Positions 1 to 64,000 of a DNA stretch of 64,000 nucleotides are shown here, piece after piece. The notes under the pieces were generated by a model. That model saw nothing but the letters and a program-made list of their open reading frames with translations, was not told the origin of the DNA and did not search any database. The stretch lies in assembly GCA_033220425.1 (NCBI GenBank), contig CM065652.1, forward strand, positions 1,054,001 to 1,118,000, written 5' to 3'. Position 1 is the first letter of the stretch. Each line of letters begins with the position of its first letter. A program made the translations under genes and the position numbers. This DNA is from Lepraria neglecta. Lineage: Eukaryota; Ascomycota; Lecanoromycetes; Lecanorales; Stereocaulaceae.

Positions 1-1227
1 CTCGGTCAAGTTGAGCGGATAGTGCAGCAATGCTCTTAATGTTCTCGGCCAAAGCTGGAACAAGTTTAAGCAGTGGATCGCGAACGAGGCTTAAGATGGC
101 GAACTCGATCTGGCCTTCTTCATACTGGGCCATACGGGCTTCAATCTCAGGTTTCGCCTGGCCAAGCCAGTCGCCAGTGATTGGGCCTGCAATTTCCAAT
201 GTGAGAATCAATTTTAGGAGGTTGGGGGTAGAGGTCGAAGGTGGAGGTTGCTTACCAAGACACACTGGCTGGCGCTCAAGTCCATCAAGCTTCCAAAGTT
301 GATATTCGATAGGCACGAAAGCGATGAAATGGAACCCTGCCTCGTTCTCATCCTCCTCTGTCTTGTCTTTCTTTCCCTTGCCTTTCGATGTAGCCTCATT
401 CTTGAGTAACAGATCTCCGTTGAGCAAGTCCATTTTTCTTGGCATTGTCAGCCTGTCTTTCGATGAGGAATCTTGGCACAAGAGATAAATGTATGTACAC
501 TTCCTACAGAGCGTCGAAGCGGTGGCGCTTGACATACCTTGCAAATGAGTTATGAACCTGTTTAACGAAGTCGAAGTTGGCGATAGCATCACCCCGTAGC
601 GCAGGGGTAAAATTTGATGTGAAGTCCTTAAACGCTCGGAGGCTATCTCCAAGTTCAATACTGGGGACGTTATTGACAATGTTCAGCAATGCAACACTGG
701 CACAAGCATTATTGATGGTCTAAATTAGTGTCAGCTGTAGCAACTAGCATATTGAGTTGAGGGGAAGACCTGATTAGCGAACCAGACACCTTCAGGGCAG
801 CTTTGCTCTTGTTTGTCCGGATCTTCTTCAATCCATTTGAATAAGAAGATGAGACCATAGACTGGCCGACTTTGTTTCTTGTTAGATACATAGAAGTATC
901 AACCTTCTCGGTAGTGCAATGACTTACGGCAGAAACACGAGCAACTCATCATCTAGTGAAACTACCTCCTGAACCTTGACACCCTGAACACCAAACCTTC
1001 TGAGCATAACATTGAAAAAGGCCTGAGCCAACCATGAGTAAACAGTGTGAGCTAAAGATCCATATAGACAGGGCACATACTGGTTCCGACTCGATCTCAC
1101 AGAAGCCTTTCCAAAGACGTTTGTCCTCCGCATTTGCTGGGGCTGAAGGCTCACTAGTAAAGATCTTTTTATGGGATATATCATTAGACTTGTCGCCTCC
1201 TCGCTTTCTCCTCGAGCGTTTAACCAT
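1..1227 (-). CDS. UCH37: Ubiquitin C-terminal hydrolase L5 / UCH37 family (3' end beyond window)
   Basis: Cysteine protease (peptidase C12) that removes ubiquitin; in this family it is usually bound to the proteasome. Six exons on the minus strand fit: 1227-1081, 1022-928, 869-770, 719-538, 437-256 and 186 to the left edge, with introns of 50-100 nt. The catalytic Cys is about residue 120 (motif NNACAS, codon at 702-704). The catalytic His is about residue 211 (GFHFIAFVP) and the Asp about residue 226 (WKLDG). The His-Asp spacing of 15 matches human UCHL5. A lysine-rich insert precedes the His. The visible end (LGQAKPEIEARM onward) is the family's helical extension, so only the last part is missing. 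It is divergent from POM152. The family is clear; the exact subfamily is an inference. Confidence 0.9.
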
Positions 1228-1734
1228 GTTGGAGAGCTCCGCTTTATAGAGGCGGCTTAAAAGTGGACGAGGAAACTAATAATAGGTGAACCTGTGGTCG
1301 ACTTGTGAATATGAAGAGGAACTCCATCATGATTTGAACCTCGTCAAGCCGCCAAATTTCCTGGGAAACCGGCAACTACCGGCTCCCGTCTCAAGCGAGA
1401 GTGATAAGCGGAAGTCATTCCATGGAAGGTGCAGCCTAGAGGACAAAGGGGATGGTCAAAGTAGCAGGAATGCCAAGATATATTCATCAAGCGCGTCGGC
1501 GCGGCTATTTTTCTTAGCGTCCGAAGGCAATGTGGAGAGTAAATAGGCAAGATTTCGACACCTTGTTTGAGACGTGATTTGGTCGCCGATGCGATTCGAA
1601 ATAGTGCAAGATATGAGTGATACTGATACTACACGTCCAGATTTATTGATAAGCCCGCGGAGCGGCCAGAAACAACATCATTAAACCAGCGCGAAGTGCT
1701 ACTATTGGAAGAGACCAAAGGCTTTGAGAATGCC
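1228..1734. other. Intergenic, divergent promoter region UCH37/POM152
   Basis: About 0.5 kb between two divergent start codons. No coding frame with family resemblance and no clear motif was seen. It presumably holds both promoters. Confidence 0.5.
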
Positions 1735-4700
1735 ATGAACGGAACTCCTCGCCTCCGTTCGGCCTATCCGTCGTCCCCCGGGTCTGCACAGAAGATATAC
1801 GAGAAACATGTGCCCTCTCCAGGGCTCCAGGGCCCTCGATCACCGCTGCCATCAGCAGCACCCTCCCAGGCAAATCCCCCAACACCGATGATACCTTTTA
1901 CCCTCATCGACGCTCCTTCACAGAGATTATACGCCTTCCTGTTTTATGCTGGTTTGAACATATGGAGATTTACAGACTTCTTCGGGTTGGTCACGGACGA
2001 GACAGAATCCTTATGGCTATTCATGAAATGGCTTGCAATTGACTCGGTCTTCCTCTATGGGTTGCCCGAGTTCCAAATCCCGTGGCTACAATGGTCGTCT
2101 TCAACAACTGCAATGCTGGTCATTTTACACACCTTTATGAACGCTTTTCTCATGTTCCGCATTCCGGTTTGTCTCTCGCCGTCTCCACCATGTTTTGCCC
2201 GGACATGCTTCTTACGACCATAACGCAGATACCCCTTACCGCATGGCTAGCCGCCTTTACGAAAATAATATATGATAGAGAGCTCGCTGTCTCGGAAAGA
2301 AGTGTCAAGCCAGCTTCAATTCTCCACAACTCATCTTTGATACTTGGAAAGCAAATAATCCATATCTTGCCTGAGGGGTATGTCAATGGCTCTTCTATAT
2401 ATGATTTATGATCTGACATTACGCAGTTCCGCTATGCTCAACCCAAACCAAAGCCCCTTTTGCCTAGGAGGCTCGCAAGCTTCTGTCAATTTGCCCATTC
2501 GCATCAATCAAACGAACCCAATCCTGATAGAGCTGCTTCGGGTCGACCTCGATACGAATGCCAACGAGACCATCACCGTGACCGCGAAAGAGATCAGCAG
2601 GCTCAAGAGACAGGCAGACAAAGAACATGCTAAGAATGATCACCTAAGTCCACGCTTTCTTCAATACACGGTGAAGGAAACCGGCTTGTATCGACTCCAG
2701 AAAGTAGTTGACGAATCGAAGCTAGAGGTCCAGAGACGAATGTCAGATACTCTCGTTGTTACTTGCCCAACGGCTATGGTGAAAGCGGCGCCGCAGGACA
2801 AATGCAAGGGTGCTCTATCGGACTTTTACCTTCAAGTAGATGCAACGCCACCATTGAAAATAAAGTACAGCAAAACTGTGAACAGAGATGATCACGGACA
2901 CGTTGTTCTGAGCATACACCCAGAAAACCTGGTTTCGCCTTTGGCTCGACAGCGCACATCAGGTGCCTTGGTTTCGCTAGATTCAGCGGCTCAAGTGGAT
3001 GTTTCCTGGGCCCGAACTCAGTCCATTGAAATCCCTCTGAACGAGTCACTTGGCGTCGGTGGAGGTTGGCAATACACGATCGATGAAGTCCAAGATGCGT
3101 GTGGGAATGTTGCAAACTACTCTCATATTCGCACACTAGAGCAAAGTCAACAGAAAATGATCAAAGGTCGCCGACTGGAGCAACATTTCTTGGTACATGA
3201 GCGACCTAGAGTCGCACTACGTGGATATGATTCGCAACATCCGATCAAGGTTGAGAAGGGAAAATCTAAACCACTTCCCATCCAATTGAGCTCGACAGGC
3301 TCTGGCAAAGCTGAGGATGCTCCATACACCCTTTCTTATCTCTTCACCCCCCAAGATGATACGATTCCAGACCAGAAACACTCAAACTCAGCAATACTCA
3401 ATGAAGTGGTCATCATAACCCCTAGTGATGGACTCAAAGTTCGTGAGCCAGGCCTGTATACTCTCCAATCTATCCGCACGCATTTTTGTGAAGGCGAAGT
3501 TATGGAGCCATCTTCATGTCTCCTCATGAATCCGCCTGAGCCAGATCTCTCCATCAGCGCTGAGAACATTCCAGACAAATGCGCTGGCAACTCTATTGGA
3601 CTTCTAGTTGATCTGGACCTGTTCGGGACGCCACCCTTCCACATCTTCTATAACATACGACAGAAAGGAGGAAGCGTTGTACCGAAAGTCCAGGAGGTCG
3701 ACCGCCTTCACACGCAACTTGAGCTGAAACCTGTGCACGCTGGTCACTATATTTACGAATTTACTAGCATCAGTGATGCAGTGTATGGCGATCCCAGATC
3801 GCTAGTGCACAAAAAGATGATCTTGGAACAGGATGTCAAACCGCCAGCTGCAGCGCGCATTCTGGACGCCCAGCCAGCACGGAAAGCCTGTATTGAAGAG
3901 CCTGTGACTTTTGCTATCCAGATCCTGGGCGAGCCGCCCTATACAATTGACTATGAGTTGGTTCATCGTGGCCGACGGCAGAAGCACACAATTACCGACA
4001 TTGTGGAATCAATGCATATGCTCATCACAGATCCTTTGAAAAATGGTGGAGAATACACTCTAGCGCTGACAAGTATCACGGATCGATCAGGATGCAAAAT
4101 TTTCCTAAAAGACGAAGCGAAAGTTGACGTTGGGTTGCAAAGACCTCGGGCTGGCTTTGGTCACTTAGAAGGAAAGCGAAACATCCTAGCTTTAGAGGCT
4201 AGGAAGATTGGTCTACCCCTGAGACTGCAAGGCGAATCACCCTGGGCGGTGACCTACCGAAACGTCGACGATGCTCAGGGCCACTCAGTGCAACAAACCT
4301 TGCGTAATAGCAACGACCAGATCGAAGTCACTGCTGAAGGGACCTACGAGATCGTCGACGTTCATGATGCCAGTTGCCCTGGTTCTGTAGACCTAGTCGC
4401 CAACCAGTTCACCGTCCGCTGGATTCCTCGCCCTTCAATTCAGATTGCTGAAAGCCCTATGGTCGAACGCATCAGAGACCGGTATGTGAAGAAGGAGGTC
4501 TGCGAAGGTGACGAAGATGTCACGGAGATCGCTTTCACCGGTACAGCCCCCTTCAACGTTGAGTATGAGCAACGCCACAAGCCCGATTCCGGCTCGCAAT
4601 CAATGAGCCCCAAAAAATTCAGTGCGGGCCTGAACATGGCTTCTTTGAGGATGGAGACTTCGGAAGCCGGTTTATACGAATACAAGTTCTCGAAGTTGGG

Positions 4701-5710
4701 AGACACCTCTTACAACCATGATCATCGGAGGTTTTCCCCCTTGATTGTGCAACAACGCGTCCATCCAAGACCTTCCGCGTATTTTACGGAAGCCGGCAAG
4801 ACCTACAAGTATTGCCAAGAAGAAGAAGAGGCTGGCGATGAGGTGGTACCAATCAATTTGGTTGGCCAACCTCCGTTCCATCTCGAATTGGAGATCAAGC
4901 AGCACATGAACACAAAGCCAGAAGTCATCAACGTCCCGAATTTAGTGTCAAACCACTACAAATTGCACATACCACACAAGGTCCTCACGCTTGGGACCCA
5001 CTCTGTTACGATTCGAAAAGTCCAGGATTCCCGTGGTTGTCAGCGGAAGATGGATTTCATCGCCCCTCACGTACAAGTCAGCGTTGCAGACATCCCAAGC
5101 ATCTCTCCACTGGAAGAACGGACGGACTACTGCGTTGGTGACCGTATCTCCTACACGCTGTCCGGTACTCCTCCTTTCAACGTTTTCTACACCTTTCAAG
5201 ACCGCGAACGCAAGGCCGCTGTAAGCTCAACAGAATTCAGACGTATAGCGGAGAAGCCTGGAATCTTTACTGTTACAGCACTCAGTGATCAGAGGAGCAC
5301 TGATGCTTGCAAAGCGAAGACCAAGATCACGAAAGTGATTCACGAAATGCCTAGTGTCAGGGTAAGCAAGGGGAGGACAGCGACGGTAGACATTCACGAA
5401 GGTGGCGAAGCAGAAATACTCTTCGAGTTTGGGGGGACGCCACCTTTTCATTTCACGTGAGTCTTTCCAACGTTGTTCACCACCAAACATGCTAATATTC
5501 CTTAGCTACACACGCAGCACTACTCCGCTAAAGGGCAAGAAGCCCGAAGTTCTGGAGACCAAGAACGAGATTTCACATGAATACAGCAAGACAATTAGAG
5601 CATCAGACGAAGGAATGTACGAGGTGGTATCTATTCGGGACAAGTATTGTGCTTTCTCAACTCAGAAGGTACCAGGGAAGTCGGGCCAAAAGTTGTTGAC
5701 AAATAGCTGA
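1735..5710 (+). CDS. POM152: Nuclear pore membrane glycoprotein POM152
   Basis: Integral nucleoporin of the membrane ring of the nuclear pore. Four exons: 1735-2166, 2229-2377, 2427-5456 and 5506-5710, giving 1271 aa, the normal family size. The N-terminus is Pro/Ser rich. Three hydrophobic stretches follow at roughly residues 60-85, 100-120 and 125-144. Next comes the conserved block [20 protein letters not shown], which runs into SAMLNP across intron 2. The rest is a lumenal chain of repeated immunoglobulin-like modules. Each carries a 'GxPPF' or 'GTPPF' signature (for example [40 protein letters not shown]) and a conserved Cys. An upstream in-frame GTG is not a credible start, so the ATG at 1735 was chosen. 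Confidence is high from the module pattern and length. Confidence 0.95.
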
Positions 5711-6173
5711 GGATCTTGTTTCTAAATGTTTGTGAGCGAGTCGTTGGAGCATTGGGCGCTAGATATGATACCAAGGGCATACGCATTATTTTCTACGTGC
5801 GTTGGCTAGGTTGGGAAGATGTTCAGGGTCCAACATTTCGTTGGAGTGGTTCCGGCCCTTGTTGTGGGTCCAGTGCTGTACAGTATTTTACAGCTTACTA
5901 AGTATACTATTTCAGCCTAGCTCGCGGTTCGTAAAATAAGGAGGATATTTACCTAACTTGATATCCAATATACTTTGACAGTAAGCAGTAAACGGTTTAG
6001 GATTTTTGGATCTGAGACCCGTGCAAAATTTCAATTACTACTCAGTGGTCCCATGTTCGCGGCCAATCCTCGTAGTTCGAGCAGCCCGGACGAAAAGTCA
6101 AGGGGTTACTGTCTGGACTTTTTTGCTACCTGCGAAGCCAATTCTATGAGTATTCAGGCATTAGTTAGGAATC
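5711..6173. other. Intergenic next to the UTP22 inversion breakpoint
   Basis: Non-coding stretch between the POM152 stop and the displaced 3' half of UTP22. By the inversion model it was originally the 3' flank of UTP22. No repeat or mobile-element remnant is visible. Confidence 0.5.
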
Positions 6174-7694
6174 ATGAAGGCAGCCGGTGGCTTGAAAATT
6201 GTCGGGTCGTCGTTTGAGCATCTACTTCCTTCGCAAGGCGTGGCTTCAACTGATCCTCTAGCTCTTTATCAACCTGTGATGAATGCCTTGGAGGCATTAC
6301 AGAAGGAGATAAGGAATCTACAGGGTTTGCCTCTCCAGATACGTCAGATTTCAGCAGCAGACCCTCAATTCCGTTATGCCTCAACCAAAGCACCTTTCCT
6401 AAACCCTAGCCAATGCCAAATGGATCCAGCAAATGTCTACGTCCAGTTCGAAGGCTCCAACCGCTGGCCAGACGATATCGCAGCCGTGCAGAGGACAAAA
6501 ATAGCATTCCTCCTTAAAATGGGCGAACTCCTCGAAGAAGCTATCCCCAACCTATCAGCACGACTAGCCCTAGAAAACACCAACCACAAACTACTCAACA
6601 ATGCCTTTCTTGACATTCTCTACCCAAGCGGTGCATTCTTCCGCCTCCGCATCCACCATGAACGCGAACTCAATCTCCTCGAGCGCACTCTAAAAGATAA
6701 ATCCCACACGCAAGCCAGTCAAGAAGAAAACGCCTCCGCACTCTCGACCTACAAGCGGAACTTCGTCCAAGCACCTCTGCACACTCAAGTGGTCCGCACG
6801 CTAAGTACACGCTTCCCTCTTCTCTCACCTTGCATCCGCCTCATGAAGAAATGGCGTGACTCCCATCTCCTCTCCACCCATATCAGCGACGAACTCATCG
6901 AGCTCCTCACCATTCGTACCTTCGTGCATCCGGGCCCTTGGTCCCCACCTGACGGCGTCATGCCTGGTTTCCTCAAGACATTGACGTTCATAGCGAAATG
7001 GAATTGGCGGTCTGAGCCGCTGATTGTGGATTTCAATGGCGAAATGGGCAGCAAGGAAATCGATGCTATCAACCTGCGTTTCGAGGCTTGGAGGAAGATT
7101 GACCCCGCTATGAATCGGGTTGTCATGTTTGCTGCTTCAAACATAGATCCTGATGGCATCACCTGGACGGATCTTGGTCCTTTGAACGTGGTTGCGGCAC
7201 GATTTACTAGTTTGGCGAGGGCGGCGGCTGCGGTGGCAAAGGAGCAGGGCTTGGACGTTGATCCACAGGCTCTTTTTGCTCCGTCGATGTTGGACTATGA
7301 TTTCGTTGTTCATCTAGATCCGGAGTTTGTCGGGGGACAGCAGGGACCAGAGAAGGCGGCGGAGCCTGTGTTCAAGAATTTGAAGACTCAGGCACAGGAA
7401 GATAAGAGTTTAGTTGGCTTTAATCCTGTGCGTATGTATATGGATGAGCTGAGGACGCTTCACTGGAGTAATATTGTGTTCTTCTACAATGAGCAAGGTG
7501 GCTCTGTGATTGCTGGCTTGTGGAATCCGCAGACTGGACCGAGGCCGTGGAAGATTGGTCTGCAGTACAATACAATGCCGGTGGCGTCTTCGGGTGATGG
7601 AGAAGGTTATGTGAGCATCAACAAGAGTGCGACATTGCACGACATCGCGAGACTGGGAGGGGACATGGTCTCACGAATCGAAGTCAAGAAATAA
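6174..7694 (+). pseudogene. UTP22: UTP22 (Nrap family), displaced C-terminal half
   Basis: A 506-codon open frame that reads as the C-terminal half of Utp22/Nrap, a subunit of the small-subunit processome needed for 18S rRNA maturation. Recognisable family segments include GGLKIVGSSFEHLLPS at the very start, LQIRQISAADPQFRYAS, IRLMKKWRDSHLLS, ELIELLTIRTFVHP and LDYDFVVHLDPEF, ending LGGDMVSRIEVKK. It begins abruptly: conserved sequence starts at the third residue, and an in-frame TAG lies 9 nt upstream of the ATG (6162-6164). The N-terminal half lies on the other strand, at 7816-9800. Joined, the two would give about 1147 residues, the normal size for filamentous fungi, so almost nothing is lost. 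It may be a real inversion or an assembly error. Whether this half is expressed is unknown. It is typed as a pseudogene because it is a gene fragment, though the frame itself is intact. Confidence 0.85.
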
Positions 7695-7815
7695 GCCCTG
7701 AATATGAAGATAAGATCAATTATTGAGAGACATTGATTATATCTCGACCAGAAAAAATTTACGTAGATGTATCGTCACTATTTCAAAATCGTCTGACAAT
7801 CATGTACCGAAACCC

Positions 7816-9800
7816 CTAGGCGCCCGTAATGTCCTCTCTAATGTGTCGTCGAATAATGTATGTGACTATCTGCTCCAGCACGTTCTCCCGCGGATCGTTC
7901 TGAGACCATATCAAGCTCTCTTGAATACTGCCATCCTTGAAGCGTCGCAGCTCTGCTTTCTCTCCCCAGAATCTGTGAAAAGCAGCGGCTTCTTCCTTAT
8001 CTTCTGCAGAAGGGCCTCGATCCACAGTGCGATTGACTTGCTCTGGGTTAAGTAACAGTCCTATCTGTATCCGAGATGTCGATTCTGGATGCTGCTTTGA
8101 GCTTGCAGGCGACCAAGCAGGCTTTCCTGGCGGTTTCATATGGATCAGTGAGACTCGGTCTCCAAGTCCTGTCTTCAATACTTGATAAGCCTGTCTACAG
8201 AAGGCCATATCATCGCCAATAGCGTCTGCCGTCTGAGTTGCTGACGCGCGCAGTTGCCTCAGTGGTAGAAGAACAATACTACCAAATCTCTGTTTGGGAT
8301 CGTTAAGGCTTGCGACAAAGCAGGCATCAAAATGATCCGAGAGTGGGTCATTCTGCAATTTCAGGGTACCGCTGGCATCGTGCTTCAGCATTGCGTAGGA
8401 CCACGGCGTCATCTTGAACAGGATGTTCATTCCTCTTGCACCATCAAACAAGACCGGGTGTTCAGGAGCCGAAACATCCACGGCATCTGCTTCGACAAGA
8501 ACAGGCTTCGCTACCAGGTCCGTCATTGACAAGAATTGAAGCGTAGCCTGGAAAAGCTTGTAGCTACTGTATCCTTTTGACAGCATCGGCTTCCCCTTGG
8601 GCCCGCCCCCTTGCAACAGTAATGCCGTCATGCATGCCCATTCGAACGCACCGAAGCCGCCACTGGCAAGGCCTGTCCCCCTACTGCGCTGTCGGAGCCA
8701 CACGCTGCCAAGTACACAAGCGTCCGCAAAGCTGTCGGATTGCAAGGAGGCTCCGTGTAGATGCTTCAGATATGCCAGCGAAGAACATTCTGATCTCAAC
8801 GATGCATTGTAGAACGGGGTTGGCATAGTAGTCCTGTCATTTGAAGTGCCTCCCTCGGCCTTTAGCCTAATACAATTTTTGTTGGGCAATGTCTTTGACA
8901 AGGGAAATGTTGCTCCTTCGGCAGCCAAGATGATTCTGATCTGACACTTTGACCTCGAAAAGTCATCTTCGCCATCTCCTGGGCTAACAGCGATTATAGG
9001 TTGCAGATGATTGTCATTCTGATAGACATAGTTGATGACGAAAGTGCATTTTTCTGCCTCTTCAATAGCTGTTGCAATGCAAGCCAAGTAGTACGCTCTT
9101 TTGTGAAAGTACCTATAATTAAGATAGTCTTTCTCCTGGAAAACAGACTTGGTGTGCGTTAGCATTTGTGCAAATACACGAGGAATAAGCCTTACTGATG
9201 GCATTGTGACGGCTAGATCGATTCCTAGCTGATCTCCAACCTGAATCGCCGTCTTCCGAGCATAGCTTCCAACAACATTGATGTTTGCAGGTTTTGAATA
9301 TGCCAACATATATTTTGCATCCTTCTCCGGCCGGGGATTGGGGAATGGTATCCGCGCAGTGTGTGAGTCATGCTGCTCTCGTTTGGCTTGCAGGACCTAT
9401 AGAGGAGCCGATATGTCAGAAAAGACCAATGCACTGGGCCATCAAGGTTTCATACAGCCTTTGGTTCGCGGTTCGGAATGCGTTCTATGATACTCTTGAG
9501 CTTGCGAAGAGCATTCTCTGCCTTGATCATTCGTCCGTCGTGAGGTCGCACCTCGGACAGCAATTCGTCGACCTGGAGCTGGAACATGCTCAAGTTGTAG
9601 GCGCCATTCGGTGCAGGTGTCGAACAATGTTTTCCTTGCTTGCGTGTAGGTAGGCTGCTTCGGGTGGAGGTCGTCCCCTTGGCGACCTTGCTATACTCCA
9701 CAGACGATTCTTCAGAGTCCATGTTGTAGGATATTCCATTATCACCGTTGCCAACAGGAGGTGGAAAGAGCTTCCTCTTCTTGTGTGCTGGCGGCGCCAT
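7816..9800 (-). pseudogene. UTP22: UTP22 (Nrap family), N-terminal half, truncated by inversion
   Basis: Two exons on the minus strand, 9800-9456 and 9396-7816, separated by a 59-nt intron with GTATGA...CTATAG borders. They encode 641 aa ending at TAG. The start MAPPAHKKRKLFPPP carries a basic nuclear-type signal. Family blocks follow: FQLQVDELLSEVRP, KPANINVVGSYARKT, DLAVTMPS, KDYLNYRYFHKRAYYLACIA and FWGEKAELRRFKDGSIQES. The last conserved stretch is VLEQIVTYIIRRHI, and only about seven more residues follow before the stop. Family members continue directly into GGLKIVG, which here lies on the opposite strand at 6174. The gene keeps its own 5' end and is divergent from the cystathionine gamma-synthase gene, so it sits where the intact UTP22 would have started. 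Confidence 0.88.
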
Positions 9801-10259
9801 TGTAAAGCTGTTGACTCCAGACCTGCTGGGAAACCGTTCCTCCTGGATTTGTAACCTTCGACCTTTTTTTCGGCTCAAAGAATAAAGGTAGCGAGAACCG
9901 GACCCTTGCTCGCGGGGTAAAAAAAGTTTGCCGATCTGGGAGGGCGAGTAGTAAGTTTCGTACCTGAATAACACCACAAACAATGCACTTACGAATTTAC
10001 AATTCCGGAGAGAAATATACAGAATTAAACAGGCTACAAATTTTTACGAAACATTAGTTGATTGAATAGATTGTCGAACAGATATCGTATACTGAAGCAG
10101 TTCCCAGAACGGCAAACTAATATTTACCCCGGCCTTGGAAAAAGTTAAGGTTTTAAGCTAATGCACGTCACTCGTAGATCCCGATCATGGAATCCGAAAT
10201 CGAAATTTTGGCAGGAGTCAGCACCGTTTTTCGACGTTGTACCCGGAAGTTATCAAACA
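9801..10259. other. Intergenic, divergent promoter region UTP22/CGS
   Basis: About 0.46 kb between divergent start codons, AT-rich around 10000-10080. No motif could be named with confidence. An in-frame ATG at 10161 could extend the downstream gene. Confidence 0.5.
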
Positions 10260-12412
10260 ATGGCGACAACATCAACGACGTTAATGCTCCCTCATGAGGT
10301 TGGGGAATCAATCCCGCCAGACACTGCTCATGTAAGCCTTAGTGATTCCCTACATTGGGGCATACGAAGCTGACGCTATGCAAGGCTGTGTCTGTGTCCC
10401 TGCCAACATGGAAAGCCAACGTTGGCTATGAGGAGGGCGAAGATTGGGTATTGGGCAAAATGAAGACAGGTTATCCGCGGTTTGCTATGGCTCCATACCC
10501 TTCAATTGCATTTTGTCTAAGCCGTACATCGCAGATTTTTCGTCCATAAAACAATCGAAGCCTTCGCGAATGCAATTATGGGGAGACACGGTTCCTCGAC
10601 CGAAAAAGCATTCTTATTTCCATCCCACACCGTTGCAAAAAGATGCGTCGAATTCTTCCAAAGACAAGTGCCATCTCTTGTTCCAGGAAAGTCTCTGAGG
10701 ATTATCGATCTACATCCGAATTCTGGCCTGCCCAATGGTGGTGTGGAGTCCGAAGCGGCGCACGTCAAACCGATAATGTCAGCCGTTATATTTCCTCGAA
10801 GCCACACAAAAGTCGCAAAGGCGTTCTGGCAGCACTCTGGTGATGGCATCTCAAGTCGGCGAGCCGAATACTGCCACAAAGCTTTCGACGACGGCCGTTT
10901 GACTGTGCAACGAGCTGTCATGTCGCCCAGTAAGGGTCCTCGAAGGTATCAGAAGAAAGAGTCTGTTGACCTCTCTCCGCAATGTGAATCTACGAAGGGT
11001 CTGGACGGCAAGGACTACATACAGTTTGTTGAAGAGCGTTTCGGACGGAACCTAGACGTGTCCCTTGCTTACAGCGCCAAGCTGGCAATACGAAGGCGTA
11101 TAGCAGGCGCTTTGACGGCCAATGTCGATCTACACGAGGCATTAGAAATGTCAAAGCCATCGACGCGCACGGAACAGGTGGAAGGCTTCTCCGAACACGA
11201 TGTTTATCTCTATCCATGCGGCATGAGCTCGATTTTCAATATCCACAGGGCTATGATGGCGTGTAGAGGAGAAATGAAGAGCATCACTTTTGGGTATGCG
11301 CCTCTAATGTCCTGGTGATCACGGAGACTGAGTCTAAACAGGTTCCCGTACATTGATACCCTTAAAATATTAGAGAAGTGGGGTCCTGGCTGTCTCTTCT
11401 ACGGCTACGGATCGTCAACAGACTTAGATGATCTAGAGCGACGCTGCGAGGCCGGAGAGAGATATCTGGCCCTCTTTTGCGAATTCCCTGGGAACCCTCT
11501 CCTGAAAACGCCTGACCTGCGCCGAATCCGCGCACTTGCCGATCGCTACGACTTTGCTGTAGTTGTTGACGAGACAATTGGGAACTTTATCAATGTCCAC
11601 GTCCTACCGTACGCCGATGTGGTTGTCAGTAGTCTGTCCAAGGTCTTCACTGGAGAATGTAATGTCATGGGTGGCAGGTAAGATTCAATGTCTTTCCTGC
11701 ATGATCTTTCTGAAAAGAGTCTAGCTCTGTTCTCAATCCGCAGAGCCGATATTATCCTCAATTAAAGGCTTTCATGGACAAAGATTACGAAGATAACTAC
11801 TGGCCCGAGGATGCCATATTTATGGAAAGGAATAGTCGAGACTTCGTCTCACGTATAGACAGGATAAACAAGAACGCAGAAACGATATGCGAGACCCTGA
11901 GGGCATCTCCATTAGGTGAGTCGATCCTCTAGCAGCCTCTAAAACTTGCTAATAGTCATCAGTCAAGGAGGTATATTATCCAAAGTATAGTGGGACGAGG
12001 GCGTTCTATGATGACTGCCGCAACAAGAACGGAGGTTACGGTGGCCTGCTTTCGGTGACTTTCAAGACTTATTTACGGGCTGTCACCTTCTTTGACAAGC
12101 TGGAAACCGCGAAGGGCCCCAGTCTTGGGACAAACTTTACACTCAGGTATCTCGCCCAAAGCACAATCTCCTGAGCCCCAACTCATGATATGCAGCTCCC
12201 CCTACGTAATACTAGCGCATTACACAGAACTCGATTGGGTGAGCTGTTTTCCTTGACGGTAATTCACGCTCATCAGCTGACATTCGAAGGCCTCACAATT
12301 TGGAGTTGAAGCCGATCTAGTCAGGATAAGTGTTGGCCTCGAAGACCCTGCGGACTTACGTTCAAGAGTTGAACGCGCCTTGGTGGCAGCAGCTGAAATG
12401 AAAGCCGGGTGA
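10260..12412 (+). CDS. STR2: Cystathionine gamma-synthase-like PLP enzyme
   Basis: Cys/Met-metabolism PLP enzyme of the fungal Str2/met-7 type, expected to join cysteine with an activated homoserine to form cystathionine. Eight exons: 10260-10331, 10385-10479, 10535-11293, 11342-11677, 11725-11915, 11963-12146, 12196-12238 and 12290-12412; 600 aa. Family marks are [17 protein letters not shown] near the N-terminus, the long fungal N-terminal extension, [25 protein letters not shown] (the PLP-nitrogen Asp region) and [17 protein letters not shown], whose Lys should bind PLP. The end is [14 protein letters not shown], typical of the family. An in-frame ATG at 10161 would add 33 mostly basic residues. 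The shorter start was preferred because the family usually begins close to it. STR2 rather than a close paralogue is an inference. Confidence 0.88.
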
Positions 12413-12866
12413 AATCAAGCGGCGGCTTCAAAAGCCAATCCCGCCGAGACAGTGGCATGTTGCAGGTGTTCTGAAGTGAGCAGTGATGCAAAGCCATGCT
12501 AGAAGGCTAGAGTATAAATTGGAGGTTGAGAGAAAAGAAGCTTCAACAGGGTAGAAGAAGCGATGAAAAGTATCGTCGCATACTTCTAAGGACTGGATGA
12601 CCAAATTCAGGTGGGAGCGCGAGAAGCCGTGTATTACTAGAGAATATATCTACCGTCAAGCATTCATTCGAAGTGAGTGTATCTTAAGTAGGCCTACTTG
12701 TGTCTGTGCAACTGCCACGAGTAAAGTGAATTTGGAGATTTGGACATCGTCCACTAGTAAACTTTAGCGCGGCGCGGTTCTCAGGCGCGTCTCTCATTCT
12801 GCATAGTATACTGAGCTACCTTACCTATCGCTGGTTTTTGCACACCGATCATCCACTACCACCACG
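12413..12866. other. Intergenic, upstream of SMC6
   Basis: No coding signal. A short GC-rich run (GCGCGGCGCGG) lies at about 12768-12778, roughly 90 nt before the SMC6 start; I do not assign it to a known factor. Confidence 0.4.
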
Positions 12867-15800
12867 ATGGCCCCAGCGAAGCGGCAATGGTCAGTTGAGG
12901 ATGATGGAGAGACAGAAATCGTCGAGGTTGTAAGCGCACGGTCAAGTTTGCAACAAGCTTCGGCGAGCCTCACAGGGCGGGCGCAGGACCAAGAGTTAAC
13001 GGCCGGACAGAGGAAGAAGCCCCGCATTTCCTACGACGAGCCAGAGGAAGACGAACCATCGGAGGACGATTCAGATGAGGAGCGCTTCCAAGAGCAGGCG
13101 ACCCAGTTTCTTACCCAACAGCGCAATAAGAAAGTCCTGCAGAACAACCCAGCCGAGAACGGCATCATAGAATCTGTGACATGTACAAATTTCATGTGCC
13201 ATGGCTACCTTGAGATTGGCATAGGTCCCCTCATCAACTTCATTATTGGGCACAATGGAAGTGGAAAAAGTGCGATTCTCACGGCCATTACAATATGCCT
13301 TGGAGGGAAAGCAACAGCTACGAATCGTGGGCAGAGTCTCAAGAGTTTCATCAAGGAAGGCGAAGAGTGAGTGAAGCTACTTGCCCGATTGCTCACCAAT
13401 GCTGACGGAGGTAGGTCTGCCATGCTCAGCGTCAAGATCAAGAACACGGCCGATAATGCGTATCAGCAAGAAATATATGGCGACTCGATCATCGTAGAGC
13501 GTCACTTCTCCCGTTCAGGCAGCAGCAGCTTCAAACTGAAAAGCTCGACCGGGCGATTGATGTCTACCAAGAAAGCAGACCTCGAAGATATCTGCGACTA
13601 CTATGCCCTCCAGATCGACAACCCAATGAATGTTCTAACACAGGATATGGCGCGTCAATTCTTGAACAATTCGACTCCCACTGAGAAGTACAAGTTCTTC
13701 ATGAAGGGAACACAGTTGGAGCATCTAGATGGAGACTACCTCGTAGTCGAGCAGAACCTTGAAGCGATCGATCAGGATTTATGGAAGAAGATGGAAGATC
13801 TCAATGTGTTCCGGGAGCGACATGAAAAAGCAAGACATATACTGTCACTCTCAGAAAAGCAAGACTCGCTTCGCCATAGAATCAGGACCCTTACGTACAT
13901 GATGGCATGGGCTCAGGTGGAGGAACAGGAAAAGAAGCTGCGGATGTGTATCAACAAGCTGGCCAGGATGGACGAGAAGATCGGCGCGTTGGAAATGAAA
14001 GCCGCTGGCTTGAACGAAGCTTTTAGCCAAATTGAGCAATCATCTGAGCACGCCGTCAGGGGCGTGGAGGATGCCAAAAGCGCTCTGACACCATTGCAAG
14101 AAGAGAAAGATCGTATCAAAAGGGAACATGACAGATTTAAGGCGGAGCAAATGGCTTTACATGTATTGAATACTCCACTGAGGTCGGAACACTTGCTAAC
14201 GCGTTTCGATAGACTGAACAACGAGCGATCTCGGGAGAGATTAAAGCCGCAGAGGATAGAATTAGGAAAGCTGAGAAGGACATCGCAGATGAGCACCAGA
14301 GACTCAGTGATGCTGATGGAGGGGCTCATGATTTACGGCGCGCAGAGATTGAGGAGAAGAGGGAGGAAACCAACGCTGCCAAAAGGAGGTTTCGGGAACA
14401 CGAGGACGAGCTCCCCGCTCTTGAGGACAACAGAAGTCGTGCGGAAAGAGAATACAATGAAACCCTCGAACCTATGAAGTTCAAGCGAACCGATGTACAG
14501 CACTCCGAGGATCGGTTGAACTCTCTAATACGAGACCGTGGACAGCAACAACAATCATATCCGCCAAACATGCAACGGCTTCTGAGTGCTATACGTCAGG
14601 ATGACGGATTTCAGCAAAAGCCAATAGGCCCGATGGGTGCCCACGTACGCTTGCTCAAGCCTCTTTGGTCGAGTATCCTCGAAAAATCTCTTGGTGGGGC
14701 TTTGGAATCATTCATCGTGACCAGCAAGCAGGACCAGACAAGGCTGTCAGGATTGATGGATAGGAATGGATGGTAAATATTGATACGACCCATCAAAATT
14801 TCGCTGACGCAACTAATATTCGCAGTACCTGTCAAATCCTGATCACAAATAACAGCACAATAGACACCCGGGGCAAAGAACCAGACGAGCGATTCGACAC
14901 GGCTTTGAGAGTTGTGGACGTGAGTGGATGGTGTTGTGTCTTGTACAAGTGCTAATCAGGGATCAGATTGATAATGATCTTGTTCGAAAGCAGCTGGTCA
15001 TCAATCAAGTCATCGATCAGACGATATTGATACAGGACCGCCAGGAAGCCATCGATACGATGAATAGCGAAAGGCTGCGTAACGTAAAGCAATGTTTCTC
15101 CTTCAACATAAGGCCCGGAGAAGCGGTCAGGCTGGCCTACGGATGGGGTGGTGGACTTTCCCAGTCGCATCAAGCAGCTTTTAGGGGGTCTCCTCGCATG
15201 AAAACCGACGTTGAGTATCAAATCAAGTTCATTTTCCCTTTTATTAAATCTGCAACTGGCAAAGGGGGCTGACTACTTTAGCTCCCAACGAGAAACGCTC
15301 CAGACTCTCAAATCTGAATTGAACCAGCTTGAGCAGACTTCGCGAGAAATGCAAAAGCGTCTAATTGCTTGTGAACAGGCCATTGTCAAGCACAAACGAG
15401 TTGCCATCCAACGGAAAATAGAAATGCAGCAGACGCAAAACGTTGTTGAAGAACTTCAAGATGCCTTGGACAACGATCGCGTCGAGGAGGGTCGTCTGGA
15501 GGCTCTGAAGGAGCAGCTCGAAGATACTAAGGAAGACAAAAGCACGCATGAATCTTCCTATGGAGAATCTGTCGTCGCTAAGGACAAGAACAATGAGTCA
15601 CTTAGGAAAACCAGAGATGAAATGGCATCGATGGATACGCAGATCAAAGAAGCCGAAGCAAAGGTCCTCAAAGCAGAGAGCAAGGCGACAAAATGCGCAA
15701 ACCAGAGACAGGCTGCGTTGCGTGACATGAATACTGCCTTTGAGAACGTCAACGCTTCAAAGGAGGAGAGAGACACATTCACAAGAGAGCGTGAGGAGCA

Positions 15801-16922
15801 CGTTAGAGTGGTCGAAACTTTCATCAAAGAAGCCAACAAATTCTGTCCGCGAGTGCCAGTAGAGCATGGCGAGACTGGGGATTCCATAGACCGAAAGCTG
15901 GTAAAGCTTAAGAAGGACTTGAAAGAAGCCGAGAAGAGGTAAGCACCCATCCACAGTTGCCACACAACTGCTGATTCCTGGACTAGAGTGGGAGGTACTC
16001 GAGCCGCCCTCACTATAGCCGCCGCCAATGCCGCCGAGGCTCTTGATCAAGCAGAGACGGAGGTCAAAAGCATTGAAGAACTTGCACAGGTACGAATTGG
16101 CAACTTGATCAAGGCATTTGCGTCTCTGCTGATAAATTTCTAGCTCTTGAAAATCGCGCTCGTCAACCGCAGAGATCGGTGGAAGCAATTCCAGAAATTC
16201 ATCACTGCACGTGCTAGAGTTCAGTTCATGTATCTCCTGAGCGAACGCGGTTTCCGTGGTCAACTGCAGACAAATCACAAGGAGAAGAAGCTGGATCTGC
16301 AGGTCAATATACATGCTCATCTTGCTCGCCAATCAGCAGTGCTGACATACAGGACAGGTCGAACCCGACGAGACTTTGAAGCAGAACAAAGGACGCAAAA
16401 CTATGACACTCTCGGGCGGAGAGAAGTCTTTCTCGACTATTTGTTTGTTGCTTTCTCGTGAGTATTTTTCAGTGTATAAAAAACAATGCAGTCACTGATC
16501 GTTCCATAGTTTGGGAAGCCATGGGTGCCCCTATCCGCTGTCTCGATGAATTGTATGTATTCTCCATCCCAACGACTTTTTAACCTGAAAACTCACAAAG
16601 GCTAGCGACGTCTTCATGGACCCCGTCAATAGACAAATCAGCATGGGAATGATGGTAAGTTCGCCTAGTCTGTCAATTTAGGCGCCTACTCATACCCCAC
16701 GCAGATCCAAGCCGCCAGAAGATCAATTGGCAAGCAATTCATCTTGATCACCCCTCAATCGATGAGCAGCATAGATCCACAGGAAGATGTGAAGGTTATC
16801 AAGTAAGGCTTCCTGCTTGCACTTCAATGCTAGCTGTAGCTGACCTATATTCCAGAATGGCTGATCCCGAGCGGGGGAAACAGGCGAGGTTGCACAACAT
16901 GATGCAGGACAGTCCTGCTTAG
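12867..16922 (+). CDS. SMC6: Structural maintenance of chromosomes protein 6
   Basis: ATPase subunit of the SMC5/6 complex, which acts in DNA repair and chromosome segregation. Thirteen exons in consistent phase: 12867-13366, 13415-14162, 14213-14772, 14826-14919, 14967-15226, 15282-15938, 15987-16089, 16144-16302, 16358-16457, 16510-16552, 16606-16654, 16705-16802 and 16856-16922. The product is 1145 aa, the expected length. The N-terminus is acidic. Walker A is GHNGSGKSA at residues 128-136. Two long coiled coils flank a hinge around exons 3-5. The C-terminal ABC signature is [17 protein letters not shown], with Walker B at [14 protein letters not shown]. All introns are 47-55 nt. The intron before exon 6 has a weak donor (GTTCAT), chosen because it alone keeps the coiled-coil frame. 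Confidence 0.95.
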
Positions 16923-17706
16923 CTAGCTTTCCTCGTCTAGGTCTGTCTCAATTTTGCATATCGTCATATGGCCTCTTTAGCCATGGAATTTGTACATAAG
17001 ATCTCTCTTCTGAATTCATATTCATCAATGCATCTAACATATAAACGTTCATAATGACGCATGCTCAGCGCAAACGTTTGTAATCCATCTCCACTGGAAA
17101 AAGTCCTTGGGAGTCAATTGACCTCTTGTAACTGAAATTGAAGTAGAGTGTTGGCTCTGAGGCTTTGCTAGTTCCAAGCTAACCGTCAGGGACCGGCCTA
17201 GAGTCAAGTAATAGGGGTGTAGATAGACTAGGATATCGATACTAAGGAAGAAATCCATGGAGGTGCGGAAGAAGCAGAAGTAGGTACTTACCCATGATCC
17301 GAGACACGCCCGTAACTTAGGATATAGATTCAGCTGAGTCGGGCCTACCTTTATACCAGAGTATGGCTCGAGGATACTATAATGTGAAAGCGATAACAGT
17401 TCATTACCCAGGCTTAGGGGTTAGTTATAAACGATCTTTATGTAGTTCTTCTATTATAGGTATCAGTAATGATATATATATTTCGCACTAATGGCTCGAT
17501 TTTTGGTGGTGGCCTTGGCAACACGAAGCGGGGGTATCTGCACTAAGGAGACAAAGTGGAGATGGGTTGGGTTAGGGCTAGCTTTTAGGGCTGTCGCTAT
17601 GGACAACAACTCTCGGTAAACACGGACCCTCAATCTATCGACATCACTTCGCTGCAGCGCATTCCAAGCAGGCCAATTTGGCGCCACACAGCTGGAGATT
17701 GCGACA
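16923..17706. other. Intergenic between SMC6 and kinesin gene
   Basis: About 0.8 kb with no supportable coding frame. It is AT-rich around 17370-17490, including a TATATATAT run near 17473-17481. No mobile-element signature was seen. Confidence 0.5.
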
Positions 17707-19984
17707 ATGGGTATCCGAGTGGTGGCTAGGATCCGGCCACAGCAGTCCCATGAGTTGGGAAAAGATGTGATTGTCTCAACGGCCAGCAACGCCGAGTCAG
17801 AGCAGCCCACACTCGTCAAGATCCCGAACCCGAAGAACGAGAGCGAGGACTTTACTTTCCAGTTCAGCAGCGTTTATGATCATACTGCGACTCAACAGCA
17901 GATCTTTGATAACGAAGGTCTGATCGAGTTTTAGAAGTTGTTTACTTCATCCCAGAGAAGGATGCTAACCTGCCACAGTGTCGCCTACGATTAAACACCT
18001 CTTCAATGGATTTGATGTTACAATATTCGCATACGGAAGTACCGGGACAGGCAAGACACATACGATGCGAGGCGGGAAGACACTCGCAGAGCGAGGGGTG
18101 ATACCCAGACTGTTGTCCGGGATCTATAGAAGAGCTAGGAAGATAGTCAAGGACTCCGAGCGCGAGACCACAGTGGAGATTACCCTCTCGTACTACGAGA
18201 TCTACAATGATAAAGTGTTTGACCTGTTTGAGGCGCCCGAGAAGCGGACGCTGGCTGGTCTTCCTCTGAGGGATAATGGTTGCAAGACAGTGGTGGTTGG
18301 ACTGACAGAGAGACCCTGCGAGAGTCTCAAGGAGTTCGAAAACTTATACGATCAGGCAAATATCAATCGGTCCACGAGCGCAACGAAGGTAAGGGCAACG
18401 GTATTGGTGATGCAAATGGCCTGCTGACGGCGAGTCTAGCTAAACGCAGCTTCTTCACGATCTCACGCCATTCTCGGCATAAGGCTCGCAGTGACCACAG
18501 GTGATGAAGTAAGAACCAGCATCGCCTCTGCAATCGATCTCGCGGGGTCAGAGGACAATCGAAGGACGCAAAATGGGAAGGAGAGGATGGTGGAGTCAGC
18601 CAGCATTAACAAATCCCTGTTCACTTTGGCCAAGTGTGTCGAGGCGATCAGCCAGAAAGATGCCAGGATACCATACCGAGAGAGCAAGATGACACGAATC
18701 CTTTCTCTCGGTCAAAACAATGGACTGACGGTTATGATACTGAACCTGGCCCCAGTCAGATCCTTCCACTTGGACACATTGAGCTCTTTGAACTTCGCCA
18801 ATCGGACGAAGAGGATTGAGGTCAGGGAGATTGAAAACGAGCCTGTTTTCAAGCAATGCCCAAGAGGGGTACCTACTGTTTCTGGGTCCAACATACGACG
18901 ACAGCCTTTGCGACCATTGGCGAGTATTGTGCACAATGCTTCTGCAATGCACGCACCGAAGAACCCTCTTAAGCAAGGAGACAAACAAGCCAAGGCTTTT
19001 TCAGTGTACTCTGACAGAGCGCGTCACTCCAACATGGGTAGTAGGCCAATTCGAGGGGAGCCACCCAGGCGCTCATCACCATTGAAGCGGCCGTCGCCCG
19101 CTGACCCCTTCATGTCCTCGAGTTCTCGACCTCAAAAGAGGCGGAGTCCATACCGACTAATGTCAAGACCTCAGCCCGGAATATCAAAAGAAGCCATCGA
19201 AGACATTATTGAGAGGAAAGTCACCGATATCCTTGCAGCCCGCGCTCTCGATCAACCATCGATAGCCCCACAGCCAGAGACTAGTGAGGAGGTTCAAAGA
19301 CGACTGGATTTACTAGAGAAAAGAATTGATGGACAAGACGATGGTAGAGAGCAAGGATTGACATTTTTGCTTATGGCGAAACAGCATGCCGTGCGAGGGG
19401 AAGATGCGAGCGCACTCAGAATGTATAGCCTGGCTAAGGACTTTTTCCCGGACAACAAGAAGCTGGATGTGAAAATTGAAAAGCTTCGTGAGAAGATACA
19501 GGAGAAGAAGGAGGAAGGTCGACGGAAAGAGGTGGAGTTGCAGCTCGTGAAGCCTTTGGTAATCGAACCTAGCAAAAAGAAGAACAGGGCAGAACAAGAT
19601 GATGATGACTACCGAGATGAAGCGGTTCATGGTCAGAATTGTGAATCGGACGGGGGCTTCCATTGCAAAGCAAGGACGAAAAAGCAGAGATCCAGACCTG
19701 TTCGGCTTTCCTCGGCTGAGCTGGGAAACGAGGATGTGCAGACACCACGAACAAAACAGCTCTTGGAGATTGTGAATACGCGAGATGTCAGTCAGATACG
19801 TTTGCTCAAAGGGGTAGGAGCGAAGAAGGCCGAAGCTATCATCGAGGCACTTTGCACAGGTGAAGAGGACGAAGACGAGCTTCGACCAGTGACCAGCCTG
19901 AGACAGTTGGGTCAATTAAGGGGCGTTGGAACGAAGACGGTAGAGAATATGAGATTTGGTCTTCAGAACCCAGCGATCGAGTGA
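17707..19984 (+). CDS. Kinesin-like motor with C-terminal helix-hairpin-helix (KIF22-like)
   Basis: Microtubule motor. Three exons: 17707-17917, 17979-18388 and 18440-19984; 721 aa. The motor domain is at the N-terminus (residues about 1-330), starting GIRVVARIRP. The P-loop is GSTGTGKT (residues 90-97), switch I is NAASSRSH (209-216), switch II is DLAGSE (240-245), and SLNFANRTKRIEV ends the motor. A basic, proline-rich linker and a predicted coiled coil follow. Near the C-terminus are two helix-hairpin-helix-like motifs (IRLLKGVGAKKAEAII and LGQLRGVGTKTVENM), which in animal KIF22/Kid bind DNA. This combination suggests a chromosome-associated kinesin. Family assignment beyond 'kinesin' rests on the tail motifs. 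Confidence 0.88.
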
Positions 19985-20653
19985 AAAGGTCCCAGAGGGA
20001 GTGTTACGAGTATAGCGATAGCGTTGCATTGAGTTGGAAACGGTATCATGGTTCAAGCGAGTTTTCTAGCATTGGGATCACTTTCGGGGGAGCGGTTTAG
20101 AAAGGCAGAAAGCCTTTGAGTCTGAGCATAGAATCTGTAATGTGTGCTTGCACAGACCAAGCATGACCGTAGACGCAATGCAATATGCAATATACGTTAA
20201 GCTTCTGTCAATTATGGTCACTGCAATACCCCGTTGGTGCTGGTACCAAACCAAAGTGTCGGGTCCCCACCCAAGCATTGAGCTGGGATCTTTGCCGCTC
20301 TCGGTGCCGTGCCTAATGTCTTAATTCCGAGCCTATCGATCTGAATTTCATGCCGCTTTCGAACAAGAGGGCTGAACACCACTTCGGTCTCTCGAAAAGG
20401 CCGAGAATGAAACTCAAAATCATTATTACATTCCTCATCACCCTACCTGCCAGAAGAATGACTCACCCGACAGATATACCGCTGCGTCCTCTCCTCTGAC
20501 AACCAGCGTTGCGCGTTGCTCCCGCACTTGCGATTGCGTTGTAGCTCTTTTGGTCATAATTCATGCACAAAATTTTACTATATAGGCGTCGAAAACCAGG
20601 CATCCTCCTCCAATAGTGCATTCGCTAGAAGGTTGAGGCTCAAGACCCTCAGA
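19985..20653. other. Intergenic between kinesin and MFS transporter genes
   Basis: About 0.67 kb, no coding signal recognised. The stretch 20480-20650 is probably the leader of the transporter mRNA. Confidence 0.45.
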
Positions 20654-22247
20654 ATGGCCACAATGGACGACTCCTCTGGAACTGAGGCTACAATGGATCA
20701 CGAGAAGACCTCCACCGAAGTCAGAGAGCACTCCTCCGCCCACCAGTCCATGCCAAAAGACAACATGAAAACAGAAGCAAACATCATGCCTGATACATCT
20801 GAAGAAACACACGATCTGGACATTGAGAAGGCTGCGCAGGACGAGAAGCCTAAACCTCCCGGTGGTTTCGACCCAAGTTCCTTCCCTGATGGAGGATGGG
20901 AAGCCTGGCTTGCTGTGTCTGGAGCTTTTTGTTGCTTGTTTTGTAGTTTTGGCTGGATCAATGGTGAACACTACACTGCAATTGGCGTTTGGTTGCGCGT
21001 GGGCTAACGGTGGACTCGCAGCTATTGGTGTTTTCCAAACATACTATGAGACGGGCCCTTTGTCACAGTATTCCGCGAGTACGGTATCTTGGATACCTGC
21101 ATTCGAAGTCTTCATGATGTTCTTGGGTGCATGTCTCCCGAATGATCAGGCAAATTTGGAAATTGGCCCTGACGCTTGCTAGGGTCCTATATGGGGAAAG
21201 TTGTATGACAACTATGGTCCACGATATCTACTTGCAGCCGGATCATTCTTGCATGTCTTCGGTCTGATGATGGCATCCCTCAGCACCAAGTATTACCAGT
21301 TCCTTCTATCCCAAGGTGGGAAACCCCACAAAGCAGCATTTCAACAGCTGCTAACGCATTTCTAAGGCGTCTGTTCACCCATAGGCGCGAGTCTCATCTT
21401 TTATCCCGCCATGAGCTCTACGGGCACTTGGTTCTTCAAGAAGCGAGCATTCGCGTTTGGCGTCATGGCCGCTGGTAGCTCCCTTGGAGGCGTTATTTTC
21501 CCGATTATGATCGAAAGGCTTATCGCAGAGCGCGGATTCCCATGGGCTATGAGAGCAGCTGCCTTTCTGATCCTTGGATTGCTAATCTACGCCAATTTCA
21601 CCGTCAAATCTCGCCTGCCACCAACCCCTAGACCCTGGGCGCTTATGGACTTCATCAAGCCCTTCATGGAGCTACCATACTTCCTCACCGTCTTCGGGGC
21701 CTTCTTGTTCTTCTTCGGCATGTTCTTGCCTTTCACTTTCATCATCCTCTCGGCTCAGTATAACGGCATGAGCGCCAACCTCTCGGGTTACCTTCTCGCG
21801 ATCCTAAACGCGGCTTCGATCTTCGGACGTACACTGCCTGGCTGGATCGCCGATAAAGTGGGGAGATTCAATACAATGGCCGTCACATCATTCCTGTCTA
21901 CGATTCTTGTCCTCGCCCTCTGGCTCCCGGCTAAAGGCAACGTACCTTACATTCTCTTCGCCGCTCTCTTTGGCTTCAGCTCCGGAGCCTTTGTCTCTCT
22001 AGCACCGGCTTTAATAGTACAGATCAGTGATGTTCGACAGATAGGAGTAAGGACTGGATCTATGTTCGCGGCCATCTCGGTGGCAGCGCTTTGCGGGAAT
22101 CCTATCGGGGGTGCTCTGGTGAGCCATGAGGATGGCAATTATCTGCACTTGCAGATCTTTTGCGGTGTGGTAATGTTTGCTGGGAGTTGCGTGTTCGTTG
22201 CGGCGAGGTACTGTTTGGAAGGATTGGATTTGAGGAAGAAGGTTTGA
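20654..22247 (+). CDS. MFS transporter, monocarboxylate permease-like
   Basis: Membrane transporter of the major facilitator superfamily, closest in feel to fungal monocarboxylate (MCT/Mch) permeases; the substrate is unknown. Four exons: 20654-20963, 21022-21128, 21183-21315 and 21367-22247; 476 aa. An acidic, soluble N-terminus of about 85 residues leads into [18 protein letters not shown], the usual first helix. [41 protein letters not shown] and [17 protein letters not shown] are further family marks, and about twelve hydrophobic segments can be counted. Intron 2 (21129-21182) must begin with GC rather than GT: the neighbouring GT would shift the frame into a stop. The ATG at 20654 is the first in this frame. 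Confidence 0.88.
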
Positions 22248-22777
22248 AGTGCGCAATGGGCATTGCATTTTGGGAGCATTGATACCGGGAAAGGGGGACA
22301 TCGCATCGCATTGCATTGGCATTGGCGTTGTGTATTTTGGGACGAGCTGCGCTCTCTGTACCGTGTGTTTCAAGACTCCTTGTAGGATAGACCTAATACC
22401 TTACTCGTAACTTATGAGCGCCTTTCTCGGAGCCGCTTTATCCCGTTGATATTTCGATGTCATACATATCGCGAACCACCGGGTAGCATCGGCAACCCAC
22501 GAGGCCAGCCTAACGGGTCGCGTGCGTCGATCAGGGGCATGGACCTTTAACGTCAATCAAACACCCATTCGTTGTTTTGTCAACCACCAACTGTCTCCAC
22601 TCCTTCAACAAACTTTTTCCCGCGCGACTCGTGCTGTGTAAACCCACGTCATTTTTCACCTATGCAGCTCCAGTAGCCACCTATCCGCCAATTATCCCTA
22701 TACCTACGACCTCAACTACCCGCATCGCTCACCCACCCTTCCTACGCCAATTTAAACCTACAAAGGTGGATAAATAG
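22248..22777. other. Intergenic, pyrimidine-rich leader region
   Basis: No gene seen. The last 200 nt (22560-22770) are strongly C/T-rich on the + strand with CCACC-type repeats, like a fungal promoter or 5' leader for the small gene that follows. Confidence 0.4.
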
Positions 22778-23114
22778 ATGGAAATGATGGACAGCCTCGT
22801 CTCCCGCGTGAAGAACAGTACGCATTCCTCCCTCCCATTCACCCCCAACCCAGCCCCACGCCGTCCCACGTTCCCCCACCCTTACCCCAATCCGTCCTAC
22901 ACATGTTACGTTTTGTTACTAATATCCCGACCCGCATCCAGAACTCGAAGTCATCCGCCTAGAAAAACGCTACGCAAAACGCACACATCGCGATGCATAT
23001 AAAGGGAATATGGAATATAAGGATGGGGAATATGTGAGAACGCAAGGGAAGGAGAACAAAGTCGCAGGTATGGGTATTAGGGAGTTGGGGGTTGGGAGTG
23101 AGAAGAGGCGATGA
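22778..23114 (+). CDS. Small uncharacterised fungal protein
   Basis: Two exons, 22778-22817 and 22942-23114, separated by a 124-nt intron (GTACGC...ATCCAG), would encode 70 aa. The start is MEMMDSLVSRVKN, followed directly by LEVIRLEKRYAKRTHRDAY and EYKDGEYVRT. The pattern LEKRY-x2-R...DGEYV resembles small basic fungal proteins of unknown function that I recall in other filamentous ascomycetes. The protein is rich in Lys, Arg and Glu, with no signal peptide or membrane segment. The second exon might be spliced again at GTATGG (about 23067), which would change the C-terminus. The function is unknown. Support comes from the splice sites joining two in-phase pieces and from the motif; the model remains tentative. 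Confidence 0.5.
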
Positions 23115-24261
23115 CCTCAGGAGAAAGGGGACGTTGGGGAATTCTTTTGAAGATGGAATTTTGAGCGGAGGCGTTATCGATAAGGTTTTCCGGTTTGGAT
23201 CACTTCTGGGAATGGAGATATACGGACGATACCTGGTCGAGAAGACCATGCTTTTCTTGAAGATACTTTGATGGGACAGAACGGAACGATTGCATAGGCA
23301 CTACGAGATTTAATGGATGGTTTTTCTTCTAGGGTTTCGAGCATGGTATTGCGGAACTCAAATGTGTTTGGTGTGCTAACACCAAGGTCGTCGTTCCGTG
23401 ATATCGGGGCTTCGATTATTATTTACACACGCATTGGTAAATGTTGAAAGTGTTTTGTGTTGAAGAGCGATCAGTCCCATGATTTTATACAGCTGCAGCT
23501 CGTTACACTCCTCGAACAAGTTGAATTGCTTCTTTCTGCATTCATTGAGCGAAAACAAAGTAAGCAAAAAATTATCTGTGTCAATGTCCAGCGAGGATCG
23601 GAACTCAGGAATCAACACAACTTGCTACAAATTGAAGACTACAAGGCGCGGAAAGGCACAAAGAACATTTACCCGGAGGCAATGTTCTCTACGGACGGGA
23701 TAACCGTTTGCAGGGAATAGATGAATCTATCAGGTGTTGAAAGGAGCTAGTCTCTATGAGCTGACCTGGCCTGCAGCAGAGGTTGAATCATGGAAGACGG
23801 GAAAGGCCTAGCCTGAGTTGTTGTTGAGCTTAAAGTTGCTATACTAATATATATAGCAAAACATTGCATTTTTGATTTTGAATTGGGCTTGAACGCAAAA
23901 GGATCATCACTCTGTTCGAATAGAGCAACCATACACACTTCAATGGAATGGGCGCTCTTATTTGACATACGCATGAACATCTTGTCTGAAGATTTCCAGC
24001 AGAGTCAATATCTCTCCCTGGGGAGACAGCACGAAGGGAACACGTAAAAACATACCTTCTCAGGCAACTCCTTTAATTTTTGATGGGGCGTGGGTTTCAT
24101 GGCTCTGAATTGATGTCTGGAAGTTGCAATAGCGCGTTCAGGGACGTGCCTATTGATGACTATGTTGTACAGATTCATTAAGTGGATTTTCGCCCTATGT
24201 ACAGAGAAACCGATTCAACTAGAGTACAAGTCGAGCCATCCTTACCAGTTAATTCAACAGC
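23115..24261. other. Gene-free stretch
   Basis: About 1.15 kb between the small gene and the 3' end of AIM24. Several open frames exist, but none has fungal coding character or a recognisable motif, and no repeat was noticed. Confidence 0.45.
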
Positions 24262-25646
24262 CTATCCTCCAACAATTGGCTCGAACGTCACTTTCCCATC
24301 GCTTCCAATACTGGCCGTGCTCATTTTCGGAGCTTTGATAGTCACTGGCATGGTGGCCTTCTCGTGACTTGCAGCATCCGTTGGCTTCTCTTGGGAAAGC
24401 GTCACCACTGGCTGCACTACTCCTGGTTGTGCATCCGCGACCTCGTTGACATCTTGAGACGTGAGTACGTCACTTATCCTAGCAGCTCGTGTCTGTAGCA
24501 ATATTGTCGTTGGTCCGTGGAATTGAAGGAACAGCTGGAAAAGTCAGGGGAATTGCACCTTCAAAAAAGACATGAAGGACCCACTCTGTCTCCCCAAATC
24601 GTTTTCCTAGCCCATGTGCGCACGGTGAACAAGAACCGCCTGAGAGTCTGCCATGTCCAGCTTTCTCTCATGGCTCTTATAAACCTTGTATCTGGTAGTA
24701 GCCTGGAGAGGCCGAGGTTGGGAATCTGAAAGTTGAACGACTTTAATCGATATGGCAATGGCGGGTTTGGATTAATAGTGTAGGCGACTATATTGCTATA
24801 TCATGTGTCAGTATTCAATACTCTGCAAAGCCATGCCGACTGACCTGGGATGAACGACGTATGACTCCCCATCTCTAAGCACAACTTGCGAAATGGAACC
24901 ACGGCCAGCTAGTGCGAGTAGTCCCCTCCCTGTGACCTGAGAGCCACCCCAATACGCAAGACTCTTAACAAATTAGCGCTTCTTTCCCTAAATCATGACT
25001 ATAAAACCTACCATTTTCGTATTCATAGTAGGTGTGATATGAAGTGTTTGGCCAGTCCAGGCCAAGAGAGATCGGCCAACGAGCATCCAATCTATGGTCC
25101 CATCCAAATGTACTGTCGTCATTGAAGTATTGGCTGCTTTGGTCGAAATGAGCGCCGTAATGGGACTTGTTGAAGATATTCGTTGGTAGAGGAAGGGGAT
25201 CCTGAGAGGTGCTCTTCGGAAGGGCTCTAGCATTGAGAGAGTTGAGACTGCCTATACGAACGCTTTTAGTCGACTGATTGCCCTTGCTAACCATTGAGGC
25301 TGTACATTTTCTGGCTTTCCTCCTAGGCCAACCAGTGAGCCTCTTCTGGTGTATAGATTTTGAGATGCGGAGAGGGATACGGAGAGGAGGGAGAAGGGTG
25401 AGCCGAGAACTTCGAATCTGGCATCTGGCATTCAATGAGCTTTACAGTCATCTGCGGAATGTACAACATACCAGGTGCTGCACCACTCGAGCTTGGTGTA
25501 GGATCGGCATGGTTGATGTTAAGGGCATCTGCGGATTGAGTAGAAATTTGTAGACTGCGTCGGCATACTGCTGACGAGAATTGCAGAGAAGGCCAAGCTC
25601 TAAAGCAGCTGGATAAGCTACTTGGACCTTTCAATTGGGCCCGCAT
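24262..25646 (-). CDS. AIM24: Altered inheritance of mitochondria protein 24
   Basis: Mitochondrial inner-membrane-associated protein of the AIM24 family, linked in yeast to MICOS integrity and respiratory growth. Six exons on the minus strand: 25646-25472, 25424-25306, 25251-25012, 24963-24845, 24795-24585 and 24534-24262; 378 aa. The first 30-35 residues are rich in Ser, Arg and Ala with few acids, like a matrix presequence. Family blocks are [75 protein letters not shown] and [20 protein letters not shown], ending [10 protein letters not shown]. Introns are 47-54 nt and all phases agree. The start lies 289 nt from the ATM1 start, in divergent orientation. Confidence 0.92.
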
Positions 25647-25935
25647 GGCTGTTGAAAAGCCAGGTTCGTTGCTCAAAAGCGCGAGACGCCGGTATTTTTG
25701 CGGAGAAGTACCGCCGGGTAGCAAAAGTGAAACTGTACTTGGAGTAGCAAACAAGTCTTAAGCCAAAGCTCCACCGCCCTGAACCAAGTGCGGACCGCTC
25801 GGACCTACATCCGCCTACATACATAGGGAAGGGTTCCAAAATAGAGTACTTGTAGCCTCAACAGAGGCGTGGGCGGGCTTTCCAAAAAAAATCCAAGGCT
25901 ATGACATTCACAAGCCCGTTAAGCGCAACCATACG
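25647..25935. promoter_or_regulatory. Shared divergent promoter AIM24/ATM1
   Basis: 289 nt separate two divergent start codons, both for mitochondrial proteins. The interval is too short for two independent promoters of usual fungal size, so a bidirectional promoter is inferred. No specific binding site was recognised. Confidence 0.5.
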
Positions 25936-28104
25936 ATGATGCGGGTCGGGCTTCTGCCCAGACTGCACCTACCTCATGGCACATACCTGAGACCCCAGCT
26001 CAGCGTTTCGAGGTTTTCTCCTGTACCCAGACGGTCTAAGCTTCTTCCTTTCCGGCAATTCACTTATACGAACCATCTACGGCAGAATGATAAGTCAAGG
26101 GAGCCACAGGCCCAAAGCCGGGTTCAATTACGTCCAGACGATTCTGAGAGTATTAAGCCGGAATCATATCAGGAGCCAAACAAGGCAAAGCCGGATGCAC
26201 CACCGAAGACAGATGCTCTGCTGGCGGAGCAGACCCTCTCGAACAAGGAGCAGCGGAAGGCTGACTGGGCTATCATGAAAGAGATGGCGAGATATTTATG
26301 GCCGAAAGATGATCTAGGAGCAAGGTTTAGAGTGGGGATCGCGCTTGCGTTGCTTGTCGGCTCGAAGATCCTGAATGTGCAAGTCCCTTTCTATTTCAAA
26401 AACATCGTCGACTCGATGAACGTGGACTTCGTTGCACTGGGAGGTACGGCATGGACCGTTGGCGGAGCTATGATAGTAGCATATGGAGCTACTCGCATCG
26501 GTGCAGCCGTCTTTCAGGAGATGAGGAACGCAATATTCGCAAGCGTTGCTCAGAAGGCAATCCGTCGGGTTGCCTGCAATGTCTTTGAACATTTACTCCG
26601 ACTTGATCTTAATTTCCATTTATCAAGGCAGACTGGAGGCCTTACGAGAGCCATCGATAGGGGAACGAAAGGTATCAGCTTCCTGCTGACATCCATGGTA
26701 TTCCATATCATACCTACAGCCTTGGAGATCTCCATGGTATGTGGTATCCTGGCTTATCAGTATGGGCCGAAGTTTGCAGCGATTACTGCAGCCACAATGG
26801 TTGCCTACACTGCCTTTACAGTCATCACTACGTCCTGGAGAACGAAGTTTCGAAAGCAAGCCAACGCCGCGGACAACGCAGGTGCTACGGTAGCTGTCGA
26901 TTCTCTTATCAACTTTGAAGCCGTCAAATACTTCAATAACGAGAAGTATGAGGTAGGAAGATATGATACCGCTCTCAGTAATTACGAGAAGGCTTCGATC
27001 AAAGTCACTACATCGCTCACTTTTCTCAATGCTGGACAAAACCTCATTTTCTCCAGTGCCTTGTCCGCCATGATGTATCTGGCTGCGGATGGTATTGCTA
27101 CTGGAGATCTAACCGTTGGTGATTTGGTCATGGTCAACCAACTGGTCTTCCAATTGTCTGTTCCATTGAACTTCCTCGGCTCTGTCTACCGCGAGCTACG
27201 GCAGTCACTGCTGGATATGGAGACGTTGTTCAATTTGCAAAAAGTCAACATTGCGGTCAAAGAGCCCGAGAAGCCCAAAGCTCTCCAGTTGACGAGAGGT
27301 GGAGAAATCAAATTCGAGAACGTCACATTCGGCTACCACAAGGACCGGCCCATCTTACGAAATCTAAACCTCACCATCCCAGCAGGTCAGAAGATCGCCA
27401 TTGTTGGGCCAAGCGGTTGCGGAAAATCCACCATCCTCCGGCTGCTCTTCCGCTTCTACGATGTGCAAGAAGGCCGAATCTTGATCGACGACCAGGACAT
27501 CCGAGAGGTCAGCCTTCAGAGTCTACGTGAAGCTATAGGAGTCGTACCACAAGACACGCCCCTCTTCAACAACACCATCGAACACAACATCCGCTACGGT
27601 AACATGAATGCTACGTCAGAAGAAGTCAGAAACGCGGCCAAGCGCGCCAGAGTCCACGAGATCATCGACGGTCTTCCGGATGGCTATAACACCATGGTCG
27701 GAGAACGAGGCATGATGATCAGCGGTGGAGAGAAACAGAGACTGGCAGTATCAAGACTGATTCTCAAAGATCCGCCGTTGCTTTTCTTCGATGAAGCTAC
27801 TTCAGCATTGGATACGTACACAGAGCAATCGCTGCTTCAGAACATTAGCAGCATATTAAAGGAGAAAGCCAGGACGAGTGTCTTTGTAGCACATAGACTT
27901 CGGACTATCTTCGATAGCGATAAGATCATCGTGCTGCAGGGTGGGCATGTGGCCGAGAGTGGGACCCATAGCCAACTGATTGAGGGAGGTGGCGTTTACT
28001 CGGAGCTGTGGCATGCACAGGAGACGAGTCTGGGAGATAATGGTGATGCGGAGCTTGCGGAGCAAAGCAGCGAACAGAAGGCCGAGGATGAGCGGTCGCG
28101 GTAA
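25936..28104 (+). CDS. ATM1: Mitochondrial ABC transporter ATM1
   Basis: Half-size ABC exporter of the mitochondrial inner membrane that sends a sulfur-containing compound to the cytosol for Fe-S cluster assembly. Single exon, 722 aa, the expected length. A basic presequence ([13 protein letters not shown], then several Arg) is followed by a hydrophilic linker. The transmembrane domain runs from about residue 125 to 420, including [12 protein letters not shown] and [20 protein letters not shown], a typical Atm1 stretch. The nucleotide-binding domain has Walker [10 protein letters not shown] (about 491-499), signature SGGEKQR (about 596) and Walker [13 protein letters not shown] (about 615). 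Two ATGs stand in tandem at the start (25936 and 25939). It is divergent from AIM24. Confidence 0.95.
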
Positions 28105-28607
28105 GGGACTGGTGGCGTTTGATGGAAATGGAAAAAGGGGAATGTACAGGCTGAAAACTATATGATCTCTAGATCTGCTCAACCAGCGAAGCAAAACGCT
28201 TCAACTTGGATGGGAAAATGCTAGACAAAGGATTGATAATGATCTTAAGAATTTGGTGCTCGTGCTGAGCAAGTACATATTAAGCTATTCCAGCGCAGGC
28301 TCAAATATGTAACAATAGGCTTCCTGCTGAGAGCACTCTACGCTGAATTTCATCTTCAATCCACAGTTTGACATATAGCATTCAGTGCCTGGGCCATCAC
28401 ATAGGATGAGACACTACTAGCAAGCTTTTGACCTGATCGAATGCAGAAAGAGGCATTAAGGTTTGAATGAGCTTTTGATTCTACTGTCTGCCATGAGTAT
28501 CATGTCTAACGCCATACAATGCTATGCTGCAAAAAATGTCGTCGACCTCGTTTAGAGAGCCGGAAGAACCTCCAACGCCATGCACATGGTCTCCAGGATC
28601 GTCAACA
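28105..28607. other. Intergenic between converging ATM1 and eIF3e
   Basis: About 0.5 kb of 3' flank shared by two convergent genes. Nothing else was recognised. Confidence 0.5.
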
Positions 28608-30011
28608 TCACTTTGCAACAGCGGCACTTAGTACGGAAGTCCTGAAGAAGCTTCCCTTGGTGCGCTCGATGACCTGTTTCTGAATCAGCACAATGCAAAT
28701 TGTTGGAAGCATAGAGTGTAAGCTTACCTGTTGATACACCGAATTGGCCGGATGGTTCATCAGCACCGTCCCCTCTTTATAATCCAGTTTCCCATCCATC
28801 CTTGTGTCCCGAATCAAATTCACAATCCACTTCTCTCCCTCCTCCATCTCTAGCCCCAGCCTCTTGCTCAAATCCCCAATATCAATCCTTTGATGAATCT
28901 TGCAGTAGCTCTCGCTAATCAAATGCCTCGCTGCCTCCACGAAGGCCTCCGCCGCCGCAGAAAGGAAGAAATCGCCCTTGAGCACTTCCTCAGCTTCACT
29001 GAGTTTCTTCTGCGCTTCTTCGAAGTCGAAATCGATATAGAGGGCTGTGACGAAATCGGTGACAGGGTCGTGGTATTCGTAACCTTCTTGGCGCACGACG
29101 CGGACGAGATCTTTCAGCTGTTTTTGATACTGACCCGTGTTCCTCGTGCGGCTGCGGTTGGTGATGACAGCAGCGGCGAGGTAGCGTAGGATCCATGGGC
29201 AGTTGGTTTGAATGGTGTTTATGAAAGCAGGGGAGAAGAAGAGTTCGGTGATCTGATCGCGAGCGGGTTCGTAGTTGAAGAACGGGAAGAGTGACCAGTG
29301 AATCAGCCATGTTCGGTGCTGGAGCTGTGCTAGAGGGTTGTTGAAAAGCTTGGTGTCGATGCCTTCTTTCACTTTGTTGACTTCCCCCATCACCACGTCC
29401 CATTGTGTGGTAAGGATATCGGATGCTAGCTTGCCCCAATTGGCCGAGTTGGCTTTGTCGTTGTCGGTGGAGAGAATTCGAAATTGATCGAGGAGGTGGG
29501 CGGCGTTTGCGTAGCTGCCACAGCTGTATTGGAACCAACCGTAGTCGTACAGCATGTTTACCATCTCTACCGTGACACCGTGATTCGTTTCGAGGAATTT
29601 AAGATTAGCGACTTTGTCGCTGCGGAGGTTGGAGACGACGCTGTCATCGCTGAGGAGCTCATCGATTTGGCTTGTCTCTTGCGTGAAGAGGGATAATCTT
29701 TCAAGCACTTCTTCTCTCCGCTTAGGGAATTCTTCGGGCACCTCGTCACTGTCGTTGATCTCTTGCCATAGCTGCGCAACATAATCGGTCATGTTCGTTG
29801 ACTTAAGGAGCTCGTACTTTGTCTTCGTGACCTCTGTGCCATCGTCGCCCTCCTGACCTGACAGGAATTCGAGCAAGGGGAATATTAAATGTCGGTCGAG
29901 ATGTGGGATAAGCTTCGGTAGGAGGTCATATTCTAGGGCTGTTTCTGTGGGAGCAGACTGACTCTTGCCATTCATAATGGCCTCGGCTGATGTGGGTGTA
30001 TTGTCCGTCAT
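28608..30011 (-). CDS. INT6: Translation initiation factor eIF3 subunit e
   Basis: Subunit e of eIF3, which brings the 40S subunit to mRNA. Two exons on the minus strand: 30011-28728 and 28673-28608; 449 aa. N-terminal marks are [23 protein letters not shown] and [14 protein letters not shown]. The PCI domain fills roughly residues 290-425 ([57 protein letters not shown]), ending VLSAAVAK. The 54-nt intron contains no stop and keeps the frame, so an ORF caller reads through it and inserts 18 residues in the middle of the conserved QQVIERTK block. Splicing restores that block. It is divergent from the mL49 gene, with 178 nt between starts. Confidence 0.94.
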
Positions 30012-30189
30012 AGCTGCGAAAGTGGGTAGAGGAGAGTGCTCGCAAGTTGGAACACAAGCTTAAAAGTGCGGGCTTGGCGCCAAGATATCAATCACTAGCG
30101 CGTAAATTGTCCAGAGCTGCAGCGACCTGCGACCTCAAAGGTCCTGTTCTCATAGCTGGGAAAACGCCGTCTTTTCGACTTCTATCTTG
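30012..30189. promoter_or_regulatory. Shared divergent promoter eIF3e/mL49
   Basis: 178 nt separate the divergent start codons of a cytosolic initiation factor and a mitochondrial ribosomal protein. A bidirectional promoter is inferred from spacing alone. Confidence 0.5.
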
Positions 30190-30813
30190 ATGGCTTCTAA
30201 AACTTTCATGTCGTTTCTTTGGCCTCTTCCCCTGCCTCGACTCACCTCCATCCACCTCCTCCAACGGAGAATATCCACACAACCTTGTGTCCGAAATGAA
30301 GGTCCTGCGCCCCCTCCTACAGAGCTACCTTTAAACGAATTGACAACTGACATGAACATAGCTGCCGTAACATCATCTAAAATTACAACCCCTCCTCCGC
30401 CACCTCCTCTGGCGACTCAACCTTCACCGCAACCTAAACCACAACTTTCCATCAATCTACCACCCCTCCCCTACCACGTCCACCGCACAGCCTCCCAGAA
30501 ACTACCAATATACCATCTTGCCAAGCGCGGCGGCAATTTGCACCAGACCCGGGTACGGAAAATAGAAGGGGATGTCGAGAGATTGAGGGACGAGATCAGG
30601 ATTGCATTGGGATTGAAGGAGGAGCATGTGGGTATCAATCGGTTGACTGGGAATATTATTGTAAAGGTATGTTGATTCAAGGGTCGTAAGAATCTGTTGT
30701 GAGGTAGTGAGGGCAGGAGGCTGGGGAATTGAAGCTAGGCTAATGTTTTTGTCGTAATATAGGGATGGTACAGAGACGACATAAAGCGATTTCTAGAGGA
30801 CCGGCATTTTTAA
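30190..30813 (+). CDS. IMG2: Mitochondrial large-subunit ribosomal protein mL49
   Basis: Structural protein of the mitochondrial 54S ribosomal subunit (mL49/Img2 family). Two exons, 30190-30666 and 30763-30813, with a 96-nt intron; 175 aa. The N-terminus (MASKTFMSFLWPLPLPRLTS...RRIST) looks like a matrix presequence. A Pro/Thr-rich linker with a run of prolines follows. The family core is PYHVHRTASQKLPIYHLAKR and GGNLHQTRVRKIEGD, ending in VNRLTG-like NRLTGNIIVKGWY. The last 16 residues come from the short second exon, whose GW(Y/R) start is typical. The upstream TTG was not used as the start. Confidence 0.88.
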
Positions 30814-31154
30814 TGGCGTTAGGGGGTGTGCTATTCGGCGACTGAAACGTTTGTTCAATTCAGCTGGAACAATTGGCATCAGAGTGGCATAAGCGGTGGC
30901 TATATATTGAGAAATCGTGTAAAAATATGTACACACTGCCGGGATATCCAAGCCAGTGCCATCCATTGTACACTGATCTAAGCTTGCTAATACATCCGAC
31001 TTGATCGTTTAGCCGCTAAGTGAAACGCCATGCAAATGTACAACTCGCATCAAACGAACCCAAGAAGACATAATCGCGCCTCATAATCTCAACCAAGCAG
31101 TTTGCAAATGGTATCTCGGGAAGCCCGTATTTAATACAATGAATGCACGCACGT
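30814..31154. other. Intergenic between converging mL49 and SWI1
   Basis: 3' flanks of two convergent genes; nothing else was seen. Confidence 0.5.
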
Positions 31155-34121
31155 TCAACTATCCAAACTAGAAAGAGCACACAGCTGTCGTATCACATAA
31201 TAGTCCCCTCTAGGGAGATTCTGCTGGGCCGCAGCTTGAACCACCATACGCCTGTCGGGCAAGACCCCGGGCGGAAGTCCCACCCCATTTCCATCAACAT
31301 CCTTTGCCTTTTCATTCAGCTTCCTCAACAACGCGAAGCCTCGCTCGGTAATCGTAGCAGTGCCGTAAGGGTCATTGTCAATCCTGTGGCCTTGCCGATC
31401 GCGCTGTTGGGGGTTAGGCGGTTGTTTACCAAGGTCAGCTGCAATCCTGAGAAGACTCATAGCAAAGCCGTCCTGAGAAGCAAGCCATGACCGCGCAAGC
31501 TCGTGCTCCGACGCTGGTATAAGACTTGCCAGTATTTCTGCCGCTAGCAGACCTTGTGCTAGATATGGAGCACGGATTTTGAGGAGGCCAACAAGATGCT
31601 TATTCATATATTCGGGTATTGCAGCTATAGCTAGGCCGAAAGCGCGGGTCAGTAAGTCGTAAGGTGGTGTCGATGTAACGTCGGCCGTAAATATTGATCT
31701 ATAAAAGCTTCGGTTCGGATCACCTCGTGCAAGCAATTTCGCCAGACTGTCTACTGCGTGAGGATAGTAGCGATGGACCACTGGGATGTAAGGAGCGAAG
31801 GTTATTTCCCCTGCTTCAGTGCTATTCGGCGTGGGCGACGGCGCGAATGAAAGCAGGAACTGAAGTATGCACATGGCCTCCTCTTTCCCCGGCAAGTCGA
31901 TCTCCTGTGAAACGTTGGTGAGAAAAGTAACGACGTCTTTACTGAAGTCTTGGAGGTTCTGATGCGTCCTTAAAACCATACTCCGTGTGCCAATGTATCG
32001 AATGACAGTTGATAAGAATCGGACGACGACAGGATCTGCCAAAGCTATGTGGTTGTTCGCAAGGAAGGAAAAATTCCTGAGTATCGTGGTGATACAAATC
32101 AATCTGTCGGCTGCCCGATCAAGGTCGTATTCGAGCGTGCCGAAGGCCGGGATGTCCTGAAGGGTAGCATTCTCAACCTTGCAACCCCGAACGGTTTCCT
32201 CGTACGAATTGATTAGCATGGCATCCGAGACCTCGGCAGAGTGCTCTGCAAGCAGTTGAATTTGGTCGTCGGCACAATCAATCAAGGTCTCGAGCAGGTC
32301 CTCGCAGTCATCCAGGGCCATGGGTGTGGTCTCGTGGCTAAGACAAGCTAGGGTATCCAGCGCAAGTCGGACTTCTGCGTGTATGCCTGAGCGGAGAGAC
32401 AAGGAGAGGGCTCTTATGTCCACTACACCAAGCTCGTGATATTTGGGCACGCTGGCTTTGTACTTCAAGAGATCATCTACGGTCCCTAGAAAGTTGGAAT
32501 TAGGCACCACCTGAATGCCGCCATAACTCCTTACGTTTTTTCCGCCCTGCTGTTCCACAATAGGGCTATAGAGGTCTCCGATGGGGCTCTTTTTTGGCCA
32601 AAGGTCAATCTTCTTTCTCTCTGCTCCCCTGTGTGTCTCAGAGGGTTTTTGCACTGCTTGTGATGGTGCAGCACGTGGCGGAGCCTGCATCGAAGGTTGG
32701 GGCACATCGTACATGTTCGAAGGCCGTCCTTGGACTTGCTGAGGAATGTAACCATTTTGCAATGATTGACGAGCATCGTGCTGCTGGGGGGTGATCTGCT
32801 TTGTTGGTGTTTGATACTGATACATATTCGATGGAGGTTGCATGGGCTGCTGTAATTGATTGTGCATCTGCTTAGTCGGGGAGAAAGCTCCCTGTCTTGC
32901 AGCTGCATCGCCACCTTGTGGGTGGCTCGATGCTCTCATAGGATCCACTATTGCTGGTCGCTGCCGTTGCTGAAACCATTGTTCATACGCCGAGAGGTTT
33001 AGATGCCAGTAGTTCTGAAGGTCTTGACCAGCCGCCATACATTGCGGTCCAGGGAACTGCAGAAATTGAGCGACATTCGGCCACGATTGATTAGCGGTAA
33101 CTTTCTTGGAGCCACCCATCCTCACAACGCCGATGAACAGTTGTACGGCTCTTATAGGCCTCCCAGCAATAAGAGGGTTAGGACTGAATGGTAGACCATT
33201 TTGTTGATTCCATTGAGTGATAGTCTGCAGTAGCTGTTCTGGATTGTTCGGTCGCTGTTGCGCCTGTTGTGCACGAATTGCAGCCATCTGATGTGCTGAC
33301 ATCTGACCTGGTGGTTGGGCCAAAGGGTTTAGTGCACCAGCTTGTTGTTGTCGTTGTTGCTGCATCTGTCGCAAGCGAGCATCGTTGATCCTCTGCTGTT
33401 GTTGCTGGTTTTGGAGGTGTTGGTTGTACTGAGCTAAGGCAGTGCCATTGACTGCGGAGCCAGCCGGAGGAGTAAACGGCTGAACTGGAGCGCCACCATA
33501 TGGCATCCCTTGAGCATACTGTTGGACGCCGTTCTGAGGTGTGTTTACTCGGCTACCATGTTCCGACTGTGACGGGGAGGCCTGAGCGCCAAAAGTCTGC
33601 GTAGCTGGCGAAAACGGGGATGGTGACATAGTTTGTAGACGTTGGTGTGGAGCTTGCGGATTGTAGGCCTGGCCCTGCATGACTGGGGAGTGACTCGGGT
33701 TGTTGCCAGCTTGCTGATATTGCTGGTATGAGGGTGTCCCGGTAAACTGGTGATTCCCATTCACGGCTCCTTGAAACCCTGGATAAGGCCCCTGTGGTGT
33801 TTGTGACCGCGAGGCTGGGAGGGCCCCAGGATTTGGTTGAGGGGATGCTCCTATGCTATCTTCTCGAGGGCGGGGCCGCTTTGAAGGAACGACGGGTTGA
33901 GTCTGGTACATAGGGTTCTGGTATCCTGGCGACCCATTGCGCGCAATTCCATTTTGCATCCGCTGCTGTAGTTGCTGGTTTTGCATTTGACTGAAGTCGA
34001 AGGAGGAGGTGGTAGGGGTTTGCATGAAGCCCATTGAAGGGTCACCGCTGCCGGGGTTGAAAGCTCCATTTTCATTCGATTGGAAGGGATGGGCGTCGTT
34101 TAGCCAACTTGGCATACTCAT
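31155..34121 (-). CDS. SWI1: SWI1-like ARID subunit of SWI/SNF chromatin remodeller
   Basis: Large subunit of the SWI/SNF nucleosome-remodelling complex, expected in the nucleus. Single exon, 988 aa. The first 300 residues are low complexity, rich in Gln, Asn, Pro and Ser, with Gln runs around residues 240-265. An ARID DNA-binding domain sits at roughly residues 295-390 (LLQTITQWNQQNGLPF, VQLFIGVVRMGGSKKV, WPNVAQFLQFPG). A second Gln/Pro-rich linker follows. The C-terminal 450 residues form a helical, armadillo-like region (LGVVDIRALSLSLRSGIHAE, ILRNFSFLANNHIAL, FLSTVIRYIGTRS) found in fungal Swi1. The two-ATG start MSM is the only reasonable one. Confidence 0.88.
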   Translation of the reverse strand: MSMPSWLNDAHPFQSNENGAFNPGSGDPSMGFMQTPTTSSFDFSQMQNQQLQQRMQNGIARNGSPGYQNPMYQTQPVVPSKRPRPREDSIGASPQPNPGALPASRSQTPQGPYPGFQGAVNGNHQFTGTPSYQQYQQAGNNPSHSPVMQGQAYNPQAPHQRLQTMSPSPFSPATQTFGAQASPSQSEHGSRVNTPQNGVQQYAQGMPYGGAPVQPFTPPAGSAVNGTALAQYNQHLQNQQQQQRINDARLRQMQQQRQQQAGALNPLAQPPGQMSAHQMAAIRAQQAQQRPNNPEQLLQTITQWNQQNGLPFSPNPLIAGRPIRAVQLFIGVVRMGGSKKVTANQSWPNVAQFLQFPGPQCMAAGQDLQNYWHLNLSAYEQWFQQRQRPAIVDPMRASSHPQGGDAAARQGAFSPTKQMHNQLQQPMQPPSNMYQYQTPTKQITPQQHDARQSLQNGYIPQQVQGRPSNMYDVPQPSMQAPPRAAPSQAVQKPSETHRGAERKKIDLWPKKSPIGDLYSPIVEQQGGKNVRSYGGIQVVPNSNFLGTVDDLLKYKASVPKYHELGVVDIRALSLSLRSGIHAEVRLALDTLACLSHETTPMALDDCEDLLETLIDCADDQIQLLAEHSAEVSDAMLINSYEETVRGCKVENATLQDIPAFGTLEYDLDRAADRLICITTILRNFSFLANNHIALADPVVVRFLSTVIRYIGTRSMVLRTHQNLQDFSKDVVTFLTNVSQEIDLPGKEEAMCILQFLLSFAPSPTPNSTEAGEITFAPYIPVVHRYYPHAVDSLAKLLARGDPNRSFYRSIFTADVTSTPPYDLLTRAFGLAIAAIPEYMNKHLVGLLKIRAPYLAQGLLAAEILASLIPASEHELARSWLASQDGFAMSLLRIAADLGKQPPNPQQRDRQGHRIDNDPYGTATITERGFALLRKLNEKAKDVDGNGVGLPPGVLPDRRMVVQAAAQQNLPRGDYYVIRQLCALSSLDS

Positions 34122-35815
34122 GTCGATTCAGATTCGCAGCGGCCCATCTGTTTGTAGAGTACGCCATTAGCATGTCGCACAGCAAACGTCACTCGCTTCG
34201 ATGTCATAGTGAACCAAGGCGCATGGGAGTCAAAAGTGTTGGAAGCATTGGTGGTGGATGCCAGAGGGGCGGTAGCGTGTCCCAGGGCAGCATAGCGCGT
34301 TCAGGGTAAGCAGTAGGCAAGGGCAATGAGCGTGCTGATAGTGATGGCAGGTGGAACAGGTGTATGGTAGAGAGCCGCATGCGGGTAGGCTCACCTGAAG
34401 TCGCAGGAACTCGGTTCGCGTTCGCTGTTGATAAACAGTGAGTGCCGTGTCGAGATCTGGGGCCTTAGTGGAAACTTACACAGGCAGTGGACCAGTCCGG
34501 GGCCACACGACCTCCATCACGAGGGTCAGCACACGCCAGACACGAGGGATGGGACGCGAATGGAGTGATTTGATGGAGCAAGAGATGCGCTTGATGACAC
34601 AACTGGATCGGATCCAACCTGCCAACAAGGAGGTGCTCACTGGGGCGCGGATCCGGCGATGGGAATGCCACGATGAATGCCTGATGTGCGACCCCAAACA
34701 CGAAACAAATAAAAGGAAAATGATTTGCATACCTGTTATCTAAGCCCCTCTATTTGCCCAGCCAAAGAAATATGTCAATAATTACTCTATCGGCACCTTA
34801 CGTCTCTGGATCGCGCGGGGGGTTCCTTTCTAGGCCGGATACTGGAGGTGAGAAGAAACGTGAAGCTAAAACCGGAAAACCCCTCGCCTCTAAAAATTTC
34901 ATCATTTGGCAAAGGGCAAAGCTCTATTTCTAAATTACTACCACACAGAGCTCTATTCTACAACACACTCTACAATAACATTCCTTCTCATTTGAACAGT
35001 AGATAAAAGAAGAACAGTCCTACACTGTGAATGCTACGAACTAGCATAATGCACGGATTACGAATTATGCGTAGGCAGCTCGTGGAGTCTAACCAGATTA
35101 TCCGTGTCACAGCGTTCCCACCAATCATTCAATTGCCAACTTGGCTTCTTGCTTCCACGAAACAACCCAGATGCACCTGACATTTGCCTCTCGTACCATA
35201 AATCGAGATAGTCTGCTCCTCGCATGATGCTGGAATTGGCCAGTACACCCGAGGATTATTGTGAATGATTTTCGATATGTATCCCTGCCAATCGTATCTG
35301 GGCAACTAAAGACCGAGGAGCTGCTATCCAAGACGATGCATCCGATACGGGTGACTCGCTGTATTGTCTCCGGGTCTCATTGCTCTGAAACACGCAGACT
35401 CAAGCTCTCGGCATGGTCCTCTATTAGCAGCTTGCGGATAAGCCTGTGCGTAGGTAAGATAGCCAGCAGAGACGGGAAAGGCACTGGCAACCTAGCAATA
35501 GATGAGCTTCAGTAGCATCAATGGTACTGCAAGTCATCACTCATACAGCTTCAGATGGATGCAAAACGTAAAGCGGTGAGGTCTTACCTCAGAGCTGAAA
35601 CCTGAGAAAGAGGTTGGAAGGGAATAAAGACGAGCCGTCAAAATGGGCTAGCTGCTTACGTACTAAGGTCTTGGCATTTAGCTTGGTCTAAGATCTTGTA
35701 TTTACCGTTCGGCATTCGAGAGGAATCAGTCCTGTGTCATTACATCCACCACCTCCAAACCATCTTCAAGCTCCACCTCTCAGTCCAGCTCCTCCCTAAA
35801 ACTCAGCTACCCATC
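34122..35815. other. Long intergenic region, divergent promoters SWI1/RPT3
   Basis: Nearly 1.7 kb between divergent starts, the longest gap in the window. Open frames of 60-100 codons occur but lack family resemblance or plausible splice partners. TTGGCAAA at about 34904-34911 recalls the yeast proteasome element (GGTGGCAAA), but it is incomplete and about 900 nt from RPT3, so it is not called. Confidence 0.45.
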
Positions 35816-37287
35816 ATGGCAGACGCTACTGTGGAAAACCCTCTGAACGTCGCCCCTCCACACAAGAGGCAAATACCTTCCAATATACCGAACATCGACA
35901 TCGAAGGCATCGGTAACGACGATAACGATGAGTATTCAACGTTAAAGAAGCTTCAGAGACACCTCGAGTAAGCCGAACAGCTCATTTGACTTTCAAACCT
36001 TTTGCTAAGGCGTGGATAGATATATCAATCTACAAGAAGAGTACATCAAAGATGAGCAGAGGTAATGCTATTTGAACCTCACTTGATCATGGGATACAGT
36101 GTTAATCAGACAGCAGAAGTCTCAAGAGAGAACTCGTCCGAGCGCAGGAAGAGATCAAGCGGATACAGAGCGTGCCGCTGGTGATAGGACAATTTATGGA
36201 GGCAATCGATCAAAAGTACTACTTCTACATATGCCAAAGCGTTATACTCCACTAACAGCTGTCCAGTACTGGCATCGTACAATCATCGACCGGCTCCAAC
36301 TATGTCGTCCGCATCCTCTCCACCCTCGACCGAGAAAAGCTCAAGCCGTCATCCTCAGTCGCCCTCCACCGTCACTCAAATTCCCTGGTCGATATACTAC
36401 CCCCGGAAGCCGACTCATCAATAGCTATGCTTGGTGCCCACGAGAAGCCAGACGTGACTTATGCTGATGTTGGAGGGCTGGACATGCAAAAGCAGGAGAT
36501 CCGAGAGGCTGTTGAGCTGCCTTTAACCCACTTCGACCTCTACAAGCAGATTGGTAAGCTCTATGGTACTCGGACATTCTAACTTCTTGTCTGACAATCA
36601 ACAGGTATTGACCCGCCCCGGGGCGTCCTCCTCTACGGTCCACCAGGTACTGGAAAAACCATGCTAGTCAAAGCTGTAGCCAACAGCACCACGGCAAACT
36701 TCATACGCGTCGTAGGCTCAGAGTTTGTGCAAAAATACTTGGGAGAAGGACCTCGCATGGTCCGCGATGTGTTCCGAATGGCAAGAGAGAACTCGCCTGC
36801 AATCATCTTCATTGACGAAATCGACGCCATCGCGACGAAGCGATTTGATGCTCAGACAGGCGCAGACCGAGAAGTGCAGCGTATCTTGCTGGAGCTTCTT
36901 AATCAAATGGATGGGTTCGATCAAACGAGCAATGTCAAGGTCATTATGGCTACGAATCGAGCGGATACACTGGACCCTGCTTTACTTCGACCTGGTCGTC
37001 TGGACCGAAAGATAGAGTTTCCTTCATTACGAGACCGGAGAGAGCGAAGACTGATCTTCACAACGATCTCGTCGAAGATGTCGTTGTCACCCGAAGTTGA
37101 CCTGGACTCCCTTATCATCCGGAACGATCCGCTTTCTGGAGCCATCATTGCGGCCATTATGCAAGAGGCAGGATTGAGGGCTGTAAGAAAGAACCGGTAT
37201 AACATCATTCAGTCAGATCTGGAGGATGCATATTCGAGCCAAGTTAAAGGGGAGGCAAGTGATGTCAAGTTCGACTTCTACAAGTAG
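35816..37287 (+). CDS. RPT3: 26S proteasome regulatory subunit RPT3 (6B)
   Basis: AAA ATPase of the proteasome base that unfolds substrates and opens the 20S gate. Five exons: 35816-35967, 36020-36061, 36117-36215, 36267-36553 and 36605-37287; 420 aa. An N-terminal coiled coil ([14 protein letters not shown]) is followed by the OB fold ([31 protein letters not shown]). The AAA domain opens with [20 protein letters not shown]. Walker A is GPPGTGKT (residues 205-212), Walker B is [10 protein letters not shown], and the Arg-finger region is [15 protein letters not shown]. The C-terminus FDFYK ends in the hydrophobic-x-x-Lys-like tail seen in Rpt3. The acceptor before exon 3 is a CAGCAG tandem; the downstream one matches the family. 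Confidence 0.96.
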
Positions 37288-37650
37288 TCCTTTACAGCGA
37301 TGTGTATACTAGTTTGTACCTGCGCATAGCAGGAACTTCTCAGCATGATGAGCGGGCGTTTACGGGCATTCAAGCGTAGCCTTCATAGACAAAATGCTCG
37401 ACCTGCTGCTTTTACATCGCCGAGTTGCCTATATCCAGCGATGTAGTACCTGCCGAAAAAGGCACAAGATTGGTCGTGTGATGCTGCCAAGAATTTGCCA
37501 GCTGACTAAAACCGTTTCCCAGCCACTAAACTAGGCTGCAAGCTGATGACGCCGCTCACGGCGTTCATCCAACGGTACTCATCTACACCCTCTCCGTCTC
37601 CATTCTCTTACACCTTACCTGATTTGCATAAAGCGCATCGATATTCGAAG
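37288..37650. other. Intergenic between RPT3 and PEP4
   Basis: About 0.36 kb; terminator of RPT3 and promoter of PEP4 presumed, no motif recognised. Confidence 0.45.
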
Positions 37651-39020
<1,370 letters not shown>

Positions 39021-39681
39021 AGGAAGTACATGTGTGGCGGTGGATGGCTGCTAGCCTTTTAGCCACTAGGTTGGATACTGAGCTGCTGCAGAAATTGCTT
39101 ATTGGAAGGTGCAAGGTTGGGGCTGATGGAATGGAGCTTTAAGGCTTTCGATGCTTTGCGTCTCCTCTGTATCTTATGTACGCGTACTTAGTGAATCAAG
39201 AGTAACTGCGTCCAACCCACTTTGCGACCGAAAGTACAAATATACTCGTAAGACGCAGCTAGCGATCTAGTCATGCTGCCTCACCGTTTTTGCAAGACAA
39301 TCCACGTGATTGGCTGTTGCCTTCTGAAAGCAGGGCTTGGCCTTGCGGACTCGCCCGCAAATTTACCTTATTATTTTTTTTGCAAGACCCAGTCCTTTGT
39401 GCGATACACAAGGGCTTACAAACGATTGTCAACGTTGCTCGATGATACAGCGTTGCTCGATGATAATGCCTCACTCAAGTATGTTGCTTGCCGGAGATTA
39501 TCACACTCGCTGTGAGCCGGACAGCTGCACATGTCAACTGTCCATCTTATCTTGCATCACCTGAGCTCGACAAGCCGGTGGAGAATCCTCGGGAGCTCTA
39601 GGACACCAACGACCACCACTTGTTTTGTGAAAGGCACACTTATAGAAATAGCACGAGGGCTCTTATCTTGTTCAACACACC
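39021..39681. other. Intergenic between PEP4 and ATG26
   Basis: About 0.66 kb with a short tandem repeat at 39433-39465 and a T-rich run near 39372-39381. No gene was seen. Confidence 0.45.
39433..39465. repeat. Two-copy short tandem repeat
   Basis: The 15-mer CGTTGCTCGATGATA occurs at 39433-39447 and again at 39451-39465, an 18-nt period, in the region upstream of ATG26. Two copies only; it could be chance duplication or a doubled binding site. Confidence 0.6.
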
Positions 39682-42600
39682 ATGGCCCCAGAACGCAATC
39701 CTTCAAAACGTGTTGGGCGGAAGCTCACGAAGCGGAGAAAGCCAACACGATCCGCTTCCATGGAGTACCCAGAACGACTGAAGGAAGGAGACGATGTGCA
39801 CGAGGATGTTACAGCCCCTAAATGTCCTAAGGGCCAGTCTGCACTCACCATGAACCAATCAGTATTCTCCATGATCGCTGCGGCTGGTTCAAAAGTCGAC
39901 TTCCACGCACGTTTCGAGGGAGACAGTAGTGACAGTGAGGATGAAGATGAAGCCTCTGACAAATTACCTGCCCTCGAGGGACACTCACATGACACCACGC
40001 CTGAAAAATACCTGGGCAAGCAAACCGAGGATACTATTACAAGGGCAAAGTCCAGAAGACAGCAGGGAAAGTCGGTCGAAGGCAGAAGCATCCGTCGATT
40101 GCCAAAGCTGAACTTGCAAACGATCAAAGAGAAGAATTACATGTCCCAAAGTGCTTGGCTCCCATCAGGAGAAGCGTCGTCCCCACACGAGAGCCCTAGA
40201 GGTGTCACACCACGAGATGCACCAGTGATGAGCAAGATGCTGGAAGCACAGGCGGTGTTGAGTCCATCCACGGAAATATCAGATACGAAGAAAGAGGCTC
40301 CTGAAGAGGATGAGGATATGAGTAGTCCTACCAGTCTCCGTACTCGACTGATGCAAATATTTGGATTCGAGAGCCCTGAAGAGGTGATATCTGGTCTGTC
40401 AAACAACCCTACGGCGCTCTGACTGCGTGCTAATACGTTGATAGAATACCCATGCTGGTTGTTACAAAGTGTACTGCTGCAAGGCTACATGTACATCACT
40501 CAAAATCATATCTGCTTTTACGCATATCTAGCCAAAAAATCGGTAAGCCAGTCGCGTCATCTAAGGTGTAACATCGAAATATACTTACTTCAAGCCAGAA
40601 TGTCATCGCCAAGTCCGGAAATCTCTCCAAAAGAGGCAGACACAATCCGAAATACAATCGCTATTGGTTTACACTGAAAGGAGACGTTTTATCGTACTAT
40701 ACCAATTCTTCAGATACTTACTTTCCTAGTGGGAACATCGATTTGCGGTACGGCATTTCTGCTTCTCTTATACATTCTAGAGAGAAGGGCAAAGACACCA
40801 AAGATTTCTCTGTAGTCACAAATCAGCGAGTGTACCAGTTCAAGGCAGACAGTGCTGTTAGCGCTAAGGAATGGGTCAAGACACTTCAGAAGGTCATTTT
40901 CCGGTCCCACAACGACGGGGATAGCGTCAAGATTTCTCTACCAATCGAGAATGTCATTGACATCGAACAAAGTCCAGTTATCCCCTTCGCTGAGACACTC
41001 AAGATCAGCGTCGTCCATAGCGATGACACTTATGCTGTTGATGAGGTGCGAAAGCTTTCTTACGGTGCATATAGAGTGCTGACAGATGCACAGTATTTCC
41101 TCACTTTCTTCAGCTTTGGGCAAGACGCTCTGAATGTCTTACGCACTATGGTTGATGACACCACTGCACAAAAGATTCCCCAAGACTTTCTCTCGCCCTC
41201 TCCAGCTAACGACGAGTCCCGTTCGCGTGACACTTCGCGGGTCCCCAGGTCTAGAAAGCGTTATGACCTTCGAGGGGATAGTCCGGTAGATACAGGGACT
41301 CCAGTACTCCATGAAAATGTTCGTGCCACGCTGGTACCTTTCTCCCCAACTGGCAGTGGTCAAGTCAGTCCTCGAGTGAGCGGCGATTGGGGTAGACGCA
41401 GCATGGACGTCAGTCGAAGAAGCATGGATCTTTCGACCAGAGACTTCAGTCGCGCCAGTTTTGATCAAGGCAGAAGAGCTGCAAGCGAAAGCAGAAACAG
41501 ATTGACCAAAGCCCACAAGGAGACCAAAGATTTCTCAGTAGCACCGCAAGCATCTACCGATTCGTTTGTACACTCACTCGAGCAAGGGACGGAGTCCTCT
41601 GGGCCCAACATCTCAAGCAACGAGACACACGCTTCTGGAAGCCAAATACTAGATCGAAGCGATGTGTTCCAGTCTCCCACGATTCACCGACTTCAGAAAC
41701 CTCCGCGCCGTCCCAAGATCGATAAGCGCGGACGGTCTTTTGACGACGAACGTAGAGATTCCGGGATTGCCCACATCAAGGTCCGCCCACCATCGAGATC
41801 GCACACTGATCAGAGTGCTCCGGAAAATCAGCAAGTCTCTGATTTAAAATCGAGTGAGCTTGCCCATGCTAGCTCTTCGCCCACGCTTCAACAACTCGTC
41901 AAAGCTGGTTCTTACCCTTTGCAAAGGGCAGCCGGCTTTGCAGGTTATCTTCGATCTCGGTCAAAGCGGATGAGTCATCTACTAGCTACAGAATCTATGG
42001 GCTATGTTGAGAAAGTTTCGGGCATGTGGGCTGGAGGCCGGCGACACTATGGCGAGAGAGAAGGCGTAGTGCCGGAAGATAAGCTCGACGACCCCGAAGA
42101 AGAGGGAGACCCAGCGAATTACGGGGATAATTTCAGGGCTCACTTTGCTTTACCAGAATCCGAACGGCTCCAGGCGACTTACTTTGGCTTCCTACACCGA
42201 GTGCTGCCTCTCTACGGCAAGATTTACATCGGCAACAAAAAGTTCTGCTTCAGAAGTACCCTCCCAGGTACAAAGACTAAGCTTGTGCTGCCTATAAAGG
42301 ACATTGAGAACGTCAACAAAGACTTCAGATTTGGATACCCTGCCCTTGTAATCGTTATCCGCGGTCATGAAGAGCTGTTCTTTCATTTTTACCAGTCCGA
42401 GGATAGGGATGATTGCGCGGTCACTCTTCTGGAGATGCTGGAAACAATGACCTACCTAGACGAATCTGAATTATTGACGCAAGAGGACAAGGAGGAAGCC
42501 GAGACTGCGAAAGTTGAGCATCAACTGCTGCAGGAGGCAAGACAGGACGGCCTCAATGAGCATGGAAAGAAGATGCTAGCGTCGGCCCAGGAGGCAATGC

Positions 42601-44194
42601 TCCCTCATGATTCACCGTCTCTAACCTTTGATGACCCTCGAGTATCAATCCTCAACTTCAAGCCCGCTGAATCCCTGCGAATAACGTGTCTGACCATTGG
42701 CTCAAGAGGCGACGTGCAGCCTTATATTGCTCTTTGCAAAGGCCTGCTGGCCGACGGACACAAACCTAAGATTGCCACGCATGCCGAATTCGAAGAGTGG
42801 GTGAGAAAGCATGGCATAGACTTTGCACCTATTGACGGTGATCCGGCTGAGCTGATGAGGATTTGTGTCGAGCATGGAATGTTTACCTATTCATTCCTGA
42901 GAGAAGCCTCAAGTAAATTTCGAGGATGGATCGATGGGCTTCTCACGACAGCTTGGAAAGCATGTCAAGACAGTGATATTCTTATCGAGAGTCCTAGCAC
43001 TATGGCTGGCATCCATATCGCAGAAGCTCTCAAAATCCCCTACTTTCGAGCCTTTACAATGCCATGGACACGTACCAAAACATATCCTCACGCCTTCGCA
43101 GTTCCTGAACGCAAGTTGGGAGGCAATTACAACAGGATGACTTATGTCATGGTCGATAACATCTTCTGGAAAGCTACCGCTGGGCAAATTAACCACTGGC
43201 GCAGGCATGAGCTCGGCTTGCCTAGCACAACTCTTCATCAAATGCAGCCTAACAAAGTCCCCTTCCTTTACAACTTCAGCCCTCACGTCGTGCCCCCACC
43301 AAATGACTTCAGAGACTGGATCCATGTCACAGGATACTGGTTCCTTGACGAAGGCTCAGCATGGACACCGTCGAAAGCTCTCACAGATTTCATTGCCAGA
43401 GCTAGGGCAGACAAGAAGAAAATCGTCTACATTGGTTTTGGCTCGATAACGGTTCCGGATTCTGCTGCCCTCACGAAGACCGTAGTTGGTGCCGTCTCTA
43501 AAGCTGACGTCCGCTGCATCCTCTCCAAAGGTTGGTCTGATCGCCTCGATAAAAAAGATGCTACAGTCCCCGAGGTGCCCCTGCCTTCAGACATCCACCA
43601 GATAACGTCGGCACCGCACGACTGGCTTTTCAAGCAAATTGATGCCGCATGTCATCATGGCGGTGCAGGCACCACGGGCGCTAGTCTTCGTGCTGGCATC
43701 CCGACCGTGGTGAGACCTTTCTTCGGAGACCAGTACTTCTACGGCACGAGGGTCGAGGATCTAGGCGTAGGAATCTACGTGAGAAAGACAAACACCACTA
43801 CACTTGGCAAGGCGCTGTGGGAAGCGACGAATAGCGAGCGTTTGATCAACAAGGCAAGGGTTCTGGGGGAAGAGATCCGGAAGGTAAGCACCCCAGCTCA
43901 TGCATTTCGTCTTTCAAATCGCCCTCTTTACTGACTCGTATATAGGAGCATGGGGTAGCAACAGCTATCCAAGACATCTACCGGGATCTCGACTACGCCA
44001 AATCACAGATCAAGCGCCGCGCCCACCTTGCCAATGATGATGACGCCGGAGGCTGCAATGAAGAAGAGAGCTGGACAATGATTGGTGACGAGGATGATCC
44101 AGAGCTTGCAAGACGTATTGTTGAATGGGAACCTAGGAAGAGCTTCCAGATTGGGGAGCGAAGAGGGAGAGAAAGCATTGATTTGGGGGCTTGA
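39682..44194 (+). CDS. ATG26: Sterol 3-beta-glucosyltransferase
   Basis: Transfers glucose from UDP-glucose to ergosterol; needed for pexophagy in some fungi. Five exons: 39682-40393, 40445-40542, 40599-41045, 41094-43883 and 43946-44194; 1431 aa. A disordered basic/acidic N-terminus precedes the first GRAM domain ([19 protein letters not shown], about residue 238). A PH domain follows ([32 protein letters not shown]), then a Ser-rich linker, a second GRAM ([19 protein letters not shown]) and the GT28/GT1 catalytic part ([40 protein letters not shown]). The intron at 41046-41093 is 48 nt, in frame and stop-free. It splits the conserved [17 protein letters not shown] block, so it must be removed. 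The gene converges on the SDR pseudogene. Confidence 0.95.
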
Positions 44195-44257
44195 GGGTGA
44201 TGTGTGGATGTTGATTTTTATTTCGGAGGTTGGGGGGCGTCAGGTTCCCCGATCTCT

Positions 44258-44315
44258 GCGAGCATAGAGCGCGTGGGAGTGGTTCCTTGAGTTCTCTACG
44301 CGAGCATTGAGCGCG
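44258..44315. repeat. Imperfect direct repeat in 3' flank of ATG26
   Basis: GCGAGCATAGAGCGCG at 44258-44273 recurs with one mismatch at 44300-44315, a 42-nt period, between the convergent ATG26 and SDR pseudogene. Significance unknown. Confidence 0.5.
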
Positions 44316-44461
44316 AGGGGTATAATCGGTGTATGCTGGCTTTTGGGACTTCCTCATGATACCACTGAACATACACAAGCACGTATTTGATTTCATTATG
44401 GTCTGATAGACGGAGAATAGCATAGCGCTCTTGTCCAGGAGATGTTCTCTCCTCAACAATT

Positions 44462-45604
44462 CTATACGAAGATTTTCAAAGAACAGCCATCTCTAAAAAC
44501 GTACTTCTCCAATCCATGTTCCTTTGCCAATTTCGCCCACGCCTCTTGCACATCTTTGCGCTGACTCCACTTATCAGATCGATCTTTTGTTCGACTTTGT
44601 TTCGTCTGAGGTTGCCTTCTAGGCCGATTTGCGCGGCCACTTCGGCAATGGGTGGCTTTTCAGCGATCATGACGCCGTCTGCGTCTTTGCCTACGTCGAC
44701 CTTGAATTGGTTCCTAGGGATATGGCACCCAAACCTCTTCGTAAGCTTCGGCCACATGTTCTGCCAACTTTCCGTGTCCCCGTTCACCGCGTTAAATGCT
44801 TGGTTGGAGCATTTTGGCTCAAGAGCAGCCCAGAGGTTAAACTGCGCGTGCAAACGAGAGTACGTGAAGCTGTCGAAGAGGGTATAGAAAGTTTCGCTGC
44901 CGGGAAATATCAAGTTGCCGTCCAGCTCTTTCGAGATGGCGGCGTAGAGGCCGACCGAGGTAGCGAGGTTCATGAAGTTGTTCTTTGTGACGCCGATGAC
45001 GTCGCCTGGGTAGGTTACTACCCAGTCCCAGTTGGCGCCCTTTTCTTTCTCCTTCAGGATGTTTTGCTGGTGGTAGTAGAAGTTCGGGGGGCGGCCTGGC
45101 CCATCAATCCATGGATCTGACTCCTCCATGGACTGTTTGGGTTCGCCGAGGTGAACACCGTATTGTTTTGCGCCTGTGGTGAGGATGATGCGTTTGAGTT
45201 TCTTGGAGGCGCCGGTGATATCGAGGGCGTCGAGGAAGTTCTTCAACATTGCGCCGTTGGCGTCCCAGTTCTCTTGCTCCGAGTCCTTCTGGAGGTAGGC
45301 GGCGAAGAAGAGATATTCGGCTTCGACGCCTTGGAGTTGCTTGGCCATTTCTTGGTCGCGGATCCTGTGAGGTCTATGTTGTCATGTTTGACATTGGATG
45401 GGTATTTTTATTTCCGGCTTCGTGATAGGGCGTGCACGGTGGTCCATTGCTTGGGTCTTTGCCCAGGGCGTGGACGATCCCGCGGCCCAGAATGCCTATA
45501 ACGAACACGCATGTCAGTACAGATGACTCGGACCTTCAAAAATCAGGATTTCTGGTAGTGGGAGCTTGCAGACCTGTGGCACCAGTAACAATTGCAGAAG
45601 GCAT
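44462..45604 (-). pseudogene. PRISE-like short-chain dehydrogenase/reductase, decayed
   Basis: Remnant of an atypical SDR of the progesterone 5-beta-reductase/iridoid synthase-like group, which reduces enone-type substrates with NADPH. Start MPSAIVTGATG (45604) carries the Rossmann glycine motif and leads through a 78-nt intron (45573-45496) to ILGRGIVHALGKDP. A one-base loss then occurs near 45445. An in-frame TAA stands at 45408-45410, a second base is lost near 45355, and a long intact stretch follows (45348 down to about 44575: AKQLQGVEAEYLFFAAYLQK, TTGAKQYGVHLGEPK, WDWVVTYPGDVIGV, PPIAEVAAQIGLEG). A third base is lost near 44570, after which WSQRKDVQEAWAKLAKEHGL is readable in another frame. 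About 60 residues of the usual C-terminus are absent. More than twenty neighbouring genes have no frameshift, so true decay is more likely than sequencing error. Confidence 0.82.
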
Positions 45605-47261
45605 GTTTTGTAGATTAGTAGAAGTTCTTGAGCAAGACTGATCGAGAGATACGGATAGATTTGAAAACAAATGTCAATTCATTTTGAAATCGTAAGTATT
45701 TATGGTGGGGTATGGTAGCCTTCGCATACCCACGTAATTATGACGGTAGCATCAGGAACTCTGGTACACACGGATATACTGGTTGACCCGACCCAATCAT
45801 AAAACACTATGATTGCATCTTTCTCCGGCCTGTTCGTGGCGTTCTTCTGGTGCTTGAAGACTTGCAGGTTCCTATAGAGAATAATCTTTCGCAAAGGAGG
45901 AGCGAGAGGTGGATGTACACTTCATGGTTGAATACGTAGGTAGACCTGGCAGGTAGTCTCCTCGTGGGTTCAGAGTGAAATCAATCTTCGGATGGAATGA
46001 GAGCCAAATGACATGGGATGTCGTCGAAAGAGCCCAATTTCTTATCCGGTGTAAAGGGTTGAGAGGACGAACAGGACCGTAGTCGTTGTAGTAGAGTGAC
46101 TTCAATGTATTAATATGTATACCTTCTTGACTCCGCCCATTGCTCCTCAACATTGCTATTGTAATTTTTGGTGGGTCATTTCCCCAATACGCCGCCGGTG
46201 TTCATACATGTTTTCTCATCTTATCATTTCTTCTGTGATGGGCCCCCACGAAATTGGTCTTTGATCTCTTCGAGGTAGTGATCCAGGAAATTCTTGTTGT
46301 TGGTTGGCTCTGCAAAAAGATCAACGGCCTGCCCACGGATACGCTCGGGGTCAAAGCTCACTGTCTATTTTTGTACCTCCCATCTCTTCTAGATCAGGCC
46401 CATGCCGCATCTGACGTATGCTTTTGTGTATATTCTGTACTACTCGATGGAAGGCGGGGCTTGCGAGTAGCTATGGATAGCATGTAAGCGATCATAGATG
46501 CAGTAAGGGGGTAGCCTAATATATACTCGAGTGGTCAGCCATGCCTGTTCTCATCAGCAGAGGTTCTAGTATGCAAGGCCAAGATTATTGCCCACCTCCA
46601 AAACCCGCAACCACACCATGACTTGATCAAGATCACATCGAAAGGGCGTGTACGTGGCGCACTAGATCAGGTGGTCTTGTCGTATAAGACCGCCCCAAAG
46701 TCACTAGAATAGTTGTTGTTGAGTGTGACAGGTGTAAGGTGGGAGAATGTTGGAGGTGGCGCCTGCTTCTTCTATTTTCGGGCGAAAATGATCGACGCCC
46801 ATCTCGAGTCTTGGGCCAGCAGGGCCAGTCGTTGATAAAATGTCCATGTACGCAAACTCCTAATTAAATCTCATACCCTTCTCGTGCTTTCTATATAATA
46901 CATGAAACCCATAATTGCTTGAAACCCTTTTGCTACCTCAAAATCTTGTATCACTACTCCCTTGCTTTGCGCCTTGAAGTCATCCGGCCTAATCTCAAAC
47001 CAAACTTGTCAGGCTCAGGTTACAGTGACTATATAGCTCCTTTTCAGTCAGTACTTTCTTTGCTCTTCCAAGGCGACCGCTTGTACAACATCGTCTGCTG
47101 GAAAATCTGGTCATATACCAGGCAGTAGACAGACCTAGGTATCCAGGCGCAAGTATCACTGGAAAGAGTGTCGCCCCGCGTCAACTTTCTCTAGGTCTTT
47201 CTGGCTCCCAGAATCTTCTCTTCATCACCGGTCCACATATGTAATTTGCACATTATTCAAA
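45605..47261. other. Gene-poor stretch between SDR pseudogene and PTP gene
   Basis: About 1.66 kb with no complete gene. It holds a coding-like orphan segment on the minus strand (46224-46364, listed separately) and a small inverted repeat near 45705-45733 (GTGGGGTATG / CATACCCAC). The rest shows nothing I can support. Confidence 0.45.
46224..46364 (-). pseudogene. Possible orphan terminal exon or gene remnant
   Basis: Read on the minus strand, a plausible acceptor (AATAG or GACAG near 46362-46368) opens into a 45-codon frame. It starts SFDPERIRGQAVDLFAEP, continues NNKNFLDHYLEEIKDQF and stops at TGA 46224-46226. Amino-acid use and the amphipathic helix pattern look like a real protein C-terminus. 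I do not recognise the family and could not find a convincing upstream exon in 46370-46860. It may be the last exon of a gene with diverged or lost 5' exons, or chance. Confidence 0.3.
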
Positions 47262-48643
47262 ATGGCGGCTGCATTTCCCAAAGGATTCAGCACCGCATAC
47301 AAAAGAGCTCGCTCGCAGGACAGTCCGACTCCTCTAGCATCACCACCAGTGCTAAAAGCAACAAAACTCGAAGATGAAACTGTTCAAGACGAATCCAGCC
47401 TCCCGTGTTTTCTCCGTCAATCAAAAAACGGTAAGCTGCTTGCTGTTGGTGCATACGCGAGCATGCATTATGCAGCTATTTTAGGATCATCCACTAATGT
47501 CACCCAGAAATTCGGGCCAAGTTTAACGACTTGGCATGGAAGGAGAAATTTCGTATATTCCAAGGTCGAGCTGATCCTAATTCAAAATGGGCGCAAGACA
47601 TAAGCCCGCAGGTCACCAAGCGAAACCGTTATGCGAACGTGCAACCATGGTTGAAGTCACGGATCCACCTCAAGGTGGCTGAAGGAAACTCGGATTACAT
47701 TAATGCTTCGCCTATATCGTTACGGGACCCTCAAACTGGCGTAGAGACAAACTACATAGCAACCCAGGTAAGTCTGAATTATGAGATGTTGTGGGCAATA
47801 TACTGAGTTCTCCTTACGCAGGGTCCCAAGAAAACAGGCCTAAGTCATTTCTGGCATATGATATGGCAGGAGACCGGCGACGTGGCGGTCATTGTAATGC
47901 TCACCCAGACACATGATGGTTTCATGGAGAAATGCTTCCAATACTTCCCACTAAGTGCTGAGGTTGGAGCTTACTATATTGAACCTATCGACAAGGAGAA
48001 TGGCAGTCCAGAAGGCACGGTGACCTTTTCAGAGACGGTTTCATATCCAGACTCAAAAACGGAGATACGAAAACTGTCTCTGCAATTCGGCGAAGAAACT
48101 AAAGAGATCTGGCATTTTCTGTATTCTGCCTGGCCAGATTTCGCAGTTCCAGAAGACGAAGATCGAGCCGCGCTGTTGGAGCTCGTAAAGCATTCTGCAG
48201 AGAAGAACAGCTCACCAAGCAACCCCAGGATCATTCATTGCAGCGCTGGTGTCGGACGGTCCGGCACCTTCATAGCCCTTGAATATCTGCTTGCACAAAT
48301 CGAATCTGGAGCGATAGCCGATGCCAAAGAGGGCGAAGATCTAATTTACGACGTGGTGAATCGACTACGGGAACAACGTATGTTGATGGTGCAAATGGAC
48401 ATACAATATGAGTTCCTCTACGAAGTAGCCAAGGAGCAAGTTCAAGAGAGACAAAGGCAGCTCGCTCTACAAGCAGCATCTGGGCAGCATTCTCCGAAGC
48501 TAAGAAAATTAGCTAGCGGCATGAAAGCTGCAATAATTGGTGAAGGCAGCATCGAAGGAGATGGCTATTTCGAGCATGGGGAGACTAACGGGGTCCATCA
48601 GGGCGACGAGACTCTAAGCGAGGAAGCAGAAACAACGCGGTGA
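47262..48643 (+). CDS. Protein tyrosine phosphatase (classical, cytosolic)
   Basis: Removes phosphate from phosphotyrosine; relatives in yeasts (Ptp1, Pyp1) act on signalling kinases. Three exons: 47262-47430, 47508-47767 and 47822-48643; 416 aa. After a short Ser/Pro N-terminus come the usual PTP blocks: NRYANVQPW, SDYINASPI, TNYIATQGPKKTGLSHFWHM, HFLYSAWPDFAVP (the general-acid Asp in WPDF), and the active-site loop HCSAGVGRSGTF with Cys283, then REQRMLMVQMDIQYEFLYE (Q-loop region). The C-terminal 60 residues are acidic and unstructured. Which signalling pathway it serves cannot be told from sequence. Confidence 0.93.
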
Positions 48644-49108
48644 AAGTCAAGTTGAGGAGAGGAGACGAGAAGGTCAGGATCCCGATTCAAAGTGAGGCTC
48701 TTCTAGGGTAATTGGGCTGGTCTGAACGTTTTGGCAGGCGTTCCATGGATCCTCTGGTCATTCGGACGGCCATTCATTTTTATTTCAGGCTGCATTGTAG
48801 CAATCATGGCATGCGTAGTGGGGATGTTCATTTGGGCTATGGGTGCGTGAAAGAGTTGTTAGGCGTTAATAGTATTTTATGGGGTATGGGGAAAGGAGGC
48901 ACTTTGTCCTGCATGTTTCTGCGATATGGTTGGGATATGGGATGTTGTCTGGGAGGTCTTCTGAAAGAAGATAGACAGCATTCACAGGTGCAAATTTACA
49001 CATCTAGTTATCATCTGCACGCAAAGCCACCTCCATCGCTGCTTTTGAATGCTTACAGCCCATAAACGACCCCTTGGTTATGCTCCAAATCCCTCTTTAC
49101 CCCATCCC
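48644..49108. other. Intergenic between converging PTP and eS26
   Basis: About 0.46 kb, G/T-rich on the + strand, 3' flanks of two convergent genes; no gene seen. Confidence 0.45.
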
Positions 49109-49687
49109 CTAAGCCTGTGCCGTCTTTGCCGCCTGCTGTGGGTTGATCTTCTTGCCATCCTTGTTGAAGCGGACTCTGGGAGGGGGAGCGCGGTTGCGGC
49201 GACCTTCTCGCGATCGGACACTGGAAACAATCACTGTCAGCCCAAAGCCTCCTTTTCAGTGGAACCAATAGAGACGTACCGAACAATTTTGCCGTGAATA
49301 GCACAAGACACGCAGTATTGTAGCTTGAGGTACATCTTGGGGACGGCGTATTCAGGGAAGACGGAGGCATCAGAGATATCACCTATAGCACACCGGACAC
49401 ATTAGACCCATATTCCAAAACGCCCTTCGAGACTCGGGAGGCACCAAGACTGGAGTGATGGCAGAGACGTACGAATAGCAGCAGATTCCACCATGTTGCG
49501 GATGGTAAATCTCTTTATCGCCTTGTCCTTGGGTGTACATCTCGAGCAGTTGGAGCATCGAATGGGCTTAACATGACCACGTCCCTTCTTGTTGCGACCG
49601 CTGTGAGAGAGTGTTAGCTCTGGGGTCTGAGCTCAGCTGAAGGTTGAGGACGTGGTAGGTGTACTTTGATGCTCGCTTTTTGACCAT
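49109..49687 (-). CDS. RPS26: Small-subunit ribosomal protein eS26
   Basis: Cytosolic 40S ribosomal protein lining the mRNA exit channel. Four exons on the minus strand: 49687-49665, 49600-49473, 49382-49280 and 49220-49109; 121 aa, normal length. The first exon has only 23 nt (MVKKRAS plus two bases), so simple ORF finding misses the start. The sequence continues [20 protein letters not shown], with the zinc-ligand pairs CSNC and [20 protein letters not shown] and [19 protein letters not shown], and the basic [11 protein letters not shown] tail. Introns of 59-90 nt are slightly longer than elsewhere in the window, as is common in ribosomal protein genes. Confidence 0.95.
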
Positions 49688-50016
49688 GATTGCGGTTCTG
49701 TCGGGGAAGTCAGCACTGGCTCTCGAAGCAGCACATACGTCGTGGACTGCAAAAGCTCACACACCTCTTAGAGTATGCTGATGGTTCAAAGAGCGTTGAT
49801 GCGTGTCGTTGCCTCTCGGACACAATTCATTAGTGGGAAGTTCCTACGCCAAGCCTCGCTTCTCTTATCACCCCGAAAAGGAAAGGTTCCCGAATTGCTT
49901 GGCTGTCATTTTGTTGTCTGGTGCCGGTCTCTGTTTACAAGTCGCACAGGCCACTCATCCTCAGTCTTTAGCGCTGGTGCCATTGTTCAATTGGCTATAA
50001 ACACGAAAAGCCCATC
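49688..50016. other. Intergenic, divergent promoter region eS26/CBS-PB1
   Basis: 329 nt between divergent starts; presumed promoters, no site named. Confidence 0.45.
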
Positions 50017-52139
50017 ATGTCTTCTGCTGCCGGAGGCACCTACAGAGGCACACCTAACCGAGGCCAAGGTCGAGGGCAGGTCCCTGTCTTCGAGAGCAGC
50101 CCTTCGAATATCCCTCGCCCTAAACTAGAGTCACATGCGAGTTCCGCTATGCAGAGTGATTCAACTGGTACTTCGACGCTGAGTGCGAGTAGGCAGAAGC
50201 AGTCGAAGCGTGATGAGGTAGGTCATGCCACATTTGAACAATTTGTCGGCGATACTGACCGAATAGTGCAGGCTATTAGGAAGAAGATGGAGGCCGACCT
50301 CAACAAGAAAAAAGGCGGTGCTTCTCGTGCCAGACACACACGCAAAGCCCCTCCCGGAACTGTCCTTGCTCTCAAGCCTAGTCAAGCCCTTCAGATAAAG
50401 CCTGGTATGACTGTAGCCGAGGCGGCTCAGCTCATGGCTGCGAAAAGAGAAGACTGCGTTCTTGTCACAGACGACGACGATCGGATTGCTGGTATCTTTA
50501 CGGCCAAAGATCTCGCCTTTCGTGTTGTTGGGGCCGGCATCAAAGCCAGGGATGTTACTATAGCGGAGATCATGACCAAGAACCCGTTATGTGCGAGGAC
50601 AGATACCAGTGCTACGGATGCCTTGGATCTTATGGTCCGAAAAGGCTTTCGACATCTCCCGGTTATGGATGAGAATCAGGATATCTCGGGCATTCTCGAT
50701 ATCACGAAATGCTTCTACGATGCTATGGAGAAGCTGGAGCGTGCGTATAGCTCGTCTCGGAAGCTATATGAGGCTCTTGAGGGGGTGCAATCCGAGCTTG
50801 GTTCCAGCCAACCACAGCAGATTATACAATACGTGGAAGCATTGAGACAGAAGATGTCCGGCCCAACTCTCGAGTCCGTTCTGAACGGCCAACCTCCGAC
50901 CACTGTTTCTGTCCGAACAACCGTGAAGGAAGCTGCAGTTCTAATGAAAGAGAACCACACGACCGCTGTCCTGGTGCAAGATCAGGGCTCTATTACAGGA
51001 ATCTTCACGAGTAAGGATGTTGTACTTCGTGTCATCGCGCCAGGACTGGACCCTGCAAATTGTAGCGTTGTCAGGGTCATGACTCCACATCCAGACTTTG
51101 CACCAATGGACATGAGCATACAGGCTGCTCTAAGGAAGATGCACGATGGGCATTATCTTAATCTACCTGTCATGAATGAGCCAGGAGAGATTATAGGGAT
51201 GGTCGACGTGCTCAAACTGACTTATGCCACCCTCGACCAGGTAAGCGCTATGTCAATCTTCATAAGATATGGTAGTAATTTTTTCAGATCAACAGTATGG
51301 CAACGGGAGATGGAGAAGGCCCTGCATGGGGCAAATTTTGGCTTTCTCTAGACAACGACTCTGAGTCGATGATGTCAGGAGAGGGCAGCCATCGTCCACA
51401 TACGCCCGGTCACCGATCACTTATGTCTCCGGAACTTTCGCGACCATCTGTTGAGCGCGTGGACAGCGTGCAGCCGCACGAGTCAGCATCGCACAATGGA
51501 GATGATGATCGTTCAATGAGTCCAGAACCCCTCTCTGCAGTTCCAGAGGATGCCCCCTTTCCCTTCAAGTTCAAGGCTCCTAGTGGACGTGTCCATAGGC
51601 TGCAAGTTGTTGCTTCTGCAGGTATGGAGGAATTGGTCAGCAATGTCACTGCCAAACTAGGAGGAGAAGTGGAGGCGGTTGGGGGTGAAGCCATGATCGA
51701 GGATGGCAAGCTAGCACCATCAGGCTACGCTCTAAGCTATCTTGACAATGAAGGAGACACGGTGTCCATTACTACGGATCAAGACCTCCTAGATGCTATC
51801 ACCCTAGCCCGGAAGACGCACCGCGACAAGGTTGATCTTTTCGTGCATGATCCGGAAAAACCGCCAATGTCGGCTACGGTCGATCCCCAGCCAGCATTGG
51901 CAAAACCCCTAACTCCACCACCCTCGACGTTGAAGAGCCGCAGGAGACACCTAGATGACGACGACGAGGATGAGATGGTTACCCCAGTAAAGAAGGACAG
52001 AAGGCCAACAACACAGCCAAAGCAACCGGATCAGCTCGTTGCTGGAGTGCCGAATGAGCTGCTGCTACCCGGGGCGATCGTAACGCTGGCTGTGGTTATC
52101 ATTGGGGTCTTTACGCTCAGTCGATCAAGTCGCAATTGA
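50017..52139 (+). CDS. CBS and PB1 domain protein with C-terminal membrane anchor
   Basis: Three exons: 50017-50217, 50272-51240 and 51288-52139; 673 aa. Four CBS motifs form two pairs: residues about 105-230 (MTVAEAAQLMAAKREDCVLV, ITKN-type IMTKNPLCARTD) and about 275-390 (VKEAAVLMKENHTTAVLV, VMTPHPDFAPMD). CBS pairs usually bind adenosine nucleotides. A PB1 domain follows at about 455-545 (PFKFKAPSGRVHRLQVV, YLDNEGDTVSITTDQDL), suited to binding another PB1 protein. The last 25 residues contain a single hydrophobic helix (LPGAIVTLAVVIIGVFTL) followed by a short basic tail, a tail-anchor arrangement. Fission yeast has similar CBS/PB1 proteins of unclear role. The first intron (54 nt) is in frame and stop-free; excising it joins SKRDE to AIRKKME. 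Confidence 0.88.
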
Positions 52140-52698
52140 TACTTTGTCTGCTCGCATTTCATTTGCTTGGTAGCTCTGCTGGGGTGCTAGTACCTCCTTG
52201 CGCCAAGCTTCCACTTCTCTGATAGTCTCGACAACTCATTGTAGCATTATACCTTGTAGTAGCAAATCTTTTGGAAGGAACGGAAAATATTCAACTCCCG
52301 AGCGGTATTCTCCTGCATGTTCTGCATAATCAAGCGGGGCGTAGGGCGTGATGCTTGGGGGGCTCTTGCAGGGGCTTTTAGTGCGGGACGAACCCTGGCC
52401 GAAAGGGCGCGTACTTTTTATCTAAGGGTCATGCCAAAATAATCTTTCCCCATCCCACTCGCCAGGGACAACAACACTGGTACCCAGAGCTCTGTCTCAA
52501 CACAGAACCCCAATACCAAAGTAGCAATCCCTTACCTGGGCTGGCCTGAGCTTCTCAAAGCCCTCCGAACAAAGAACAAGGGCACAGCTGCTGCCTCCTC
52601 CTATGTCACTTGAGCCTGTGTTGACCGACGCGCATTGCTTGCAACCCTCCCACTCTCATTCCTAAAGATTTTACAACATACACGCATAGTCTCCCAAG
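52140..52698. other. Intergenic between CBS-PB1 and KAP121
   Basis: About 0.56 kb; promoter of the importin gene presumed, nothing else recognised. Confidence 0.45.
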
Positions 52699-55600
52699 AT
52701 GTCTGTACTCCCTCCCGAGGTCCATGGCGCACTAGGAAATCTCCTCCAGAGCCTCTCCTCCGCCGACAACCAGGTGCGGTCACATGCCGAGGAACAGTTG
52801 AACAATGAATGGTTCGTTGCGAGACCTGATGTATTGCTCATGGGCTTGGTAGAGCAAATACAACAATCTCAAGATGCGTCGGTAAGAGCCTCGCGTCTAC
52901 GGCTGTATAGTCCAATAATGGTATACTAATGCGGCCCTGCATGAACAGACACGATCATTTGCCGCAGTCCTGTTCCGCCGCATGTCTACGAAGACAAGGA
53001 GGGTAGCTGGGGAGGAACAAGAGTCAAAGGAACAATTCATGCTATTACAACCGCCCGCGAGAGTGGTTATAAGACAGAAATTGCTGGAATGTCTGCAGAA
53101 CGAGACGCTGCCGGACGTCAGACATAAGATCGGCGATGCTGTGGCCGAAATCGCGAGACAATATTCGGATGATGGTAGGTGGACTCGAGGTGCTTGGGAG
53201 GCGGCATGAATGGGACAAATTGACTGATATGTGGCAATAAATAGGCGAGAATTGGCCAGAGCTTCTACAAGTCCTCTTTGTGGCGAGTCATTCGCAAGAT
53301 CCAGGCCAGCGAGAAGGAGCTTTCCGGATATTTACAACGACGCCGGGCATCATAGAAAAACAACATGAGGAAACCGTATTGGCCGCCTTTACGAAAGGCT
53401 TCAAAGACAGCGATGTTACTGTAAGTAGGCACATGCCTATGGTGAAAGCCGTTATTAACGATACGACAGGTAAGAATTGCAGCAATGGAGGCCTTCTCAT
53501 CATTCTTCGTCTCGGTCCAAAAGAAGACGCAGAAGAAATACTACTCCCTGGTCCCAGAAATCCTTAACATCCTGCCACCATTAAAGGAATCAGGAGATTC
53601 TGATAACTTATCGAAAGCCCTAATGTCCTTGATAGAGCTTGCGGAAGAAGCGCCGATGATGTTCAAGCACCTTTTCCATGTTCTTGTCCAATTCAGCATG
53701 ACAGTCATAGCGGACAAGGAACTTGGTGATATGACTCGGCAAAACGCACTGGAACTTATGGGCACTTTTGCGGACTACGCTTCGGCTTTGTGCAAGAAAG
53801 ACCCATCATATACCTCCGACATGGTAACTCAGTGCTTAAGTCTTATGACTGATGTTGGCCAAGACGATAACGATGCGACAGAGTGGAACGCGTCAGAGGA
53901 TCTTGATGTGGAGGAGAGCGATCTTAACCATGTCGCTGGAGAGCAATGCATGGATCGACTGGCGAACAAGCTGGGAGGCGGTGCTGTGCTACCACCTACA
54001 TTCAATTGGTTACCTCGAATGATTTCGTCGGCGGCATGGCGAGATCGACATGCTGCGCTCATGGCCATCTCCGCAATTTCTGAGGGCTGTAGAGATTTGA
54101 TGATTGGGGAGTTGGATAAGGTCTTGGACCTAGTCGTTCCAGCTCTTCGCGATACTCATCCACGAGTTAGATGGGCAGGATGCAATGCCCTGGGTCAGAT
54201 GAGCACAGACTTCGCCGGCACGATGCAGGAGAAGTACCACCAAGTCGTCTTGACGAACATCATACCCGTACTGGATGCGCCTGAGCCTCGGATCCAGTCC
54301 CACGCAGCCGCTGCCTTAGTGAACTTCTGCGAAGAGGCTAAGAAAGCCACACTTGAACCATATCTGGACGATCTACTGAGCCGTTTGTTGCATTTACTGC
54401 AAAGCCCGAAGCGTTATGTGCAGGAGCAGGCTCTTTCGACAATCGCGACTATTGCTGATTCTGCTGAGACTGCGTTTGGAAAATACTATGATACCCTGAT
54501 GCCTTTGCTATTTAACGTTCTTAAAGAAGAGCAGTCGAAAGAGTATAGACTTTTGCGCGCGAAGGCAATGGAATGTGCTACCCTAATTGGTAAGAACGCC
54601 CGCCATTTCTGCCTCGTTAGATTCTAACAACATTTCTTTCAGCATTGGCAGTTGGCAAGCAACGCATGGGCATGAATGCCGTGGAATTAGTCCAGGTACT
54701 TGGAAACATACAACGTAAGTGCTATTCATAATTCCCAAGGGTATGAGGCGTGACATTGACCATTGTATAGGAAACATCGTAGACGCTGATGATCCTCAAT
54801 CGCAATACTTGCTGCATTGCTGGGGACGAATGTGTCAGACACTGGGCCAAGATTTCGTACCGTACCTCTCTGGGGTCATGCCACCATTGATGGAGCTTGC
54901 AAGTGCCACAGCCGACATTCAGCTTCTTGATGACGACGACCAAATCGCGAAATTTCAACAGGAAGAGGGATGGGAGATGGTTCCATTGAAAGGCAAAGTC
55001 ATCGGGATCAAAACTTCGATACTCGAAGACAAGCACATGGCCATCGAACTCATCATCATTTACGCACAGCAGCTTAAAGCTGCAGTTGAACCCTACGTGT
55101 TGGAGATCATGGAGAAAGTCTCCTTGCCCGGCTTAGCCTTCTTCTTCCACGATCCCGTACGAGTTGCTTCAGCGAAAAGTGTGCCAGTGCTCCTGAACGC
55201 TTTCAAGGAAGCTCACGGCCCCAGTAGACCTCTACAACAACTCTGGGAGACTACTGTGGAAAAGGTCCTCGAAGTCCTAAGCCCAGAGCCTGCTATCGAC
55301 ACCCTAGCCGAAATGTACCAATGTTTCTACGAGTCAGTGGAAGTCATTGGCAAGAATTGTCTTACTCAAAAGCACATGGGAGAATTCATCGAGTCTGTTC
55401 AATCTACGCTGGAAGCTTACAAGGAACGAGTCAAGAAGCGTGCAGAGGAGCAACAAGAAACAGAGGAAGGCGAGGAAGAGAATGAGGACATTCTGGTTGC
55501 GATCGAAGACGACCAAACCCTCCTATCAGACATGAACAAGGCCTTCCATACCATCTTCAAAAACCAAGAAACCTCTTTCCTCCCCATGTGGGCTCGCTTA

Positions 55601-56343
55601 ATGCCTTTCTACGACGACTTCATCACCAGTTCAGACTCGACGCAACGGCAGTGGGCACTCTGCATCATTGACGATGTGCTCGAGTTCTGTGGAGATCAGA
55701 GCTGGAGCTACCAAGACCATATTCGGAAGCCTCTTGTCGACGGCATGCAAGATGAGATACCTGCGAATCGACAAGCAGCTTGCTATGGCGTAGGTATAGC
55801 AGCACAAAAGGGCGGCGCCAATTGGTCAAGCTTTGTCGCCGAGAGCCTACCGACACTGTTTGCCGTATGCGGGCTTCAGCAGGCGCGAGAGGATGACCAC
55901 GTCTTTGCAACAGAGAACGCATGCGCGAGTATCGCCAAGATTTTGCAGACCAATTCAAGCAAGGTGCCGAACGTCCAGGATGTCGTGAATCATTGGCTGA
56001 CCACGTTGCCGGTGGTCAATGATGAGGAGGCTGCGCCGTACGCCTACATGTTCCTTGCGCAGCTAATCGATCAGTAAGTCTAGACAAAATTCTCTGCAAA
56101 TCTTACGTTACTGACTGGCTGTTTAGACGAAATCCGGCAGTCTTCGCTTCTCCTGATATTGCAAGACAATGCTTCGTAGCGATCGTGCTCGCACTAGAAG
56201 CTGAGACATTACAGGGCGCCACAGCACAGCGGGCAGCAGTAGCTGGCAAGCAACTTTTGCAGAGAGCAGGTATTGATATGAACCAGGTCTTGGCTACTTT
56301 GAGCCCAGAGACACAGCAGCTCGTTGCGACCTACTTTGCATGA
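52699..56343 (+). CDS. PSE1: Importin beta-3 / karyopherin KAP121 (PSE1)
   Basis: Nuclear import receptor built of HEAT repeats that carries cargo such as ribosomal proteins and transcription factors through the pore. Seven exons: 52699-52881, 52949-53174, 53245-53420, 53470-54589, 54643-54714, 54771-56073 and 56127-56343; 1098 aa, the family size. Marks include the importin-N region (ADNQVRSHAEEQLNNEW, TRSFAAVLFRRMS), the central HEAT repeats (HAALMAISAISEGCRDLM, HPRVRWAGCNALGQMSTDF), an acidic loop (QETEEGEEENED) and the C-terminal QLVATYFA. Exon 5 is only 72 nt. All phases agree. Confidence 0.95.
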
Positions 56344-56833
56344 ACTACAGGGACAGAGTGATACCACATGAATTTTTGCGTTCACGGGGGGATAATGAGT
56401 GATGCATTATGGATGGGATTTTGCATACGGACATCGTAGGAGGACTAGATCTAGAGGGACTAGAGCTGTAAGGCTACCTGCAGAGGGCACATGCATGTAC
56501 TCGTACTACGAGTGGATAGCTGGATGAGCACTGAACTGTCTTAGATAGTAACAAAGCAAGCAATGGAATTTGCAAAGTTCTCTCACTTGTCTCCAGCCAA
56601 AGAAACACCAACTCGTCCGTCCCCTTTCCAACTAGCGTCTTCGCGAGACACGCGTCGGAAAAGCTTCGGCTTAACTTTTTACAGCCTTGAAAACACTAAC
56701 CCACACCCTTTGATCTCCAGATTTGTTTACACCTCGACCAGACGGTTCTACAGACTAGACCAGAACAAACCCGAACCCCAGCATCTCCATTACTCTACTC
56801 GTCCTTGCCGCCAATCGAGCAGCAGCCGCAACC
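56344..56833. other. Intergenic between KAP121 and CCT7
   Basis: About 0.49 kb; leader and promoter of CCT7 presumed. No gene recognised. Confidence 0.45.
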
Positions 56834-58787
56834 ATGTCATTCGGAGGGCAGACTCCAACGATTATTGTGTTAAAGGAAGGCACCGATGCTTCCCAAGGCA
56901 AAGGCCAGATGATATCAAACATCCAAGCATGTCTAGCGGTGCAAGACACAATAAGGAGTACATTAGGACCCTATGGCGGAGATCTCCTGCTAGTTGATGA
57001 AAATGGCCGCCAAACAATCACCAACGATGGTGCCACTGTTATGAAAGTGCGTTCCCCTCTCAAATCCTTCTAGACCGCTAGCTAAGTTTTCATGCAGCTC
57101 CTCGACATAGTCCACCCTGCAGCCCGAATCCTGACCGACATAGCTCGTTCCCAAGATGCGGAAGTCGGCGATGGCACAACCTCCGTTGTAGTGCTCGCAG
57201 GAGAGATACTGAAGGAAATAAAGGAGCATGTTGAGCAGGGAGTCAGTTCACAGATCATCATCAAAGGGCTGAGAAGGGCGTCAGCTATGGCGGTGAACAA
57301 GATCAAAGAGATTGCTGTTACGACGAGGGAGGGGAACCAGAGGGAGACGTTGAGGAGACTGGCGGCTACGGCTATGAGTTCGAAGTTGATTCATCGGAAT
57401 GCGGATTTCTTTACAAAAAGTATGTGTCTCAGGGAATAGGATTCCAAGAGAACGTCGTGCTGACACAAAGTGTTTAGTGGTCGTGGACGCCGTACTCTCA
57501 CTAGACCAAGACGACTTGAACGAGAAGCTCATCGGCATCAAGAAGATCACAGGAGGTGCATTACAAGACTCGCTCTTCGTCAATGGTGTGGCATTCAAGA
57601 AGACATTCTCATACGCTGGGTTCGAGCAACAACCGAAGAGTTTCAAAGACCCCAAAATTGTGTGCTTGAATGTTGAATTAGAGCTCAAGAGCGAGAAAGA
57701 TAATGCAGAGGTGAGAGTGGAACAGGTGTCGGAGTACCAAGCTGTTGTGGATGCGGAATGGCAGATCATCTACAATAAGATGGAAGAGGTATATAAGACT
57801 GGGGCGAAGGTTGTGCTGAGTAAATTGCCGATAGGTGATTTGGCTACCCAGTATATCTCGACATCCCCGAAATTCTTTGATGCCTTGCTAAGATTACCGC
57901 AGATACTTCGCAGACCGCGACGTCTTCTGCGCCGGCCGCGTCTCATCAGACGATCTAGAGCGCGTAGTCCAAGCAACAGGAGGCAGCATCTCATCCACAT
58001 GCTCAGACATCCAACCACAACATCTAGGTACCTGCGAACGATTCGAAGAGCGACAGATAGGCGGCGAGAGATACAACTTCTTCGAGGGATGCCCAGCAGC
58101 AAAGACGTGCACTTTAGTTCTCAGAGGAGGAGCAGAACAATTCATTGCGGAAGTGGAGAGAAGTCTTCACGACGCGATAATGATTGTCAAGCGCGCAATA
58201 AAGAATCGCAACATTGTCGCCGGCGGCGGTGCCTGCGAAGTACGTTCCTCTTCCCCTTCCCCTTCTCACCCCTCCCCTAACAGCAATACACAGATGGAAA
58301 TCTCAGCCCACCTACACCGCTCCGCCGACCTCTCCGTTCCCCGCAAACAACAAAGCATAATAAAATCCTTCGCCAAAGCCCTCGAGATAATCCCCCGCCA
58401 ACTCTGCGACAACGCCGGTTTCGACGCCACTAACATCCTAACCCAACTGCGCGTAGAGCATCGAAAGGGAAATACCTGGGCCGGAGTGGATTTCGACAAT
58501 GAGGGCGTGAGGGATAATATGGAGGCGTTTGTTTGGGAGCCGAGTTTGGTGAAGATTAATGCTATTCAGGCGGCTGTGGAGGCGAGTTGTTTGATTTTGA
58601 GTGTGGATGAGACTATTAGTATGTACACCGCTTTGTTTCACATTTCTTGATATCACATCAATATCTGCTGATACTACTTACAGGGAATGAAGAGTCTGAG
58701 AAGCCGCAGGCACCGCAGCGTGGGTTGCCCCCTGGTGCGGCGCAGAGAGCGTTGAGAGGGAGGGGCAGGGGTATGCCGAGGAGGTGA
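56834..58787 (+). CDS. CCT7: T-complex protein 1 subunit eta (CCT7)
   Basis: Subunit of the cytosolic chaperonin TRiC/CCT, which folds actin and tubulin. Six exons: 56834-57046, 57098-57419, 57478-57850, 57903-58239, 58294-58618 and 58684-58787; 557 aa. Group II chaperonin marks are [36 protein letters not shown] and [16 protein letters not shown] (ATP-site Asp), then the apical domain ([19 protein letters not shown]) and the [10 protein letters not shown] helix region. The ending has the eta-type GRGRGMPRR tail. Reading straight through the 52-nt intron at 57851-57902 gives a long Arg-rich artefact frame. Splicing CA to ATACTTCGC restores [15 protein letters not shown]. Confidence 0.95.
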
Positions 58788-59309
58788 TGAGTATCGTTAT
58801 GGTTCTGGTTGCATGCTTCAGTGATAGCGAGATAGAATGTACCGATACCAAAAATGAGAGCGTTCAGCGACGTCACCATGGAAGACTCATCGTAATTTGT
58901 AGTCTGTTTCATTGCATGATTGAACGTTAATAGCTCTTATCACAAAAACCGTGCCCTATGCTCGCCAAGGGGACGGTGCCATGATATCCATGCATAAGCA
59001 ATAGCGCCACCTGTCCAGCTGTCCATCCAAGCAGGCGAGCCCCAGCTCCATGCAATGCAGTGTAAATGCAATCAGAAGCGCCTCTCAGGCCAATCGAGAC
59101 GCCAGTATAAGTAGTATGGACAGGAAGAATCATCAACAGTGCCCCCCTTTAAAGAAATGAAAGCTCTAAAACATCCGTCATGCCCCGACCCATGCGTACA
59201 CAGAGCCCCTATCATTACAACCTCATGCAAAATTCGATCATTCGTAAGCGTAGCGGGACTTTTAGTAAGGCCCCAATGTCTTTGGTTTGTGTGGGCCGAA
59301 AGAGTTCGA
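58788..59309. other. Intergenic between converging CCT7 and SPT7
   Basis: About 0.52 kb of shared 3' flank; nothing recognised. Confidence 0.45.
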
Positions 59310-62300
59310 TCACGTAGCCTCCAAACTTTCAGGCGATATCATACCGCCCTCGGTCTCCCTTTGCTTCCCCTTCGACGTTGGGGTACTTATCGTATCATTA
59401 CCAGCGGCTGTAGAATGAGTTACAACGCCATTGGTATTCGGTTTCTTGGGGGTCGCCTCCTCCTTCTCCTTCTCCTTCTCCCCGGCTTTGCTACTCTCAC
59501 CCTCCTTTGAACCTTCGGTCTCCTTAGCGGTCTCCTTAGCTTCGCCATCATTCATCTTCATTTTCTTCCTCGGGTGGCCTTTACCAGGCCCTTGCTCCTT
59601 CTGAGGCCGTTTCCTCGGACTTGTAATTTTACCTGTTGGTGGTAGACGCGGCTTGGGGAAACGTTGCTTTTGTGGTAAGTCATCGTCTTCAATGAGAGGC
59701 TGATCATTATTAGCGCGCAACTTGGCAAGAAAGAAGTTCTGCACAAGGCCAATTTGACTTTTGACGTTATCAATGGTGATAGGTTGGAGTGGTGGGGGTG
59801 GCGGGAGATCAGAGAGAGGGGTAGAAGAAAGGGCGCTGTAATGTGTTAGCATATCTATGACATAGTGTATTTTGAATCAGGGGAACTTGCCTTGGGTTCT
59901 GAGCTTGGTTGGCATTCCGCATACGATTCTGCAGTAGGTGCAAGGGCACGCTCAAGCCAATATCGAGACCGAGTTCTTTGAATCCGAAAAAGTCTTCGCC
60001 AAGTTCTTCAGCAAAGTCACCACCAACGAATTGCTCGCTGTCATCGTTGAACACGTTGGAACCGTCAGGACCAGCATCCACGAGCGCAGGACGGAGGCTC
60101 TCGGCTAGGTGGGCTTTCATTCGGTCATGAGTCGCGGATATTCTTGTGCCAGCACGTTCAACATCTTCTGTCACGTAGCTGTCGAGGGCGTCAAGGTCGA
60201 CTCCATTTTCTTGAAGAGCGTGCAGGATTTTCTCTTCCGTAGTAAATCGCTCCTTGAATGTGAGCTCACCCTGCGGTCCAGGAACTGGCACTCTTGGGGC
60301 TTGAGTGTACTCGTTGAGCGTACGAGCAAGTTTGGAGAAGTAGTCGCCAACTAGGTCAGTGAAAGCGTCAAGTGCAGCAGGCTGGAATTCCTCGAATCCA
60401 GCATGGACCAGTAGCTTTGCGGTTGATCGCTGAAGCGCAGCTCGAGACACCCAGGATGCCACTGGCGGGCCTTCGTCAGAAACAACACAAGCCTCGATGT
60501 CTTGTTCAACAAATGGTTGGGGCTCGTGCTTCTGAAATTGCCCTTGATACATCTACACCTCGTCAGTCTCCTAGCGCAGTTGTAAGATTCAACAAGCCTA
60601 CCTGTGACTGCAGCTGCATCTGCTTTACCACACCAATCTTTGAGGTGAGTTTACGCGTATTTTGGATCTGCCGTAAATTCTCATCTACCTTGCGCGTCAG
60701 AACACTTTCGGAGGACGTGAAAAGTCCCTTGGGAAGGACCCGAAGAAACTCGTCAGATTGGTCGGCAACGTTTCCCTCAGAATCTTCGATCCACCGGAGG
60801 CGTCTGGCAAGGTCTGGAATAGCTGCCATAGTGTCGTAGTAATCAGGCAAGACCCTTTCTTCTTCGCCCTCCATGCCTTCTGCCAGCGTCTCGCCACTTG
60901 GCTGCGAGTCTTCATTTTCTGTGATCTCAGTTTCAGCGCTTTTCTTGCCTAATGCACCATCGCTGACAGCCTGCTTTTGCTTTCGCAGCCATCTTCTCAT
61001 GCCCTGTTTCGTGCGCCTAAGGGCCGGCTGTTCCGGGTCGAGATGGTCTTCTTTGAATAAGGCATGGCGTTCCGCAGTGACTAAAGCACGGTCCTTCTTG
61101 GTGACCTGTTTCCATGTCTTGTACTCCAAATCTTCATTCTCGTCTTCCTCGTTTGGGCCATCAACCGACGGAATGATGCCGTTGACTGAAGATTCACCAT
61201 CAATGTCCATGACATCAGGGTGTGAGCTGTGTCCAAGGATTCCATTGGCTCCTGCCGGAGTGATGGTCCCAGGAGGTGTCTGACTTCCGTCCAAGATGCT
61301 TTCAGAATCGGCTCTGAGATGATCATTCCTGAGGTTACTACCTAGCCCGTTAGGAAGTTGATGGTTTGGCTTTTGTTCTGAGGCAGGTGCAGGTGATCCC
61401 TCAGCAGCACCAGCTGGCGCTTTGCGCGCAGTAGTGCCTTTCTTCGACGTTTTGCCAGGCGCCTTCCTCCCTCGCGAGGCGATGATGGGATCATCGTCAC
61501 TGCTTTCGTCCTCTACAAGGTTGGCATCGCCATTCTGCTGCCGGCGCTCCTCGGCCTCAACATCTGCTCTATCTCTTATGGTGATATTTGGAATAAGAGG
61601 CACAAGCTTCTCCGTCTCTTTGCGCATGAAGAGAGCCTTTTTACGAAGAAAGTGATCCGGATTGGCGTTATACTGTAGACAGTTTTGCCAGATGAGCTTG
61701 AGATCGTTGACAAACTCGGCCTTGGATTTGTACTGGACCAGCTTCAGCTTCTTCGTCATAGAGCCAAGATCCATTGGTGTCTTGATGACTATCATATAGG
61801 TTAGTAGAATTCTGCTTCCATATGTATACTCTTCGAGACTTACTAGAATAATAGTCCGGAGCCTCCTTCTTATTGACTCGGGTGAGAAAGGGACCTGAGT
61901 GCTCCGTCATGGCTCTCAATTCATTGAGAACCTTCTCCGCTGCCTCGTACAGCTCCTCCTGCCCAACTTTATCTTCACTTGCCCATTTACTCCTATTCTT
62001 CCTGACTTCGCTCATCAATGTCCTGAGCTCTGTGTCGGTTGCCTGGACTTGATCTCTCTTGGCGTCGATTTGCCGGATTAGGTTCTTGAGGGTCAAGCTT
62101 GACGCTCCTAAGTTACTTTGGCTCAAGGTTCCTTGTTGTGCATTTCCTCCAGCTGCACCATTCGCATTATTTCCCGAGGTGCCGTGCCCACCCATTTCAA
62201 CATCGACTTGCCGCTCAGCTTCTTCAAGTTTCTTCTGCTCCAACATAGAACCTCTGTCATTTTCCAGCGTGTAGAAAAGCGTATTAAAGCTGCGCTTGGC

Positions 62301-62930
62301 AGCATCTTCAGTTGCCTTTTTATCGTCTTCTAGCCTTTTGCGCGCTTCTTCTGTGGACTTCCCTGCTACAGAAGATGGCCCAGCTTTGACGCTCGCCGGA
62401 GTCGAGTTTGAGGATAGGTCGCGAAGCATAGCGACGGAAGAGAGTGCCAAATTGTTTGGGGGGATGGCACTTTTGGACTTGAGAGGCGAGACATTGCTGG
62501 AATCGTCGTCATCTTCGTCGTCAGACTCGTCATAGTCGTCCTCGTCAATAGTTCTAGTAGGCTTCTTCGCAGAGGATGCTCCTTGCCCGGGCGTCTCCTC
62601 GACAATTTCGTCGTCATGTTGCCCTTCTCGTCCGTCTGCGCTTTCCGGAATGTCTGAACCACCCCTGTCCTTCTCTTCGAACAGGCGATTAACCCTCGCC
62701 TCGCTCGTCGCATATAGGCCCCTGAATACTGCTAGTCTTGGGTGCTCCTCTGCGCCAAGGTCTCCTTCAATGGAGTTCATAAGGTGAACCGTATTGGCAG
62801 GTATTGGGCGGCCAATTGGTGTCGCAGACCTCCGAGGATGACCATGGTAACTGTTGACATGCAGGGTTTCACGTAGGCCGTTTAGTAGAGGGATAGGGGT
62901 GGAGTTGATGTGGGGTTTATGCGTCGACAT
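59310..62930 (-). CDS. SPT7: SAGA subunit SPT7 (bromodomain and histone fold)
   Basis: Core subunit of the SAGA histone acetyltransferase coactivator. Four exons on the minus strand: 62930-61844, 61788-60602, 60552-59891 and 59835-59310; 1153 aa. An acidic Ser/Asp region lies at about residues 130-150. A bromodomain spans about 300-425 ([36 protein letters not shown]; the Asn of the acetyl-lysine site is present). A bromo-associated histone fold lies at about 795-840 ([20 protein letters not shown]). The C-terminal [19 protein letters not shown] block is typical of fungal Spt7. The tail is Lys/Glu rich. Intron 3 (59890-59836) starts with GC in the consensus AG/GCAAGT. No GT alternative keeps the frame. 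Confidence 0.93.
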
Positions 62931-63363
62931 CTCTCATGACGGGACCCCTCCAAAAAGAGGCAGGGGACTCCGCCCGCGCAGAGCAGCTGCCCGGCAGACT
63001 TGAGGGACCTGTCACACTTCACCTGGGAGGTTTGATGGCGTAAAATTGGGTAGAGAGGGTCTTTGACATGTTGATGGATGACCCTCAACTTTTGAGATGA
63101 TTTCCACGATTTGTGCGTCGTGATATTGATGACCGATTCTATTGTTCCCATGAAGTGAGGTTCATTACAGTACAGCAGCCGTAGGGCTGCCTGGCTGTCA
63201 CACTAAGGGAGTCGGAGCTTACAACGCCGATACTAACGAACGTCTCAGGCGTGAACTTCGTGTTCCAACATCTTCATTTCAGCAGAGCAACTGCTCAAGA
63301 CAATATCAACTGATGCTAGAACCCTTTTGATGAACTTTGTGCCTGCTGGAACTGTCCGAGAAA
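62931..63363. other. Intergenic, divergent promoter region SPT7/VanZ-like
   Basis: About 0.43 kb between divergent starts; no motif named. Confidence 0.45.
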
Positions 63364-63947
63364 ATGCGTATCAGAACTTTTCCTCTCGGTAACACATCCA
63401 GCACCCAGATACTCCCCACTTCTAACCTTCCAACACAGGCGCATTCATCTTCTTCCTCGTCCTTGCTGCCTACTTGGGCCTCAGTTCCGTCCAAGTGCCC
63501 CAAATCAACGATAAAGCCCTCCATTTTGTCACCTTCTTCATCCTTACTCTCACATTCTACTGGGTGCTCGACACGACCAGAAGAAGAGCCCTAAACTTCA
63601 CCCTCCTCATTGTGACCTCTGGTCTTGGTCTTGGTAGTGAGGCTTTACAAGCCTTCCTTCCCAATGGCCGTCAATTCGACCCTCTGGATATCGCCGCGAA
63701 TCTTGTCGGCTCTTTCCTAGCTGTGGGGCTCTGTACAATCTATCACAAGCGCATGCTTGATAGGCGGAGGAGAGCGAAGGGGTATGGAGTTGTGCAGCAG
63801 GATGAGGAGGGAGGAGATCTCGAGATGGGAGCGCAAAAGAGTGGAGTCACTGGAGAAGATGCGGGAGAGGGGAGTACAGATGGAGATGGAGATGGCCATT
63901 TGACGCCTAGTAGTGGTGCCGACGATGGGCTTGATGGGAAGAAATGA
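63364..63947 (+). CDS. VanZ-like small membrane protein
   Basis: Two exons, 63364-63388 and 63439-63947, with a 50-nt intron; 177 aa. The first exon encodes only MRIRTFPL. Four hydrophobic helices can be seen: AFIFFLVLAAYLGLSSV, ALHFVTFFILTLTFYWVL, FTLLIVTSGLGLGSEALQAF and IAANLVGSFLAVGLCTIY. The motifs QINDKALHF, LPNGRQFDPLDIAANLVGS and the Glu in SEALQ match the VanZ-like fold known mainly from bacteria and widely present in filamentous fungi with unknown role. The C-terminal 60 residues are acidic, Gly-rich and soluble. No function can be assigned. Confidence 0.82.
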
Positions 63948-64000
63948 GAGCGCAACCATTGGGTCTGTGAAGGGCTCATGGTGTTGAGGAGCTATGGAAA

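Follow-up and report, generated by a model that had tools for sequence, protein, structure and literature searches.

The intact Utp22/Nrap proteins that serve for comparison here (yeast Utp22, human NOL6 and 6rxv_UV) are each one polypeptide, with six Nrap domains in total. As described by Lin et al. 2013 (PMC3794860), yeast Utp22 consists of two modules resembling CCA-adding enzymes, residues 81-689 and 699-1237, that pack as an intramolecular dimer. The contact between the N-half and the C-half is given as 1,621 A2, Rrp7 binds the C-half, and UTP22 is essential in yeast. The same source considers the two modules to be descended from a gene duplication and fusion. It also describes the class I CCA-adding enzyme, which has the same module architecture and is likewise dimeric, from two separate chains. 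Unlike that enzyme, which is active and forms a homodimer with a different interface, Utp22 is considered to be inactive, and there is divergence between its halves.

The closest worked example of gene fission that we found is the Split-Doa10 of Kluyveromyces (PMC3464245), where a yeast nuclear gene has naturally split into two ORFs. By that account, the two products assemble in trans, as shown by experiment, and the C-terminal half is transcribed from a promoter carried by the insert; in K. lactis an intervening sequence of 508 bp separates the two DOA10 ORFs. The text of that paper has no word on inversion, and its authors describe the mechanisms of most fission events as poorly understood. 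Durrens 2008 names inversion as one route to gene splitting, and rates fission as the more difficult event compared with fusion, since a new promoter is needed for one of the two halves. Frequent intrachromosomal inversions are also part of the mesosynteny reported for Dothideomycetes, which are filamentous ascomycetes (PMC3516569); the account there is of changed gene order rather than of working genes being split.

Here we describe a UTP22 locus in Lepraria neglecta where the same six Nrap domains are present in total, but on two opposite-strand genes cut at the inter-module linker. The window (the whole stretch of DNA analysed, 64,000 nucleotides) covers positions 1,054,001-1,118,000 of its contig, which is 4.73 Mb long and belongs to an assembly of 42.0 Mb with 11 contigs. 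POM152 is the left neighbour (2359..5707, plus strand). It is followed by the gene for the C-half (6174..7694, plus strand), by a 121-bp spacer between the convergent stop codons (7695..7815 in plus-strand coordinates), and by the gene for the N-half (7816..9800, minus strand). A single continuous Utp22 polypeptide is not encoded; instead there are two convergent ORFs on opposite strands. For the spacer, we find no second place in the assembly. The right neighbour (10521-11681) has two frames, of which only the second carries a Cys/Met-metabolism PLP enzyme domain. The only UTP22 copy that we find has probably been cut by an inversion, and its product probably acts today as two distinct polypeptides. 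Doa10 is a membrane ubiquitin ligase with trans assembly established experimentally; for the split Utp22 such assembly is predicted, and its halves are convergent on opposite strands.

The N-half gene has three exons (9800-9456, 9396-9196 and 9147-7816, minus strand), which splice to 625 aa with zero internal stops. Intron 1 (9397..9455, minus strand, 59 nt) begins with GTATGA, ends with CTATAG and is spliced in frame. Intron 2 (9148..9195, minus strand, 48 nt) begins with GTAAGG, contains CTAAC and ends with AAG; its length is a multiple of three and it reads through in the raw frame, where it would add 16 residues, all missing from the four aligned Utp22/NOL6 sequences. The splice signals are ordinary and intact. 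A Pfam scan of the raw frame (exon 1 excluded, the 48-nt intron retained) finds Nrap D1, D2 and D3 with 154, 149 and 159 bits, all far above the cut-off and in one stretch each. The translation has a basic KKRK cluster near its N-terminus. It ends in VTYIIRRHI followed by REDITGA and a stop codon (7816-7818) that lies on the right junction, in agreement with an earlier note on this DNA, which had assigned the minus-strand frame ending at 7816 to the N-half and placed its stop about seven residues past VTYIIRRHI.

The C-half gene is a single open frame of 506 aa, with Nrap D4, D5 and D6 at 223, 185 and 128 bits, again all far above the cut-off and in one stretch each. The protein begins at 6174 with MKAAGGLKIVG, so that the ATG lies 4 codons ahead of GGLKIVG, the point at which the plus-strand frame had been said to resume the family, and does. 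The ATG has an A at -3. Between POM152 and this start there are five other ATGs, all out of frame, and two of them (6053 and 6146) open short frames that overlap the C-half start. These two frames would hinder translation of the C-half if transcription starts before them; since neither ATG has A or G at -3, ribosomes could bypass them by leaky scanning. The only basic residues of note are KKWR at residue 225. With no clear signal for nuclear import in its own sequence, the C-half may be imported together with the N-half or Rrp7. A single-sequence structure model of the C-half is poor (pLDDT 34.4).

All six Pfam Nrap domains, D1 to D6, are present across the two halves, whose summed length is 1131 aa. 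The earlier note had estimated about 1147 residues with nearly nothing missing; the total is slightly lower, and the near completeness holds. In a search of solved structures both halves match the same four Utp22/NOL6 sequences, and both are 40-41% identical to 6rxv_UV. Two alphaRep chains also matched by the C-half have weak scores and are irrelevant. Searches of the 42.0-Mb assembly itself give one place each for Nrap D1, the N-half and the C-half. The second intact UTP22 that had been considered possible elsewhere in the genome is thus not found in this assembly. A scan of viral_contigs with the C-half finds no relative. The gene for the partner protein Rrp7 is found, at C1:5483386-5483730 (114 bits).

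Neither half shows signs of decay. As a measure of retention, we take the positions where 4m5d_A and 7mq8_NH, presumably the yeast and the human chain, agree in MAFFT alignments, with the intact chain 6rxv_UV as comparator. The N-half retains 83/128 of these positions, against 78/128 for 6rxv_UV, and the C-half 69/97, against 68/97. Query-anchored alignments, a method that favours the query, give 82 versus 71 of 121 for the N-half and 69 versus 61 of 91 for the C-half. Where the yeast, human and 6rxv chains are all identical, 60 of the 71 residues are retained in the N-half and 56 of the 61 in the C-half; some invariant residues have therefore changed. The domain scores compare in the same way over D1-D5: D1-D3 have 154/149/159 bits versus 160/161/131.5 in intact 6rxv_UV, and D4-D5 have 223/185 versus 213/201. 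By these comparisons neither half appears to be drifting, a pattern that excludes an old pseudogene and would be compatible with a very recent one. The locus has what is expected of a gene fission: both halves are open and domain-complete, no intact copy is found, and there is no sign of decay.

The break falls at a structural boundary, which the earlier note had overlooked, together with a repeat beside the C-half start. In the N-half the last histidine to align, H518 in the raw frame, pairs with yeast H689, and eight residues then lead to the stop. In the C-half L18 pairs with yeast 713, and by ungapped extrapolation residue 4 would pair with 699. These two pairings put the break inside the linker 690-698 between the modules. 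A cut placed at random among residues 81-1237 hits the linker in 9/1157 of cases (0.8%) and comes within five residues of it in 19/1157; we formulated this argument post hoc, once the break had been seen, from a boundary that was itself independently published. The position in the linker is our main ground for taking the arrangement as real: it speaks against a contig turned round in assembly and in favour of an inversion that passed selection, presumably because each module can fold by itself.

The flipped contig had been one of three outcomes offered for this locus: a short piece would have been misoriented in the assembly, and the real gene would be continuous. We consider this unlikely. 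The window has no N, so there is no scaffold gap at either junction. It lies in a 4.73-Mb contig, and contigs C1 to C8, each of 4.5 to 6.3 Mb, make up 41.7 of the 42.0 Mb, which makes a long-read assembly probable; its reads would span 1.6 kb. The longest exact inverted word between the junction regions is 8 bp, and a random mistake has about a 1% chance of hitting the inter-module linker. What speaks for an assembly error is that the ribosomal sequences are not found. In the whole assembly no 5.8S rRNA (RF00002) is among the best 39 of 1298 candidates scored, a conserved 5.8S pattern has no exact match, and ITS is likewise not detectable. The rDNA may be missing, and on that account the assembly may be incomplete.

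It is about equally improbable that the inversion is real but polymorphic and deleterious, with an intact allele in another nucleus or in the population and the assembled allele a recent null. In favour of this reading, the gene is essential in yeast (PMC3794860), and one assembly cannot reveal polymorphism. Against it, each half is at one place only, and the breakpoint of a null inversion would be expected anywhere, with no preference for a module boundary. At the junctions, also, the N-half has a stop codon and the C-half an in-frame ATG.

The probable inverted segment is 6186..7815, about 1.64 kb with ends known to about 10 bp, and comprises the C-half and 121 bp of its former 3' flank. The left junction lies in 6174..6190 and the right junction in 7810..7822. 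The order and strand of the halves are reversed, the halves are complementary, almost nothing is missing, and neither half has left a convincing remnant in the two flanks, by comparison at the protein level (exon 2 onward, and the C-half) and at the DNA level (the whole gene). On these grounds a single inversion is the simplest history. The inversion of about 1.65 kb (6165-7815) that had been suggested before stands in substance, with slightly different ends; the event itself we infer from the assembled sequence. As the longest exact inverted word common to both junction regions is 8 bp, we rejected inverted repeats as its cause, and non-homologous repair would be likely. An imperfect inverted pair (6291-6316 and 7993-8018, 26 nt, 77%) is coding, lies 100-180 bp from the junctions, and was taken as chance. 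In 4500-10500 the only tandem repeat at score 30 is at 10011.

Two other histories could give the same arrangement, an inverted duplication with complementary loss, or an in-place fission followed by an inversion. Together they are somewhat less credible again than either an assembly error or a null allele. On the minus strand of the left flank, where the remnant of an old copy would sit, 23 residues match a part of the C-half close to its end. This match is at chance level, as equal scores are reached by 16 of 200 pieces of 463 bp drawn at random from the window, and the halves adjoin with almost no overlap or gap. Trans-splicing of the two transcripts into one Utp22 mRNA would account for the complementary coding parts, but is highly improbable, as there is no GT in the last 45 nt ahead of the N-half stop codon and no CT[AG]A[CT] branch-like site in 6101-6200.

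The explanation that we favour, with fair though not full assurance, is that the inversion of about 1.64 kb gave two convergent genes, whose products would reunite with Rrp7 as a heterodimeric Utp22, undoing the ancient fusion. The inversion would have had one end in the linker between the two modules and its second end in the spacer on the POM152 side. The N-half would have retained its old promoter, its introns and its basic NLS-like cluster, and would terminate at the junction. The C-half would have gained a new ATG from the left flank and retained its old 3' end. Both genes are presumably expressed. Their polypeptides would fold as separate modules and find each other again in trans, by way of the natural contact between N-half and C-half and of Rrp7, a protein that binds the C-half; the resulting heterodimer would do the work of Utp22 in the 90S pre-ribosome. 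That the halves work as separate proteins fits best of the three outcomes that had been offered.

A promoter for the C-half might come from a MITE-like dispersed repeat (family A; 5921..6137, plus strand) that lies 36 bp upstream of its ATG. Family A is about 215 bp long and occurs in at least 26 places in the assembly, including the window copy, several of them partial. Its ends, counted by eye in aligned rows, are CTC[GA]CG on the left in 12/19 and GC[GA]AG on the right in 13/19; the window copy ends in GCGAAG. The family is thus short, dispersed and common-ended, the properties by which we call it MITE-like. Inverted ends vary between copies: out of 200 shuffles, none is as good in 2 of the 10 rows tested, 4, 10 (the window copy), 13, 14 and 18 are as good in five more, and 102, 182 and 198 in the last three. 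Duplications of 5 bp beside the ends are exact in 3/19 rows and match in 4 of 5 bases in 3 more, and the window copy has none. A pair of CCAAT pentamers in the sense direction, at offsets 44 and 142 of the window copy, is no more than a hint of a promoter. Seven other family A copies, with flanks of 1.5 kb, have no common placement before a long frame, and Rfam gives no hit for 5600-6300 at E values up to 1.

A second MITE-like repeat, of a different family B (9909..10132), lies 108 bp upstream of the N-half ATG. It has imperfect 28-nt inverted arms (79%), with copies elsewhere up to 95% identical. Short stretches repeated elsewhere are also seen at 17175-17286 and 17366-17529, the second with one other place among the matches listed. 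The first 20 kb of the window contain at least four short dispersed-repeat stretches (among 39 of 101 candidates scored). At that density a repeat near a junction is unsurprising: one falls within 50 bp of a point with a chance of about 6%, or about 11% for two junctions. We therefore discarded family A as a breakpoint marker, and keep its adjacency only as a promoter lead. The fuller proposal, that Utp22 has become a true two-subunit protein by inversion at the fusion point and that the family A element became the promoter of the C-half, is correspondingly tentative, and we think it rather doubtful as a whole.

No report of a split UTP22/NOL6 was found by title or abstract, nor any paper on Utp22 together with gene fission, in searches where the subscription literature is thinly covered. 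Natural fission of a nuclear gene was already known; what is new here is that an inversion has probably split, at the ancestral fusion point, a protein without which yeast cannot live. Both junctions can be read, and the cut lies at the boundary of two modules thought to have arisen by duplication and fusion. The locus raises a testable question: can the two Utp22 modules work as separate chains, like the homodimers of class I CCA-adding enzymes?
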